From Methylophilus rhizosphaerae (lineage in GTDB: Bacteria > Pseudomonadota > Gammaproteobacteria > Burkholderiales > Methylophilaceae), in contig NZ_FNFX01000001.1 in assembly GCF_900100975.1 (NCBI RefSeq), positions 375,820 to 439,819 on the forward strand: a stretch of DNA of 64,000 bases, read 5' to 3'. Below are positions 1 through 64,000 of this stretch, in pieces. Below the pieces are notes generated by a model that was not told the origin of the DNA, searched no databases, and worked only from the letters and a program-made list of their open reading frames with translations. A program made the position numbers and the translations under genes. How positions within the stretch are numbered: position 1 is the first letter of the stretch; each line of letters starts with the position of its first letter.

Positions 1-1
1 A

Positions 2-1210
2 GTGTTATTCGACGCAGCGCCCCAGGCTGGTGGCCGGGCACGTGGCATATTGCATGATCAGGCCGTCATCGATAATGGCCAGCACCTGTGCCTGGGGGCT
101 TACCATGCCACACTGGCCTTGCTACGCGAGGCTGACTTGAACGCAGAACAAGTTTTTACGCGTGTGCCATTGGCCTTGCATATGCACAATGGCCCGCAGC
201 GCATGTCCCTGGTCACACCGGCTTGCTTGCCCGCCCCGCTGCATGTGTTATGGGGACTGATGACTGCACGTGGCCTGGCCCTCACCGATAAATGGCACGC
301 CATACGCTGGATGCTGTCTTTAAAGAAACATGCGTTCAGGCTGACACAAGACATCACCGTTGAGTCGCTGCTCAAGCAAGGCCGGCAAACGGATACAGTG
401 ACCAGGATGTTATGGGAACCGTTATGCCTGGCGGCTTTAAATACGCCACTCGCGACGGCCAGCGCCCAGGTATTCCTGAATATATTGCATGACAGTTTTC
501 AACAGCGCCGGTCTGACAGTGACTTCCTGATTATCAAGTCCGACCTGTCCAGCACCTTGATTGAACCATTAATGGAGAAAGTTTCGGCACTAGGTGGCCA
601 GGTTTGCCTGCGCACAGCGGTTGTTTCGGTCAGACATGAAAGCGGGAAATGCATCGTGGAAACGGCACAAGCGCAACAGTCATTTGATGATGTCATTCTG
701 GCGGTCGGGCCACATCAGCTTAAAACCATCGTCAGTGGTTTGCCGCTACCATCATTCGATTACCAACCGATTACCACTGTCTATTTGCAATATCCTTCCG
801 CCACCCGGCTGCCCCATGCAGTGATGGGGCTTTGCCACGGCATCGCGCAATGGGCTTTTGATCGTGGTCCATGCTGCAACCAGCCAGGGCTGCTGGCCAT
901 TGTGATCAGCGCACATGGCCCACTGCCCAGCGATAAACTCCTATTGATCCGGCAGTGCATTACCGAATTAAACCAAGCCCTGTCAGCCTACGGCATGCAC
1001 CTGGACCAGCCTCCGCTCTGGACACAAGTCATTACCGAAAAACGCGCTACCTTCAGTTGTACGCCTGGCCTGCAACGGCCACACACCACGACGGTACAGC
1101 CGCATATTTACCTGGCAGGCGATTATATCGCCTGCCCTTATCCGGCCACCATCGAAAGCGCGGTGAGCAGTGGTTTCGCTGCTGCAGGGCAGCTATCAGC
1201 TGCTCATTAA
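2..1210 (+). CDS. hpnE: Squalene-associated FAD-dependent desaturase (HpnE-like), 5' truncated by window edge
   Basis: About 402 residues of a flavin amine-oxidoreductase/desaturase. The visible protein starts at the AAPQxGGRAR segment that follows the dinucleotide-binding beta-alpha-beta unit, so the GxGxxG and roughly 25-30 N-terminal residues lie outside the window. The C-terminal FAD-contact segment (LAGDYIACPYPATIESAVSSG) is intact. In the family, HpnE works with HpnC and HpnD to make squalene for hopanoids; no partner gene is visible here. The reading frame is open from the first base to the TAA at 1208. The family call is by motif recognition; a carotenoid-type desaturase is the main alternative. 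Confidence 0.8.
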   Translation: MLFDAAPQAGGRARGILHDQAVIDNGQHLCLGAYHATLALLREADLNAEQVFTRVPLALHMHNGPQRMSLVTPACLPAPLHVLWGLMTARGLALTDKWHAIRWMLSLKKHAFRLTQDITVESLLKQGRQTDTVTRMLWEPLCLAALNTPLATASAQVFLNILHDSFQQRRSDSDFLIIKSDLSSTLIEPLMEKVSALGGQVCLRTAVVSVRHESGKCIVETAQAQQSFDDVILAVGPHQLKTIVSGLPLPSFDYQPITTVYLQYPSATRLPHAVMGLCHGIAQWAFDRGPCCNQPGLLAIVISAHGPLPSDKLLLIRQCITELNQALSAYGMHLDQPPLWTQVITEKRATFSCTPGLQRPHTTTVQPHIYLAGDYIACPYPATIESAVSSGFAAAGQLSAAH

Positions 1211-1215
1211 ACCGC

Positions 1216-1247
1216 CGCTGTTAAAAGCGCTATCCGCTTTAACAGCG
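1216..1247. terminator. Stem-loop between convergent hpnE-like gene and radA
   Basis: A near-perfect inverted repeat (left arm 1216-1229, right arm 1235-1247, one bulged base, loop CTATC) lies between the TAA of the hpnE-like gene and the end of radA. The following U-run is weak on either strand, so it is a probable bidirectional terminator rather than a canonical one. Confidence 0.5.
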
Positions 1248-1267
1248 ACTTTAATACAGCTTGCCGA

Positions 1268-2623
1268 TTACCCACGTAGCAAATCGATTGCCTGCTCCAG
1301 TCGATCAATCGCATCAATATGCAACCCAGATACACCGCCTTTTGGCGCATTGGCTTTGGGGATGATGGCATGGGTGAATCCCAGTTTGGCCGCTTCTTTC
1401 AAACGTTCCTGACCGCGCTGCACCGGGCGCACCTCCCCGGCCAGGCCGACTTCACCGAATACAACTAACTTGTGAGGCAATGGTTTATTTTTGAGGGAGG
1501 AGACAATCGCCAGCAATACCGCCAGATCGACGGCTGGCTCACTGATTTTGACACCGCCGACCGCATTGATAAACACATCCTGGTCATAACAGGCCACACC
1601 GGCATGCCTATGCAGCACGGCCAGCAACATCGCCAGGCGGTTTTGTTCCAGGCCTACACACAGGCGCTTGGGGTTAGGTGCATGTGCGGTATCCACCAAT
1701 GCCTGAATCTCGACCAGTAAAGGTCGCGTACCTTCTTGCGTGACAGTGATACACGAGCCAGGCACGGGTGCGTCATGATGCGATAAAAACAATGCTGATG
1801 GATTGCTGACCTCGCGTAATCCCTTTTCGGTCATGGCGAACACGCCAAGCTCATTCACGGCGCCAAAACGGTTTTTAAAGGCGCGGATCAGGCGAAAACT
1901 CGAATTCTGGTCGCCTTCGAAGTAGAGCACGCTATCGACAATATGCTCCAGCACGCGCGGTCCGGCCAGCGAACCTTCCTTGGTGACATGGCCCACCAGT
2001 ATCATGCTGATACCCAGCTGCTTGGCGATACGCGTCAATTGCGCACTGCATTCACGTACCTGCGCGACCGAGCCTGGCGCAGACTGCAAAGCCTCGGAAT
2101 ACACGGTTTGAATCGAGTCGATCACCACCACATCCGGTTGATGCTGTTGTAGCACATGACTGATTTTTTCCAGATTGATCTCCGCCAGTACATCGACCTG
2201 GCTGGCATCCAGCCCCAGGCGTTTGGCACGCATGGCAATCTGCTGGGCCGATTCTTCACCGCTGATGTAAAACGCCTTCAGTTGCTGTGAAACTTTACAC
2301 ACGGTTTGTAGCAACAAGGTTGACTTGCCAATGCCGGGATCCCCACCAATCAGCACCACGCCACCCGCCACCAGGCCGCCACCCAATACGCGGTCAAACT
2401 CCAAGATACCCGTGGGCTGGCGCGACACATCCTGTGCTTCGACATCGGCCAGTTTCTGCAATTGCGCAGTGGGTGCCAGGCTGGCAAAACGGCTCTGGCT
2501 GGGGGCCTCAGGTACCGTTTCCACCAGGGTATTCCAGGCATGGCAACTCGGGCATTGACCTTGCCATTTTGGTTCAGCCGCACCGCATTCGGTACAGGTA
2601 TATTGTGTTTTTGCTTTAGCCAT
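1268..2623 (-). CDS. radA: DNA repair protein RadA
   Basis: 451 residues, the usual RadA length. An N-terminal four-cysteine zinc finger (C10, C13, C24, C27) is followed by a RecA-like ATPase with Walker A GGDPGIGKST (K100), the RadA-specific KNRFG motif near residue 250, and a C-terminal Lon-protease-like fold. RadA is a hexameric, DnaB-like branch-migration helicase that processes recombination intermediates in the cytoplasm. It lies five bases downstream of alr and continues the dnaB-alr-radA order on the minus strand. Confidence 0.95.
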   Translation of the reverse strand: MAKAKTQYTCTECGAAEPKWQGQCPSCHAWNTLVETVPEAPSQSRFASLAPTAQLQKLADVEAQDVSRQPTGILEFDRVLGGGLVAGGVVLIGGDPGIGKSTLLLQTVCKVSQQLKAFYISGEESAQQIAMRAKRLGLDASQVDVLAEINLEKISHVLQQHQPDVVVIDSIQTVYSEALQSAPGSVAQVRECSAQLTRIAKQLGISMILVGHVTKEGSLAGPRVLEHIVDSVLYFEGDQNSSFRLIRAFKNRFGAVNELGVFAMTEKGLREVSNPSALFLSHHDAPVPGSCITVTQEGTRPLLVEIQALVDTAHAPNPKRLCVGLEQNRLAMLLAVLHRHAGVACYDQDVFINAVGGVKISEPAVDLAVLLAIVSSLKNKPLPHKLVVFGEVGLAGEVRPVQRGQERLKEAAKLGFTHAIIPKANAPKGGVSGLHIDAIDRLEQAIDLLRG

Positions 2624-2628
2624 GGCAA

Positions 2629-3696
2629 TTAATCAATCACGTGCATGGGAACACGCGCGGTGACCGCGCACAGTAACTCGTAGCCTATGGTGCCACTCGC
2701 CTGCGCCACCGCATCCACTGGCACAAGATTGCCCCATAATTCTACCGGGCTGCCAATCCGGGCATCAGGAATATGTGTAATGTCTGCTGCCAGCATATCC
2801 ATGGATACGCGACCCAGAGTACGGGTCAGCACACCATTAACGGCAATCGGCGTACCGCTAGGGGCATGGCGTGGATAGCCATCGGCGTAACCGCAAGCCA
2901 CAATACCTACCCGGGTGACCGTGTCTGCCGTGAATAAACTGCCGTAACCTACACTTTCCCCAGCCTGGATTTCCTGTATGCCGATCACGCCAGATTGCAA
3001 GGTCATTACGGGTTTCAAGCCCAATGAAGCGGCTGTTTTTTCTGCAATGGGCGTCGCACCATATAGCATGATGCCGGGGCGTACCCAGTTCGCATGTGTC
3101 CGTGGCTGCTGGATCACCGCCGCAGAATTGGCCAGTGACCGCTGGTATGGTTGCGCATCCGTCACCCGTGCGACTGTGGCCATCGCTTGAGTCACGCCAT
3201 CAGGGACATCTGCATTGGCAAAGTGCGTCATCAGCACAATTTCACTGACATTGCCAGAACTGGCCAACTGATTCAGTGCATCCTGGTAGTCCGCAGGCTG
3301 AAAACCCAGGCGATGCATGCCGCTATCCAGCTTCAGGTAAGCGCGAACGGGGATATTGACCTGGTAATCAAGTAGCCATTGCAGTTGGCCGTGATGGGAA
3401 ACCACGATATCCAGCTGGTAGCGATCCACTAGCGCCATCTCTTCAGCCGAAAAAATACCTTCCAGCAACAAGATGGGATGCTGATAGCCAGCCTCGCGCA
3501 ATGCCACAGCTTCACTGATATTCAGCACTGCAAACGCATCGGTTTCTTTCAAGCCGCGCGCGGCATTGAGCAGGCCATGACCGTAAGCATTGGCCTTGAC
3601 CACGGCAATCACCCTGGAATGCGGTGCATAACGCCTGACTTGCGCCAGGTTATGCGCCAGTGCGGTTTCCGAAATATGGGCAACAATAGGACGCAT
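2629..3696 (-). CDS. alr: Alanine racemase
   Basis: 355 residues. The PLP-binding lysine is K34 in VVKANAYGHG, and the second catalytic base is the tyrosine of SVGYGS in the C-terminal beta domain. It interconverts L- and D-alanine for peptidoglycan. It sits between dnaB (11 bases upstream) and radA (5 bases downstream), all on the minus strand, an arrangement common in betaproteobacteria and suggesting co-transcription. Confidence 0.95.
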   Translation of the reverse strand: MRPIVAHISETALAHNLAQVRRYAPHSRVIAVVKANAYGHGLLNAARGLKETDAFAVLNISEAVALREAGYQHPILLLEGIFSAEEMALVDRYQLDIVVSHHGQLQWLLDYQVNIPVRAYLKLDSGMHRLGFQPADYQDALNQLASSGNVSEIVLMTHFANADVPDGVTQAMATVARVTDAQPYQRSLANSAAVIQQPRTHANWVRPGIMLYGATPIAEKTAASLGLKPVMTLQSGVIGIQEIQAGESVGYGSLFTADTVTRVGIVACGYADGYPRHAPSGTPIAVNGVLTRTLGRVSMDMLAADITHIPDARIGSPVELWGNLVPVDAVAQASGTIGYELLCAVTARVPMHVID

Positions 3697-3707
3697 GCTA
3701 ATGCTCG

Positions 3708-5090
3708 TTAATATTCATCCGGCATATATGCAGCGTTCGCATAGTCTGCGAAACGGGTATGCGCACCCATAAAGGTCAGGCGCACGCGGCCAATCGGGCC
3801 GTTACGCTGTTTGGCAATGATAATCTCGGCGGTGCCTTTCTCGGCACTATCCGGGTTGTAATATTCGTCACGGTAGACGAACATAATCAAGTCGGCATCC
3901 TGTTCGATAGCACCTGATTCACGCAAGTCACTCATGACCGGACGCTTGTCCGGACGCTGGTCCACACTGCGGTTAAGCTGCGAAATTGCGATCAGCGGGA
4001 CATTGAGCTCTTTGGCCAGTGCTTTCAATGAGCGTGAAATCTCGGAAATCTCGGTGGCACGGTTCTCGCCCGCCCGACCAGCCGGTGAAGTCATTAACTG
4101 CAAATAGTCGATGACAATCAGGCCCAGCTCGCCGGTCTGCCTGTGCAAACGGCGTGCACGCGCACGTACATCGAAGCTGCTCAAGCCCGCACCCTCATCG
4201 ATATAAATCGGCGCTTCGTTCAGCTTACCTAACGCAGTCGTGAGTTTCTCCCAGTCCTCGTCTTCGAGGTTACCGTTACGCATTTTGTGCTGGTCCAGGC
4301 GGCCAATCGAGCCGATCATACGCGTGGTCAGCTGTGTGGCACCCATCTCCATGGAGAAAATGGCTACCGCTTTATTGGTGTCCAGCGCCACGTTCTCGGC
4401 AATATTGATCGCAAATGCCGTTTTACCCATGGATGGACGGCCGGCAATAATCACCATATCCCCCCCCTGCAGGCCGGAAGTCATGGAATCGAGGTCGGTA
4501 AAGCCGGTTGGGATGCCGGTCACATCAGAATGGTTTTCGCGTGAATACAGGTAGTCAATGCGGTCAGCCACTTGCGGCAGCAAAACCTGCATCCCCAGAA
4601 AGCCCTGGCTCTTGCGGTTACCACCTTCGGCAATCTGGAAAATCTTGGCTTCCGCCTCATCCAGCAATTGCTGCGCATCGCGGCCATTGGGCTGATAGGC
4701 ACTTTCGGCAATATCCGTACCCACTATCACCAGCTGGCGCATGACAAAACGCTCATGCACAATTTCTGCATAGCGACGGATATTGGCCGCTGTGGGAGTA
4801 TTTTGCGCCAACGCACCCAGGTAGGCCACACCACCGACCGTGGTCAGTTCACTGCTGTTTTCCAGCGATTCGGCCACAGTGACAATATCGGCTGGCTGGT
4901 TGCGTTCAATCAGGCGGGCGATATGCTCGTAAATCAGCTTGTGGTCATGCTGGTAAAAATCCTGGGGGGCCAGGATATCGGCAATCTTGTCCAGCGCTTC
5001 GTTGTCCAGCAACAAACCACCCAGCACGGACTGCTCGGCTTCGATGGAATGCGGGGGGAGTTTGAGATATTCTAGTTGTTCGTCAGCCAT
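3708..5090 (-). CDS. dnaB: Replicative DNA helicase DnaB
   Basis: 460 residues. The N-terminal domain opens with the conserved PPHSIEAEQSVLGGLLLDN block; the C-terminal RecA-like helicase has Walker A GRPSMGKT (K223), the Walker B stretch LIVIDYLQLM, and the AISQLNR and DLRESGAIEQDAD motifs. It is the hexameric 5'-3' helicase of the replisome, loaded by DnaC-type loaders and contacted by primase. The ATG at 5090 matches the expected N-terminus, but no Shine-Dalgarno sequence precedes it; a perfect TATAAT lies only six bases upstream (see the regulatory entry). Confidence 0.97.
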   Translation of the reverse strand: MADEQLEYLKLPPHSIEAEQSVLGGLLLDNEALDKIADILAPQDFYQHDHKLIYEHIARLIERNQPADIVTVAESLENSSELTTVGGVAYLGALAQNTPTAANIRRYAEIVHERFVMRQLVIVGTDIAESAYQPNGRDAQQLLDEAEAKIFQIAEGGNRKSQGFLGMQVLLPQVADRIDYLYSRENHSDVTGIPTGFTDLDSMTSGLQGGDMVIIAGRPSMGKTAFAINIAENVALDTNKAVAIFSMEMGATQLTTRMIGSIGRLDQHKMRNGNLEDEDWEKLTTALGKLNEAPIYIDEGAGLSSFDVRARARRLHRQTGELGLIVIDYLQLMTSPAGRAGENRATEISEISRSLKALAKELNVPLIAISQLNRSVDQRPDKRPVMSDLRESGAIEQDADLIMFVYRDEYYNPDSAEKGTAEIIIAKQRNGPIGRVRLTFMGAHTRFADYANAAYMPDEY

Positions 5091-5096
5091 CCGGCG

Positions 5097-5102
5097 ATTA
5101 TA
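5097..5102 (-). promoter_or_regulatory. -10-like TATAAT six bases before the dnaB ATG
   Basis: On the minus strand TATAAT-CGCCGG-ATG reads directly into dnaB. If this hexamer is a true -10 box, transcription would begin at or next to the A of the start codon, giving a leaderless message. No good -35 hexamer is visible 16-18 bases upstream. The same spacing recurs at rmuC (13314-13319). Confidence 0.4.
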
Positions 5103-5250
5103 CCGAAAAGCGAATCGTCGTTTTCGTGTTTTAAAATTTACTCTGTCTGAAGGTGGGTAAAACTGAACTGATTTTCAATCAAGGATGTAAGTATTCAGTT
5201 TGAGACAGCAAATGGAATATGGAATCTCTACTGATTTCTGATACTTTCTT

Positions 5251-5550
5251 TTTCGCCTTTAGGCGAGTGACTTTCTGGTGTTTGTCCCACAGAAAGTAAC
5301 CACAACCAACGCAGTGTTGCGGCGTAGGCTAACCTTTAGGTTAAGCCATGCAATGGCGGCCGTAGCCAAAGAGGAGCACACCCACCATCACGGCCTGACG
5401 GCTCCCTTGCGTTGCTCACCAAAATAAGCGGTCGCGAAAGTCCTAGTCCGAGCAACGCAGGGAACAAGCGGAAGTTGGGGTGTCCTGCTCTTTGCCTTCT
5501 TTCTTATGGGCAAGCATAAGTAAGAAAGAATGGTCGCCGTAAAGGCGAAA
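5251..5550. repeat. Palindromic intergenic repeat element (~300 bp)
   Basis: Occupies most of the 568-base gap between dnaB and the rplI operon. It is bounded by a perfect 11-bp terminal inverted repeat (TTTCGCCTTTA at 5251-5261, TAAAGGCGAAA at 5540-5550). It holds an internal inverted repeat (5403-5417 with 5450-5463, one base missing), a 6-bp hairpin extended by mismatched pairs (5499-5508 with 5515-5528), and the ACTTTCT / AGAAAGTAACC pair near its left end. The layout resembles the dispersed ACTTTC...AGAAAGTAACC intergenic repeats I know from beta- and gammaproteobacteria. No credible ORF lies inside. The flanks at 5103-5250 and 5551-5610 hold nothing I recognise. Confidence 0.6.
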
Positions 5551-5610
5551 TAAATGCCTAATCAACCCAGCAAGGTAATCAATAACAACTGCACTCTGAA
5601 CAAGAAAAAC

Positions 5611-5637
5611 AAAAAAGGCTACCGAAGTAGCCTTTTA
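5611..5637 (-). terminator. Rho-independent terminator of the rpsF-rplI operon
   Basis: On the minus strand a 10-bp stem AAAAGGCTAC / GTAGCCTTTT with a TTCG tetraloop runs into six T residues, 22 bases after the rplI stop codon. UUCG-capped stems with a U-tract are classic intrinsic terminators. Confidence 0.9.
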
Positions 5638-5658
5638 ATATGTGTAGAGAATCTTAAA

Positions 5659-6108
5659 TTAAGCTTCAGCAACCACAGTCACAGTGATATCTACGACAAC
5701 ATCATGGTGCAGTGCAACACTCACAGCAGATTCGCCGATGGTTTTCAGTGGGCCATTTGGCAGACGCACTTCAGATTTCTTCACATCATGGCCTTGTGCC
5801 TGTAAACCGGCAGCGATGTCCATATTGGTGACGGAACCGAACAGGCGACCGTCCACACCGGCTTTTTGAGCCACTGTCAGTACGAAACCAGCCAGTTTTT
5901 CGCCACGTGCCTGTGCCGCAGCCAACAGGTCAGCCTGTTGTTTTTCCAGCTCGGCACGTTGTGCAGCAAAGACAGCCTTGTTGGCTTCTGTGGCACGTTT
6001 GGCTTTACCTTGCGGGATCAGGAAGTTACGGCCGTAACCGTCTTTCACTTTCACCACGTCGCCCAGGGAGCCCAGGTTTGCTACTTTTTCCAGTAAAATT
6101 ACTTGCAT
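5659..6108 (-). CDS. rplI: 50S ribosomal protein bL9
   Basis: 149 residues, the standard bL9 length. The N-terminal domain [22 protein letters not shown] with the [13 protein letters not shown] motif binds 23S rRNA at the base of the L1 stalk; the long connecting helix and the C-terminal domain are complete. A strong AGGAG precedes the ATG. Last gene of the rpsF-priB-rpsR-rplI operon and followed by its terminator. Confidence 0.97.
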
Positions 6109-6129
6109 GTTATTCTCCTAAGCCGCCGA

Positions 6130-6363
6130 TTAACCTGGGTGTTTGTCTGTGTAAGGCATCAGTGCCAGGAAACGTGCGCGTTTAACCGCAGTTGTCAGTT
6201 GGCGCTGGTATTTAGCCTTGGTACCAGTCATACGGGCTGGAATGATTTTGAAGTTTTCGGACACGAAATCCTTCAACAGATCCACGTCTTTGTAATCAAC
6301 TTCTTTGATGCCTTCTGCACTGAAACGGCAGTAACGGCGGCGTTTGTACATATCTCTTGCCAT
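6130..6363 (-). CDS. rpsR: 30S ribosomal protein bS18
   Basis: 77 residues. The [11 protein letters not shown] start, the [14 protein letters not shown] block and the RITGTK-like segment (here [25 protein letters not shown]) identify bS18, a small-subunit platform protein that pairs with bS6. It begins immediately after priB (adjacent coordinates) in the usual rpsF-priB-rpsR-rplI order. Confidence 0.96.
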
Positions 6364-6672
6364 TTAAAACTCCTTCAATTCTGTATGCTGTATTAGCTGT
6401 ATCTCTTGTATATGCATGACCACTTGTGTGCTTTTTGCACTACGCTGTGCCAGGAAGCCTTTGGCCTTGATCTTATCTCCGCTTTGCAATGCAAGACCGG
6501 CTTTTTCACCAATCAGCACTGCCGGTAACTGGCACTGCACTTTACGATTCAGGCCGGCTTCTTGCTGCTCTGAATCATGTTGCAACTGCAAACGCAACAA
6601 GGGTAACCCGGCCGGTGTATAGCGTAACGGTTCAATGGTTTGCACCGTCGCTGCAATCACCAGCGTATTCAC
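6364..6672 (-). CDS. priB: Primosomal replication protein PriB
   Basis: 102 residues forming a single OB fold related to SSB: N-terminal NTLVIAATVQTIEPLRYTPAGLPLLRLQLQHDSEQ, then a QCQLPAVLIGEKA strand. PriB stabilises the PriA-DNA complex at stalled forks. Its place between rpsF and rpsR is diagnostic, since short SSB-like genes there in beta- and gammaproteobacteria are priB. Confidence 0.9.
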   Translation of the reverse strand: MNTLVIAATVQTIEPLRYTPAGLPLLRLQLQHDSEQQEAGLNRKVQCQLPAVLIGEKAGLALQSGDKIKAKGFLAQRSAKSTQVVMHIQEIQLIQHTELKEF

Positions 6673-6677
6673 AACGA

Positions 6678-7052
6678 TTAGGCGGCTGCCTCAGTCGTGG
6701 CTGCAGGTGCATCACCCACGATGGTTTTGGATTTTTCCTCTTTCATCATCGGGCTTGGTGCAGTCACTGCTGTTTTAGTCGAGATAGTCAGGTGACGTAA
6801 TACAGCATCGTTAAATTTGAAGCCGTGCTCCAACTCTTCCAGCACTTCCTGGCTCACTTCGATGTTCATCAATACGTAGTGGGCTTTGTGTACTTTCTGA
6901 ATTGGGTAGGCGAGTTGACGACGGCCCCAGTCTTCCAGACGGTGGATGTTGCCGCCATTGCCGGTGATTTGTGCGCGGTAACGCTCAATCATCGCAGGCA
7001 CTTGTTCACTCTGGTCCGGGTGAACAATAAACACGATTTCATAGTGTCGCAT
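6678..7052 (-). CDS. rpsF: 30S ribosomal protein bS6
   Basis: 124 residues. It starts [25 protein letters not shown] and carries the [14 protein letters not shown] and [10 protein letters not shown] motifs of bS6. The C-terminal tail is rich in Ala, Lys and Thr and is presumably disordered. The ATG follows a GGAGATC ribosome-binding site. First gene of the operon. The gap at 7053-7178 should hold its promoter, which I could not place with confidence. Confidence 0.96.
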
Positions 7053-7178
7053 GTGATCTCCTTACGGTTATCAGCCACCCCGAATGCGAGTCAGGTGTGG
7101 CAAGGTTGAAAAACAGGGGATTATAAACTGGAAATTGTGCTTTAATCAAGCACTTATGCAAAAGACGATGAGTGCAGC

Positions 7179-7514
7179 CTAATGATCAGGAGGATTGATC
7201 TCCAGACTTTTATCCTCTTTAGGCAGGTAGTAAGGGTCCGCCACATAGCCCGGCCCTTTCATAATGATAATCACCAGCAACCCTATCATCAGGGCGCCGA
7301 TAAAAAACCAGAATGTAAACAGCAAACCGAGAAACAGTGAAGTGCGTTCAAGATTCTGTGCCAGCAGATCGCCCTGCTGCCACCATGTATACATAATCGG
7401 TGCAGCAAATAGCAGGGTTCCCAGCAACCACCATTTAGGCAGTTTCTTTAACAATTGCCACTCTTTGTGGCTGGGATAACGCACACTATTCGGAAGCTTG
7501 TTCAGGATACCCAT
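7179..7514 (-). CDS. Small two-helix inner-membrane protein, function unknown
   Basis: About 111 residues from the preferred ATG (MGILNKLPNSVRYPSHKEW); an in-frame ATG at 7553 would add 13 residues, but neither start has a strong ribosome-binding site. Two hydrophobic helices are visible (WWLLGTLLFAAPIMYTWW and LFLGLLFTFWFFIGALMIGLLVIII), separated by a short polar loop, with a charged, proline-containing C-terminus (GYVADPYYLPKEDKSLEINPPDH). I do not recognise a named family. Single gene, pointing away from the EpsA-like regulator. Confidence 0.65.
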   Translation of the reverse strand: MGILNKLPNSVRYPSHKEWQLLKKLPKWWLLGTLLFAAPIMYTWWQQGDLLAQNLERTSLFLGLLFTFWFFIGALMIGLLVIIIMKGPGYVADPYYLPKEDKSLEINPPDH

Positions 7515-7784
7515 ACTTAACTCTACTGCTGACTTGTCACACTTTGACCGCATAAAGCATCATTTATTCATTTTAATCCATATTCCCTATAAAAAAGCTG
7601 AATGACGCCCATGAAAATATCGCATATCATCTTTAATAGCCTGTTTCACTGCTGGTTTATGCCCGGGAGCCATCTGCCGGGGAAAGATAAATTAAAGAAG
7701 AACCACCATGCTGCCGTAAACGAAGTAAACCATGAATGTCTATGGACAATGCTGTCCTGCGCTGAATAACTTTGAGGTAACTTC

Positions 7785-8564
7785 ATGCTGACACAACAAA
7801 AACAGGCGCCCTGGGAGGGAGTCCTGCATGCCATCCAGCACTCGTATGCCATTAAGCGCCATGCCGATTTTTTCAGCTGGCTGAAACAAGACATCCACCC
7901 GCTGATGCGGCATGACATCCTGCTCGCAACCTGGGGAAACTTCAATACGGGTGAGCTCGGCTTTGATGTCACTTCATCGCTGCCTGACGTCACCACGCAA
8001 CGCCTGCTGCAGGATTCCGCCATTGTGAACTACCTCATGTGCAATCTGTATAAACGCTGGCTTGAGAACGACGAAAAATGGTATGTGGTCAACCGTTTTG
8101 ATGCCAGCGGCATACATAGTCAATCGCCTAACCCGTTTACCCAGCAACTGATCAAAATGCATTCATTACTGGTATATGGCGTGCGTGATACGCGTCGCCA
8201 GGCAGATTGCATTTATGTTTTTTTTGACCGCACGCGTGAATTTCATGTGCCTGATCAATTACTGGGCATGATTATGCCGCACCTGGATGCCGCCATCCGC
8301 CGCATCGAACACCTGAAACCGATTGTCAAAGATGAAGACCTGCTGGATACCATGGCCCAAGGCAGTCTATCTGACCGCGAGCAGGAAATCCTGCACTGGG
8401 TGCGCAGTGGTAAGACCAACCTGGAAATTGGCATGATCCTGAATATCAGCGCCAATACGGTTAAAAACCACCTCAAACGTATTTTCCAGAAACTGGATGT
8501 CTCTTGCCGGGCGCAAGCTGTGGCCAAAACAGGCGTGTTCAGCGGCATGCCCAAACCAAGCTAG
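7785..8564 (+). CDS. LuxR-family transcriptional regulator, EpsA-like
   Basis: 259 residues. The C-terminal GerE/LuxR helix-turn-helix is complete (LSDREQEILHWVRSGKTNLE, then IGMILNISANTVKNHLKRIFQKLDV). The N-terminal roughly 180 residues, opening with HAIQHSYAIKRHADFFSWL, match what I recall of EpsA, the regulator linked to methanolan exopolysaccharide and exosortase B loci in methylotrophs. No exopolysaccharide or exosortase gene lies in the window, so it would act at a distance. The start is supported by GAGGTAAC 3 bases before the ATG. The 231-base upstream gap (7554-7784) holds no convincing promoter. Confidence 0.75.
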   Translation: MLTQQKQAPWEGVLHAIQHSYAIKRHADFFSWLKQDIHPLMRHDILLATWGNFNTGELGFDVTSSLPDVTTQRLLQDSAIVNYLMCNLYKRWLENDEKWYVVNRFDASGIHSQSPNPFTQQLIKMHSLLVYGVRDTRRQADCIYVFFDRTREFHVPDQLLGMIMPHLDAAIRRIEHLKPIVKDEDLLDTMAQGSLSDREQEILHWVRSGKTNLEIGMILNISANTVKNHLKRIFQKLDVSCRAQAVAKTGVFSGMPKPS

Positions 8565-8578
8565 TTAGAAACACACCC

Positions 8579-9016
8579 TCAATCGCGCCCGGTAAAACGC
8601 TGGATATCACGCATCTGGCGCTTGGTGGGCCTGCCCATACCACGGTCACGCCCGGCATATTGATCCGCACCGCTTTCCTTGAGCTGTTGCCGTATCCGCA
8701 CACTGTCTTCAGTTTCACGATAGAGGAGCGCCGCTTCCGGTGCTCCACGCCGCACATTACTCAAGGCCAGCACTTCCACTTCAATCTGCATGTCCTTGTT
8801 TTTGATACCGACCAGCATCCCTGGTTTCATCTCCCTGGCATTCTTTGCCCGGTCACCATCAATACGCACCTTGCCGCTATCAACCGCATCCGCCGCCAGG
8901 CTACGGGTTTTAAAAAAGCGCGCGGCCCACAGCCATTTATCAAGGCGACAACTATTCTCTTCGTCATCATCCGGCTGCGTTTTTTTATCCTGCTTTTTGT
9001 TGTGTGACCTGGCCAT
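8579..9016 (-). CDS. hslR: Heat-shock protein 15 / S4-domain RNA-binding protein
   Basis: 145 residues. An S4 RNA-binding domain begins at RLDKWLWAARFFKTRSLAADAVDSGKV and is followed by a basic tail (GRPTKRQMRDIQRF) typical of HslR/Hsp15. The family binds 50S subunits carrying stalled nascent chains and helps recycle them. It is the last gene of the rmuC-moaD-moaE-lon-like run, starting five bases after the protease stop codon, and converges on the EpsA-like gene with a 14-base gap. Confidence 0.9.
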   Translation of the reverse strand: MARSHNKKQDKKTQPDDDEENSCRLDKWLWAARFFKTRSLAADAVDSGKVRIDGDRAKNAREMKPGMLVGIKNKDMQIEVEVLALSNVRRGAPEAALLYRETEDSVRIRQQLKESGADQYAGRDRGMGRPTKRQMRDIQRFTGRD

Positions 9017-9021
9017 AAGAT

Positions 9022-11190
9022 TTATAGCGGCTTGCTGCTCTCGGTCTGTTGCTGAATATAAGCCATACGTGCCTGGTTACGTTCCAGGGTTTGCCTGTAG
9101 CTGTCCAGCACAGTTTGCGCACGCACCATCAAGGTATCGCCGGTATAAGTGCCGTCGGCTTCCTGTGTTCCGGCTGCATGTCCTGTCAGGTGTGCAATGC
9201 CTTCCAGTACATGATCAATGGCAATGATCTTGAACATGCCGTTATTGACTGCGGTGACCACGCTGTCATCCAGGACCAGATGGCGCTGGTTACGCTTGGG
9301 GATAATCACGCCCTGCTCTCCATTCAGGCCTAGCGCCTGGCAGACACGGAAATAACCTTCAATCTTTTCGTTGACACCACCAATCGGCATCACTTCCCCA
9401 AACTGGTTCAATGCACCGGTCACCGCCATGCCCTGTTTAATCGGCAAACCGGTCAATGCCGACAATAACGCAAACAACTCGGCGCAAGAGGCGGAATCCC
9501 CTTCCACGCCGTTGTACTCCTGCTCAAACACCAGGGAAGCATTCAGGCTGAGGGGTGCCAGCGCCCAGAAGCTGGCGCTGAGCCAGTTCTGCAGGATATA
9601 AATGCCCTTGTCGTGGCTGGGGCCGCTCATTTCCACTTCACGGTCAATATTAATCACACCGCTACGGCCAGGGTAGCAGCGTGCCGTGATGCGGATAGGC
9701 GAGCCAAAACTGGCATCCCCCAGCTCAATATGCGTGAGCCCATTCACTTGCCCGACCACATCACCATGTACCTGGATCAGCAATTCATTATCAATAATCG
9801 AATCACGGATCTGTGTTTCGAAAAACTGCTGCCGCAGCAAACGTGCGGATAAAGCCTGTTTGACGTGCGCATCAGTCACCAGGCGTGCATCAGCAGCCAC
9901 GGCGACACTTTCATGCATGAGTTGGTCCAGATGCGCCAGCCGGATACTGAAGCGGCTCTGGTCCTCCTCCAGCCTGTGCATGAACTGTAACAAGACGTTC
10001 ACTGCTGCGCCGCTGAAATGCGGCAGCGTCTGCTGCTGGCAGCGCTGTGCGATATACCCTGCCATCCAGGCATAGTTGTCCAGCGTAGCCGGGACACGGT
10101 CTTCAAACTCGACTTTAACCGGGAAAAAATCAAAGAAATCCGGCTGCGCTTCCAGGCAGTCGTAATAATCTTCACGGCTGGCAATCATCACCACTTTGAC
10201 ATGCACTGGCAGTGCCCCGTGGCGGTTGCCTCCTGCACCTTGCTGCGCATGATTGGCCCAATCCTCGATCTGCACTTCGCGATTGCGCATCAGGCGGTAC
10301 AGTTTTTCCAGCAACGCGCCGCCATTGCCTTCATCCTGCATCAGGTCGCGCAAATGTAACAGCAGCATGCCGCCATCTGCCTGATGCACGCTGCCGGCAC
10401 GTAAACGCAGGAACTCCGGCCATTGCGCCGCTTCACCAACCGCAGTTTCCAGCATGCCAAACAAGGCGGCAAAACCGGGGTCGCGCTCTTCCACTACTGG
10501 CTGTTTGACGCCAGCGGTTAAATTGGCGCGCTGGTCTACCAGCAGATTCACGCGGAAACGTGACAAGAAGCTTTCATTGACCACGCCATCGCTACCGCTT
10601 TCGGTTTCGCTGCCTATTTGCTGCCATGCCTGCAAATAGGCCAGCACTTCGGGCTTGATCACATTAAACAGCGGCGATAACTTGGCACTGCTCAGTTGCG
10701 CCCGCAATCCGTCCACGCGCTCTTCGAGCCAGGTTTCCGCACGCGAGAAATCGACCTGGCCGCTGCTATCCAGCCATTGCGGCATTTCTGCCATCAACGC
10801 CTTGATAAACGCATCCATCACCGTACGCAATTGCGCACCCAGGCCGGCTGGTAACTTGATGTAATTGGCACAGGATTGCTGGCTGAAGTCGTACAGCGCC
10901 ACCAGGTCAGTCAGGGAAGTATCAATACCGGTCATGGCGGCCGCTTTCATCGCGGCCATGGTCAGGGCGGCACGGCCGGAACCCGGTGTGCCCTGCACCA
11001 GCACATTGCAGCCGGCCTGCTGTATCGACAAACCCATCATCAGTGTTTTCTGAGCTTCTGGTTGCAACTTCCAGCCATAGTCGGTCAGGCTCATGTCAGC
11101 CGCGTCCAGCAGTTCTTCCGTAGACTCAAACGACATCGGTGACAGTTTGTATGAAACCGTCATTTCATCAGGCTTTAGCACTTGTATCAT
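9022..11190 (-). CDS. Lon-related protease with degenerate AAA motifs (LonH/YcbZ-like)
   Basis: 722 residues from the ATG at 11190, chosen because it overlaps the moaE stop as ATGA; a GTG or ATG further upstream (11205) would add five residues. The N-terminal AAA-like half has GTPGSGRA where Walker A needs GK[ST], and the Walker B position reads DGGMLLLHLRDL without the usual Asp-Glu. The C-terminal S16 protease domain keeps the dyad: Ser566 in GDSAS and Lys609 in GGVNEKI, exactly 43 residues apart as in E. coli Lon (S679/K722). Related to the LonH/YcbZ group, whose members often lack a canonical ATPase. Substrates unknown. Confidence 0.85.
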   Translation of the reverse strand: MIQVLKPDEMTVSYKLSPMSFESTEELLDAADMSLTDYGWKLQPEAQKTLMMGLSIQQAGCNVLVQGTPGSGRAALTMAAMKAAAMTGIDTSLTDLVALYDFSQQSCANYIKLPAGLGAQLRTVMDAFIKALMAEMPQWLDSSGQVDFSRAETWLEERVDGLRAQLSSAKLSPLFNVIKPEVLAYLQAWQQIGSETESGSDGVVNESFLSRFRVNLLVDQRANLTAGVKQPVVEERDPGFAALFGMLETAVGEAAQWPEFLRLRAGSVHQADGGMLLLHLRDLMQDEGNGGALLEKLYRLMRNREVQIEDWANHAQQGAGGNRHGALPVHVKVVMIASREDYYDCLEAQPDFFDFFPVKVEFEDRVPATLDNYAWMAGYIAQRCQQQTLPHFSGAAVNVLLQFMHRLEEDQSRFSIRLAHLDQLMHESVAVAADARLVTDAHVKQALSARLLRQQFFETQIRDSIIDNELLIQVHGDVVGQVNGLTHIELGDASFGSPIRITARCYPGRSGVINIDREVEMSGPSHDKGIYILQNWLSASFWALAPLSLNASLVFEQEYNGVEGDSASCAELFALLSALTGLPIKQGMAVTGALNQFGEVMPIGGVNEKIEGYFRVCQALGLNGEQGVIIPKRNQRHLVLDDSVVTAVNNGMFKIIAIDHVLEGIAHLTGHAAGTQEADGTYTGDTLMVRAQTVLDSYRQTLERNQARMAYIQQQTESSKPL

Positions 11191-11678
11191 CCAGGCAGTT
11201 TCCATTGTTGTTTTGCTTGTTCATCCGAGGTGCGCGCTTCCACCCAGTGTTCACCGAAGTCGCCGATTTCTTTTTTCCAGAGTGGCGCCTCGGCTTTCAA
11301 ATAATCCATCATAAAGGCACAGGCTTCAAATGCGGCCTGCCGGTGCAGGCTGGCCGCCGCCACCAGCACAATTTGCGCCTGCGCAGCCAGGGTGCCAACC
11401 CGGTGAATGATACGTACGCCCAGCAGCGGCCAGCGTTGAAAGGCCTGCCCAGCAATATGATGCAATGCCTTTTCCGTCATGGCGGGATAATGTTCGATAA
11501 ACATCCGGTTCAATTTGCCATCCACCGACATATCACGCACCAGCCCGACAAAATTGACCAGTGCCCCGGCTTGCGGCGTCGCCGCCTTCAGTTGCTGCAA
11601 CTCCAGCCCGATATCAAAGTCTTCCGACTGTACAGAGATATTGAGATAGCCTGGGCTGGGGTAGCTTGGTGTGTCCAA
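11187..11678 (-). CDS. moaE: Molybdopterin synthase catalytic subunit MoaE
   Basis: 163 residues. MoaE hallmarks are GALVNFVGLVRD near the N-terminus, the LEHYPAMTE-like block (here IEHYPAMTEKAL), RIIHRVG, and the catalytic KKE region in APLWKKEIG. With MoaD it adds two sulfurs to precursor Z (cPMP) to make molybdopterin. It starts one base after moaD ends and overlaps the following Lon-like gene by four bases. Confidence 0.94.
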   Translation of the reverse strand: MDTPSYPSPGYLNISVQSEDFDIGLELQQLKAATPQAGALVNFVGLVRDMSVDGKLNRMFIEHYPAMTEKALHHIAGQAFQRWPLLGVRIIHRVGTLAAQAQIVLVAAASLHRQAAFEACAFMMDYLKAEAPLWKKEIGDFGEHWVEARTSDEQAKQQWKLPG

Positions 11679-11679
11679 C

Positions 11680-11937
11680 TTAGCCTCCGGTCACGGGCGG
11701 GAAGAAGGCGACTTCATCCCCCTCTTCCACGGTGGCCATGTCATCCACCAGTTCATGATTAATTGCCGCGCGCACAACGCCGCTGCCATGAAACAGTTTT
11801 CGCCAGGTTTCTCCCCTGCCAGATAGCCATGACTTCAAAGCCACGATGGTTTCCACACCGTCAGGCAGCACCACGTCTTCCGAGGAGTAGTTCACGACCT
11901 CTTTGATACGGGCAAAATATAAAATTGTGATTTTCAT
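11680..11937 (-). CDS. moaD: Molybdopterin synthase sulfur carrier subunit MoaD
   Basis: 85 residues with a ubiquitin-like fold. It ends in the required double glycine (FFPPVTGG), which is adenylated and thiocarboxylated before sulfur transfer in MoaE. The AAINHELVDDMATVEEGDEVAFFPP segment is typical. Its ATG shares one base with the TGA of rmuC (TGATG), indicating coupled translation. Confidence 0.94.
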   Translation of the reverse strand: MKITILYFARIKEVVNYSSEDVVLPDGVETIVALKSWLSGRGETWRKLFHGSGVVRAAINHELVDDMATVEEGDEVAFFPPVTGG

Positions 11938-13307
11938 CAGGGATTCTTTCCAGCCTCATCTAATTCATCCAGCAACTCCAGTGTTTCCAGGCCTTCTGCC
12001 TGCGCCAGTTCAACCTTCTCGATCTGGGCAAAGCGCCTGGAAATTTTCTGGCTGCTGATATGCACATCCTGCGCGTTTTCATGCGCCTGGCGGATATTAT
12101 CGGCCAGTTTCTTCATACGGGTATCGAAACGGTCAAAGTCTTTACTGAGTTTGCCTAATTCGTCTTTGATGATATGCACCTGCTTGCGCATCTCGACATC
12201 CTTGAGCACCGCACGCGCAGTATTCAGTACTGCCATCAACGTGGTGGGCGATACCATCCATACCCGCTTCTGCATGGCGTAATCAACGACATCTCCGTGA
12301 TAGGCATGGATCTCGGCGAACACCGCTTCGGCCGGGATAAACATGACGGCCCCGTCCGAAGTTTCGTTGGCAATGATGTATTTGCTGCTGATATCGTCGA
12401 TATGCTTTTTCACATCGGCCTTGAACTGTTTGGCCGCTTGTGCCTGCACCAGTTCCCCCTGGCTGCTATCGGTCATGCGATGGTAATTTTCAAGCGGGAA
12501 TTTGCTGTCCACCGCGACGGTGCCGGTCGGCTCCGGCAAAAACAGGGCACAATCCACGCGCGAGCCATTGCTGAACGTATGCTGCATGGCAAAGCTGTTA
12601 TTGGGCAATACATTGCGTACCAGCCCTTCCAGTTGTACCTCGCCAAAAGCACCCCGGCTGCGTTTATCGCCCAGCAGTTCCTGCAAGCTGACCACATGAT
12701 GGCTCAGGCCATCAATCTTCTTCTGCGCTTCATCAATGGTCGCCAGGCGTGCCATGACACTGACAAACGTTTCATTGGTTTTCTTGAAACCGGCTTCCAG
12801 CCGTTCGGAAACCTTGCCACTCATTTCTTCCAGGCGCGTATCTACAATTTTGGTCAGCGCTTCAATGCTTTGCGTCAGGCTGTGGGTGGTGGTCTGCAAA
12901 GCGGTTTTAAGCAGGGTTTGCTGCAACATGCCCTGTTCGGATAAGCCGTTGCGCAGACTCAGGCTCAGTTGTTCGCTGTTCTGGCTCAAGTGGTCACGCT
13001 GCGCGACCTGTGACTCCTGCATGGATTGGCGCAATGTCTGCATGGATTCACGCGTAGCCGTCAACTCCTGCGACAATTGCGTACGCATCCTGTCCTGCTG
13101 ATCGGCATTCAGGCTTTGCAGCCGGTCCGCCAATAAGTTGAGCGACTGGTGCATTTCGCTCATCATCATGCGATGTTTTTCTTCCAGCTGCTGTACCAGC
13201 AATTGCGCCAGCGCCTGTTGTGAAGCCTGTTGCTGCCTGCGCCATTGCCATACCAGCATGGCGATAATCAGTAGCAGCAGAAGGAGTTGAATAATTTGAA
13301 GCGTCAT
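11937..13307 (-). CDS. rmuC: DNA recombination protein RmuC homologue
   Basis: 456 residues from the ATG at 13307 (MTLQIIQLLLLLL); an upstream in-frame ATG at 13340 is less likely because it would place a TATAAT inside the gene. A single N-terminal membrane anchor is followed by a long Gln-rich coiled coil (about residues 35-190) and the RmuC core (KRSRGAFGEVQLEGLVRNVL, DSKFPLENYHRM, AVFAEIHAYH). The family limits inversions and has a restriction-nuclease-like core. First gene of the cluster that continues into moaD and moaE. Confidence 0.92.
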   Translation of the reverse strand: MTLQIIQLLLLLLIIAMLVWQWRRQQQASQQALAQLLVQQLEEKHRMMMSEMHQSLNLLADRLQSLNADQQDRMRTQLSQELTATRESMQTLRQSMQESQVAQRDHLSQNSEQLSLSLRNGLSEQGMLQQTLLKTALQTTTHSLTQSIEALTKIVDTRLEEMSGKVSERLEAGFKKTNETFVSVMARLATIDEAQKKIDGLSHHVVSLQELLGDKRSRGAFGEVQLEGLVRNVLPNNSFAMQHTFSNGSRVDCALFLPEPTGTVAVDSKFPLENYHRMTDSSQGELVQAQAAKQFKADVKKHIDDISSKYIIANETSDGAVMFIPAEAVFAEIHAYHGDVVDYAMQKRVWMVSPTTLMAVLNTARAVLKDVEMRKQVHIIKDELGKLSKDFDRFDTRMKKLADNIRQAHENAQDVHISSQKISRRFAQIEKVELAQAEGLETLELLDELDEAGKNP

Positions 13308-13313
13308 GGCGGC

Positions 13314-13319
13314 ATTATA
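13314..13319 (-). promoter_or_regulatory. -10-like TATAAT six bases before the rmuC ATG
   Basis: Minus strand TATAAT-GCCGCC-ATG, the same geometry as at dnaB. It supports the ATG at 13307 as the start and hints at a leaderless transcript. No clear -35 box is visible. Confidence 0.4.
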
Positions 13320-13433
13320 GCCGATGACCGTGTATGCCACATCGGCTGCTGCAAATTCGGTGGCGGATGTGCGTGTATTAAAACAAATACAACGCGGGAG
13401 ATGATAATATGCCTGGGCTAAATATAGCGCTGC

Positions 13434-14978
13434 CTAGAAACCAAAAGCCTCTTTCATCACTTGATAAAGATAGCTCTGCTCCTGCACCCCATGCACGAGG
13501 TAGGCTTTGGGGCCTGTCGCATAAATCGCCACATCTTCACCACCATGTGTTTCCGCACTCAGTGGCACCAGTGCTTCCTGGTGAAAGTCAGGATCCTCGC
13601 TATCCACATCTGTCATATCCACCACACGACCGGCAGAAATCGCTGTGTCATATACGGCATCGCCCGGCGTATCAGTGTGGTAACCCGGCCCATTGGCGAA
13701 ACTCACCGTATTGTAAGGCTTGCCATCTGCACCCAGCGCTGGTGTGGTTTTACCGGGTTCCACCACCTTGCCCAGGATCGGGTTACCCCGTTTCGGATAA
13801 CCGCTGATGGTCAAGGTGTGGCTATGGTCAGCGGTGACAATAATCAAGGTTTCATCCGGGTTGACTTTGGATAAGGCGGTACGCACGGCATTCGACAATG
13901 CCACCGTTTCGCTAAAGGTGCGGTAGGCATTACCGGCATGCGAAGCATGGTCGATGCGACCACCCTCCACCATCAGGAAGAAACCACTGCGGTTTTTCTT
14001 CAGGATATCAATGGCCTTGCCTGTCATGTCAGCCAGGGAGGGTTCACCGGCAATATCCTGCGGACGGTCTTGTTCGTATTCCATGTGGGAAGGATTGAAC
14101 AGGCCCAGCACTTTGGTTGTAGTCGCAGGATTGATCGCATCAAAGCCGGCCTGGTTTTCGACATATACGCCACCAAACTTGCTCACGTATTCCTGTATCA
14201 GATGACGGCCATCGGTACGGCGGCCTTTGGCACCCTCAATATCAGTCATGGTGTTGGGCAAGAAATAACTGCGACCACCGCCAAAGACGACTTCTATCCC
14301 GTCACCGATTTTACCGGGACCGAAGTTGTCGACCAGCTGGGCGGCAATATCTTTTACCCCACCACTCACCGCGGTCAGCGGTAAATTGACATTGGCTTCC
14401 CAATCACGGTTGGAAATATGGGCATACGTCGCCGCCGGCGTTGCATGAGTGATGCGGGCAGTAGACACGATGCCTGTCGCCTTGCCTGCCTGCTCGGCCT
14501 GTTCCAGTAAAGTCGTCACCTTGTTCTCCGCCAGCACACGCTGATCCGGCTCATTGCGGGCCACCGACTGGTTTAAAGAGAGCAGGCCATCATTGGTTTT
14601 GACACCGGAAATAATCGCCGTCATGGTAGGGGCTGAATCTGCGGTCTGCTGGTTTGCCGAGTAGGTTTTCGATAGCGCAACATACGGAAATTGCTCAAAC
14701 GACAAGCTGTGCCGCTCGCCATCCACGCCCTGCAACTGGCCTTCAAAAATACGTGCGCCGGTTACCGTGGCAATGCCCATGCCATCCCCCACGAACAGAA
14801 TGACGTTTTTGGCTTTGTGCGTATTTGGACTCAGTTTTTTGCTGTTATTCAATCGCGCCGTACCATCATCCAGCCAGAATCGGGCATTTTCTTCTGCCAG
14901 TACTATGCTGGAAAATACCAGCTGGAAGCCAAGTAATATGGCTATCAATGTGGTGTGTTTCAATGTTGATATATTCAT
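13434..14978 (-). CDS. phoA: Alkaline phosphatase (PhoA family), secreted
   Basis: 514 residues. A Sec signal peptide (cleavage expected near Ala28 in SSIVLAEE) leads to the PhoA fold: metal ligand Asp in VILFVGDGMG (D65), nucleophile Ser115 in TADSAPTMT, then EGGRIDHASHAGN, VTADHSHTLT and the ETHGGEDVAIYATGP zinc-ligand region. It hydrolyses phosphomonoesters in the periplasm to release phosphate. It is monocistronic. The upstream gap holds a degenerate PhoB-box-like sequence (15040-15057), and the window carries a full phosphate uptake module, so phosphate control is plausible. The 93 bases at 13341-13433 show no terminator. Confidence 0.93.
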   Translation of the reverse strand: MNISTLKHTTLIAILLGFQLVFSSIVLAEENARFWLDDGTARLNNSKKLSPNTHKAKNVILFVGDGMGIATVTGARIFEGQLQGVDGERHSLSFEQFPYVALSKTYSANQQTADSAPTMTAIISGVKTNDGLLSLNQSVARNEPDQRVLAENKVTTLLEQAEQAGKATGIVSTARITHATPAATYAHISNRDWEANVNLPLTAVSGGVKDIAAQLVDNFGPGKIGDGIEVVFGGGRSYFLPNTMTDIEGAKGRRTDGRHLIQEYVSKFGGVYVENQAGFDAINPATTTKVLGLFNPSHMEYEQDRPQDIAGEPSLADMTGKAIDILKKNRSGFFLMVEGGRIDHASHAGNAYRTFSETVALSNAVRTALSKVNPDETLIIVTADHSHTLTISGYPKRGNPILGKVVEPGKTTPALGADGKPYNTVSFANGPGYHTDTPGDAVYDTAISAGRVVDMTDVDSEDPDFHQEALVPLSAETHGGEDVAIYATGPKAYLVHGVQEQSYLYQVMKEAFGF

Positions 14979-15100
14979 GACTGTGCGTTGATCTATCTGG
15001 TGATCCGGTCAATACGGTTCGATTAAATCAGCATAGTGTCTATCATAAAGATGACACCGGCATGAACATGGTGCGGGAATATCTAAGAAGGTAGAAAAAG

Positions 15101-15122
15101 AAAAACCCCGCCTGGGCGGGGT
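15101..15122 (-). terminator. Rho-independent terminator after the permease gene
   Basis: On the minus strand CCCCGC-CCAG-GCGGGG is followed by TTTTTCTTTTT. It lies about 136 bases after the stop of the AI-2E-type permease and upstream of phoA, separating the two units. The bases between (15123-15257) show no gene. Confidence 0.85.
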
Positions 15123-15257
15123 CATAAAAACTTTAAACCTGAAAAACACGCTGCCATTACATCAAAATCGGCTGTATGCTGAAATAGCCCGTTCGGGTCA
15201 GCATGGGCCATTGCACCCCCCCTGTCGTTCTTGCCAGCAGACGCAGGCAAGCGCCGG

Positions 15258-16262
15258 CTATACCCAATCCCGCGCACAGCATTCGCTTTTGATATAAGCG
15301 TAATAGACAGGGGCGGCCACGATACCCGGCAGGCCAAAGGCAGCTTCCATCAGCAACATGGCAACCAGTAACTCCCAGGCATGGGCCCGGATCTGGTGAC
15401 CCACAATCCGGGCATTGAGGAAGTATTCCAGTTTATGAATCACAATCAGGAACAGCAGTGAGCCAATCGCAATCAGGAAAGAATGACTGATACTCACAAT
15501 CACAATCACGGTATTGGAGATCAGGTTACCGATCACGGGCAATAACCCCACCAGGAATGTAATGACAATCATAGTTTTGGTGAAAGGCAAATGTACCCCG
15601 CACAAAGGTAAGATGATGATCAGGTAAACTGCCGTCAGGCTGGCATTGACCAGCGAAATCTTGACTTGCGCGAACACGATATTTTTAAACGCCTGTGCAA
15701 ATAAAGTAATCCGTTGCAGCAAGCTCTGTGCGAGTGGCCGCGGATTACTTTTATTCTGCACATCATGCAAAGCCACCATGGCGCCGATAACCATGCCTAT
15801 CAGCATATGCGCCAGGTGATGGCCGGCCTCTTTGCCCAATAATTGCCAGTCAGCAGAGTGGGTACGCAGCCATTCAATCACGCGATGCTGCAAAGTGATG
15901 GCATCATCCGGCAGGCGCTCATTCAGCCAGACCGGCAGCACCTGGCGTGAATCCTCGATAATGCGCGCCAGCTGATCAAACAGCATGGTCAATCCGCCAG
16001 AATCGCTGCGGATCAGGGTCACGATCGCCATGCCTATCCCGACCAACATGCCGATCACCAGGGTCGCCAGCAATACCACGGCCAGCCACTTGGCATATTT
16101 GCCCGGCATTTTGCGTGCAATCAGCGGCGCAATCACATGAATCAGTTCAAACACCAGCAAGCCTACCAGCAAGGCAGGCAGCAATTGCACTTTCAATATC
16201 AACCACATCAGTACAGCCATCAGCACATAGGTGGCGATATCGAATTTTTGCGTTTGGGTCAC
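15258..16262 (-). CDS. AI-2E/PerM-family membrane permease
   Basis: 334 residues from a GTG at 16262. This start is chosen because GGAG sits 7 bases upstream and because longer in-frame starts run backwards into yigZ. About seven to eight hydrophobic helices are visible, including the paired N-terminal helices (ATYVLMAVLMWLILKV, LLPALLVGLLVFELIHVI) and a C-terminal GLPGIVAAPVYYAYIK segment. The amphipathic middle region and the VGLLPVIGNLISNT motif are those of the UPF0118/AI-2E transporter family, whose substrates are mostly unproven. It follows yigZ closely. Confidence 0.85.
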   Translation of the reverse strand: MTQTQKFDIATYVLMAVLMWLILKVQLLPALLVGLLVFELIHVIAPLIARKMPGKYAKWLAVVLLATLVIGMLVGIGMAIVTLIRSDSGGLTMLFDQLARIIEDSRQVLPVWLNERLPDDAITLQHRVIEWLRTHSADWQLLGKEAGHHLAHMLIGMVIGAMVALHDVQNKSNPRPLAQSLLQRITLFAQAFKNIVFAQVKISLVNASLTAVYLIIILPLCGVHLPFTKTMIVITFLVGLLPVIGNLISNTVIVIVSISHSFLIAIGSLLFLIVIHKLEYFLNARIVGHQIRAHAWELLVAMLLMEAAFGLPGIVAAPVYYAYIKSECCARDWV

Positions 16263-16290
16263 AACAGACTCCGCTTTCTTCTCATGAACG

Positions 16291-16848
16291 TTAAAACCTG
16301 GCTTGCAATTGTTTCGCCGCATCACTCGGCAGTTTAAGCAGGAAATGGACGGCTTCATCAAACTGCTTGTCCAGCACTTCCCCATGCAGCCGCTGTACTT
16401 CGCGGGTTAACTCATCTACCCGTTTATAAGTAGTGGAAATTCTTAGCTGTACCATTTCGACAAACGGGATGCTGCCAGCCTGCTCCATCGCCATTTTGGC
16501 CGTGCCGCCATACGCCCGTACCAGGCCACCCGTACCAAGATTGATGCCGCCATAATAACGAATCACGGCCACACAGCAATTGACGTAATTCTGCCCATCC
16601 AGCATTTGCATCACCGGTTTACCGGCCGTGCCGGCAGGCTCACCGGCATCCGAAAAGCGCGCAACGATCCCTTCAGCGGTTTTCATGCGGAACGCATAAG
16701 CCAGGTGTCCGGCTGTCTGATGCTCGCTGGCAAACTGGCGCAAAAACAGGGCAAGTTCGCGTTCATTTTCACAACGGTTGGCCCGTGCAATAAAACGGGA
16801 TTTATGAATGGTTTGATCGGCCTGGCCGAGTTGACGGAAGGTCTGCAT
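16291..16848 (-). CDS. yigZ: YigZ/IMPACT-family protein
   Basis: 185 residues. The UPF0029 N-terminal domain has the signature CVAVIRYYGGINLGTGGLVRAYGG, preceded by SDAGEPAGTAGKPV. The C-terminal ferredoxin-like domain (YKRVDELTREVQRLHGEVL) is the DUF1949 type. The family is conserved but biochemically unclear; the eukaryotic relative IMPACT regulates translation through GCN1. It lies 10 bases after fhs on the minus strand. Confidence 0.92.
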   Translation of the reverse strand: MQTFRQLGQADQTIHKSRFIARANRCENERELALFLRQFASEHQTAGHLAYAFRMKTAEGIVARFSDAGEPAGTAGKPVMQMLDGQNYVNCCVAVIRYYGGINLGTGGLVRAYGGTAKMAMEQAGSIPFVEMVQLRISTTYKRVDELTREVQRLHGEVLDKQFDEAVHFLLKLPSDAAKQLQARF

Positions 16849-16858
16849 GACAAAAATT

Positions 16859-18508
16859 TCAGGAAAGGCCGCTTATTCTACCATTCGCATCCACACTGAT
16901 CCGGCTGCTGGCGGGCTGTTTCGGCAAGCCCGGCATGGTCATCATGTCACCACACACGGCAACCACGAAGCCGGCCCCACGCGACAGGCGCAACTCACGC
17001 ACATGCAGGCTATGCCCAACCGGCACATTGCGCAGTTTCGTATCACATGACAATGAATACTGCGTTTTGGCAATGCAGACCGGCAAACCCTGACTGGCCT
17101 CAGCCAACGCATGCAGTTGCTGCGCAGCTTGCTCGCCAAAAGTAACATCCTTGGCGCCGTATAGCGATTGGGCAATGGTTCGCAGCTTTTCTGTCAGGGA
17201 TAAGGCATTGTCGTATAGCAATGTCGGTGTCGCCGGCTGTTGTGCCAGCGTGGCGACCGCGTGTGCCAGCGTTAAAGCACCTGCTCCGCCTGCGGCCCAA
17301 TGACGGCAGATATGCAGGCTGCTCCCCCAGGATGCCACGGCTGACTGTATCAGGGCGACTTCCGCGTCCGTATCAGCCGTAAAATGATTCAAAGCCACCA
17401 CCACCGGCAAACCGAAATGCTGGCGCAGGTTATCAATATGTTTTTTCAAGTTGGCCATGCCCACTGACAGCGCTGACAGATTTTCAGTATTCACATCAGC
17501 CACTTCCACGCCGCCATGGTATTTCAATGCCCGTACCGTCGCCACCACCACTGCCATATCCGGTCGCAGGCCGGACTGGCGGCATTTGATATCCATAAAC
17601 TTTTCAGCCCCCAGGTCCGCGCCGAACCCGGCCTCAGTCACCACATAATCAGCCAGCCGCAAGGCGGTTTGTGTGGCGACCAGACTATTACAGCCATGCG
17701 CAATATTGGCAAACGGCCCACCATGGACCAGCGCGGGCGAACCTTCCAGGGTTTGCACCAGGTTGGGCTGGAATGCCTCTTTCAGCAACGCGGTCATCGC
17801 ACCTTCGGCTTGCAGGTCACTGGCATAAATAGGCGTGCCCTGGCTAGAGATGCCTACCTGGATGCGCCCCAGCCGGTGTGTCAAATCGGCCAGGTCAGTC
17901 GCGAGGCAAAAAATCGCCATCACTTCACTGGCTACCGTGATATCAAAGCCAGTGTCATAGAAAATTGGCTGGTTGATGGTGATCCGGCGCAAGGCGCGAT
18001 CATTCACATCCATGCAGCGCCGCCAACTGATGGTGTCAAACTGGAGGGCATTGCCGTGATAAATATGATTATCCACCAGGGCAGCAAGCAGGTTATTGGC
18101 CGCAGTGATGGCATGAAAATCACCGGTGAAATGCAGGTTGATGTTTTCCATAGGCACCAGTTGCGCATAACCGCCACCGGTAGCGCCGCCTTTCATGCCA
18201 AACACCGGCCCCATGGAAGGCTCGCGCAAACAAGCCAAGGCGTGATATCCCGCTTTATTCAAGGCATCCGTCAGTCCTATCGTGGTGGTGGTTTTGCCTT
18301 CACCAGCCGGCGTCGGGCTGATGGCGGTCATCAGTATCAATTTGGCACGGATGGGCTGCTGATGCAGGTGATTAACGGTCGCCTGGGTCAGCTTGGCCAT
18401 ATGATTACCGTAAAGATGCAAATCAGCTGGCGCCAGGCCCAATTGGCGGGCGATATCGTATATGGGTTGCAGGGTGGCCGCCTGTGCTATTTCAATATCA
18501 CTTAACAT
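16859..18508 (-). CDS. fhs: Formate-tetrahydrofolate ligase
   Basis: 549 residues, close to the usual 555-560. The ATP-binding loop [14 protein letters not shown], the [22 protein letters not shown] block, and NIAHGCNS are all present. It makes 10-formyl-tetrahydrofolate from formate, ATP and tetrahydrofolate, feeding one-carbon units to purines and serine, a role that fits a methylotroph. An AGGGA lies 6 bases before the ATG. It starts 23 bases after the DUF853 ATPase gene, so the two may share a transcript. Confidence 0.95.
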
Positions 18509-18531
18509 ACGTATCCCTGTTTCCCCGGAAG

Positions 18532-20025
18532 CTAACGTTTGGACTTGCTGCCTCCAAGGATGGATCCCATGACGCCCCGGATAATGGCACGCCCCAGTTG
18601 CGAACCGATCGCGCGCACTGCCGATTTGGCAGCCGCTTCCAGCACGGTATCCGAACGACTGGATTTGCCGCTCAGGATGCCCCCTAAATCAAAGCCGGAA
18701 GAAGAGGACTGGTTCTGTGTTTTTTCCTCAGCGGCTGCCGTTGCCTGCCCGGCGCGTTGCTTGAGTATTTCATAGGCAGACTCACGGTCCACGGCTTTGT
18801 CATAGCTACCCGCGACCAATGACCGCGCCATCACCTGCTTGCGTTCAGCCTCGGTAGCCGGGCCGACCCGGCTTTCCGGCGGGCAGATAAATGTGCGTTC
18901 AACCGGCGTAGGTGCACCCTTCTCATCCAGAAACGAGACCAGAGCTTCACCAACACCCAGCTCGGTAATTGCCGTTGCCACATTCAGTTTGGGGTTTGCC
19001 CTGAATGTCTGCGCAGCCACTTGTACCGCTTTCTGGTCACGTGGCGTAAATGCGCGCAAGGCATGCTGCACACGGTTACCAAGCTGCCCCAACACCACGT
19101 CTGGAATATCCAGCGGGTTCTGCGAGACAAAATACACACCGACGCCTTTGGAACGCACCAGGCGGACGACCTGCTCGATTTTCTGCATCAGGATGGCAGG
19201 CGCATCACTAAACAACAGGTGTGCCTCATCAAAGAAGAACACCAGTTTCGGCTTTTCCATATCGCCGACTTCCGGCAGTTTTTCAAACAGTTCGGAGAGC
19301 AACCACAGCAATAAAGTGGCGTACACGCGCGGGGAGTTCAGTAATTCATCCGCAGCCAGGATATTGATATAGCCGAAGCCTTTGGCATCGGTTTGCATCA
19401 TGTCTTCCAGGTTGAGCGCCGGCTCACCGAACAGGTGGTCACCACCCTCGGTTTCCAGCTGTAATAAAGCGCGCTGGATCGCCCCCACACTGGCGGTGGA
19501 GATATTGCCATACTGGGTCTGGTAAGTAGCCGAATTTTCAGCACAATGCTGTGCCATGGCGCGCAGGTCTTTCATATCCAGCAACAGCATGCCATTGTCG
19601 TCCGCGATTTTGAAAATCGCATTGAGTACCCCACCCTGCACTTCATTCAGGTTAAGCATGCGTGCCAGCAACAATGGACCCATTTCACTCAAGGTGGTAC
19701 GCACCGGATGGCCCTGTTGCCCAAACATGTCCCAGAACATGACCGGATAGGCCTGGTTGGCATAATCAGTCAAGCCAAGTTGCTGTACCCGTGCGTCGAT
19801 TTTGGCATTACCGCCACCTACCTGGCTGATACCGGATAAATCACCCTTCACATCCGCCATAAACACCGGTACACCAATACGTGAAAACTGTTCGGCTAGG
19901 CTTTGCAGGGTCACGGTTTTACCGGTACCGGTTGCACCGGCAATCAGGCCATGGCGGTTGGCCATTTTAGGCAACATCACACTGTCGGTTTCATTATTTT
20001 TTGCGATGAGCATGGGCTGTATCAT
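18532..20025 (-). CDS. DUF853 / HerA-like ATPase (YjgR type)
   Basis: 497 residues. A HerA/FtsK-class P-loop ATPase: Walker A GATGTGKT near residue 31, Walker [13 protein letters not shown], and the [27 protein letters not shown] block that marks the YjgR/DUF853 family. The low-complexity C-terminal linker (Ala/Glu/Ser rich) ends in a glycine-rich, basic tail. Its function is not established; HerA relatives pump or process DNA. First gene of the minus-strand run leading to fhs. Confidence 0.88.
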
Positions 20026-20134
20026 GAAAGGGACTCAAACAATTTAATGGATGCTTGAGTATAGGCGATGCCCTTGAAAAGGGGAAGGCAGTCGGCAGAA
20101 AAGTGTGTGATTAAAAAGTGTCGCGCGATGAATA

Positions 20135-20677
20135 TTAGAAATCACCGCGGCTGGCTTTGTCCATCAGGTCAATCAAGGCGTCTTCCAGCTGCTGCGCAGA
20201 AGCCTGGGCCCTGGCGGTGGGATGCCGGATATTTTTCAGGTCATGGGTAGGCCGGTCCAGCCCCAGGTACAACTGTCGCTTGCCGGCAGCATCCGGCTTT
20301 TCATAAATGGCCACCCGGCATGGCGCAAATACCAGGAACTCAGGATGATCCAGGATAATTTCCGTGCCCATGCTCAGGTTGCAGAATGTCCTGACATCCT
20401 TGATGCCTTGCGGATCCTGGCCACGCTTTTGCATATGCTCGCCGAGCGGAAAGCTGGCCGGGCTGACAAAGTTCATGCCTTCGGATAACGATTTCAGGCT
20501 CTCCACCAGCGCCTGGTAACTGATACCTGGCTTGACCGGGACTTCATATATCGCATTATCCAGGTCTACATCGGGCATACCGTGCCCGATGACACGCACA
20601 TGTGACGGGTGGTTGCCCGCGGTGGTACATCCTGACACAAGCAGGCAGGATAATATTGCTGAGATCAAGTGACGCAT
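20135..20677 (-). CDS. DUF302-domain lipoprotein
   Basis: 180 residues. The signal peptide has a lipobox (LLVSGC, Cys at about residue 16), so the protein should be lipid-anchored in the envelope. The body matches the DUF302 layout: a paired beta-alpha unit around YQALVESLKSLSEGMNF and a FCNLSMGTEIILDHPEFLVFAPCRVAIYEK core. No enzymatic role is known for the family. Single gene between the DUF853 ATPase and cysB. The 109 bases at 20026-20134 and 68 bases at 20678-20745 show nothing clear. Confidence 0.8.
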   Translation of the reverse strand: MRHLISAILSCLLVSGCTTAGNHPSHVRVIGHGMPDVDLDNAIYEVPVKPGISYQALVESLKSLSEGMNFVSPASFPLGEHMQKRGQDPQGIKDVRTFCNLSMGTEIILDHPEFLVFAPCRVAIYEKPDAAGKRQLYLGLDRPTHDLKNIRHPTARAQASAQQLEDALIDLMDKASRGDF

Positions 20678-20745
20678 AACCTAAGGGTCCTTTGTTTTAC
20701 ACTGCCCAGATTAACCTATCACCTGATGATCGCATGTGATGACGG

Positions 20746-21672
20746 TCACAAGTCCTGGTGCAACGCACGCTGCACGGTACGTTTGTCGTATTGTGGCGAC
20801 AGCATGGTAATAAAATTCAGCATATAGTCGCGCAGGAAGGCATCGCGCCTCACGCCTAAAAAGGTAGTACTGTCAGGGAATAAATGGCTGCAATCCAGGC
20901 TTCTCAGTGGTGCATCCCGTGCTTCGTCATAGGCCATATTCGCGATCAGGCCGATGCCCAATCCCAGGTTGACATAAGTTTTAATCACGTCGGCATCAAT
21001 GGCAGTGAATACAACGTTCGGCTGCAATCCTGCATCATGAAATACCTTGGACACCAAGGTTCCACCAGTAAAGGCAAAGTCATAGGTAATCAAGGGATAA
21101 TTCGCGAGGTCTTTCAGTGTCAACTTGCTTTTCTGCAATAGCGGATGCTCCGCCGGCACCACCAAGCAACGATTCCACGCATAACAAGGCAGGCATGACA
21201 ATCGTTCGTCATTACTGATACTCTCTGTCGCGATGCCGACATCCGCCTCGCCGGAAGCGACCAGTTCCGTGACCTGCGCCGGATTGCCCTGGTGGATTGC
21301 CAGCTTGACATTGGGATACTGCGCCATGAACTGCTTGACCGCCGCAGGCAAGCGGTAACGTGCCTGCGTGTGGGTGGTAGCAATCGTTAATTCACCGCTA
21401 TCTTCCTGGCTGTATTCGTCGCCGACACGTTTGATATTCTGCATGTCCAGGATGACACGGGCCGCCAGGTCCACAATTTTCCGGCCAGGCTCGGTGACAC
21501 CAATCAAGCGTTTGCCATTGCGCTGAAAGATCTGCAGGCCTAATTCCTCTTCCAGCAACTGGATCTGCTTGCTCACGCCAGGTTGCGAGGTATGCAGCAC
21601 TTCCGAAGCAGAAGAAATATTTAATTTTTGCCGCACCACTTCATGCACATAGCGTAATTGGTGAAACTTCAT
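20746..21672 (-). CDS. cysB: LysR-type regulator CysB
   Basis: 308 residues from the ATG at 21672; an ATG immediately before it is equally possible. N-terminal LysR helix-turn-helix (MKFHQLRYVHEVV... LHTSQPGVSKQIQLLEEELG) is followed by the CysB effector domain with the TTHTQARYRLP signature, and HQGNPAQV. CysB senses N-acetylserine and sulfide and activates sulfate assimilation. It is divergent from the cys operon, 110 bases apart, across an inverted repeat likely to be its operator. Confidence 0.93.
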   Translation of the reverse strand: MKFHQLRYVHEVVRQKLNISSASEVLHTSQPGVSKQIQLLEEELGLQIFQRNGKRLIGVTEPGRKIVDLAARVILDMQNIKRVGDEYSQEDSGELTIATTHTQARYRLPAAVKQFMAQYPNVKLAIHQGNPAQVTELVASGEADVGIATESISNDERLSCLPCYAWNRCLVVPAEHPLLQKSKLTLKDLANYPLITYDFAFTGGTLVSKVFHDAGLQPNVVFTAIDADVIKTYVNLGLGIGLIANMAYDEARDAPLRSLDCSHLFPDSTTFLGVRRDAFLRDYMLNFITMLSPQYDKRTVQRALHQDL

Positions 21673-21685
21673 CATCCAGCCCAAT

Positions 21686-21720
21686 ATAACCAAAAGCTAT
21701 ATCATAGAACAATTGGTTAT
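21686..21720. promoter_or_regulatory. Candidate CysB operator in the cysB-tauE divergent region
   Basis: A perfect 8-bp inverted repeat, ATAACCAA (21686-21693) and TTGGTTAT (21713-21720), with 19 bases between, lies in the A/T-rich divergent promoter region. LysR-type regulators bind interrupted dyads of this kind. Assignment to CysB is by position only. Confidence 0.45.
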
Positions 21721-21781
21721 TAAATCAACGATTAAAAATCTGCTACATTGCGCACTCTAAAAGTTTTTGAAGATACTCCTC

Positions 21782-22552
21782 ATGGAATTCGGATACATAC
21801 TGGCAGGCTTTGCTGTCGGTTTTCTGGTGGGTTTAACAGGTGTGGGCGGCGGTTCATTAATGACCCCTATTCTGCTGTTGCTGTACAACATCAAGCCGGC
21901 TGTTGCCGTCGGCACCGATTTACTGTATGCCTCCATCACCAAGTCCGTGGGAATTTTTGCGCATGGCAAGCTGGGTAATATCGACTGGCGCATTGTGAAA
22001 CGCCTCGCCACTGGCAGTGTACCGACCTCATTAATCACCCTGTGGGCCCTGCACCATATAGATCTGCAATCCAGCCATGTCATCTCCACTATTAAACTCT
22101 GGTTAGGCATTGCCCTGATTGTGACCTCAGCCGCCGTATTGATGCGAAACAAACTGGTAGCACTGGCCTCTAAAGGAGAATGGGTACCCGCCAGTTATGT
22201 ACCTGCGGCCACGATCACCCTAGGCGCGGTATTGGGCGCCCTGGTGACCCTGACTTCAGTGGGTGCCGGCGCATTGGGCGTGACTGCACTCATTATGCTC
22301 TACCCCAAAGACAAGATTACCACGATTGTCGGTAGCGATATTGCACACGCGGTGCCATTAACCCTGGTAGCTGGCCTGGGGCATGCCTCCCTGGGCACCA
22401 TTGATTACAGCCTGCTGGGCACATTGTTGTTAGGCTCCATTCCCGGTATCTACCTTGGTAGCCATATGAGTTCACGGATTGCCGAGCACTGGGTGCGCAT
22501 TATATTGGCTATGATATTGATTTATGTAGGCTTTAAACTCATTTTCCATTAA
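21782..22552 (+). CDS. TauE/SafE-family sulfite/sulfonate exporter
   Basis: 256 residues from the ATG at 21782; a TTG at 21767 would add five. About eight membrane helices in two related halves, each opening with a glycine-rich motif: AGFAVGFLVGLTGVGGGSLMTP and GAVLGALVTLTSVGAGALGV. The first-gene position in the cysB-controlled sulfur operon suggests export of sulfite or another sulfur oxyanion, relieving toxicity when sulfite is in excess. The direction of transport is inferred from the family. Confidence 0.88.
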   Translation: MEFGYILAGFAVGFLVGLTGVGGGSLMTPILLLLYNIKPAVAVGTDLLYASITKSVGIFAHGKLGNIDWRIVKRLATGSVPTSLITLWALHHIDLQSSHVISTIKLWLGIALIVTSAAVLMRNKLVALASKGEWVPASYVPAATITLGAVLGALVTLTSVGAGALGVTALIMLYPKDKITTIVGSDIAHAVPLTLVAGLGHASLGTIDYSLLGTLLLGSIPGIYLGSHMSSRIAEHWVRIILAMILIYVGFKLIFH

Positions 22553-22591
22553 AATACTGCCCTTCGCAATTGCGAAAAAGTGATTTCAAGC

Positions 22592-24265
22592 ATGTACAAA
22601 TACGATCCTATTGACCAACAAATTGTAAACGAACGTGTCGCACAGTACCGCGACCAAGTCCGCCGTTATATCACAGGCGAACTCTCTGAAGACGAGTTCC
22701 GCCCCCTGCGCCTGCAGAACGGCCTGTATATCCAGCGCCATGCGCCTATGTTGCGCATTGCCGTCCCTTATGGTTTGCTGGCCAGCAGGCAACTGCGCAA
22801 ACTGGCAGAGATTACCAAGAAATATGACCGCGGTTATGGGCATTTCAGTACGCGCCAGAATATGCAGTTGAACTGGCCGAAACTGGAAGATACGCCTGAT
22901 ATCCTGGCAGAGCTTGCCACTGTCCAGATGCACTCCATCCAGACATCCGGCAACTGCATCCGTAACATCACGACCGACCAGTTTGCCGGCATCGCACCGG
23001 ACGAAATCATTGATCCGCGCGCCATTGCCGAGATCATGCGTCAATGGAGCACTTTCCACCCGGAATTTGCCCTGTTGCCCCGTAAATTCAAGATTGCCGT
23101 GTCAGGCACGGAAAAAGACCGTGCCATTGTGCAGGCACACGATATCGGCCTCGAATTTTATAAAGACGATCAAGGCCAGATGGCCATCAAAGTCTGGGTC
23201 GGTGGTGGCCTGGGCCGTACGCCTATCCTGGGCAGCGTGATTCGTGAGCACCTGGAATGGCAACATGTCTTGTCGTACTGCGAAGCGATTATCCGTGTCT
23301 ATAACATTCACGGCCGCCGCGATAATATTTTCAAAGCCCGTATCAAGATCCTGGTGAAAGCCCTGGGCATTGAAGAATTCAAGCGCCAGGTGGAAGAAGA
23401 ATGGGCGCACACAAAAAATGGCCCATTGACTATCACCCAGACTGAACTGGACCGCGTGGCCCAATACTTCGAGCCCATGCCTTATGAAACGCTGCCGGCA
23501 CATGATGCCTCATTTGATGCGGCCGTGGCCAGCAATCCGGCGTTTGCCGCCTGGGTTAAACGCTGCGTGCACGGGCACCGCGTGCCAGGTTATCGTGCCG
23601 TGACCCTGTCATTGAAGCCGCATGGCAAGGCTCCAGGCGACATTACCAGCGAACAGATGCATGTCGTGGCTGACCTGGCAGATGCCTACAGCTTTGGCGA
23701 ACTGCGTTCCTCTCACGAACAGAACGTGATCCTGGCAGATGTTAAACTGTCAGACTTATACGCGGTATGGGAAAAAGCGCGCGCCGCAGGCTTGGCAACG
23801 CCGAATATTGGCTTGCTGACAGATATTATCTGCTGCCCGGGCGGTGACTTCTGCAGCCTGGCCAACGCAAAATCCATCCCGATTGCAGAAGCGATCCAGA
23901 TACAATTTGATGACCTGGATTACCTGTACGAAATCGGCGAGATCGAACTCAACATTTCCGGCTGCATGAACGCCTGCGGGCATCACCATGTCGGCCACAT
24001 CGGTATCCTGGGTGTCGATAAAGATGGCTCCGAATGGTATCAGGTCACCATTGGCGGCAAGCAAGGCAAGGACGCCAGCATTGGCACAGTCATTGGCCCT
24101 TCGTTTTCTGCTGAAGAAATGCCTAGCGTGGTACAGAAACTGATTGAAGTGTTTATCCGCGAGCGCTATGCCGATGAGCGTTTTATCGACACGGTTCGCC
24201 GCCTGGGGGTCGCCCCATTCAAGGCACACGTGTATGCAGAGCAGAAACAGGGAGCGGTAGCATGA
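22592..24265 (+). CDS. cysI: Sulfite reductase hemoprotein subunit (CysI-type)
   Basis: 557 residues from the ATG at 22592; a GTG at 22580 is the alternative. Two ferredoxin-like half domains and two siroheme/4Fe-4S half domains are present, with cysteine pairs CCPGGDFC and CMNACGHHH supplying the cluster and siroheme ligands. It reduces sulfite to sulfide with six electrons. No CysJ flavoprotein is in the operon; the neighbouring DUF934 gene and ferredoxin suggest a different electron source. It overlaps the DUF934 gene by four bases. Confidence 0.93.
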   Translation: MYKYDPIDQQIVNERVAQYRDQVRRYITGELSEDEFRPLRLQNGLYIQRHAPMLRIAVPYGLLASRQLRKLAEITKKYDRGYGHFSTRQNMQLNWPKLEDTPDILAELATVQMHSIQTSGNCIRNITTDQFAGIAPDEIIDPRAIAEIMRQWSTFHPEFALLPRKFKIAVSGTEKDRAIVQAHDIGLEFYKDDQGQMAIKVWVGGGLGRTPILGSVIREHLEWQHVLSYCEAIIRVYNIHGRRDNIFKARIKILVKALGIEEFKRQVEEEWAHTKNGPLTITQTELDRVAQYFEPMPYETLPAHDASFDAAVASNPAFAAWVKRCVHGHRVPGYRAVTLSLKPHGKAPGDITSEQMHVVADLADAYSFGELRSSHEQNVILADVKLSDLYAVWEKARAAGLATPNIGLLTDIICCPGGDFCSLANAKSIPIAEAIQIQFDDLDYLYEIGEIELNISGCMNACGHHHVGHIGILGVDKDGSEWYQVTIGGKQGKDASIGTVIGPSFSAEEMPSVVQKLIEVFIRERYADERFIDTVRRLGVAPFKAHVYAEQKQGAVA

Positions 24266-24879
24266 GTAACCTGATTCGCCTGAATGCCGATGGCGTGGCT
24301 GAGATTGTAGAAGATCAATGGCTACGCGTCATTCCGCCTGCCGCTGCAGAAGAAACTGTGCGCAAACAGGCCGGTAAGGTCGTGATGTTCAAACTGACGG
24401 GTGAAACCGCCTATACGCCAGAGCAAATTGCCAATACCGTGATCCCGGCAACCGGTAACATCCTGGTACCGCTCCCCGTCTGGCAAGTACGTAAAGACGA
24501 GCTGCAAGCCAGGCTGGCTGCGGGTGAAGTAGGTATTATCCTGGCGACTCATGAGTCTGTCGAAGCCTTGCAGGCAGAATTTCCGGACCTTAACGCCTTA
24601 CCGTTAATTGCCGTGTTTGTTGAACGTTTTGCCGATGGCCGTATTTTCACCCTGGGCAACTGGCTACGTACCCGTTTTGGTTACAAAAATGAGTTACGTG
24701 CGATTGGTGATGTATTACGCGACCAGTTGTTCTTTCACAAACGCTCCGGTTTTAATAGCTTCCTGGTGCGTGCCGACCGTTCGGCGCAGGAGGCCATTGC
24801 CAGCCTGAATGATTTCAGTCAGCCTTACCAGGGGGCAGTGAATGATGTGCCCGTCTGGCGCAGGGTAAACCGTACATGA
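24262..24879 (+). CDS. DUF934 family protein of the sulfite reductase operon
   Basis: 205 residues. The DUF934 core FVERFADGRIFTLGNWLRTRFGY followed by GDVLRDQLFFHKRSGFNSF is clear. The gene overlaps cysI (ATGA) and cysH (ATGA), so its product is made in step with both. Across beta- and alphaproteobacteria this family travels with cysI lacking cysJ, so a role in supporting sulfite reductase is likely, but no biochemical function is known to me. Confidence 0.88.
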   Translation: MSNLIRLNADGVAEIVEDQWLRVIPPAAAEETVRKQAGKVVMFKLTGETAYTPEQIANTVIPATGNILVPLPVWQVRKDELQARLAAGEVGIILATHESVEALQAEFPDLNALPLIAVFVERFADGRIFTLGNWLRTRFGYKNELRAIGDVLRDQLFFHKRSGFNSFLVRADRSAQEAIASLNDFSQPYQGAVNDVPVWRRVNRT

Positions 24880-25634
24880 GTGATGCTGTCAGCATGCTCA
24901 AGCCGGCATTTAAAAACCCGGCCACCAGTCCTGAACTGACCGATGCACTGGTCAATAGCGTACACGCTAAGCGTGCACAGGCGCTGGCATTACTGAAAGC
25001 TGCGACCGCCGAGTTTTCTGCCATTACGTTTGCCAACAGTTATGGCGCGGAAGACATGGTGCTGACCGACCTGATTGCCAGGGAGAATCTCGCCATCGAG
25101 ATTTTTTCGCTGGATACAGGACGCCTGCCCGCCGAAACTTATACCTTGATGAGCGATGTAGAAAAGGCATATACCATCAAACCACTCGTGTTTTTCCCCA
25201 AACATGAAGCGGTTGAGCAGTATGTGCGCACCCAGGGCATCAACGCGTTCTACGAAAGCATAGACTTGCGTAAGGCCTGCTGTCATATGCGCAAGGTAGA
25301 ACCCTTGCAGCGCGCTTTAGCAGGTAAGCAAGCCTGGGTCACCGGCATGCGGGCCGAGCAGGCAACGACCCGCGCCAACCTGCCAGTGCGTGAATATGAC
25401 GCAAGCAACAAACTGGAAAAATTCAATCCGCTTAGTGATTGGACAGAAAAAGAAGTCTGGGCTTATATCCGTTTGTATGATGTCCCGTATAACGCCCTGC
25501 ACGACCAGTTTTACCCCAGCATTGGTTGCGCGCCCTGCACACGCGCCGTGGCCATGGGCGAAGATATCCGCGCCGGCCGCTGGTGGTGGGAAGACCCAAC
25601 CAGTAAAGAATGCGGACTGCATGTAAAAAAGTAA
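24876..25634 (+). CDS. cysH: Assimilatory adenylyl-sulfate (APS) reductase
   Basis: 252 residues. PAPS/APS reductase fold with the nucleotide-binding SYGAEDMVLTDL and LDTGRLPAETY segments. Two cysteine pairs, KACCHMRK and IGCAPCTR, bind a 4Fe-4S cluster, which marks the APS-using class; the catalytic Cys is in ECGLH near the C-terminus. It reduces APS to sulfite and AMP using thioredoxin. The absence of a cysC APS kinase in the operon agrees with direct use of APS. Confidence 0.94.
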   Translation: MSDAVSMLKPAFKNPATSPELTDALVNSVHAKRAQALALLKAATAEFSAITFANSYGAEDMVLTDLIARENLAIEIFSLDTGRLPAETYTLMSDVEKAYTIKPLVFFPKHEAVEQYVRTQGINAFYESIDLRKACCHMRKVEPLQRALAGKQAWVTGMRAEQATTRANLPVREYDASNKLEKFNPLSDWTEKEVWAYIRLYDVPYNALHDQFYPSIGCAPCTRAVAMGEDIRAGRWWWEDPTSKECGLHVKK

Positions 25635-25688
25635 CATCAGAGGCTGGTGTTAATCACCAACTCTGTGGCTGATTGATAGAAGACTGAA

Positions 25689-26618
25689 ATGACGACCAAA
25701 CAACCCTTATCTCATCTCGACTGGCTGGAAGCTGAAGCCATTCATATTCTGCGCGAAGTCGCTGGCCAATGCTCGAATCCGGTATTGCTGTTCTCCGGCG
25801 GTAAAGATTCCCTGTGTATCTTGCGCCTGGCTGAAAAAGCCTTCCGCCCTGGCCGCTTCCCTTTTCCGCTGCTGCATATCGACACTGGCCACAATTACCA
25901 GGAAGTAGTAAATTTCCGTGACCAGCGTGCAGCTGAACTGGGGGAACGGCTGATTGTACGATCAGTGGAAGATTCCATGAAGCGCGGTACAGTCGTGCTG
26001 AAATCTGTGGATGAGCCACGCAACAAGCATCAGTCCGTGACTTTGCTGGAAGCGATTGAAGAGTTCGGTTTTGACTGCTGCATCGGTGGTGCCCGACGCG
26101 ATGAAGAAAAAGCCCGTGCCAAAGAGCGCATCATGAGCTTCCGTGACGAGTTCGGCCAGTGGGATCCGAAAAACCAGCGGCCGGAATTGTGGAACCTGTA
26201 CAACGCCCGCGTACACAAAGGTGAAAACATCCGTGCTTTCCCGATTTCCAACTGGACTGAAATGGATGTCTGGCAATATATCGAACGTGAAAAACTGGAA
26301 TTGCCCAGCATTTACTTCGCTCACCAGCGCGATATCGTGATGCGTCACGGCGCGATTTTCCCGGTGAATGTGCCCTTATCTAACGGCGGCGTGATTAACC
26401 AGCCTAAAACCAGCGAAGAGGTCATCAATATGCAGGTGCGTTTCCGCACCGTGGGTGATATCACTTGTACCGCACCAGTGATCTCAGATGCAGATAATGT
26501 CAGCAAAATCGTGGTGGAAACGGCGACAACGACCATTACCGAGCGCGGCGCCACCCGCCTGGACGACCAGACCTCGGACGCCTCGATGGAACAGCGCAAG
26601 AAAGAAGGTTATTTCTAA
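25689..26618 (+). CDS. cysD: Sulfate adenylyltransferase subunit 2
   Basis: 309 residues. The N-type ATP-pyrophosphatase P-loop is SGGKDSLC near residue 37-44; further CysD motifs are HIDTGHNYQEVVNFRD, GGARRDEEKARAKER and FPISNWTEMDVWQYI. With CysN it forms APS from sulfate and ATP. It lies 54 bases after cysH and one base before cysN. Confidence 0.96.
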   Translation: MTTKQPLSHLDWLEAEAIHILREVAGQCSNPVLLFSGGKDSLCILRLAEKAFRPGRFPFPLLHIDTGHNYQEVVNFRDQRAAELGERLIVRSVEDSMKRGTVVLKSVDEPRNKHQSVTLLEAIEEFGFDCCIGGARRDEEKARAKERIMSFRDEFGQWDPKNQRPELWNLYNARVHKGENIRAFPISNWTEMDVWQYIEREKLELPSIYFAHQRDIVMRHGAIFPVNVPLSNGGVINQPKTSEEVINMQVRFRTVGDITCTAPVISDADNVSKIVVETATTTITERGATRLDDQTSDASMEQRKKEGYF

Positions 26619-26619
26619 T

Positions 26620-27894
26620 ATGACAACGCAACACAACGATTCTTTGCTGCGCTTTATGACTTGCGGCAGCGTGGATGATGGTAAAAGTACACTGATCGGC
26701 CGACTGCTGTACGACACTAAAACCATTCTGGCCGATACGCTGAATAATATCGAGCGTACCTCGCAGAAACGTGGCATGGAAGCCGTCGATTTGTCCCTGC
26801 TGACGGATGGCCTGCAAGCCGAACGTGAACAAGGCATTACCATTGATGTCGCCTACCGTTATTTCAGTACCGGTACCCGCAAATACATTATTGCCGATGC
26901 ACCGGGCCACGAGCAATATACACGCAACATGGTCACCGCAGCTTCCACTGCCAACCTGGCGATTATCCTGATTGATGCACGCAAAGGCGTATTGACGCAA
27001 ACCCGTCGCCATAGTTACCTGGCACATTTAGTGGGAATTCCGCATATTGTAGTGGCCGTGAACAAAATGGACCTGGTGGACTATGACCAGGCCACTTTTG
27101 AGAAGATCAAGGCAGACTACCTGGCTTTTGCCAGCGAGTTGGGCCTGGCACAGGCACGTGATATCAAATTCATCCCCATGTCTGCCCTGAACGGCGACAT
27201 GCTGGTAGACCGGCTGGATAATATGGATTGGTACCAGGGCGAAACCCTGCTGGAAATCCTGGAAGATGTGCCCGCTGCCCATAGCGAACAGGCTGAACAA
27301 TTCCGCTTCCCGGTTCAGTTCGTTTGCCGTCCGCACGACTCGGCCAATCCAGAACTGCACGACTTCCGTGGCTTTATGGGCCGTGTGGAATCCGGCGAGA
27401 TTGCAGTCGGTGATGCGGTGACTGTACTGCCGAACGGCTACCAGTCCAGAGTGAAAGCGATCCAGCTAGGCAATACGCCATTGCAAAGCGCGCACACTGA
27501 ACAGAGCGTGACCATTTTGCTCGAAGATGAAATCGACACTTCACGTGGCGACATGATTGTAAAAACAGCAGAAGCGCCAGAAGCAGTCAAACAAATCGAA
27601 GCCCACGTGTGCTGGCTGTCAGAGACTCCACTTTCCCCTGCCCGTACTTATATCGTGCGTCACACCACACGCGAGTCCAAAGCCAAGATTGGCACGATTC
27701 AATACAAGGTGGACGTGAATACGCTGGAACAGCAGGCAACGGCAGACCTGAAAATGAATGACATCGCACGCGTCAGCTTTAAACTGGCACAACCACTGAT
27801 GGTGGACAGTTATGACAAGAACCGTGCCACCGGTGCCTTTATCGTGATTGACGAAAGCACCAATAATACGGTCGGTGCCGGCATGATTGTTTGA
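26620..27894 (+). CDS. cysN: Sulfate adenylyltransferase subunit 1 (GTPase)
   Basis: 424 residues from the ATG at 26620, one base after the cysD stop; a much longer in-frame opening into cysD is spurious. The EF-Tu-like GTPase has G1 GSVDDGKST, G3 DAPGHEQY and G4 NKMD. The protein ends after the beta-barrel domains, without a fused CysC kinase domain, consistent with an APS reductase pathway. GTP hydrolysis drives APS synthesis by CysD. Confidence 0.96.
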   Translation: MTTQHNDSLLRFMTCGSVDDGKSTLIGRLLYDTKTILADTLNNIERTSQKRGMEAVDLSLLTDGLQAEREQGITIDVAYRYFSTGTRKYIIADAPGHEQYTRNMVTAASTANLAIILIDARKGVLTQTRRHSYLAHLVGIPHIVVAVNKMDLVDYDQATFEKIKADYLAFASELGLAQARDIKFIPMSALNGDMLVDRLDNMDWYQGETLLEILEDVPAAHSEQAEQFRFPVQFVCRPHDSANPELHDFRGFMGRVESGEIAVGDAVTVLPNGYQSRVKAIQLGNTPLQSAHTEQSVTILLEDEIDTSRGDMIVKTAEAPEAVKQIEAHVCWLSETPLSPARTYIVRHTTRESKAKIGTIQYKVDVNTLEQQATADLKMNDIARVSFKLAQPLMVDSYDKNRATGAFIVIDESTNNTVGAGMIV

Positions 27895-27980
27895 TTAAAC
27901 ACAATACCGCACATCGTCAATTGAGTTAATTTGCAATAAAATATCGTTTTGGCTGTCACTGGCCGCAAAGGATTTGAAAT

Positions 27981-28304
27981 ATGACATATGTAGTAACCGA
28001 AAATTGTATTCAATGCAAATATACCGACTGCGTAGACGTCTGCCCGGTCGATTGTTTCGTTGAAGGCCCGAACTTCCTTGCCATTAACCCGGATGAGTGC
28101 ATCGACTGCACGCTGTGCGTGGCAGAGTGTCCTGCTGAGGCCATTTTCTCCGAAGATGATGTCCCGGCCGACCAGCAGCACTTTATCGCATTGAACGCCC
28201 GCTTATCGCAAGTCTGGCCGTCTATTACGGCAAGAAAAGATGCGCTGCCGGATGCCGATGAAATGAATGGCAAAAAAGGGAAAACAGAATTGCTGGTTGA
28301 ATAA
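27981..28304 (+). CDS. fdxA: 7Fe ferredoxin (FdxA type)
   Basis: 107 residues. The N-terminal pattern (C9, C12, C17, C21, then CF) and the second [12 protein letters not shown] motif match the 3Fe-4S plus 4Fe-4S ferredoxins such as Azotobacter FdI. The acidic C-terminal extension is usual for the class. AAAGGA precedes the ATG. It follows cysN by 86 bases and may be co-expressed; it could supply electrons to the CysJ-less sulfite reductase, though this is only inferred. Confidence 0.93.
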
Positions 28305-28323
28305 GCAGGTGTGCCTGGCCAAT

Positions 28324-28352
28324 AAAAAACCGCTCTCATTGAGCGGTTTTTT
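28324..28352. terminator. Bidirectional terminator between fdxA and rnhB
   Basis: A 12-bp stem AAAAAACCGCTC / GAGCGGTTTTTT with a 5-base loop gives a U-tract on both strands. It ends the sulfur run on the plus strand and the envelope cluster on the minus strand. Confidence 0.9.
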
Positions 28353-28359
28353 ATTTCTG

Positions 28360-28953
28360 TTACGTTTTATTTCCAGCCAGTAATTTTTTAACTGGCCCAT
28401 AACTGCGGCGGTGTTCAGCCGTTATCCCATATTGCGCCAGGCGTTCCAGATGCAAAGCGGTGGGATAGCCTTTATGCCGGGCAAAGCCATATTGCGGATA
28501 CTGCGCATCCAATGCCAGTAGTGAAGCATCCCTCGCTGTTTTTGCCAGGATAGAGGCCGCAGAAATTTCGGCAACCTTGCTATCGCCTTTCACGATGGCC
28601 TCACAGGGTAATGCAAACTTGGGGCGGCGATTGCCATCCACCTGGATCAGGGTAGCATGGATACCGAACTGCTCAACCATCGCCTGATAAGCGCGCTGCA
28701 TCGCCAGCATACTGGCCTGCAGGATATTGATATCATCAATTTCCTGCGCACTGACACTGGCAATTCCCCATGCCAGTGCATGCGCCTTGATCTCCAGCGT
28801 CAGGACATCACGCCTGGTCTCCGACAGTTTTTTTGAGTCCGCCAGCCCGGCAATCGGCCGCTCTGGATTCAGGATAACGGCAGCTGCATACACAGCACCT
28901 GCCAGCGGCCCTCTGCCCGCTTCATCTATCCCGCAAAGTATCAATGCACTCAT
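28360..28953 (-). CDS. rnhB: Ribonuclease HII
   Basis: 197 residues. The catalytic carboxylates appear in [19 protein letters not shown] and [21 protein letters not shown]. It nicks DNA 5' of misincorporated ribonucleotides and removes RNA from hybrids. It overlaps lpxB by four bases (ATGA), the last gene of the envelope cluster, as in many proteobacteria. Confidence 0.96.
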
Positions 28954-30116
28954 GAGGGTTGCAGGAACTGCTTGACCACAGCGGCAGCTTTTTGCGCACT
29001 GTTTTGCTTGAGGCGTGCGTGAATGGCACGATATTTTTCCTGCAAGATGGCCAGGCCGGTCTTGTCTGCCAACAAGTTGTACATGGTTTGTGCAATATTC
29101 GCGGGAGTTGCCTCCTGCTGCAGCAACTCCGGTACGATAAATTCGCCAGCCAGGATATTAGGCAGCCCGACATAAGGCTGCAATCGCATGCCCTTCAGCA
29201 ACTGCCAACTCATATTGGACATTTTATAAGTAATAATCATCGGCTTCTTGAGCAAAGCGGCTTCCAACGTAGCGGTGCCGGAAGCCACCAGCACAGCATC
29301 GGCCGCAATCATGGCCTCATGGGCATGCCCGAACATAATTTGCAGGTCAATGGCAAGCTCAGGCTTGTCGGTCAGTAGCTGATGCCAGGCATTCTGAAAA
29401 ATATCCCGCGTTTCACGCGTTACCAAAGGCACCAGGAATTGCACGGTTTTGCCATTCTCACGCATCAAACGTTCAAAAGAAATGGCGCTTTCCAGCATCA
29501 ATTCTGCATGGAAAGTCACCTCCGACTGACGACTGCCAGGCAGAATCGCAATCACCACACTATCCTTCTTCAACTTGAGCTTCTCACGCATAGCTGCCAC
29601 ATCCGGTTCCATCGGCAAGGCATCTGCCAGGGGATGGCCAATATAGGTCACAGGCACACCGGCTTGCTGATAGAGTGCGGGTTCGAATGGGAACAATGCC
29701 AGCATATGCGATACGGCACGCTTGATGCTGTGAATGCGGTTTTTGCGCCAGGCCCAAATCGACGGGCTGACATAATGGATGGTCGCAATGCCTTTGGCTT
29801 TAAGCTTTTTCTCCAGCCAGAAATTGAAGTCCGGTGCATCAATGCCAATAAAGACATCTGGTTTTTCCTGCAGGATTTGCTTGAGCAGCTGTTTGCGCAA
29901 CTTGAGCAGGCCGCGCAGGTGTTTAAGCACTTCGAGATAGCCGCGTACTGACAATCGCTCAATCGGATACAGGGACCTGGCACCCAGGCTCATCATTTTA
30001 GGGCCGGCAATGCCGAAAATATCGATATCAGGATGCGCGGACTTCAACTCGCGAATCAAATGATAGCCCAGCAAATCACCGGAGGCCTCTCCCGCCACCA
30101 TTGCAATTTTAGTCAT
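28950..30116 (-). CDS. lpxB: Lipid-A-disaccharide synthase
   Basis: 388 residues. GT-B family 19 glycosyltransferase: start [17 protein letters not shown], middle [13 protein letters not shown], and C-terminal [22 protein letters not shown]. It joins UDP-2,3-diacylglucosamine and lipid X at the inner membrane surface. It follows lpxA by 13 bases. Confidence 0.96.
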
Positions 30117-30129
30117 ATGTTAATAAAAA

Positions 30130-30909
30130 TTATCGTACGATGCCGCGCGTGGTTTGCGCGAGGAAGCGGGTCATCAGCCCGATTTCAGGGCAGGATTTTT
30201 CCATGTCGGCCAAAGCGACTTTCGCTTCCTCGAACGACAGGCCCTGGCGATACAAGACTTTATAAGCGCGTTTAATTTGCTGAATCGCTTCGGCACTGAA
30301 GCCACGACGTTTGAGGCCTTCAGCATTGATACCATGTGGCTGCGCATCATAGCCTGCTGCTGTCACATACGGAGGGATATCTTTAAAGACAACTGAGCCG
30401 ACCGCCGTGATGATATGTTCGCCAATCTGGCAAAACTGGTGCACCAGGGTGAATCCGCCCAGGATGGCATAATCGTAAATGGTGACATGTCCGGCCAGGG
30501 ATGAATTATTGGCCATAATGGTATGGTTACCGACAATACAATCATGTGCGATATGCACATAGGCCATGATCCAGTTATGGCTGCCGATTTTAGTGGTGCC
30601 CTTGTCCTGGATTGTGCCACGGTTAAATGTACAAAACTCCCGGATGGTATTGTGGTCGCCGATTTCCAGCAATGTCGGTTCGTCCTTGAATTTCTTGTCC
30701 TGGGGTTTTGCACCCAGCGAAGAAAACTGGAAAATCTCGTTGTGTTTACCGATAGTGGTTGGGCCTTCAATGACCACATGTGAGCCCACTTTGGTGCCAG
30801 CGTCAATACGCACACCCGCACCAATCGTCGTATAAGGTCCCACTTCTACCGAACTGTCGAGCTCAGCTTTAGGGTCAATAATGGCAGTAGGATGAATCAG
30901 GGTTTGCAT
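30130..30909 (-). CDS. lpxA: UDP-N-acetylglucosamine acyltransferase
   Basis: 259 residues. Left-handed beta-helix built from hexapeptide repeats across the first roughly 190 residues. The catalytic His region [14 protein letters not shown] and the [21 protein letters not shown]-terminal helix are characteristic. It carries out the first step of lipid A synthesis, transferring a 3-hydroxyacyl chain from ACP to UDP-GlcNAc. Confidence 0.96.
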
Positions 30910-30948
30910 CTTTAGTATATATTGCGTGCCGCCAACCGACGGCGAAGG

Positions 30949-31413
30949 TTATTTTTCAATGGCTTTGAGAATACACATCATATTGGCTTCGGCGACCACT
31001 TCGTCACCTACTTTAGCCACTGCAACGTATTTCCAGATCCCTTTCAGGATACGGTCAATTTTGACATGCAGAATGATCTGGTCGCCCGGGGATACAGGCT
31101 TCTTGAAACGCACGTTATCAATACCGGCAAAGTAATAGACCGAATCATTAGTCGGCTTGGTATTCATGGTCTTAAATGACAGAATGGCTGCCGCCTGTGC
31201 CATCGCCTCTACAATCAGCACCCCGGGCATCACAGGGTGGTAGGGGAAATGGCCAGGAAAATAAGGCTCATTCACGGAGACATTTTTCACTGCCACAATT
31301 TCCTTGCCCAACTCCATGGACAATACGCGATCCACCAGTACAAACGGGTAACGATGCGGCAAGTGTTCCAAAATCTCATGAATATCCATGCTATTCATTG
31401 CATTCTCAGCCAT
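30949..31413 (-). CDS. fabZ: 3-hydroxyacyl-ACP dehydratase FabZ
   Basis: 154 residues from the ATG at 31413, which has GAGAG six bases upstream; a TTG at 31425 is less likely. Hot-dog fold with [13 protein letters not shown], the catalytic His in [15 protein letters not shown] and Glu in IVEAMAQ. It dehydrates 3-hydroxyacyl-ACP in fatty acid elongation and competes with LpxA and LpxD for substrate, which fits its place between them. Confidence 0.95.
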
Positions 31414-31421
31414 AATTTCTC

Positions 31422-32474
31422 TCAATCTTCTGTATGTTTTTTAATACTATTTATTGCTTGCTCAAGCAGCTTGAGCTTGAGGCTGTTTTGTTCCAAATGC
31501 CGGATATTTGCTGCTGTCCGCAACCAGTCTTCGTGTTTCTGGAAAGGCATCAGTGCAGTATAAGTACCGGGTTGCTGGATAGACCGCATAATCATGGAAC
31601 CCGGCGATATCGTCACACCATCCACAATATGCAAATGCCCCAGAATCATGGCTGCGCCACCAATTTTACAGTGCTGCCCTATCACGGCACTGCCGGCAAT
31701 CCCGGCACAGCCCGCAATCACCGTGTGTGCGCCAATGCGGACATTATGGGCGACCTGTATCAAATTGTCCAACTTAACACCGTCCTCAATGATGGTGTCA
31801 TCCAGTGCCCCACGGTCCACCGTAGTATTGGCACCGATATCGACATGATGACCAATCACCACACGGCCAATCTGCGGTATTTTAACCCATTGCCCCTGCT
31901 CTTCCGCATAGCCAAAACCATCATTTCCGATAATACAGCCAGAAAACAGGTGGCAGTGCTCGCCAATCACACTGCCATGCTTGACTACCGCACGAGGCTC
32001 AAGGATGGTATGCGCCCCGATGGTCACATCATCTTCAATCACGCAACCAGCGCCGATACGGACGCCGTTACCCAGGGTGACACGATCACCGACGGTGGCC
32101 ATGGCATCTATCGTTAATTCGGGAGGAAGAGGGGTTTCGTAGCCAATGACAGCCGTGGCATGAACATGATTCGCGTATTGTCGTGGCGGGTTCAGTAGCG
32201 CAGACAGTTTAGCAAAATAGGCGTAGGGATTATCTGTCAGAATACAGGGTAATGCCGTCAGGTGCCGGTGTTCAGGACGCAGGATAACCGCAGAAGCCAG
32301 GGTAGCCTGCAACGACTGCGTATATTTGGTGTCGTTGAAAAACGCAATTGAACCTGCTTGTGCCTGAGCGAGTGAAGATAGGCGAGAGACCTGGGTAGCC
32401 GCATCAGTGTTACCTGCATCCACCTCGCCGCCCAATGACGCAGTAATCTCATGCAATGTAAACAGCTGCGTCAT
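31422..32474 (-). CDS. lpxD: UDP-3-O-acylglucosamine N-acyltransferase
   Basis: 350 residues. An N-terminal uridine-binding domain ([23 protein letters not shown]) precedes a hexapeptide-repeat beta-helix (about residues 100-300) with the catalytic GNDGFGYA and the [10 protein letters not shown] segment, then a short C-terminal helix. It adds the N-linked hydroxyacyl chain in lipid A synthesis. It precedes fabZ directly. Confidence 0.96.
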
Positions 32475-32517
32475 GAAAATATTGACCTTGAAAGTGCTTT
32501 CTTGCCTGGGCTACAGG

Positions 32518-33015
32518 CTATTTTTTGCCTAACAATTTGAGGACTTTATCGGTAATATCGATACGTTTACTGGCATAGGCAACACCGCTGTAAGCAACCA
32601 GGTCATAACCTTCACTTTCAGCAACCGTCTGCACTGCTTTATTAATACGTTCCTGCAAGACAGCCAGTTCTTCATTCTTGCGTAAATTAATGTCTTCACG
32701 CAATTCACGCTGCTTACTCTGGAATTCCAGGCGCATATTATTCAACTGGCGTTCTTTTGCGCGTCGATCAGATTCGTTGATGTTGGTGCGCTCATGATCC
32801 AGCTGTGTTTCCAAGTCACGGATTTGCTTTTGTAGCTTATCCAACTCCAGAGAACGCGGGCTAAACTCTTTCTCCAGTTTTTTGCCTGTTTCAGCAGTCT
32901 GTGGCGCCTCTTGCAGCAACTTGTCTACTTGTACATAACCAACCTTGAAGTCCGCTGACCAGCCATAACCGCACCACAGCACAAGACTTAGCCCGAGAAC
33001 CAGAATCCCTCTCAT
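32518..33015 (-). CDS. skp: Periplasmic chaperone Skp/OmpH
   Basis: 165 residues from the ATG at 33015, supported by GGGAGAG five bases upstream; a GTG at 33033 would add six. A signal peptide (RGILVLGLSLVLWCGYGWSA) is followed by the KVGYVQVDKLLQEAP strand and a long charged helical region (residues 45-115) forming the coiled-coil tentacles, then IDITDKVLKLL. It holds unfolded outer-membrane proteins on the way to BamA, encoded just upstream in the same operon. Confidence 0.92.
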   Translation of the reverse strand: MRGILVLGLSLVLWCGYGWSADFKVGYVQVDKLLQEAPQTAETGKKLEKEFSPRSLELDKLQKQIRDLETQLDHERTNINESDRRAKERQLNNMRLEFQSKQRELREDINLRKNEELAVLQERINKAVQTVAESEGYDLVAYSGVAYASKRIDITDKVLKLLGKK

Positions 33016-33067
33016 GCAATCTCTCCCTTGCACGCATGTATTGCCATCATCTTATAAAACCTTGCCA

Positions 33068-35389
33068 TTAGAATTGCTGCCCGAACTGGAATTGCAATGT
33101 TTGCGTATCATCCGTTGATTTTTCCTTCAACGGCTTGGCAAGAACCAGCTTCAAAGGACCAAATGGAGATACCCAGGTCACGCCCACCCCAGTTGAGAAC
33201 CTCAGGTAATCGGAATTGATAGGGTCATCTTTGCCGAACACACCACCACCATCAATAAATGCACTGAGCCTGAACTGGTTGGACTGCGAGACAAACGGTA
33301 CCGGCATAAACAATTCAATATTACCTACCAGGCGCTTGGTACCGCCAATCGCGAAATCGCTTCCTGTCGACGGGTTAATATCCCGTGGTCCTAACGAGGA
33401 GTTCAGGAAGCCACGTACGCTGTTCACACCACCGGCGTAGAAATTTTTGAAGAATGGATAGTTTTTGCCACCATAGCTGTTTGCATAGCCAGCTTCACCA
33501 TTTAGCATCAGGGTGAAGTCTTTACCCAGGTCCTGGTACACACTATGTTGATAATTGATCTTATAGTATTGCAGGTCCAGGCCAGGCACAGAAACATCCC
33601 CGGACAGGCGTTGCAGGACACCACGGCGCGGGAACAGAATATTGTCTCGCGAGTCATAAGTCCAGCCGGCATTCAGCACAATCGAGTTACTGCTACAACC
33701 GGAAGTGTTAGCGCAGTATTTGATATATTGAATCGGGCTGTCGGCAGACAAATCGACATTGGTCATATCCAGCGTCACACCGGCGCTGAGGAAGTCCATT
33801 TCAGACATCGGCATGCCAAAACGCATCCCCACGCCGTAGGACTGGCTCTCATACGTACCAACATTCAATGTCGAAGAGTTTCGACGGCTGGTATCCACAT
33901 CACGGCGATAAATATCGAAGCCCCGGCTGATACCATCCGGCGTGAAATAGGGATCGGTATAGGATAAGGAGTAAATGGTGTTATAGCTACTGGTATTCAC
34001 TTGCAGGGCTACACGGTTACCTGTTCCCAGGAAATTAGGCTGGTTCACGTTAAAGCCTAACACCACGCCGTCACTACTGGACAAACCGGCACCGAACTGC
34101 ACACTGCCTGTCGCTTTTTCAGCCACAGTGACCGTCATGTCTACCTGGTCATTAATGCCCGGGACAGAGGGTGTTTCCAGTTCAACACTATCAAAGAAGT
34201 TCAGGCGCTGGACACGCTCTTTGGAGCGCTTGATTTTATCCCCTGCATACCAGGCAGACTCCAGCTGTCGCATTTCACGTCTGACCACAGAGTCACGCGT
34301 CCGGGTATTGCCTTGAACATTGATGCGCCGGACATATACCTTGCGGCCAGGATCAACAAAGAAAGTGAACGCAACCGTATGTTCCTGCTTGTTGATCTCC
34401 GGTACGGCATTCACGTTGGCAAAAGCATAGCCCTCTTCACCCAGCTTGTCGTTGATGTTTTTGCTGGCATCGGTCACTTTCTGGCGATTGAAAACGTCAC
34501 CATCCTTGATATCAATCAGCTTGCGCAGATCCTCTTCCGGCAGCAACATGTCGCCTGCCAGCTTGGTCTGGCTGATATTATATTTTTCACCTTCGGTAAT
34601 GTTGACGGTGATATACACATCCCGCTTGTCAGGCGAGATCGACACCTGTGTCGAATCAATCGAAAATTCCAGGTAGCCCTGGTTCATGTAAAAAGAACGC
34701 AAGGCTTCCAGATCTGCGGTCAACTTCTGCTTGGAATACTGGTCATCCTTATTCCACCAGCTCATCCAGTTAGGCGTTGTCAGCAGGAAATTGGCACGCA
34801 GGTCTTCCGTCGTGAATAAATGATTGCCAACAATATTGATATCCCGGATTTTGGCCGCGGGACCTTCTGTAATTTCAAAGCGAATGGCCACCCGGTTGCG
34901 CTCCAGCGGGCTGGAAGTCGCCTTCACTTCAGCGCTGTATTTACCTTGAGACAGATACTGGCGCTTGATTTCCTGTTCGGCACGGTCCAGTTGTGCCTTG
35001 TCAAAAATCTGGCCATCTGCGATACCTATCTGCTTGAGGCCTTCCTTCATTTTATCTGTCGGGAAGGATTTGTTACCGCTGAAATCAATCTGTGAAATCG
35101 AAGGGCGTTCCTGTACCGTTACCACCAGTACATCGCCGTCGTTTTCAATACGTATATCCTTGAAAAATCCGGTGGAGTAAAGTGACTTGATCGCCTGCGC
35201 CGCTTTTTCATCACTCATGACATCACCCACCTGCATGGGCAGATAATTGAATACAGTACCGGCTTCGGTACGTTGCAAGCCTTCTACACGGATGTCAGAA
35301 ATCACAAATGGCTCTGTCGCATAGGCGCTCAGATGCATCATTCCTGCTAACAGACCCAACCACAACCTGGAACTTGACTTTACTCTCAT
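33068..35389 (-). CDS. bamA: Outer membrane protein assembly factor BamA
   Basis: 773 residues. Signal peptide (LWLGLLAGMMHLSAYA), five POTRA domains (roughly residues 25-420; the first opens FVISDIRVEGLQRTEAGTVFNYLP), then a 16-stranded barrel with the VRGF motif (NSVRGFLNSSLGPRD) and a terminal QFQFGQQF beta signal ending in Phe. It is the core of the BAM complex. It sits 11 bases after rseP and 52 bases before skp. Confidence 0.97.
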   Translation of the reverse strand: MRVKSSSRLWLGLLAGMMHLSAYATEPFVISDIRVEGLQRTEAGTVFNYLPMQVGDVMSDEKAAQAIKSLYSTGFFKDIRIENDGDVLVVTVQERPSISQIDFSGNKSFPTDKMKEGLKQIGIADGQIFDKAQLDRAEQEIKRQYLSQGKYSAEVKATSSPLERNRVAIRFEITEGPAAKIRDINIVGNHLFTTEDLRANFLLTTPNWMSWWNKDDQYSKQKLTADLEALRSFYMNQGYLEFSIDSTQVSISPDKRDVYITVNITEGEKYNISQTKLAGDMLLPEEDLRKLIDIKDGDVFNRQKVTDASKNINDKLGEEGYAFANVNAVPEINKQEHTVAFTFFVDPGRKVYVRRINVQGNTRTRDSVVRREMRQLESAWYAGDKIKRSKERVQRLNFFDSVELETPSVPGINDQVDMTVTVAEKATGSVQFGAGLSSSDGVVLGFNVNQPNFLGTGNRVALQVNTSSYNTIYSLSYTDPYFTPDGISRGFDIYRRDVDTSRRNSSTLNVGTYESQSYGVGMRFGMPMSEMDFLSAGVTLDMTNVDLSADSPIQYIKYCANTSGCSSNSIVLNAGWTYDSRDNILFPRRGVLQRLSGDVSVPGLDLQYYKINYQHSVYQDLGKDFTLMLNGEAGYANSYGGKNYPFFKNFYAGGVNSVRGFLNSSLGPRDINPSTGSDFAIGGTKRLVGNIELFMPVPFVSQSNQFRLSAFIDGGGVFGKDDPINSDYLRFSTGVGVTWVSPFGPLKLVLAKPLKEKSTDDTQTLQFQFGQQF

Positions 35390-35400
35390 TAATTATGCTC

Positions 35401-36777
35401 TCACCCTATCAGGTAACGATTGATGTCATTAAAAAAGGCGATAAACATCAACGCACCCAATATCCCCAGCCCCAGACGCTGGCCAATCTCCAGCACCTTA
35501 TCCGGCAAAGGTTCTCCTCGAATTAATTCCGCCATATGATACAGCAAATGCCCGCCATCCAGTACTGGAATTGGCAGCAGATTCATGACCGCGATGCTGA
35601 TACTCAGCAATGCAATAAAGCTGATATACGGTTTAATTCCCAATCCCGCAGTCTCGCCGGCAGCATCTGCAATACTAACCGGCCCGCTGATGGCTTTTAA
35701 CGAAGCCTGCCCGGTCACCATTTTAGCGATCATCTTCAATGTAAATACAATGGTTTCCTGCACTTTCTGCACTGCACGCATTGCAGCCTCAGTGATCGTG
35801 TAATGCCGTTCCACGCGGTAGGGTTTGAGATCAACCGCCTCCATGTTCACTGCAGCGCCCAGGCGACCAATTTTCTGACCGGCTTCAATCACCGCGTCTG
35901 GGAGTAGTTTGACCTGCAACAGCTGGTTGCCACGCTGGTAATCCACCTTTAATGGTTGCGAAGGGTTAGCTCTTACCCACTGCACAAATTGCTGCCAGCC
36001 TTCGACCGGTTTATTATTGACGTTAAGAATGCGGTCCCCGATTTGCAACCCGCTCTTTTCTGCCACAGAGCCAGGCAGAACTTCGCCGATCACGGCAGGA
36101 ATCACCGGCATTAACATGGAAATGCCTATTTTCTGCAATACATCGCCTTCCGGCTCACCGGGTAATTTCGACATGGCCAAACTATGCGTGTGTGAATCGC
36201 CCTGCGCTGTACGCGTCACCACATTGACTGCACGATGTGCGACCCAGCCCTCCAGTAATTGCCACTGCGCATCCTGCCAGGTTTGTACCGGGTGCCCATC
36301 CAGGGAGACAACCAGGTCACCCTGACGCAACTTTGCTTCAGCCGCCAATGAGCCAGTTTCGACCGGGCCAATATAAGGTTTGATACCGACTTCCCCTTGC
36401 GCAATCAGTCCCCAGTAACAGACAAAAGCCAGCAACAAATTCGCCAGTGGCCCGGCAAAAACGATCCACATCTTGGCTGCAACTTTCTGCCGATCAAACG
36501 CACGTGACCAGTCAATCACAGGGTCGGCCAGCGCTGGAGGTTGTTCAGAGGCAGATTCACGGCTGTCCAGCATCTTGACATAGCCACCAAGGGGAATCCA
36601 GGACAGCACCCATTGCGTGGACTGCGGAGAGCGTTGGTACTGGAAAATTGGCTTGCCAAAACCAATGGAGAACTTCAGCACGTGCACACCACAACTGCGC
36701 GCCGCCAGGTAATGGCCAAATTCGTGTATCGTCACCAGTACACCGATAGCCACCACAAAAGCAATGGCTGACATCAT
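35401..36777 (-). CDS. rseP: Site-2 zinc metalloprotease RseP
   Basis: 458 residues. Zinc motif HEFGH (18-22) in the first membrane helix, the third ligand in NLLPIPVLDGGHL near the C-terminus, and two PDZ domains between. It cleaves the anti-sigma factor RseA within the membrane, and remnant signal peptides, in the envelope stress response. It overlaps dxr by four bases; two consecutive ATG codons open the gene. Confidence 0.95.
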   Translation of the reverse strand: MMSAIAFVVAIGVLVTIHEFGHYLAARSCGVHVLKFSIGFGKPIFQYQRSPQSTQWVLSWIPLGGYVKMLDSRESASEQPPALADPVIDWSRAFDRQKVAAKMWIVFAGPLANLLLAFVCYWGLIAQGEVGIKPYIGPVETGSLAAEAKLRQGDLVVSLDGHPVQTWQDAQWQLLEGWVAHRAVNVVTRTAQGDSHTHSLAMSKLPGEPEGDVLQKIGISMLMPVIPAVIGEVLPGSVAEKSGLQIGDRILNVNNKPVEGWQQFVQWVRANPSQPLKVDYQRGNQLLQVKLLPDAVIEAGQKIGRLGAAVNMEAVDLKPYRVERHYTITEAAMRAVQKVQETIVFTLKMIAKMVTGQASLKAISGPVSIADAAGETAGLGIKPYISFIALLSISIAVMNLLPIPVLDGGHLLYHMAELIRGEPLPDKVLEIGQRLGLGILGALMFIAFFNDINRYLIG

Positions 36778-37982
36778 AAGGCAGCCGCCTTATAAACAGG
36801 CGTAGCAGGCACTTTGCCAATGGCGTTCAGCACACAGGCGCGCGCAGCGGCGTCGACTTCCAGTAACTGATCTATCGAACTGACCTCGTCCACTGGCAGT
36901 TTTTGTAATGCTTCCTCAATCAGGCGCGGGATATCCAGATAGTGAATCTCCTCCCGCAGGAAAGCGGCAACAGCCACTTCGTTGGCTGCATTCAGCATGG
37001 CAGGAGCCGTACCTCCCGCGGCCAGAGCGTCAAATGCCAATCGCAGGCAAGGGAAGCGCTGGATATCGGGCGCTTCAAATTCAAGTTTGGCGATTTCCAC
37101 CAGGCTGAGCGGTTTGACACCGGATGCAATCCGCGCCGGATAACCCAGGCCATAGGCAATCGGCGTGCGCATATCAGGATTTCCCAGTTGCGCCAGGATA
37201 CTGCCATCCACATACGATACCATGGAGTGAATCACGCTTTGCGGATGCACCACGACTTCAATCTGGTCAGGGCGCGCATTAAACAGCCAGTGCGCCTCAA
37301 TGACTTCCAGCCCTTTATTCATGAGCGTAGACGAATCAATAGTGATTTTCGCCCCCATCACCCAGTTAGGATGCTTGAGTGCCAATGCAGGCGTCACTTC
37401 TGCCAGTTGCGCTTGCGTATAGCGCCGGAACGGGCCACCGGAAGCGGTCAAGATCACCTGGTTTACACCGACATCAGCCAGATCCTCATAGGGCTGCCCG
37501 GGCATGGCCTGGAAAATGGCATTATGTTCGCTATCAATCGGCAGCAAGGTAGCATTACCTTGTTTGACGGCATCCATAAATAATTGGCCAGCCATTACCA
37601 GCGTTTCCTTGTTGGCGAGCAATATTTTCTTGCCTGCTTTGGCCGCAGCCAGTGCCGGTAACAAGCCGGCAGCCCCGACAATCGCCGCCATGACCGCATC
37701 GACCCTGTCATGCGCAGCCACTTCTACCAGCCCTTCCAGCCCGGAAAGCACTTCGGTTTTCAACTCTTCAGACTGCAAACGCTGACGCAGGCGCTGGGCG
37801 GCAATGGCATCCTGCATCACGGCATACTGCGGCCGGTACTGTACACATTGCTGCAGCATCGCCTCGATATTGTTGTGGGCGGTCAAGGCAAACACGGCAT
37901 ACCGCTGCGGATGCTGCGAAATCACATCCAGTGTCTGCTGACCAATGGTGCCAGTGCTACCCAATATAGTGACGTATTGCAA
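36774..37982 (-). CDS. dxr: 1-deoxy-D-xylulose-5-phosphate reductoisomerase
   Basis: 402 residues. NADPH-binding GSTGTIGQQTLDVI at the N-terminus, LLANKETLVMAG, PIDSEHNAIFQ (metal-binding Asp/Glu), LTASGGPFR and HPNWVMGAKITIDSSTLMNKGLEVIEA. It commits carbon to the MEP isoprenoid pathway, feeding undecaprenyl phosphate (uppS nearby) and, in this organism, probably hopanoids. Confidence 0.96.
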   Translation of the reverse strand: MQYVTILGSTGTIGQQTLDVISQHPQRYAVFALTAHNNIEAMLQQCVQYRPQYAVMQDAIAAQRLRQRLQSEELKTEVLSGLEGLVEVAAHDRVDAVMAAIVGAAGLLPALAAAKAGKKILLANKETLVMAGQLFMDAVKQGNATLLPIDSEHNAIFQAMPGQPYEDLADVGVNQVILTASGGPFRRYTQAQLAEVTPALALKHPNWVMGAKITIDSSTLMNKGLEVIEAHWLFNARPDQIEVVVHPQSVIHSMVSYVDGSILAQLGNPDMRTPIAYGLGYPARIASGVKPLSLVEIAKLEFEAPDIQRFPCLRLAFDALAAGGTAPAMLNAANEVAVAAFLREEIHYLDIPRLIEEALQKLPVDEVSSIDQLLEVDAAARACVLNAIGKVPATPVYKAAAL

Positions 37983-37991
37983 AGCGACCTC

Positions 37992-38819
37992 TTAGAACGA
38001 ATAAGATTGTTGCCAGTAATGAAACCAGAATACCAAGCACAATCCCACGGGCAATGCCGGAATGACGCCATCGACACGGTCCAGTAAACCACCATGTCCG
38101 GGCAGGAATTGCCCGCTATCCTTCAGCTTGGCCCGGCGCTTGAAAAAAGATTCAAATAAATCACCATAAATACCGGTAATCGTAATGATCCACAGACCGG
38201 GCAATATCCACCAGGTGGAAACGGCATCTGAAACTTTCAAAATGACAGCATACACTGCAACCGCCAGCAACGCACCCGCGACGCCTTCCCAGGTTTTTCC
38301 CGGACTGATGGCTGGTGCCAATTTGTGTTTGCCAAAATTCTTGCCGGCAAAATAAGCTGCACTATCTGCCAGCCAGATAGTAGAAATAATCACCAGCAAG
38401 ACATAAGGATTCACTTCCTGTGCGGTCACCAGCGCCATCCACAAGGACAGCATTAGAAACCAGCCGAGTAACAGATTGAGGGCTTGCTGCCTGATAAAGG
38501 TATTAAAAAACAGGCTGACCGGCACAACGCACAACCAGAACAAGGTGGCGGCGATAAATACCTGCATGGCATGGTAAAAAAACCAGTGGAAGCCCAATTG
38601 CTGCAACAACAGCAGAAAACCGGCGCCAGTCACCACAGAAAAAACCAGGTAATAACGGGTATACGATGGGCTTAATTGCAGAAAACCAGCCCACTCATGC
38701 AAACACACCAGTGTCAGCAGTAGCATCACACTGGCCCAGGCCATCATGGGCAACCAGAACAATGCCGGGAGGAATAATCCCAACAAGACGGCGGCAGTCA
38801 TTATTCTAGTCTTCAACAT
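37992..38819 (-). CDS. cdsA: Phosphatidate cytidylyltransferase
   Basis: 275 residues with about eight membrane helices. The CdsA signature is complete in the C-terminal third (FFKRRAKLKDSGQFLPGHGG followed by LLDRVDG), with SPGKTWEG upstream. It makes CDP-diacylglycerol for all phospholipids. It lies four bases after uppS and nine before dxr. Confidence 0.95.
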   Translation of the reverse strand: MLKTRIMTAAVLLGLFLPALFWLPMMAWASVMLLLTLVCLHEWAGFLQLSPSYTRYYLVFSVVTGAGFLLLLQQLGFHWFFYHAMQVFIAATLFWLCVVPVSLFFNTFIRQQALNLLLGWFLMLSLWMALVTAQEVNPYVLLVIISTIWLADSAAYFAGKNFGKHKLAPAISPGKTWEGVAGALLAVAVYAVILKVSDAVSTWWILPGLWIITITGIYGDLFESFFKRRAKLKDSGQFLPGHGGLLDRVDGVIPALPVGLCLVFWFHYWQQSYSF

Positions 38820-38823
38820 GGCT

Positions 38824-39591
38824 TCAAGCGTGCCCCTTATCTGTACTCAACTGCTCGCTGGTGCGGCCAAAACGGCGCTCACGCTGGCGATAAGAGGTCA
38901 ATGCCGCTTCAAATGCTGCATCATCGAAATCCGGCCATAAGGTGGGGGTAAAGTAGAGTTCGGCATACGCCAGTTGCCACAACAGAAAATTGCTGATACG
39001 TGTTTCACCGCCGGTGCGGATAAATAAATCCGGCTCAGGCGCATCGGGCATGGACAAATATGGTGCCAGATCTGCTTCACTGATAGTCTCTACAGTGTCC
39101 TTCTTGTCCGCCAACAGGCGATTCACGGCATTCAGGATATCCCAGCGACCACCGTAGTTCACTGCAATCGTCAGTGTCAGGCCGGTATTATGTGCTGTCA
39201 CTTGCTCGGCTTCACGCATTTTTTGCTGCAGCGCTTCATTAAACAGGCTGCGGTCACCAATCAGTTTCAGGACCACATTGGCTTCGTGCAGTTTTTTGAC
39301 TTCACGATCAAGTGCTTCCATAAACAGGCCCATCAGGAAAGTCACTTCCTCCGGCGGGCGGCGCCAGTTTTCGCTACTGAACGCAAACAGGGTGAGATAT
39401 TTGATGTCGAGGCGCACGCAGGTTTTGACCAGCTGCCGTACGGCTTCCAGACCACGTTTGTGCCCGGCGACCCTGGGTAAAAAGCGTTTTTTGGCCCAGC
39501 GCCCATTGCCATCCATGATGACCGCCACATGCTGTGGCAACGCATGGGTCTGCGGAACCTGCCTGGTAGAACTGGAAAACAAACCCAACAC
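38824..39591 (-). CDS. uppS: Undecaprenyl diphosphate synthase
   Basis: 255 residues. The catalytic Asp is in HVAVIMDGNGRWAKKR, followed by GHKRGLEAVR, the FAFSSENWRRP motif, and RTGGETRISNFLLWQLAYAE. It elongates farnesyl diphosphate to the C55 lipid carrier for peptidoglycan and O-antigen. It is followed by cdsA in the standard order. Confidence 0.96.
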   Translation of the reverse strand: MLGLFSSSTRQVPQTHALPQHVAVIMDGNGRWAKKRFLPRVAGHKRGLEAVRQLVKTCVRLDIKYLTLFAFSSENWRRPPEEVTFLMGLFMEALDREVKKLHEANVVLKLIGDRSLFNEALQQKMREAEQVTAHNTGLTLTIAVNYGGRWDILNAVNRLLADKKDTVETISEADLAPYLSMPDAPEPDLFIRTGGETRISNFLLWQLAYAELYFTPTLWPDFDDAAFEAALTSYRQRERRFGRTSEQLSTDKGHA

Positions 39592-39617
39592 GGATACCTG
39601 CGATCAGAGATGTGCAG

Positions 39618-40175
39618 TTAAACTGCCATCAAATCCGCTTCTTTCTGTTGCAGGATTTTATCGACTTCAGCCACCGCCTTATCGGTCATCTTCTGCACAT
39701 CCTCTTGCGCGCGGCGCTCATCATCTTCTGAAATCGCTTTGTCCTTGATCAGTTTCTTGAGGGCATCATTGGCATCACGGCGTACATTGCGGATGGCCAC
39801 TTTGGCACCCTCGCCTTCCGTACGCACAATCTTGGTCAAATCGCGGCGGCGTTCTTCAGTCAGCATCGGCATAGGCACACGTATCAGGTCACCGTTGGTG
39901 GCAGGATTCAGGCCCAGATCACTGTCACGGATCGCTTTTTCCACCTTAGCGATCATGTTCTTTTCATATGGCTGAACATTAATCGTACGCGCGTCGCCCA
40001 GATTCACGTTAGCGACCTGGTTTACCGCCACCATGGAGCCGTAATACTCCACCATGACATGATCTAGCAAACCGGCGTGGGCACGGCCTGTGCGCACTTT
40101 GGCCAGATCAGTTTTCAGGGCCTCCAGCGATTTCTGCATTTTCTGCTCGGCAGACTTTTTAATATCTTCAACCAT
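39618..40175 (-). CDS. frr: Ribosome recycling factor
   Basis: 185 residues from the ATG at 40175, which has GGAGA seven bases upstream; a longer start seven residues earlier lacks this. Full [38 protein letters not shown], and [17 protein letters not shown]. With EF-G it splits post-termination ribosomes. It sits between pyrH and uppS. Confidence 0.96.
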
Positions 40176-40205
40176 ATCGTCTCTCCAATGTTGCAAGCGT
40201 CCGGC

Positions 40206-40922
40206 TTATGCCCCGACGCGTGTTCCTTCATTCTCACCCAGAATGACGCGTTTCAGCGCACCATCTTTAAAAATGCTGAATACCGCAATCGGCATTTTCT
40301 GGTCGCGGCATAAAGTAAATGCCGTCGCATCCATCACCTTCAGGTTTTTATTGATCGCCTCGTCATACGACACCTGGTCATAGCGGGTGGCAGCCGGGTC
40401 TTTTTTCGGATCTGCCGTATAAATGCCATCCACCTTGGTCGCTTTCAACACGATCTCGGCATCGATCTCTACGCCGCGCAAGGCTGCCGCAGTATCAGTG
40501 GTAAAGAACGGATTGCCTGTACCGGCACCAAAAATCACCACTATCCCTTCTTCGAGATAACGAATCGCCTTACCACGGATATAAGGTTCGGCCACCGCTT
40601 CAATATTCAGCGCGCTTTGCACACGCGCCGGCACGCCAGCACTCTTCATCGCATCCTGCAGCGCCATGGCATTCATCACCGTCGCCAGCATGCCCATATA
40701 GTCAGCATTAGCCCTGTCCATGCCCTCGGCCGCAGGAGCGACACCGCGGAAAATATTGCCACCACCAATGACGATGCCCACTTGCACCCCCATCTCGACG
40801 ACTTCCTTGACCTGCGCCACAATCGCACTTACTGTTTCACGATTAATTCCATAAGCATCATCGCCCATCAGCGCTTCGCCTGACAACTTAAGGAGAACGC
40901 GCTTGAAAACAGGTTGTGCCAT
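40206..40922 (-). CDS. pyrH: UMP kinase
   Basis: 238 residues of the amino-acid-kinase fold: [43 protein letters not shown] and [12 protein letters not shown]. It phosphorylates UMP to UDP. It is separated from tsf by a terminator, so it probably has its own promoter in the 133-base gap. Confidence 0.96.
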
Positions 40923-41002
40923 CGTTATTTTCCCAAACTCAAAATGTGCCTATTTAATCACAAAACCGGCTTTCTTGGGCCGTAAACTGACCCTCCAGCC
41001 AT

Positions 41003-41033
41003 AAAAAAAGTGGAATCCGAAGATTCCACTTTT
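41003..41033 (-). terminator. Terminator after tsf
   Basis: Minus strand stem AAAAGTGGAATC / GATTCCACTTTT with a TTCG tetraloop and a run of seven T residues, 23 bases after the tsf stop codon. It is of the same UUCG type as the rplI terminator. Confidence 0.9.
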
Positions 41034-41055
41034 CCTGTCCATCGCTTAAAAACGA

Positions 41056-41931
41056 TTAAACTTTAGCCGCAGCAGCGACTTCAGCAGCATAGTCTACCAC
41101 TGCCTTTTCAATGCCTTCACCTACGGTATACATGGTGAATGAAGCCACGGAAGCACCTTTGGATTTCAGCAATTGCTCGATGCTCACTTTGTCATCCTTA
41201 ACAAAAGCCTGGCTCAGCAAAGTCACTTCCTTCAGGAATTTCTGTACAGTCCCTTCAGCAATCTTTTCCAGCATTGCGTCTGGCTTGCCAGCTTCTTTTG
41301 CTTTTTCGATGGCCACACGGCGCTCAGCATCAATCAAGGCTGCATCCACACCGCTGGCATCCAGTGATTTCGGTTTTGCCGCCGCAATGTGCATGGCGAT
41401 ATCTTTACCCAGTGTTTCGTCACCACCCACCAGGTCTACCAGCACGCCAATTTTGCTGCCGTGTACATAGCTGTACAACTGGCCTTTGGCTTCAGTGCGC
41501 ACGAAACGGCGTGGCGTGATGTTTTCACCGATTTTACCTACCAGTTGCGCACGTACGGCTTCGACAGTTTCGCCGCGCATAGGCATGTTAGCCACCGCTT
41601 CAATATTAGCCGGATTACTTTCGTTCACCACTTGCGCCAATTCACCCACGAACTTCAGGAACTCTTCGTTCTTGGCACAGAAATCAGTTTCAGAGTTTAC
41701 TTCGATTAATGTACCCAGTTTGCCACCAGCGGCAATGCTGATACCCACAGTACCTTCAGCCGCTACCCGGCCAGCAGCCTTGCTTGCCTTGTTACCAAAA
41801 CGCACACGCAGAATTTCTTCAGCACGTGTCATGTCACCTTCGGCTTCCGTCAGTGCTTTTTTACAGTCCATCATGGGAGCATCGGTGCGCTCACGTAAGT
41901 CCTTCACCATGCTTGCGGTAATTTCAGCCAT
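41056..41931 (-). CDS. tsf: Elongation factor Ts
   Basis: 291 residues. N-terminal UBA-like domain and the EF-Tu-contacting [15 protein letters not shown] motif, then [14 protein letters not shown]. It is the nucleotide exchange factor for EF-Tu. An AGGAG ribosome-binding site precedes the ATG. It follows rpsB across a hairpin. Confidence 0.97.
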
Positions 41932-42035
41932 TTATTACTCCTTTTGTTAGGATTCCTGCATTGAGGATTTATCTAAGAATTCTTTTCTACCATATACCGG
42001 CTGTATGTCAGCCATATTGCATGCGATGCAATAGA

Positions 42036-42058
42036 AAAAGGGGCGCAGCGCCCCTTTG
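42036..42058 (-). terminator. GC-rich hairpin between rpsB and tsf
   Basis: Minus strand AAAGGGGCG-CTG-CGCCCCTTT followed by TTCTAT. The short U-run suggests a partial terminator or attenuator, allowing rpsB to be made in excess over tsf, a known feature of this operon in other bacteria. Confidence 0.65.
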
Positions 42059-42072
42059 TCAGCAGCGAGTAA

Positions 42073-42819
42073 TTACTCGGCAGCAGCCTCAGCCACTGGT
42101 GCTGGTTCTTCCTGGGCCGCTTTCACGATTTCGGAAATCGCGTTCGCACGGCCTTCCAATACCGCATCCGCCATACCACGTGCGTACAGACGGATTGCAC
42201 GTGAGGAGTCATCGTTACCAGGAATCACATAAGTGATGCCATCCGGGGAGTTGTTGGTATCCACGATACCAATCACCGGGATACCCAGTTTGCGTGCTTC
42301 AGTAATCGCGCCGCTTTCGTGGCCAACGTCGATGACGAAAATCGCATCTGGCAAGCCGCCCATCTCTTTAATACCACCGATGGAACGCTCCAGCTTCTCG
42401 ATCTCGCGCTTGATGCCCAACGCTTCTTTTTTGCCGAACTTCTCGATGCTGCCATCCTGCATCATGGCTTCAAAATCGGTCAGGCGCTTGATAGACTGCT
42501 TAACTGTTTTGAAGTTGGTCAGCATACCACCCAGCCAGCGGTGGTTGACATAAGCGCAGCTTGCACGTTGTGCTTCTTCTTTTACGATGTCGCGGGCTTG
42601 ACGCTTGGTGCCCACGAACAGGATACGGCCTTTGTTTGCTGCCAATGTGCGCACATATTTCTGTGCTTCTTCAAACAATGGCAGGGTTTTTTCAAGGTTA
42701 ACGATATGGATTTTGTTGCGGTCACCAAAAATGAACTCAGCCATTTTCGGGTTCCAGTAACGGGTTTGGTGGCCAAAGTGAACACCGGCCTCCAGCATTT
42801 GACGCATAGTCACGGACAT
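42073..42819 (-). CDS. rpsB: 30S ribosomal protein uS2
   Basis: 248 residues. It starts [24 protein letters not shown] and has [13 protein letters not shown], and the VDTNNSP segment typical of uS2. A short Ala/Glu/Pro-rich tail ends the protein. First gene of the translation/envelope cluster. The upstream region (42820-43049) must hold its promoter, which I did not identify with confidence. Confidence 0.97.
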
Positions 42820-42992
42820 AGTAAGTCTCTCTATTTCAAAGGGTTATTCATTCACATGCATTCAAATACACCCTGACGGGCACCCAATGTGAATACATGC
42901 AGATTCATTGACAAAAAAGTCAATCCGCGATTATACATGGCAACCCCTGCTCTTTTCAAGAGGAATGATTACCCGCCATTCACCGCACGAAA

Positions 42993-43020
42993 TTGACCCG
43001 CAGTAAGCATGCGTTATACT
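42993..43020 (+). promoter_or_regulatory. Sigma-70-type promoter ahead of the 52-residue ORF
   Basis: TTGACC (42993-42998), 16-base spacer, TATACT (43015-43020); each hexamer matches five of six consensus bases. The predicted start near 43027 gives a 5' leader of about 23 bases before the ATG at 43050. Confidence 0.6.
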
Positions 43021-43049
43021 CGCCCGCTGGTTTACGCGGAATGACATGA

Positions 43050-43208
43050 ATGTCTGACTATAAATCCCTGATTATCAGGATCATGTACTGGTCGGGAGTG
43101 CTTCTCATACTCCGGCTGGTCTGGATTAGCTATGTCCTGATTAAAGTGTTCCCGGTGGCATGCCTGCTATTGGCAAGCATGCTTGGCATGGCTATCCTGT
43201 ACGAATAG
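43050..43208 (+). CDS. Small membrane protein, 52 residues, function unknown
   Basis: Begins MSDYKSLIIRIMYW and ends in AILYE. Two hydrophobic stretches (about residues 7-33 and 35-50) contain few charges, so it should be an inner-membrane protein. A near-consensus promoter lies just upstream, and GCGGAA lies about ten bases before the ATG. It is divergent from rpsB and points toward the tRNA-Arg gene on the other strand. I recognise no family; conservation would decide whether it is translated. Confidence 0.5.
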   Translation: MSDYKSLIIRIMYWSGVLLILRLVWISYVLIKVFPVACLLLASMLGMAILYE

Positions 43209-43284
43209 AGGCTACAAAACGCGAATCCTATTTCTAACTCCGCCGCCTCTCTACATCCGGCCACAATCCCAAAGGAGCAGAAAG

Positions 43285-43357
43285 TGTCCCCGTCAGGACT
43301 CGAACCTGAAACTAGCCCTTAGGAGGGGCTGGTGATATCCTGTTTCACCACGAGGAC
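43285..43357 (-). tRNA. tRNA-Arg(CCT)
   Basis: 73 bases fold into a full cloverleaf on the minus strand: 7-bp acceptor stem GTCCTCG / CGGGGAC (one U-G pair), 4-bp D stem, anticodon stem AGCCC / GGGCT with loop CTCCTAA (anticodon CCT, reading AGG codons), 5-bp T stem TCAGG / CCTGA with TTCGAGT loop. The CCA end is not encoded. No integrase or attachment repeat is seen beside it. Confidence 0.93.
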
Positions 43358-43466
43358 CGCGGCGGTATTTTAAACGCTAGCGCTTGAATACGCCAGACAC
43401 AAATCATCAGACTTGCCGCATGGCAGTGCTTATGGGTAACATAAAGTTTTACCCGGCCACCCCATC

Positions 43467-44102
43467 ATGAATAGCGCAACCATCAATCACGCAGCGGCAG
43501 CCATCCGCAGTGCCATCCTGGCACATGAAGCCGATATTGAATGCCTGGACCGCGAAATCGGCGATGGCGATCATTACATTAATATCAAACGCGGTTGTGA
43601 AGCCATTGCCAGCATAGAGGCAGAACTGGCGCCATTGTCCGCGACCGACGCCCTGAACAAAATCGGCATGAAGTTGCTGAGCACCATTGGCGGTGCCTCC
43701 GGCCCCTTGTTTGCCAGCTTTTTCATGGGTATGAGCAAGAGCCTGAAAGCCAGCGCAACTATGAATACCCTGGTGCTGGCACAGGCATTTGAAGCGGGTG
43801 TGCAAGCCATTATGCAACGTGGCAAAGCACAAGCAGGTGAAAAAACCATGCTGGATGTACTGATTCCGGTCGCCAGTACATTCAAGCAGCTAGCCGACCA
43901 GGGCGAGCCAACCTCGGTGATTACCACACGATTAAAAATTGTCACCGGTGAAGGGCTGGAATCGACACGCAATATGCTGGCAACCAAAGGGCGTGCGTCA
44001 GGTTTGGGCGAACGTGCCATCGGCCACCTGGATGCAGGTGCCAAAAGCTGCCAGGTCATGATAGAGGCCGTATGTGACCTGGTTTCAAGTCATTCACAAT
44101 AG
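43467..44102 (+). CDS. dhaL: Dihydroxyacetone kinase subunit DhaL
   Basis: 211 residues. The Dak2 nucleotide-binding fold has the Mg-ADP ligands in REIGDGDHYIN, the ISTIGGASGPLFASFF-type loop, and the C-terminal GRASGLGERAIGHLDAGAKS. In PTS-type systems DhaL carries ADP that is rephosphorylated by DhaM; no DhaM is encoded here. The gene precedes dhaK by 66 bases, reversing the common K-L order. No strong ribosome-binding site is visible. Confidence 0.92.
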   Translation: MNSATINHAAAAIRSAILAHEADIECLDREIGDGDHYINIKRGCEAIASIEAELAPLSATDALNKIGMKLLSTIGGASGPLFASFFMGMSKSLKASATMNTLVLAQAFEAGVQAIMQRGKAQAGEKTMLDVLIPVASTFKQLADQGEPTSVITTRLKIVTGEGLESTRNMLATKGRASGLGERAIGHLDAGAKSCQVMIEAVCDLVSSHSQ

Positions 44103-44168
44103 GTATCAAAAAACAGCAACGCGTACCGCACAATTTTGCAATGACCTCAGCACAAGGATAGAGCAACG

Positions 44169-45167
44169 ATGAAAAAATTTCTGAACGATGTAGAGCATAT
44201 GCTGACCGAAAGCCTTACCGGCTTTGCCACCGCGCACAGTGATCTGGTTGAAGTGCAATTCGACCCCACCTTTGTCACCCGCAAACAGAAAGCCCAAAAC
44301 AAGGTCGCCATTATCTCCGGCGGCGGCTCAGGCCATGAACCCTTGCATGCCGGCTATGTGGGCGCAGGCATGCTGGATGCCGCCTGTCCTGGCCAGGTCT
44401 TCACCTCACCCACGCCAGACCAGATGCTGGCCGCAGCGGAAGCCGTGCATGCAGGCCAAGGCGTCCTGTTTATCGTCAAAAATTATGCAGGCGATGTCAT
44501 GAACTTTGAAATGGCCGCGGAAATGTTGCCGTTTGAACATGCCACGGTCTATACCTCAGATGACTGTGCCGTAATCAACAGCACCTATACCACCGGCAGG
44601 CGTGGTGTCGCTGGCACAGTAATCGTCGAAAAATGCGTAGGCAGCCTGGCGGAAACCGGCGCAGACCTCGCTGCCTGCAAAACATTGGGGGAGAAAATCA
44701 ACCAGCGCACCTCCAGCATAGGCGTTGCACTGACCAGTTGCACCGTACCAGCGGCTGGCCGCCCGACCTTCGAGATTACCGATACTGAACTGGAGATGGG
44801 CGTGGGCATACACGGCGAGCCCGGGCGTCGCCGCGAAACCATGCGTGAAGCAGATGCCATTGTGGCAGACATGGTGGCCGCGATTGTGCATGACTTCAAA
44901 GCCAAGCAATTACCGGCTCAGGGCGAGATTCTATTACTGGTCAATGGCCTGGGCGCTACACCCTTGATGGAGTTGTACCTGATTTACAACACGGCCGCCA
45001 GGTTACTGCAAGAAAAGGGATTTTCCGTTGCCCGCAGCCTGGTAGGTAATTACGTCACCGCCATTGATATGGCAGGCGCCTCCATCACGGCCTGTTTGCT
45101 GGATAATGACATCAGGCGGCATTGGGATAGCCCGGTGCATACGCCTGCTTTACGCTGGGACATGTAA
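44169..45167 (+). CDS. dhaK: Dihydroxyacetone kinase subunit DhaK
   Basis: 332 residues. Dak1 domain: SGGGSGHEPLHAGYVG binds the substrate, and the covalent hemiaminal histidine is in GVGIHGEPGRR. The kinase phosphorylates dihydroxyacetone. In a methylotroph this could salvage dihydroxyacetone formed from formaldehyde or sugar breakdown; the physiological role here is inferred. It follows dhaL and converges on glnE. Confidence 0.92.
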   Translation: MKKFLNDVEHMLTESLTGFATAHSDLVEVQFDPTFVTRKQKAQNKVAIISGGGSGHEPLHAGYVGAGMLDAACPGQVFTSPTPDQMLAAAEAVHAGQGVLFIVKNYAGDVMNFEMAAEMLPFEHATVYTSDDCAVINSTYTTGRRGVAGTVIVEKCVGSLAETGADLAACKTLGEKINQRTSSIGVALTSCTVPAAGRPTFEITDTELEMGVGIHGEPGRRRETMREADAIVADMVAAIVHDFKAKQLPAQGEILLLVNGLGATPLMELYLIYNTAARLLQEKGFSVARSLVGNYVTAIDMAGASITACLLDNDIRRHWDSPVHTPALRWDM

Positions 45168-45188
45168 ATAAAAACACCAGTACTTTAT

Positions 45189-47906
45189 TCAAGTAGCAAA
45201 CACGGCCTGCCACAACTGAGTCACCGGTTGCCGTAACGGTTCAGCCAGTGCCTTATCCACTTTTGCCGGTGCACCCTGCAGCTTGCTGGCATGTATCCAT
45301 GCGCGGTATTGCCGGTAGGCTTGCTGCACCTGCTCTGCCAGCGCCCTGTCTATCAGGCCGTTCCTGGCCAGCTTGCCCAGCAAGGCAATGTTGCCGGCAT
45401 TGGCTGTTAACGCTACATCATCTGCCGCATGCAACAACACCAGATACTGCACAATAAATTCCACATCGATAATGCCGCCCGCTTCATGCTTGAGGTCAAA
45501 TAGCGCAGGGTCTAACCGGTGGGACGCACGCATTTTCTGGCGCATTTCCACAATCTGTGGCCGGAGATCGGCCGACTGGCGCTTTGATTGCATCACTTCC
45601 AGGCGGATACGTTCAAACTGCTCGCCTACTAGCGCATCACCTGCCACAAAGCGTGCGCGGGTAATGGCCTGGTGCTCCCATACCCAGGCCTTGTTTCTCT
45701 GGTAGTCACCAAATGCATGGATGCTGCTGACCAGCAAACCACTACTTCCATCCGGACGTAACTGCAAATCGGTTTCATACAGCAAGCCGGCATTGGTCAG
45801 CGTGTTAAACCAGGTATTCAACCGCTGTGCATATTTTGCATACACTTCTTGTGCCTGATCGGCATCATCGTCATACAAAAAGATAATATCCAGGTCAGAT
45901 AAATAACCCAGCTCCTTACCGCCCAGTTTGCCATAGCCAATCACGGCAAACTGCGGTGTTTGCCTGTGCCTCGATGGCAGGTTCTGCCAAACCGTGGCCA
46001 GGCTTACCTGCAGAATCACGTCTGCCAGCGCACTCAAATCATCCGAGATCGCCTCCAGTGGCAAGGCAGTCATGAGGTCCTGTGCAGCAATTTTCAGGAT
46101 ATTGGCATGCTTGAAATGGCGCATGGCATCCATCTGCGCTTCAACATCGCCAGCCAAATGCGCCATATGCTGGGTCAGTTCGGCTTTTAACTGCACGGCA
46201 TCCAGCCGCCTGAACAAGGTTTGCTTGTTCAGCAACTCATCCAGCAATACAGGATGGGCGGACACATACTGTGCAATCCACGGGCTGGCGGCACATAACT
46301 TGACAATCAGGGCCAGGGCATCGGGGAATTCGGCCAGCAAGGCCAGGTAACTGGCACGGCGGCAGATACTTTCCAGCAGGTCCAGCGTGCGTATCAGCGC
46401 GGTATCAGGGGTGGTGCTTTGTTGTTGTGCCGCCTCGCGCAACAGCAAGGGAATCAGCTGATCCAGGCGGCGCCTGCTTTGTTCCGGTAACTGCTGGAAT
46501 TTCTGGCTGGTGCGGGTATGTTGCAATAGCTGCCACATATCAACAGGCCGGGTATAGCCTTGCTGCTGCAGCCATTGCGCTCCTTCCGCCTCAGGCGTGG
46601 TGCCCTGCCAGATAGTCGCTTCCTGCTGCATATCCTGATTTTGCTCGTCTCTGAACGTATCATCAAAGAAGCGCTGCACACGGTCGCGATGCCGGTTAAG
46701 CTCCAGGATAAAACTATCCCAGTCCGCATGCTTGAGCATGCCGAGCAGGTAACGACGATAGGTTTCGGAACCAGGCAGATCCTGTGTTTGCTGGTCATCG
46801 ATATACATCAGCCGATGCTCCAGATTACGCAGGTAAATATAGCTTTCCTGCAGCGCAGCCACATCCGCTGCCGGTAATATATCGCGCTCCGCCAGGCGCG
46901 CCAGCACTGCCAGGGTCGGCTTGATTTGCAAATCCGGCAGTTTCCCGCCGCGGATCAGCTGGAACACCTGTGCAATAAACTCGACTTCGCGGATCCCACC
47001 ACGGCCAAGCTTGATATTGTCTGACATGCGGCGCTGCACCACATCACGCTGAATCTGCGTTTTCAAGTCACGCATGGACGCATACGCATTGAAATCCAGG
47101 TACTTGCGGAACACAAATGGCCGGATCAGCCGGTTTAGTGCGTCAGCGGGGCCGTAAACCACGCGGCCTTTAATCCAGGCGTAACGCTCCCACTCGCGGC
47201 CATAGTTCTGGTAGTAATCCTCCAGCGCATCCAGGTTGCAAACCAGCGCGCCCTCTGAACCAAACGGGCGCAACCGCATATCCACGCGGAAGACAAACCC
47301 ATCCGCCGTCACTTCATCCAGCGCTGCAATGATTTTTTTACCTAACCGCGTAAAAAAGTCCTGGTTACTGATGGATTTTTCACCATCGGTCACGCCTTCC
47401 TGCTCATAGGCAAAAATCAGGTCAATATCGGAAGACACGTTGAGTTCGCGCCCGCCCAGTTTACCCATGCCTACCACAATCAGTCGCTGTGCTTGCCCGC
47501 TGGCATCGCGCGGCATTCCGTAAGTATCCGCCAGGCGTGCATGATAAAAATCGGCCGCGGCCGTAATCGCAGACTCTGCCAGCGCGCTGGTGGTCTCGAC
47601 CACTTCGGCAAAGTCCGCCAGGCCATTGAGGTCGCGAACGATTATATGCGCTATCAAGCGTTGCCGGATCAGCCGGATTTGTTGCAAAAAAACAGACTCT
47701 TCAATATTTTTTTCATATAAAAACAAAGTGTTAACGTCTTCAGTCTTATATGTCTTATATAAGTTGTCTAACAAATCAGTCAGAAAATCTGTATTTTTTG
47801 TGACGAATCTGGCAAAAAACGGGCTGCACTCCGCAGCATGGTGCAAATACGCCGCTTCTGTAGACGGGACCTGCTTTTCTGTTAGAATTTGGGCAAGCTG
47901 TTGCAT
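45189..47906 (-). CDS. glnE: Bifunctional glutamine synthetase adenylyltransferase/adenylyl-removase
   Basis: 905 residues with the expected duplicated nucleotidyltransferase layout. The N-terminal deadenylylase core is VGMGKLGGRELNVSSDIDLI; the C-terminal adenylylase core is GYGKLGGKELGYLSDLDIIF. Each half is followed by a GlnD-type helical region (GRGGIREVEF in the first; GGIIDVEFIVQY in the second). It sets glutamine synthetase activity in response to PII. Convergent with dhaK and divergent from acs. Confidence 0.96.
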   Translation of the reverse strand: MQQLAQILTEKQVPSTEAAYLHHAAECSPFFARFVTKNTDFLTDLLDNLYKTYKTEDVNTLFLYEKNIEESVFLQQIRLIRQRLIAHIIVRDLNGLADFAEVVETTSALAESAITAAADFYHARLADTYGMPRDASGQAQRLIVVGMGKLGGRELNVSSDIDLIFAYEQEGVTDGEKSISNQDFFTRLGKKIIAALDEVTADGFVFRVDMRLRPFGSEGALVCNLDALEDYYQNYGREWERYAWIKGRVVYGPADALNRLIRPFVFRKYLDFNAYASMRDLKTQIQRDVVQRRMSDNIKLGRGGIREVEFIAQVFQLIRGGKLPDLQIKPTLAVLARLAERDILPAADVAALQESYIYLRNLEHRLMYIDDQQTQDLPGSETYRRYLLGMLKHADWDSFILELNRHRDRVQRFFDDTFRDEQNQDMQQEATIWQGTTPEAEGAQWLQQQGYTRPVDMWQLLQHTRTSQKFQQLPEQSRRRLDQLIPLLLREAAQQQSTTPDTALIRTLDLLESICRRASYLALLAEFPDALALIVKLCAASPWIAQYVSAHPVLLDELLNKQTLFRRLDAVQLKAELTQHMAHLAGDVEAQMDAMRHFKHANILKIAAQDLMTALPLEAISDDLSALADVILQVSLATVWQNLPSRHRQTPQFAVIGYGKLGGKELGYLSDLDIIFLYDDDADQAQEVYAKYAQRLNTWFNTLTNAGLLYETDLQLRPDGSSGLLVSSIHAFGDYQRNKAWVWEHQAITRARFVAGDALVGEQFERIRLEVMQSKRQSADLRPQIVEMRQKMRASHRLDPALFDLKHEAGGIIDVEFIVQYLVLLHAADDVALTANAGNIALLGKLARNGLIDRALAEQVQQAYRQYRAWIHASKLQGAPAKVDKALAEPLRQPVTQLWQAVFAT

Positions 47907-48024
47907 GAGTTTTTGCTCTTGTAATGAGTTGTGTGCTCGGAGAGTTTGTCAATCAGAACCAAAACAATAATACCTGAGGTTCGCTCACACTTTCATTTTT
48001 TGACATTGATTTTTGGGGGACGCT

Positions 48025-49998
48025 ATGTCTATCGAATCTGTACTTCATGAACGCCGTGTATTTGCACCAGGCAAGGATTTTTCCAGCCAGGCAGCAGTGG
48101 GCAGCATGGAGGAATACCAGCGCCTGCATACAGAAGCATTGCAGGATTACGAAGGATTTTGGGCCAGACTGGCGCGCGAGTTATTGATCTGGCACAAGCC
48201 ATTCACCAAAACGCTGAACCAGGACAATGCGCCGTTCTACAAGTGGTTTGAAGATGGCGAGCTGAACGTCTCCGCCAACTGCCTCGACAAGCACCTGCAA
48301 ACCATCCCCAACAAAACCGCCATTATTTTTGAAGCCGATAACGGCGACGTCAAGAATGTCACTTACAAAGCGCTCTACCACCAGGTTTGCCAGTTTGCCA
48401 ATGGCCTGAAATCATTGAACCTGGTCAAAGGTGACCGCGTCATTATTTACCTGCCCATGGGCATTGAAGCCATCGTCGCCATGCAGGCCTGCGCACGCCT
48501 GGGCATTATCCATTCCGTCGTCTTCGGCGGCTTTTCGGCCAAGAGCCTGAATGAACGCATTATTGATGCGGGCGCGGTAGCAGTCATCACATCAGACGGC
48601 CAGCATCGCGGCGGCAAAACCCTGCCATTGAAGCAGGCGGTGGATGACGGCATTGCCATGGGTGGCTGCGACAGCATCCGTAATATTGTGGTGTTCAAGA
48701 AAACCGGCCAGGAGATTACCTGGAACGACAAATGCATCTGGTGGCATGACCTGATTGCCGGCAAGGCTGACGAATGCGCGCCTGTCATGGTGGAGGCCGA
48801 GCACCCGTTATTCCTGCTCTATACTTCCGGCTCTACCGGCAAGCCCAAGGGCGTACAGCACAGCTCCGCCGGTTACCTGCTGCATGCCATGAATACCATG
48901 CGCTGGACCTTTGACATCAAGCCCGACGATATCTACTGGTGTACGGCAGACGTAGGCTGGATTACAGGCCACAGCTATGTCACCTATGGCCCGCTTGCCA
49001 TCGGTGCCACCCAAATCGTATTTGAAGGCATCCCGACTTTCCCGAATGCTGGCCGCTTCTGGGAAATGATCCAGCGTCACAAAGTCAGCATTTTCTATAC
49101 CGCACCGACCGCGATTCGTTCGCTGATCAAAGCCGGGGAAACCGATTTCACTACCCACCCTAACCACTTCGATTTATCCAGCCTGCGCTTGCTGGGAACG
49201 GTGGGCGAACCCATCAATCCGGAAGCCTGGATGTGGTACGAGCAGGTTGGTGGCAGCCGCTGCCCGATTGTAGACACCTTCTGGCAAACCGAAACCGGCG
49301 GCCATGTGATCACGCCCCTGCCTGGCGCGACCAAACTGGTACCGGGTTCCTGTACGCTGCCCTTCCCCGGCATAGACATTGATGTCGTGGATGAAACCGG
49401 TAAAGAAATCCCATGGGGCACTGGTGGCTTGCTGGTGATCAAGAAACCATGGCCCTCCATGATACGTACCATTTACAACGATCCTGAGCGCTTTATCGCC
49501 AGTTACTACCCGGCCGAGCTGGGTGGAAACATTTACCTGGCCGGTGATGGCGCCGTCCGTGATGCCACCACTGGTAACTTCACCATCATGGGGCGTATTG
49601 ACGATGTGCTGAACGTTTCCGGTCACCGCCTGGGCACCATGGAAATCGAGTCGGCACTGGGAGCTAATCACCTGGTGGCCGAATCTGCGGTTGTGGGTAG
49701 GCCGCACCCGATCAAGGGGGAATCTGTGGTGGCCTATGTCGTCCTCAAAGGCAAGCGCCCTGAAGGTGAGGAAGCTAAAAAAATTGTCACAGAGTTACGT
49801 GAATGGGTAGGCAAGGAAATCGGCCCGATTGCCAAACCGGATGAAATCCGTTTTGGTGACAACCTGCCCAAAACCCGCTCCGGCAAGATTATGCGCCGCT
49901 TGTTGCGCAGCCTGGCAAAAGGCGAAGAAATTTCCTCCGACATTTCGACGCTGGATAACCCTGCCATCCTGGACCAGCTGAAACAGGCGGTCAGTTAA
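48025..49998 (+). CDS. acs: Acetyl-CoA synthetase
   Basis: 657 residues from the ATG at 48025, which has GGGGGA four bases upstream; a TTG at 48013 is unlikely. The AMP-forming ligase has the P-loop [16 protein letters not shown], the WWGETGG-equivalent [11 protein letters not shown], and the C-terminal acetylatable lysine in TRSGKIMRR. It activates acetate to acetyl-CoA. Single gene, ending before a strong hairpin. Confidence 0.94.
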
Positions 49999-50022
49999 TC
50001 ATTGCCCTCAGGTAACCTTACG

Positions 50023-50085
50023 ATGGAAGGCTTGATTATCCTGATTGTTTTCGCCGCAGTGGCCCTCTTCCTGATGCGAAAATAA
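50023..50085 (+). CDS. 20-residue hydrophobic micro-ORF after acs
   Basis: Begins MEGLIILIVF and ends FLMRK before TAA. It is almost one membrane helix with a Glu near the front and Arg-Lys at the back, the pattern of single-pass small membrane proteins. It starts 24 bases after the acs stop and lies before the terminator hairpin, so it would ride on the acs message. CAGGTAAC upstream is a weak ribosome-binding site. Translation is unproven. Confidence 0.35.
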   Translation: MEGLIILIVFAAVALFLMRK

Positions 50086-50126
50086 TCCGGCCAGGGCCTG
50101 GTGAGGCCCAATGTCAAATCTGGGTT

Positions 50127-50159
50127 AAAATAGCGCTTTTTCCCAAAGCGCTATTTTTT
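50127..50159 (+). terminator. Strong hairpin with U-tract directly before prfC
   Basis: A perfect 13-bp stem (50127-50139 with 50145-50157, loop TTCCC) followed by T residues ends one base short of the prfC ATG at 50161. It should terminate acs transcription, but it also leaves no room for a prfC ribosome-binding site. Confidence 0.8.
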
Positions 50160-50160
50160 C

Positions 50161-51735
50161 ATGTCCAGCCTGCAGCAAGAAGTTTCCCGCCGTCGCACCT
50201 TTGCCATTATTTCGCACCCGGATGCGGGTAAAACCACCCTGACAGAAAAACTGTTATGGTTCGGTGGCGCGATCCAGGTCGCCGGTGAAGTACGCGGCCG
50301 TAAAGCTGCGCGCCATGCCACATCAGACTGGATGGAGCTGGAAAAGCAGCGCGGCATTTCTGTGACTTCCTCCGTGATGCAGTTCCCCTACCGTGAGCAC
50401 ATGATCAACCTGCTCGACACGCCCGGCCACGATGACTTCTCCGAAGATACCTACCGCACACTGACCGCGGTGGATTCGGCTGTGATGGTGATTGACTCGG
50501 TCAACGGTGTGGAAGCGCAAACCATCAAGCTGCTTAACGTCTGCCGTATGCGCGACACGCCGATTATCACCTTTATTAACAAGCTGGATCGCGAAAGCCG
50601 GGCACCGATTGAATTACTGGACGAAATCGAAACCACATTAGGCATGGAATGCGCACCCATGACCTGGCCAATCGGCATGGGCAAGACTTTTCGTGGTGTC
50701 TACAACCTGGTGACTGACAGCATTCTGTTCTTTGATCCACGGGCGGAAAAAGGCACGTCTGAAACCATTCAGGGCCTGGATAATCCACGCCTGGATGAAC
50801 TGATTGGCTACCAGGCTGAAGAGTTGCGTGTGGATATTGAACTGGTGCGCGGTGCCTCCAATGAGTTCAATCAAGAACGCTATTTAAGTGGCAAGCAGAC
50901 ACCGGTGTTTTTCGGCTCTGCCGTGAATAACTTTGGCGTGCAATCCCTACTCGACGCCGTGGTGGATTTATCACCACCGCCACAAGCGCGCAATACCGCC
51001 ACACGTTCAGTGGCGGCTAATGAAGAAAAATTCGCCGGCTTTGTGTTCAAGATCCAGGCCAATATGGACCCGAAACACCGCGACCGAATTGCGTTCCTGC
51101 GCGTCTGTTCCGGCCGCTTTGAACGCGGTATGAAGATCAAGCAAGTGGCTTCCGGCAAAATGCTCAACGTTAACAACGCTATTACTTTTATGGCGCAGGA
51201 CCGTACCATTATGGATGAGGCTTATTCCGGTGACATTATCGGCATCCCCAACCACGGTACGATTAAATTAGGTGACACGTTTACTGAAAACGAAGCGCTC
51301 AAATTTATCGGTATTCCCTCATTTGCACCGGAGTTTTTCCGCCGTGCTCGCATTAAAAACCCGATGAAAATGAAGCAATTGCAGATCGGCCTCAAGCAAT
51401 TATCCGAGGAAGGCGCGGCACAACTGTTTCGCCCGCTGCTGTCTAACGACCTGATTCTTGGCGCAGTGGGCATGCTGCAGTTCGACGTGGTGGCGCATCG
51501 CCTGGAACACGAATATGGCGTCGATATGGTGTTTGAGCCCTATGATTGCTACACTGCGCGCTGGCTCAAGGGCTCTGACGCTGACCTGAAAGCCATTGCC
51601 GATAAATACGGCTTTAACGTCGGGCTGGATAGTGCTGATGATTACGTTTACCTGGCGCCTAACCGCGTCAACCTGCAAATGGCGCAGGAACGTTACCCGG
51701 ATATCCAGTTTATGGAAACACGGGAAATTGCCTAA
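50161..51735 (+). CDS. prfC: Peptide chain release factor 3
   Basis: 524 residues, collinear with E. coli RF3. The GTPase motifs are SHPDAGKTT (G1), [14 protein letters not shown] (G3) and NKLDR (G4), then [19 protein letters not shown]. It releases RF1/RF2 from terminating ribosomes. The ATG fits the family N-terminus, but it is preceded by a U-run and a hairpin with no Shine-Dalgarno sequence. RF2 (prfB) is encoded 7 kb away on the other strand. Confidence 0.96.
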
Positions 51736-51758
51736 ACTGAGGCAGTGACGGCCAGACC

Positions 51759-52235
51759 ATGTCAACGCTAGCGCAGCCTGGCCACCTGTCAGGGCTGATC
51801 AAAGCCTTATCGTTCAAGCAACCGTTTGCCTGGCTGATTGCGAACGGCTATTTACTGGTAGACGACCGCAGCTGGGGCACGCAATATCGCGGCCCCATGC
51901 TTATTCACGCCAGCAAAGGCCTGTATGAGGAGTATTACCAGTACATCAAAGCCCATACTGACGTCCCTATCCCGGACAGGGACAAACTGGCGTATGGCGG
52001 TGTAATTGGCATTGCCAAGCTAGTGTTATGCAGCAAGCCCGGCGAATTACCTGCTGGCATCAGCCGCGAACAACGCGCGCATTTTGGTGGGGTGCATCAG
52101 GCGTATTACGGTTTTTTATTTGCGCAGGCGACGCCGTTACCGCTGATGCCATGCGCTGGCAAGCTGGGTATTTTTGAGATTGATATCGATCAACTGCTGG
52201 CTGCACCGCCTGCAGCACAAGCGGAATTGTTTTAA
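51759..52235 (+). CDS. ASCH-domain protein
   Basis: 158 residues. The ASCH fold (a PUA-like beta barrel thought to bind RNA) is indicated by LIKALSFKQPFAWLIANGYLLVDDR, GPMLIHASKGL, GGVIGIAKLV and the C-terminal GKLGIFEID. Substrate or role is not known. It begins 23 bases after prfC and ends three bases before the ychJ-like gene, so the three may be co-transcribed. Confidence 0.82.
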   Translation: MSTLAQPGHLSGLIKALSFKQPFAWLIANGYLLVDDRSWGTQYRGPMLIHASKGLYEEYYQYIKAHTDVPIPDRDKLAYGGVIGIAKLVLCSKPGELPAGISREQRAHFGGVHQAYYGFLFAQATPLPLMPCAGKLGIFEIDIDQLLAAPPAAQAELF

Positions 52236-52238
52236 GCC

Positions 52239-52622
52239 ATGAAAAACGCCTGCCCCTGTTATAGCGGAAAAACCTATGCCGGCTGCTGCCAGCCTTTGCA
52301 TGATGGGCTTGCCGCACCCGATGCCGAACGCCTGATGCGCTCACGCTATAGTGCTTATGCGCTTAAATTGCCAGCCTACATTTTGCAAACCTGGCATGTC
52401 GATACACGCCCGGCTACCCTCACGCAAGAGGACCTCAGTGGTATTAAATGGTTAAAGCTGCAAGTGTTGTCGCACGAACAAGTGGATGCCGAGACGGCTT
52501 TCGTGAAGTTTGTAGCAAGCTTCCAGAATGGCCAACAGAAGAAAGCGCAATTAACAGAGCATAGCCGCTTTAAAAAGGTGGATGCGCGCTGGGTGTATGT
52601 CGATGATCAGGGCAAGACTTAA
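52239..52622 (+). CDS. YchJ-family SEC-C motif protein
   Basis: 127 residues. An N-terminal SEC-C zinc motif (CPCYSGKTYAGCC) leads into the YchJ/UPF0225 core (RLMRSRYSAYALKLPAYILQTWH) and an NTF2-like domain. No function is established for the family. Convergent with the jetD-like gene, 16 bases apart, with no hairpin between. Confidence 0.88.
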   Translation: MKNACPCYSGKTYAGCCQPLHDGLAAPDAERLMRSRYSAYALKLPAYILQTWHVDTRPATLTQEDLSGIKWLKLQVLSHEQVDAETAFVKFVASFQNGQQKKAQLTEHSRFKKVDARWVYVDDQGKT

Positions 52623-52638
52623 GTCCGAAATCCTGTAA

Positions 52639-53826
52639 TCATAGATAAGACTCTTGCTCAGCTTTGTATTGATGTTGCTGCATAAAGCGGGCAAGCATGG
52701 CTAAGTCTGGATGAAGGTCAGATTGCTGCGTGATTGACACTAATTGTTGACGATCTAAATCGGTTAATGGCAGTTGCTGTTTGCAATGATTCAAGTCATC
52801 CACCTGCATACGCCATGGCTGTGCAGGTAATCCATGTGATCGCCAGAGGTCAATCGCTATCTGCGCAATCCTGATGCCTGCCGGGTCAGGGTCGCACGCG
52901 ACCAGCAGTGGCGCAGGGCAGTGTTGCAGCAAATGTGAAACGGATTGCTGCCACCAGCCGGGTGGGAAGCCGGGCAACCATAGCACGGCGGTGTCAGGTT
53001 GACGCTTCGCAGCGGTACGCTCAAAACTGGTCAGGTTTTCCACACAAATCCATTGCTGCAAAGGTTGTGCGGCCTGCACTTGCGTCAACTGTAATATGCT
53101 GGCGGGGGTAAATGCCGCAAACGGCTGCGCCTGAGCCAGCATCAGACTACCGGCAGCACCCGTGAGCGTCAAGTCGGCAGAAATATATAATAGTTGCGTA
53201 TGCGGCTGTATGCCATAGTTTGCCAGGTCCAGGCTGGATTCCAGCCATTGCCACTCGCTACTGGAAATGGTCTTGGTTGCATCTCTGGCAAAAAGTGAAA
53301 AATCACGGTAACTGCCGGTACGCTGGTCTGCTTTCCAGCGTATTAAAGATTGAATCAATTCACCACGTGCGATGGCCCGGCTGACTGGCATGCTATCCAG
53401 GTGATCCAATGCTGGCTGCAAGTCCGGATTTGCTTCAGCGGCAATCATCAGGCCCGCAAGCAAGCTTTGCCATTGCCTGGCAAGCGCTTCATCATCTGGC
53501 AAACCGAGTTGCTGACGCATGATTTTTTGCTGCTGCAACACCACCCGGCAAGGCCACCATTCACCGTGCCTGCGCTCTTCATATACCACCGCCCAGCCGT
53601 GATTCAACAGCCAGTCCAATAAGGTCTCGGCCATCCCTTTCTGCGCCAGGCCGGCTTTTTTGATCAAGGTATCCCAACGGCTGTTACCGCCCAGCTTCAG
53701 CCATTGCGCGAGTAAATCACGCCACTCGGCAGGCAGGGTAGCGAGCGGCCCAGGAGCAGCATCCTCATAACGCTTACGCTTTTTAGGTAAACGCGATTTG
53801 TCGAGATGCTCAACGATGACAGCCAT
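52639..53826 (-). CDS. jetD: Wadjet JetD / MksG-like Toprim nuclease subunit
   Basis: 395 residues. The C-terminal Toprim domain shows the catalytic glutamate in CVENLTSFE (E263) and the DxD pair in ACDPDPAGIRIA (D312, D314), as in topoisomerases and the DUF2220 family. The N-terminal roughly 200 residues would form the DNA-binding arm of JetD. In Wadjet systems the SMC motor extrudes a loop of a small circular DNA and JetD cuts it; in MksBEFG systems the same subunit is MksG. Last gene of the operon, 3 bases after jetC. Confidence 0.85.
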   Translation of the reverse strand: MAVIVEHLDKSRLPKKRKRYEDAAPGPLATLPAEWRDLLAQWLKLGGNSRWDTLIKKAGLAQKGMAETLLDWLLNHGWAVVYEERRHGEWWPCRVVLQQQKIMRQQLGLPDDEALARQWQSLLAGLMIAAEANPDLQPALDHLDSMPVSRAIARGELIQSLIRWKADQRTGSYRDFSLFARDATKTISSSEWQWLESSLDLANYGIQPHTQLLYISADLTLTGAAGSLMLAQAQPFAAFTPASILQLTQVQAAQPLQQWICVENLTSFERTAAKRQPDTAVLWLPGFPPGWWQQSVSHLLQHCPAPLLVACDPDPAGIRIAQIAIDLWRSHGLPAQPWRMQVDDLNHCKQQLPLTDLDRQQLVSITQQSDLHPDLAMLARFMQQHQYKAEQESYL

Positions 53827-53829
53827 GGG

Positions 53830-56601
53830 CTATGACTGCTGGCGCACCAGCACACCTACCCGTGGTGCCCAGTGCGTTTCTGGTTCTTTTTTTCTTGTCA
53901 CCAGTGTGAGCATGGAAGGGTCATACACATTCACATTGTGCGTGACAGGGGTCGTGAGCAGGTATTGCGCCTTGGTGGCCTGCAAAAAGCTTGCCACACG
54001 CTTGATATTGAAAATATCCAGGTGTGCAAATGGCTCATCAATAAAAACAAAACCACCAGGGCGCGAATCTTCCATCATCAGGCCAACCAGTAAAATGAGT
54101 GACTTCATCACTTGCTGGCCGCCTGAGGCATCGCCATCATTCATGCCGGCCAGGCCTTTGTCATCAAAACCGAAACGCACCACCAGCCCCGCTTGCGACA
54201 GGCTGACATCATCCGCCGAAAACATCACGGCTTCGTGTTCCACCGCGATGCCGGCCATGTCGCCCAGTACCTTGAGGTTTTTGGTATAGCGCCCGACCGT
54301 GTGTTTCAGCACATCCACATACTGCTTGCGAGCTGCATCGGTTTGCTTGCTCGCCATCTCATTGGCGTAGCGGCGATTGTCCAGGTCCTGGCTTTGCGCT
54401 TCATAATCTGCTTTGATTTTGTTACGTAACACAACCACAGAATCATCTTTCTCCCACGATTCTGTTTCAAAGCGGCGCTCAATTTCTTCTGCTTTAATCT
54501 CGATGAGCTTTACGCTCTCCCATTTTTCCGCCAGCTGTTTATTGCTATTGGCATCCTGCCAGGTCAGCGGCAGTTGGCGTTTATCATGCCGCAAACGGAT
54601 TAAACGCCTGGCCTGCTCAGCACGACCGTCGTGATTTTCCTTCTCAGCGATGTCACGGTCCAGTTCTTTCAGCCTGGTTGTATAGCCCAACTGCTCGGTT
54701 CTGGCATCACTCAGCTGTTTTTCTAACGCCTTTCGCGCTTCGGTCGCCTCGTAGGACTGCTCACCGATTTCACGCCGTTGCGCCACCAAGATATCGTATT
54801 GTGCACGTGCTTCCGCAAACTCGGCGCTGCGGCTGGCGAGTTGCATGGTGGCATTGACCCCGGCCAGGCGCGCCTTAATCACCTGAATGTCGGCATTGAC
54901 CGGTTTCAAACGATCCAGCAGATCGCGTGACTGTCTTTCTATCTCGGCCAACTGTGTACGCAAAGCCTCCAGGCGTGCGCGGCCAAAACGTGGCTGCTCC
55001 GGCGCAGCAAAACGAGCTCCTCGCCGCTCCCGCAAATAGCCTTGCCGGGTTACCCAGTCCTGATTGCGCGGCAAGCTGGCCCCGGCATTCGCATCCTCCA
55101 CCCGCGTGATCCCTGCCAGCACGCGCGAAACCCACTCGGGCACATCGCGGGAGAATTTGACGACTTCCAGTAGCGAGCCCTTCGGAGCTAACGGCGGCTG
55201 TGCGCGCTCCGGGACAATGTAATGGCGATATTTGAGTTGCTCGCCCAGGCTTAATGCCCGCGCTTCATCTTTTTTATCGGCGAGCAACACGATGTGGGCA
55301 GACGATGCCAGTACGGCTTCTACGGCCGCCTGCCAGCGCGTATCGGTAATTTCAACCAGGTCGGTCAGTAAATCATGGCCTATGCCTGCCTTGTCCAACG
55401 CAGACCTGAAATTGGCAACATCCATCGGCTCGGCACGCTTACCACTCGCCAGGTTTTCCAACGTATCCTTGAGTTGGGTTTCCTGTGTATTGATAGCCAC
55501 CAGCTGCTGGCGCAACGCCTCCCGTTTAGCCTCCAGTGCATTCAGCTTTACCGCCTCTTCCGCACTATCCGCACCGGCTTCACCCGCCTGTTTTAACAGC
55601 AGGTCTTGTTGCTCAACCACCTTTTTCCAGCCACCAATTTCTTCATTGATGTGGTTAAGCTGCTGATTGACCTTGGTTTCCAGGGTATCAGCAAGCTCTT
55701 TACGCGTCACCAGGCTGGCCATTTCCTGCTGTTTTTGCGATTGCTGCTGTATGTGGGCAATACGCTCCTGCCGCTTCAGCAATAGGTCCCGCCTGGAGGC
55801 TTTAAGTGTATTTCTGGCGCGCTCAGCCTCTTCACTCAGGGTATAAAACGCCAGGCGTGGCTTAAACTCGCTGATTAACAGCGTCCGCTCCTGATTCAGG
55901 TTTTGCCACTCCAGATAGCGGTTCACGCGCGTTTCCATGGCTTGCAGATGATTTTCTTGCGCCCTGAGATTGTTTTCAGTGTCCTGTAACTCACGCACGG
56001 TTTGTTCTTGATGATGGCGCGCTTCCTGATAACGGGTCAGCACTTCTTCATCGCCGAACACCTCAAATACCAGCTTCAGCAGTTCCCGCTCTGAAAGCTC
56101 GCATAACTTGTCGGTTTGCCCCTGCTCAAGCGACAGCACTTTGGCGATGGCGGGAGACAGTCCTGCCGCATGCAATTGGCGTTGAAAATCCTTGACACCA
56201 AACATCTGGCCCTGGGCTTCAATCTGCTCGATCGCGACTTCGCCTTCGGCGATCCAGTATTTACGCTCCCAATCGCCGCCTTTTTTGTCGATACGACAGG
56301 CTAGCGTGATCTGGTCGTTGTTATAAAGAATGCCAAACGGGCGTTTGCTGCTGTTGATGGGGCGGCTATTGTCCACCACACCCCGCAACCAGGCAAAGCT
56401 CTCGCCGTTACGGCGTACATAACGTTTGTAATCACGCTTTTTGGAGCAATCCAGCGCGAGCAAGGTACGCAAGGCATCCAGCAAAGTGGTTTTGCCCGAG
56501 CCATTGGGGCCGACGATGGTGACGATAGACGCATCCAGTGGGACCGTAAAGCGCTGCCAGTAATCCCAATTGACGACTTCCAGATTGGTCAACCTAAACA
56601 T
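53830..56601 (-). CDS. jetC: Wadjet JetC / MksB-like SMC ATPase
   Basis: 923 residues. Walker A GPNGSGKT (31-38), two long coiled-coil arms (about 190-370 and 560-760), a central hinge-like region around residues 400-480 (EITDTRWQAAVEAVLASSAHIVLL), the ABC signature SGGQQ near 826, and Walker B FVFIDEP (851-857). It is the loop-extruding motor of an SMC complex. The length is close to MksB and shorter than what I recall of typical Wadjet type I JetC. It overlaps jetB by eight bases. Confidence 0.88.
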   Translation of the reverse strand: MFRLTNLEVVNWDYWQRFTVPLDASIVTIVGPNGSGKTTLLDALRTLLALDCSKKRDYKRYVRRNGESFAWLRGVVDNSRPINSSKRPFGILYNNDQITLACRIDKKGGDWERKYWIAEGEVAIEQIEAQGQMFGVKDFQRQLHAAGLSPAIAKVLSLEQGQTDKLCELSERELLKLVFEVFGDEEVLTRYQEARHHQEQTVRELQDTENNLRAQENHLQAMETRVNRYLEWQNLNQERTLLISEFKPRLAFYTLSEEAERARNTLKASRRDLLLKRQERIAHIQQQSQKQQEMASLVTRKELADTLETKVNQQLNHINEEIGGWKKVVEQQDLLLKQAGEAGADSAEEAVKLNALEAKREALRQQLVAINTQETQLKDTLENLASGKRAEPMDVANFRSALDKAGIGHDLLTDLVEITDTRWQAAVEAVLASSAHIVLLADKKDEARALSLGEQLKYRHYIVPERAQPPLAPKGSLLEVVKFSRDVPEWVSRVLAGITRVEDANAGASLPRNQDWVTRQGYLRERRGARFAAPEQPRFGRARLEALRTQLAEIERQSRDLLDRLKPVNADIQVIKARLAGVNATMQLASRSAEFAEARAQYDILVAQRREIGEQSYEATEARKALEKQLSDARTEQLGYTTRLKELDRDIAEKENHDGRAEQARRLIRLRHDKRQLPLTWQDANSNKQLAEKWESVKLIEIKAEEIERRFETESWEKDDSVVVLRNKIKADYEAQSQDLDNRRYANEMASKQTDAARKQYVDVLKHTVGRYTKNLKVLGDMAGIAVEHEAVMFSADDVSLSQAGLVVRFGFDDKGLAGMNDGDASGGQQVMKSLILLVGLMMEDSRPGGFVFIDEPFAHLDIFNIKRVASFLQATKAQYLLTTPVTHNVNVYDPSMLTLVTRKKEPETHWAPRVGVLVRQQS

Positions 56602-57286
56602 CGCTTACATCCCCTGTCTCTTGCTCTTCATCCGCTTCGTCTTGTACGGGGGGTGCACCGAGCTGGGTGCGGATTAAATCGCCCATGGCCCCATGAATAA
56701 TCCGGGGCGCCATTTCGGCGTAATCAAACACCAGGTCCAGCAAAGGACCTTCACATATCACTTTATTTCTGCGCTCAATTAAATCCAGGCGGCTTAATAT
56801 ACCCAAGTTAATACTGATGCGCCCCTTCCCTCCCAGCAACTTGCCGAAATCGGTCATCAATACATTTTCAGCAATGCCGCGCGACACATCTTCGCCGACG
56901 GCCTTGATAAAACTACCGAACAGATCACTTTGCTCTTCCTGGCGCTCACGCCCCAGTTGACGTTCGCGCTTGGGCAAAATAATCAAAGCCCATAACACCA
57001 CAAGCAAAGCCATGGCATCTTTGGACAAGCCCCTTAAATTTAAATTACTGGCTTGCCATTGCTCACCATCATCAAACACACTACCTTCGGTTTCACGTTG
57101 CAATGCCACAGCCACATGGGCAGCAAACGGATGATCCAGCAAGCGCAGGCCGCAGGCTGCCAAACTGGTTTCCACCTCTTGCCTGAAGCTTAAATCCACC
57201 AGCAGGCGGCGCACCATATCATCTTCACGCGATAAAAAACGGCTGGCAATCAGCCTGGCGGTAAATTGCCGTGAATTAAATTCCAT
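56594..57286 (-). CDS. jetB: Wadjet JetB / MksE-like KITE subunit (DUF4194)
   Basis: 230 residues. Winged-helix KITE-type protein of the DUF4194 class: FLSREDDMVRRLLVDLSFRQEVETSLAACGLRLLD and a second winged helix ending in ISINLGILSRLDLIERR. The acidic C-terminus (DEADEEQETGDVSDV) is typical. KITE dimers bridge the kleisin and the SMC heads. It overlaps jetA by 11 bases, so the subunits are translationally coupled. Confidence 0.85.
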   Translation of the reverse strand: MEFNSRQFTARLIASRFLSREDDMVRRLLVDLSFRQEVETSLAACGLRLLDHPFAAHVAVALQRETEGSVFDDGEQWQASNLNLRGLSKDAMALLVVLWALIILPKRERQLGRERQEEQSDLFGSFIKAVGEDVSRGIAENVLMTDFGKLLGGKGRISINLGILSRLDLIERRNKVICEGPLLDLVFDYAEMAPRIIHGAMGDLIRTQLGAPPVQDEADEEQETGDVSDV

Positions 57287-58550
57287 CTTGTGGGCTTTCT
57301 AATGGTTGCAAACTACCCGCGGTGATGCTGGCAACTTCGTTCTGGTCAATAGGCTGCAAGTGATCGGTGTCTTCATATTGCATACGGACCGGCTGGCCTG
57401 CCAATGCCGCCAGGTCAGCATCGACATTGGTTTCACCCAAAAAGGTCAGCAGGGAGTAACGATACGAGGCCGCACTAAAATCGCTGCCAACGACAAGATC
57501 GGCCAATGCCACGTTGGCAGTAATGCGTGACAACATATTATTCAGGCTTTGTAACTGTGGCGGATAGGTGAATGGCACTTCTTGCGCCTGTTCGACCTCC
57601 ACCGGTGATGGCATGGTGGATACCTTCTTGTCTGCGATGTCACGCTCCAGGAATGCTTCTGCAATATCCAGCATCACATCCGGCAACACAAATAGCGGCT
57701 CAGGCACCTGGGCAAGATCAGCACCTAACTCAACCAGCTTGTCCACCGGTTGTACCGCCAGCCATGCAGCCAGTTCCGAGGAACTCAAGCCCCCCTCGGA
57801 CAGCATCACGCGCTGGCGGGCAATTTTGGCCAGCTCATTCTGGAATACAGAACTCATGCGCATCATGCGTGACTGGCTATCGCCTATTTTCTGCGCAATC
57901 CGCCAACTGGCATCATCTGCAAAACCATTCTCTGACAGGCTTTTCAGGACTTCTGTGCCCTTTTCCATCCACTTCTGCGCAGCCACTAAGCGGCTCTGGG
58001 CCGCTTTTAGCCTGAATTCGGAACCGGACTGCACTGCCATTGAAAAATATGATTCCAGCTCGGACAGGCGAGCCAGCAAATTGGTGAGTGTTTCTGAATT
58101 GAGCTGCCCAACCGCACCGCCGGCCGCCACTTGTGAAAACAAAAAGCCCAGCTCATCATCGTCAGCACTGAAGCTGAGCATGTTAGACAAGGAGGACAAT
58201 ATCATGCGTGCCGTATGGGAAAGCTGGTACCAGCGGTGACTGGCATCCCACAACAGCAAATCATGGTCACGCAACCGCTTTAACACCGTTTCCAGCTTGG
58301 TGCCATCAATAAAGCTGAGTTGTGCCTGCAATTGCTGCGGTGTCCACTCTGTGGCATCCGCGCGTGCTGCTATCTCCCGCAGTACCGCCAGCCGGATCAT
58401 CACCTCTTCACGACCACCACGGAACAGTGCAATGAGTGCTTGTATGACATGCGCAGATTGCAGCAAAGGAAATAATGCATCGATATCGCGCGCATGGATA
58501 CCCGGCTTTAAGAACTCGTCAAAAGCATTCACCTCATCCGCTTCCGCCAT
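57276..58550 (-). CDS. jetA: Wadjet JetA / MksF-like kleisin subunit
   Basis: 424 residues. An N-terminal winged-helix region (ALIALFRGGREEVMIRLAVLREIA, then FIDGTKLETVLKRLRDHDLLLWD) and a mainly helical middle resemble the JetA/MksF kleisins, which link SMC heads and KITE subunits. The call rests partly on position before clear JetB, JetC and JetD homologues. Its ATG lies two bases after the prfB TAA, and the AAGG of the stop region can serve as the ribosome-binding site. Confidence 0.75.
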   Translation of the reverse strand: MAEADEVNAFDEFLKPGIHARDIDALFPLLQSAHVIQALIALFRGGREEVMIRLAVLREIAARADATEWTPQQLQAQLSFIDGTKLETVLKRLRDHDLLLWDASHRWYQLSHTARMILSSLSNMLSFSADDDELGFLFSQVAAGGAVGQLNSETLTNLLARLSELESYFSMAVQSGSEFRLKAAQSRLVAAQKWMEKGTEVLKSLSENGFADDASWRIAQKIGDSQSRMMRMSSVFQNELAKIARQRVMLSEGGLSSSELAAWLAVQPVDKLVELGADLAQVPEPLFVLPDVMLDIAEAFLERDIADKKVSTMPSPVEVEQAQEVPFTYPPQLQSLNNMLSRITANVALADLVVGSDFSAASYRYSLLTFLGETNVDADLAALAGQPVRMQYEDTDHLQPIDQNEVASITAGSLQPLESPQDGI

Positions 58551-58552
58551 CC

Positions 58553-59657
58553 TTACAACCCCTGCTTCAGGCTTTCCATAATAAATGGGTCCAGGTCGCC
58601 ATCCAGCACACCTTGCGTATTGCCGATTTCAACATTGGTGCGCAAGTCCTTGATACGGCCTTGATCCAGCACGTAACTGCGAATCTGGTGTCCCCAGCCG
58701 ATATCGGTTTTGGCATCTTCCAGCGCTTGTTTCTCTTCGTTGCGCTTGCTGAGTTCCAGGTTATACAACGCACCTTTCAGCATATTCATCGCCTCTTCCT
58801 TGTTGCGATGTTGTGAACGGTCATTCTGACACTGCACGACTACGCCAGTCGGCAAGTGGGTAATACGCACCGCAGAGTCAGTTTTGTTAATGTGCTGACC
58901 ACCGGCACCACTAGCCCGGTAAGTATCAATGCGCAAATCCGCCGGGTTAATTTCAATTTCAATCGAATCATCCACTTCCGGGAAAATCTGCACGCTGGCA
59001 AAACTGGTGTGGCGTTTGGAGTTGGCATCAAAGGGAGATTTACGCACCAATCGATGTACGCCACTTTCAGTACGCAAGGTACCAAAAGCATAATCGCCAC
59101 TGACCTTGATGGATGCGCCTTTAATACCGGCGATATCGCCTTCAGACTCTTCGAGCACTTCGACTTTGAAACCTTTACGCTCTACGTAGCGCAAATACAT
59201 ACGCAGTAACATACCGGCCCAGTCTTGCGCCTCGGTCCCGCCACTACCGGACTGAAATTCGATAAAGCAGTTATTCGCATCCATAGGCTGCGAGAACATG
59301 CGCTTGAACTCCATCTCAGCCACGATCTTCTCTATCTTTTGCGTATCGGCCTCAACGCTTAATAGTGTGTCATCATCATTCTCTTCGCGCGCCATTTCAA
59401 ACAATTCACGGCTATCTGACAATGATTGATACACATCATCCAGCGTCATGACGACGCCTTCCAGCATGCGTTTTTCTTTACCCAGATTTTGGGCCTTTTC
59501 TGCATTATCCCAAACTTTAGGATCTTCCAGCAGACCGTTGACTTCTTCTAAACGCTGCTGCTTGTTTTCGTAGTCAAAGATACCCCCGGAGTGCGTGATA
59601 ACGTTGGGTCAGGTCGCTCAGGGCGTTGGCAATACTATTGAGGTGTTCGGCTTCCAT
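58553..59657 (-). CDS. prfB: Peptide chain release factor 2 (programmed +1 frameshift)
   Basis: 367 residues when read as complement of 59577-59657 joined to 59575-58553, skipping the T at 59576. The short first frame ([20 protein letters not shown]...) ends at an in-frame TGA. The second frame continues [16 protein letters not shown], with the SPF anticodon-like tripeptide in [12 protein letters not shown] and GGQ in [14 protein letters not shown]2 releases peptides at UAA and UGA. A TATAAT at 59686-59691 (minus strand) is a likely -10. It is followed directly by jetA. Confidence 0.95.
59573..59588 (-). other. RF2 programmed +1 frameshift site
   Basis: Minus strand CGG-GGG-TAT-CTT-T-GAC: the in-frame UGA follows the slippery CUU codon, and GGGGG three bases before the CUU acts as the internal Shine-Dalgarno-like stimulator. 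It is the conserved RF2 autoregulation signal: low RF2 favours the shift and restores synthesis. Confidence 0.93.
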
Positions 59658-59754
59658 CTTCGTTTCGGCGTAGGTAAAAATGCGCATTATACCGCAGCTG
59701 GACGCGGGATTCAGGCCTGCCTTGCGGATTGGTTTTGGTAAAGAATTCATATTT

Positions 59755-59795
59755 TTGTCACAAAAACTGTCACAAAATAGTAAAATTGCCGTCAC
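59755..59795 (+). promoter_or_regulatory. PhoB-box-like repeat array ahead of the pit operon
   Basis: Heptamers TTGTCAC (59755), CTGTCAC (59767), a degenerate TAGTAAA (59778) and CCGTCAC (59789). The last three lie on an 11-base period, the spacing of Pho-box half sites; the first is one base off. It lies in the divergent prfB-DUF47 region, 29 bases before the DUF47 ATG. Confidence 0.6.
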
Positions 59796-59824
59796 AAAAC
59801 TTTGAACAGGATAGGGAGTTCTCA

Positions 59825-60481
59825 ATGGCGCATGCCACCTTCGGCCGCATTATGGCTGCAATCAGCCCCAAAAATGATAATTACTTTGTGCTGTTCAACC
59901 GTTTAGCCGACTGTGCAGTGCGTGGCTCCAAAGTCCTGGCCTTAATGGCAGCCGTCGTCGACCAGGCAGATTTCCAGAAGCATTTTGCCGACATACGCAA
60001 AATCGAATCCGAAGCTGACGAATACACCAAAGAAATCCTGCTCTCCCTGCATAAAACCTTTATCACCCCGTTTGATCGCCGCGAAATCCGCGAACTGGCC
60101 ATGGCGCTGGACGATATCATCGACTACATGGAAGCCATTCCGCAAAGTGCCGAAATCTATGGCCACACCAAATTCACCCCGGAAATGGTCGCGCTGGCGC
60201 AGATTCTGTTACGTGCCGCTGAAAAAGTGCGGGATGCGGTGGCCATGCTGTCCGACATGAAGAATGCCGAACGTATTCTGCGTACCTGTGAAGAGATCAG
60301 CAAGATTGAGGGGGAAGCGGACCATATCATGCGCTCCGGCATGCACAGGCTGTTTGAAGAAGACCATGATGCACGCACCCTGATCCGCTCCAAGCAACTG
60401 TATGACCTGTTTGAAGAAGCGGTCGATAGCTGCGAGGATGTGGCAGATGTCATGCATGGTGTTGTACTGGAACGCATCTAG
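59825..60481 (+). CDS. DUF47 PhoU-like accessory protein of phosphate transport
   Basis: 218 residues from the ATG at 59825, which has GGGAG seven bases upstream; an in-frame GTG far upstream would run through the Pho-box array. All-helical PhoU-like fold with the two E/DxxxD metal motifs of the family (KIESEADEYTKEIL and KIEGEADHIM). Such genes sit directly before pit and are thought to modulate the transporter. It ends six bases before pit. Confidence 0.9.
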   Translation: MAHATFGRIMAAISPKNDNYFVLFNRLADCAVRGSKVLALMAAVVDQADFQKHFADIRKIESEADEYTKEILLSLHKTFITPFDRREIRELAMALDDIIDYMEAIPQSAEIYGHTKFTPEMVALAQILLRAAEKVRDAVAMLSDMKNAERILRTCEEISKIEGEADHIMRSGMHRLFEEDHDARTLIRSKQLYDLFEEAVDSCEDVADVMHGVVLERI

Positions 60482-60487
60482 GACACC

Positions 60488-61492
60488 ATGATGGATCATG
60501 TGATTTTGGTCATGGCGGTGCTGGTGTTTGTCGCCCTGATTTTTGACTTTATGAACGGCTTTCATGATGCGGCCAATTCGATTGCGCTCATGGTATCCAC
60601 CCGTTTACTGACACCACAGGCCGCCGTCATTTGGGCGGCATTTTTTAACTGTGTGGCCTTCCTGTTCTTTGGCCTACATGTGGCCGACACCGTGGGGAAA
60701 GGCATTATTGATCCCGCTATCGTCAACAATACGATTGTGTTTGGCGCACTGTTCGGGGCAATCGCCTGGAACGTGATTACCTGGTGGTTTGGTATTCCCT
60801 CTTCCTCCTCGCACGCATTGATCGGCGGCCTGATCGGTGCCGGCATGGCGCACTCGGGTACCAAAGGGGTGATTTTCGGCAGCAAGCTGATCAGTACCGG
60901 CCTTGCCATTATCCTGTCGCCACTGTTCGGCATGGTACTTGCCCTGCTGATATCGATTGGCATTATGTGGATATTCCGCAAATCCTCACCCTATAAAATC
61001 GAAAGCCGCTTCAACAAACTGCAATTCATCTCCTCCTCCCTATTCAGCCTGGGCCACGGCGCCAATGACGCACAAAAAACCATGGGCATCATCACGGTAT
61101 TACTGTTTGCCAATGGCTATCTGCATGGCGACTTCCATGTGCCATTCTGGGTAGTGATTGCCTGCCAGCTGGCCATGGGGCTGGGTACCTTGTTCGGCGG
61201 CTGGCGCATTGTACGTACCATGGGCATGGGCATTACCAAAATCCGCCCGACGGGTGGCTTTGCAGCCCAAACATCCGGCTCAATCGCCTTGTTCCTGGCT
61301 ACCAGCCTGGGCATCCCGGTATCCACGACACATACTATTACCGGGGGCATTGTCGGCGTCGGCTTATCCCGCCGCATGACGGCTGTACGCTGGGGCCTGG
61401 CATCACGCATTGTCTGGGCCTGGGTATTAACCATTCCCTGCTCTGCCATCATGGCAGCCATTGCCTACCACGTAGGCGAGAGTATTTTATAG
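60488..61492 (+). CDS. pit: Inorganic phosphate transporter, Pit family
   Basis: 334 residues (two consecutive ATG codons open the gene). About ten membrane helices in two repeats, each with a PiT signature: GFHDAANSIALMVSTR and LGHGANDAQKTMGI, followed by GIPSSSSHALIGG and GIPVSTTHTITGG. It imports metal-phosphate with protons. Coupled to the DUF47 gene; ends at a terminator ahead of pstS. Confidence 0.93.
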   Translation: MMDHVILVMAVLVFVALIFDFMNGFHDAANSIALMVSTRLLTPQAAVIWAAFFNCVAFLFFGLHVADTVGKGIIDPAIVNNTIVFGALFGAIAWNVITWWFGIPSSSSHALIGGLIGAGMAHSGTKGVIFGSKLISTGLAIILSPLFGMVLALLISIGIMWIFRKSSPYKIESRFNKLQFISSSLFSLGHGANDAQKTMGIITVLLFANGYLHGDFHVPFWVVIACQLAMGLGTLFGGWRIVRTMGMGITKIRPTGGFAAQTSGSIALFLATSLGIPVSTTHTITGGIVGVGLSRRMTAVRWGLASRIVWAWVLTIPCSAIMAAIAYHVGESIL

Positions 61493-61507
61493 AACAGAAT
61501 GACAATA

Positions 61508-61535
61508 AAAGAGGCGCGTAATGCGCCTTTTTTAT
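61508..61535 (+). terminator. Terminator after pit
   Basis: Stem AGGCGC / GCGCCT with a 5-base loop followed by six T residues and a T-rich run. Its U-tract leads directly into the pstS Pho box. Confidence 0.85.
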
Positions 61536-61538
61536 TTT

Positions 61539-61572
61539 TTGTCACATTTCTGTCATATTGAGTTTCTATGAT
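61539..61572 (+). promoter_or_regulatory. Pho box and -10 element of the pst operon
   Basis: TTGTCAC-ATTT-CTGTCAT (61539-61556) is a near-consensus Pho box: two heptamers and a 4-base spacer. It is followed after 10 bases by TATGAT (61567-61572), the classic layout where PhoB replaces a -35 box. The predicted transcription start is near 61579. Confidence 0.8.
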
Positions 61573-61617
61573 TGCCAGCATCGCAACAAACAACAACCAC
61601 ACACAGGAGTGTATCCA

Positions 61618-62613
61618 ATGAAAACCCAGTTGTTCCGCAATACTTTGATGGCGTCGCTGATTGTGCAGGCATTCAGCTTTTCTCACATGGCAACAGCAGC
61701 GGACAAAATCATCAAGATTGACGGCTCAAGCACTGTCTACCCTATTACCGAAGCGGTCGCTGAAGAGTTCCAGCGTGCCAAAGGCGTGAAAGTGACCGTA
61801 GGTGAGTCCGGTACTGGTGGTGGTTTCAAAAAATTCTGCCGTGGTGAAACCGATATTTCAGATGCTTCCCGCCCGATTTCACAAAAAGAGATCGACGCCT
61901 GTAAAGAAGCTGGCGTGCAATACATTGAATTGCCAATCGCTTATGATGCCTTGACGGTGGTCGTCAATGGCAAGAATGACTGGCTGAAACAAATCACGGT
62001 GGCAGACCTGAAAAAAATCTGGGAGCCAGGCTCCAAAGTGAAAAGCTGGAAACAAGTGAACGCCGCTTTCCCTGACAAGCCTATCAACCTGTATGGCCCA
62101 GGTACCGCTTCCGGTACATTTGACTACTTCACCGAAGCAGTTAACGGCAAAGCCCAGGCCAGCCGTACAGATTACACGCCATCTGAAGATGACAACGTGC
62201 TGGTGCAAGGCGTGGCAGGTAACGTAGGCGGCATGGGCTACTTCGGCCTGGCTTACTACCTGGAAAATACCGATAAACTGAAAGCCGTGCCTATCATGGC
62301 CAAAGAGGGCGCAAAACCTGTCCTGCCTTCCGAAGCGACGGTGATGGATGGGACTTACCAGCCACTGTCCCGCCCGATCTTCATTTATGTGAACGCGACT
62401 GCCGCTGCGTTCAAACCTGAAGTAAAAGCATTCGTGAACTTCTACCTGGACAATGCACCGGAACTGGTGAAAGAAGTGAAATATGTACCACTGCCAAAAA
62501 ATGATTACGAAGCGGTAAAAGCCCACTTCAAATCCCTGAAACCAGGCACCGGCTTCAATGGCTCTCCTGAAATTGGCATCAAGATCACTGACTTGCTGTC
62601 CCGTATCAAGTAA
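61618..62613 (+). CDS. pstS: Phosphate ABC transporter substrate-binding protein
   Basis: 331 residues. Signal peptide to about residue 27 ([11 protein letters not shown]). The phosphate-binding motifs are [39 protein letters not shown] and [21 protein letters not shown] lies eight bases before the ATG. High-affinity periplasmic phosphate capture for the PstCAB permease encoded downstream. Confidence 0.96.
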
Positions 62614-62620
62614 TGATGAA

Positions 62621-62645
62621 AGGGGCTGGAACCAGCCCCTTTTTT
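62621..62645 (+). terminator. Terminator/attenuator between pstS and pstC
   Basis: Stem AGGGGCTG / CAGCCCCT with a GAAC loop and six T residues, eight bases after the pstS stop. Partial read-through would give more PstS than PstC, as expected for a binding protein. Confidence 0.85.
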
Positions 62646-62736
62646 CGTCACAATCCGGTCTGTATCACGAATTATCCGCTAGAATTCTTCCCTGGCAGAT
62701 CAAAATTATCTTGGTCTTTGAAAGTTTATCAATCCT

Positions 62737-63678
62737 ATGGCGACTCAAGCAATGCAAGCACCCGTGGAACTGTCCATCAGCCCAAGACTGGCAAAAAATA
62801 TCCGTCGAAACGTTAAAGAGCGCGTGATTGAAGTGATCCTGATGCTGGCGGCACTGGTCGCGGTGGCCACCACATTTGCGATTGTCGGGGTATTGCTGTA
62901 TGAGTCTTTGAGTTTCTTTAAAACCGTCTCGATCGTGGAGTTCCTCACCGGCACGGAATGGACACCGCTGTTTGAAGATGCGCATTATGGTATCCTGCCA
63001 CTGGTTTCCGGTACATTAACAACTTCGGCGATTGCACTGGCAGTGGCTGTGCCCATCGGCACTATTTCAGCCATTTTCCTGTCCGAATTTGCTTCACATA
63101 AAACACGTGAAATCATCAAACCGATTCTTGAATTGCTGGTGGGTGTGCCTACCGTGGTATTCGGTTATTTTGCCCTGTTTTTTGTGACCCCGTTGCTGCA
63201 AGCCCTTTATCCGGACTTATCCACGTTCAATATGCTGGGTGCCGGCATTGTGATGGGCATCATGATTATTCCGTATATCGCTTCCCTGTCTGAAGATGCC
63301 ATGCGTGCCGTGCCCATGAGCATGCGCGAAGGCTCTTATGCCATGGGCGCCACACGCTTCCAGACCGCAATCAAGGTCGTGACCCCTGCCGCGATTTCCG
63401 GCATTGTCGCGGCTTATATCCTGGCCATTTCCCGTGCCGTGGGCGAAACCATGGTGGTGGCCATTGCGGCCGGCCAGCAACCTAACCTGACCTTTAACCC
63501 ACTGGAAAGCGCCGCGACGATCACCGCCTATATCGTGCAGGTCGCGATGGGTGATTTGCCACACGGCAGCGTGGGCTACCAGAGTATTTTTGCGGCTGGC
63601 CTGGTACTGATGCTGCTGACCTTGTCCTTCAACATCATCGGCCACTGGGTACGCAAACGCTATCGTGAGGCTTACTAA
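62737..63678 (+). CDS. pstC: Phosphate ABC transporter permease PstC
   Basis: 313 residues with six membrane helices. The BPD-transport signature is in the cytoplasmic loop (EGSYAMGATRFQTAIKVVTPAAISG), preceded by GVPTVVFGYFAL. It forms the channel with PstA. The 123-base gap after pstS holds the attenuator. Another hairpin (63726-63744, stem CCGGTAGC / GCTACCGG) lies before pstA. Confidence 0.95.
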   Translation: MATQAMQAPVELSISPRLAKNIRRNVKERVIEVILMLAALVAVATTFAIVGVLLYESLSFFKTVSIVEFLTGTEWTPLFEDAHYGILPLVSGTLTTSAIALAVAVPIGTISAIFLSEFASHKTREIIKPILELLVGVPTVVFGYFALFFVTPLLQALYPDLSTFNMLGAGIVMGIMIIPYIASLSEDAMRAVPMSMREGSYAMGATRFQTAIKVVTPAAISGIVAAYILAISRAVGETMVVAIAAGQQPNLTFNPLESAATITAYIVQVAMGDLPHGSVGYQSIFAAGLVLMLLTLSFNIIGHWVRKRYREAY

Positions 63679-63765
63679 GTCGCGGAATACGCCACTGACT
63701 AACTGACTGATCATCATAATCACTGCCGGTAGCCGGGCTACCGGGAAATGCAGGAAGAACACCAT

Positions 63766-64000
63766 ATGGAACATAGAGCATCTGTCATTGAAAACCTGGG
63801 CGAAGTCCGCGCCATGATTAAACGCCACAAGCGTAATGATCTGCTGTTTGCCGGCCTAGGCCTGCTATGCCTGATGCTGGGCCTGGTGACACTGATGCTG
63901 CTGTTCTGGCAACTGATTGCTGACGGCTATCCCAAATTCACGCTGGACTTCCTGACAGAATTCCCTTCCCGCCATGCTTCCCGCGCCGGCCTGCTGTCTG
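63766..64000 (+). CDS. pstA: Phosphate ABC transporter permease PstA, 3' truncated by window edge
   Basis: The first 78 codons are visible: MEHRASVIENLGEVRAMIKR, a first membrane helix (LLFAGLGLLCLMLGLVTLMLLFW), and FLTEFPSRHASRAGLLS. This last segment is typical of the PstA periplasmic loop. AGGAAG lies eight bases before the ATG; an in-frame ATG six codons earlier is less well placed. pstB and phoU would be expected beyond the window. Confidence 0.88.
   Translation, partial: MEHRASVIENLGEVRAMIKRHKRNDLLFAGLGLLCLMLGLVTLMLLFWQLIADGYPKFTLDFLTEFPSRHASRAGLLS

Follow-up and report, generated by a model that had tools for sequence, protein, structure and literature searches.

Does a chromosomal operon that joins an SMC complex to a Toprim nuclease defend the cell against plasmids, or does it help to organise the chromosome as an accessory condensin? 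This question is raised by four genes in a 64,000-nucleotide stretch of the Methylophilus rhizosphaerae genome (hereafter the window), and evidence on it can be gained because relatives of the operon exist both with and without the nuclease. The four minus-strand ORFs (52639..58550) were all found intact in an ORF check, which confirmed the positions given in the initial annotation and the order kleisin, KITE, SMC, Toprim (Table 1). They had been described as overlapping, which holds at two of the three junctions (JetA/JetB, 11 bases; JetB/JetC, 8 bases) but not between JetC and JetD, which are separated by 3 bases. A chance arrangement was excluded, since homologues of JetA, JetB and JetC keep the same order in other genomes, with all four genes present in many loci. 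The G+C content of the operon showed nothing unusual. PADLOC matched JetC1 (1.9e-20) and JetD1 (8.5e-15) in the window, and its JetA and JetB models gave no match; such models serve for detection and do not define the system biologically. The operon is a complete, sequence-divergent member of the Mks/Wadjet (JetABCD) group, on a branch nearest to type I; gene order, the JetC match and the kleisin and nuclease folds all support the Wadjet/MksBEFG reading first proposed for it.

Table 1 Features of the operon and its flanks (window positions)
Feature	Coordinates	Strand	Length and basis
JetA/MksF-like kleisin	57276..58550	-	424 aa; AF2 model, MukF best folds
JetB/MksE-like KITE protein	56594..57286	-	230 aa; weak DUF4194 match, gene order
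JetC/MksB-like SMC ATPase	53830..56601	-	923 aa; Walker A, signature, Walker B, sub-cut-off hinge match
JetD/MksG-like Toprim nuclease	52639..53826	-	395 aa; E263, D312, D314, E390, E392 intact
prfB (release factor 2)	58553..59467	-	upstream flank; Pfam PCRF and RF-1
ychJ-like gene	52239..52622	+	convergent downstream flank; Pfam YchJ_M-like

The kleisin was recognised by predicted structure. Proof from sequence alone failed: JetA had no family match in Pfam, PADLOC or NCBIfam, a PDB profile search with 34 family kleisins returned no kleisin, and the weak PADLOC matches of those 34 proteins (JukB in 12, best 7.7e-5; JetA1 in two, best 0.0029; three other models) were set aside. The family profile reached type I JetA only below threshold (E 0.012, prob 3.5), and hhalign found nothing between JetA and E. 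coli MukF, an uninformative result given that a type I JetA control also misses both MukF and type II JetA. In a Foldseek search with the AF2 model of JetA (pLDDT 80.8, pTM 0.43), only two matches had E <= 0.001, both of them full-length MukF (9gm7_C, 1.2e-4; 7nz2_C1, 8.4e-4). Because overall TM-scores were low, about 0.17, this modelled match is read as holding domain by domain. By its predicted fold, JetA is a MukF/JetA-type kleisin, so the kleisin call of the initial annotation stands on structure and not on sequence profiles. JetB is a putative KITE protein: the Pfam match behind the label KITE (DUF4194) is weak, at 18.4 bits against a cut-off of 32.7. A DUF4194 match at E <= 0.01 was seen in 3 of 22 family JetB members, and the best JetB profile match was type I JetB, below threshold. 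Against PADLOC, JetB3 matched 6 of the 22 family KITEs (best 0.018) and the JetB1 models one or two each (best 0.006).

For the nuclease, E263, D312 and D314 of the Toprim site, whose intactness had been noted at the outset, were invariant in 28 JetD sequences together with the C-terminal K388, E390 and E392, and no tyrosine was invariant or nearly so among them, as would be expected of the TopVI tyrosine. The predicted model matched TopVI-A, MksG and JetD folds. JetD is accordingly a Toprim nuclease of JetD/MksG type by its metal-binding acidic residues and C-terminal glutamates, and is predicted to cut DNA. Its two halves have diverged unequally. The N-terminal part is 59-65% identical to four close relatives (end branch 0.28), whereas the catalytic part (residues 185-395) is 44-47% identical to the same four, which share 72-78% there, and its end branch, at 0.93, exceeds all others among 36. 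This part is 44-49% identical to five Methylophilaceae-type JetDs, as against 80-81% for JetC with three of them. The JetD of locus L038 has the opposite pattern of halves. Either the halves recombine, making window JetD a mosaic, or the catalytic half evolves fast; synonymous sites are saturated, so no dN/dS can be read. An AU test of window JetD together with its four nearest Methylophilaceae-type JetDs returned p 0.022, which is only suggestive as the group was picked after the trees had been seen. The long branch and low identity of the catalytic half, together with two same-genus relatives that have no JetD match at all (G015 and G021, below), could mean that the window copy is decaying, with a nuclease that no longer cuts, and is a step towards their nuclease-less state. 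We consider this improbable: the JetD frame is full-length and keeps every catalytic residue, and the divergence is equally well explained if the catalytic half was replaced by that of an unsampled lineage.

The SMC motifs named in the initial annotation are present in JetC and near-invariant across 21 sequences: Walker A (GPNGSGKTT, 31-39) is invariant save P32, which differs in one sequence; the signature (A825-S-G-G-Q-Q830) is invariant; and in Walker B D855 and E856 are invariant and I854 varies. A hinge match was located at residues 409-507, below cut-off. In HMMER, all seven single type I JetCs matched the family JetC profile, five with E from 2e-21 to 1e-14 and two near 1e-5; Smc, MukB and SbcC were absent at E <= 10, and RecN scored 0.08 and 1.7. 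With hhalign, a 7-sequence type I profile gave 7.5e-34, an unequal comparison in which the rivals were single sequences and Smc lacked its N-terminus. With single sequences and full Smc, type I JetCs ranged from 3.6e-14 to 1.3e-5, against 2.6e-7 for Smc, 2.7e-6 for SbcC and 1e-5 for MukB; by E-value two type I JetCs were well ahead and five were level with Smc and SbcC. Six of the seven type I JetCs aligned over 177-260 columns round the hinge, whereas SbcC and Smc aligned over only 56-66 columns round Walker B. Sequence comparison puts JetC closer to type I JetC than to RecN, SbcC, Smc or MukB, a placement that is less clear-cut in hhalign with single sequences. A grouping with RecN or SbcC, which had been named as the outcome that would count against the Wadjet reading, did not occur, and HMMER favours type I JetC.

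PADLOC also matched JetC with mad3 (4.5e-19) and LmuB (2.5e-15), and by hhalign Smc and SbcC score near Walker B about level with the weaker type I JetCs, as would suit an SMC-like repair or Lamassu-type system instead of Wadjet. Such a system is extremely improbable here, given the shortness of those alignments beside the long ones to type I JetCs round the hinge, and an operon that holds a MukF-like kleisin fold and a TopVI-A-like nuclease. A RecN or SbcC identity was ruled out by the kleisin fold in the operon and by the SMC match nearest to type I JetC, and a Lamassu identity was rejected since the SMC alone matches LmuB and a kleisin fold and JetD are present.

By analogy with studied relatives, the window operon probably encodes a chromosomal MksBEFG/Wadjet-group machine that would use ATP to extrude loops on small circular DNA and then cleave it. 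In published accounts, JetABC extrudes loops, a small circle gives the signal once it is fully extruded, and JetD cuts (PMC10586767, PMC10123090, PMC12287153). In the window system, the JetA kleisin and JetB KITE would bridge two JetC ATPases, and the JetC pair would spend ATP reeling DNA into a loop. Where the DNA is a small circular plasmid, extrusion would reach completion and the complex would stall, holding a bent stretch of DNA ready for a JetD dimer, which would cut both strands with its metal-binding Toprim site; large chromosomes would rarely reach the fully extruded state. The analysis itself shows the gene order, the intact frames, the motifs, the folds predicted for JetA and JetD, conservation and a common history of JetD and JetC (below). 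That the proteins assemble into a complex, extrude DNA, sense its size, cleave it and restrict plasmids is what the studied relatives lead one to expect.

The operon lies between prfB and ychJ, with the JetA start 2 bases past the prfB stop and JetD 16 bases from the convergent ychJ, and we infer that it is co-transcribed with prfB. All 45 genomes searched for prfB were positive, and 30 prfB loci were examined with tblastn markers. The neighbour of prfB was lysS in 21 of these, JetA in two (the window and G057) and no marker in five; in the other two, both of the same genus, ychJ stood beside prfB without the operon, 76 and 446 bases away. The empty prfB-ychJ site occurs in G009 and G013. Most prfB loci, including the same-genus prfB-ychJ sites, are without the operon, which has therefore been inserted downstream of prfB. 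Only a few bases part prfB from the start of the operon in the window (58550-58553) and in L012, L013, L044 and L051, in more than one family (these four judged by eye), and prfB looks like a recurrent landing site. G057 has a PIN-domain gene and a gene for a MazE-like antitoxin between prfB and JetA (L011:4762-5527), and similar PIN-like genes adjoin JetA, by eye, in L036, L038 and L058. Searched against 72,556 plasmid records, JetA had no match and JetC only two partial ones, both in Variovorax; a plasmid-borne origin of the operon was thus unsupported.

The operon is sporadic. JetA was found in 10 of 101 genomes and, across the class, in 3 of 369 (one in pieces), the window's genome being counted in both; JetD was found in 4 of the 369, two of them weak. 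A scan of named genomes gave at least 159 relatives, of which the best 80 loci were kept for the JetD tally (two of them, L034 and L066, duplicate the relatives-set genomes G057 and G041). By blastp, JetD lay beside JetC in 32 of these best 80 loci, once cut at a contig end and once 883 bases away; 36 carried JetC, followed by 1187 bases or more, without an adjacent JetD, and the remaining 12, too short or without JetC, could not be judged. A whole-genome search of 35 of those 36 (L082 was left out) found no JetD in 32, an unlinked JetD in two and only a relic in one, although some absences may be assembly gaps. Among the 12 unjudgeable loci, JetD was present elsewhere in four assemblies (L034 through G057, L059, L088, L093) and was not found in six (L045, L046, L048, L053, L071, L080), and L039 and L096 were left out of this search; at least L045, L046, L048 and L053 have JetD-bearing relatives. 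Methylotenera rows were among the nearest to window JetC on a 75-row JetC tree. In other genomes of the class, six loci (L118-L123; G126, G200, G172, G109, G167, G108) hold JetD1-like proteins that score lower (4e-14 to 1.5e-9). The five that were examined had long SMC ORFs of 1121-1172 aa, and these loci are probably further divergent type I-like branches.

The nuclease-less state was found at the very site of the window operon. G015 and G021, of the same genus and 99% complete, have the arrangement prfB-JetABC-ychJ, with no JetD match genome-wide and no relic downstream of JetC; because their JetCs hardly differ, the two are counted as a single event. In Thiobacillus sp. 65-1402 (L058, 12782), the last 34 JetD residues directly follow JetC and are 73.5% identical to those of a Thiobacillus relative. 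In G041, a genome of the same family, JetABC stands next to proA, whereas the JetD frame, itself intact, is next to nadD on a different contig. Since 28 of 30 nadD loci of the family have proA within 1.5 kb (the exceptions being G041 and a locus cut at nadD), the split suggests a rearrangement inside an ancestral proA-JetABCD-nadD arrangement; a working split system is disfavoured because the SMC gene (L014/L066) is frameshifted near codon 49. The JetC of L035 is also split by a frameshift, which as in L014/L066 may be decay or sequencing error. C. alkanivorans has a JetD without JetABC within 19 kb, and this unlinked JetD groups with Aquitalea, as does its JetC. The JetD state changes at least 8 times on the 75-row tree, a count that cannot tell gain from loss. 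JetD and JetC histories agree (Mantel r 0.88, 0 of 999; 16 of 31 splits common), and dN/dS of JetABC was 0.018-0.135 in eight nuclease-less pairs and 0.024-0.237 in six nuclease-bearing pairs, values that indicate purifying selection on JetABC without JetD. Loss is preferred to gain because JetD follows JetC, the C. alkanivorans JetD groups as its JetC does and the Thiobacillus relic is direct; with the two trees in agreement and JetABC constrained without JetD, the pattern is best read as repeated loss of the nuclease. JetABC positions conserved only where JetD is present gave no docking signature, the columns following clade, mostly Chitinibacteraceae. A GNAT acetyltransferase gene interrupts the three-gene core of two nuclease-less operons (L015:9528-9983, L016:10390-10926), once between JetA and JetB and once between JetB and JetC.

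The many nuclease-less loci and their constrained SMC part, along with the P. aeruginosa MksBEF described as a condensin in PMC7485682, would fit an operon that is mainly an accessory, MksBEF-like chromosome condensin in which JetD is secondary or optional. For the window operon this is a serious but rather unlikely account: JetD is present, in frame, with its catalytic residues intact and a history in common with JetC, the operon is sporadic, and the window's genome also encodes a canonical Smc. The plasmid-cutting machine remains our preferred reading for the window copy. For the family, we tentatively propose that a defence system has repeatedly turned into a chromosome-organising condensin, JetD being deleted or split off while the SMC core stays constrained, in the window genus even at the same site, with the window as the nuclease-bearing state of such a pair.

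Nuclease-less members of the Wadjet group are already known, and the window operon, with its nuclease, is a further and divergent member of the group. PMC7617805 reports several group members without MksG/JetD and kept SMCs of more than 890 aa; as it covers both, the window's branch may lie inside that data set. Among the papers listed by a literature search, mostly without subscription papers, none describes a genus in which this operon keeps its site but has the nuclease in some genomes and lacks it in others. With such same-site pairs, the role that is left to the SMC core after loss of the cutter can be tested directly, and close nuclease-less relatives make the step from defence to chromosome care testable. 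Half of this branch can escape a defence-gene library, as the window kleisin and KITE went unseen by PADLOC.

Compared with known systems, MukBEF supplies in MukF the best Foldseek match of the kleisin model, but differs in its 1486-aa MukB, its lack of a nuclease and a weaker match to the window SMC. Wadjet type II gave only weak profile matches to the window proteins; its SMC ORFs measured 1377 and 1380 aa at two JetD2-matched loci, and its JetB, where separable (one locus), 409 aa. The P. aeruginosa MksBEF condensin has the kleisin-KITE-SMC core in common, and nuclease-less relatives of the window operon share its three-gene plan, but the window copy has JetD, and a nuclease-less MksBEF identity was rejected on that ground. 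Wadjet type I (JetABCD/MksBEFG of E. coli GF4-3, P. aeruginosa PA14 and C. glutamicum) is the nearest system by JetC and has the same kleisin-KITE-SMC-nuclease order, JetD fold and catalytic residues. The window operon differs from it in an SMC of 923 aa against ORFs of 1121-1223 aa at 14 JetD1-matched loci, in a kleisin and KITE unrecognisable by sequence, and in a family where the nuclease is optional.
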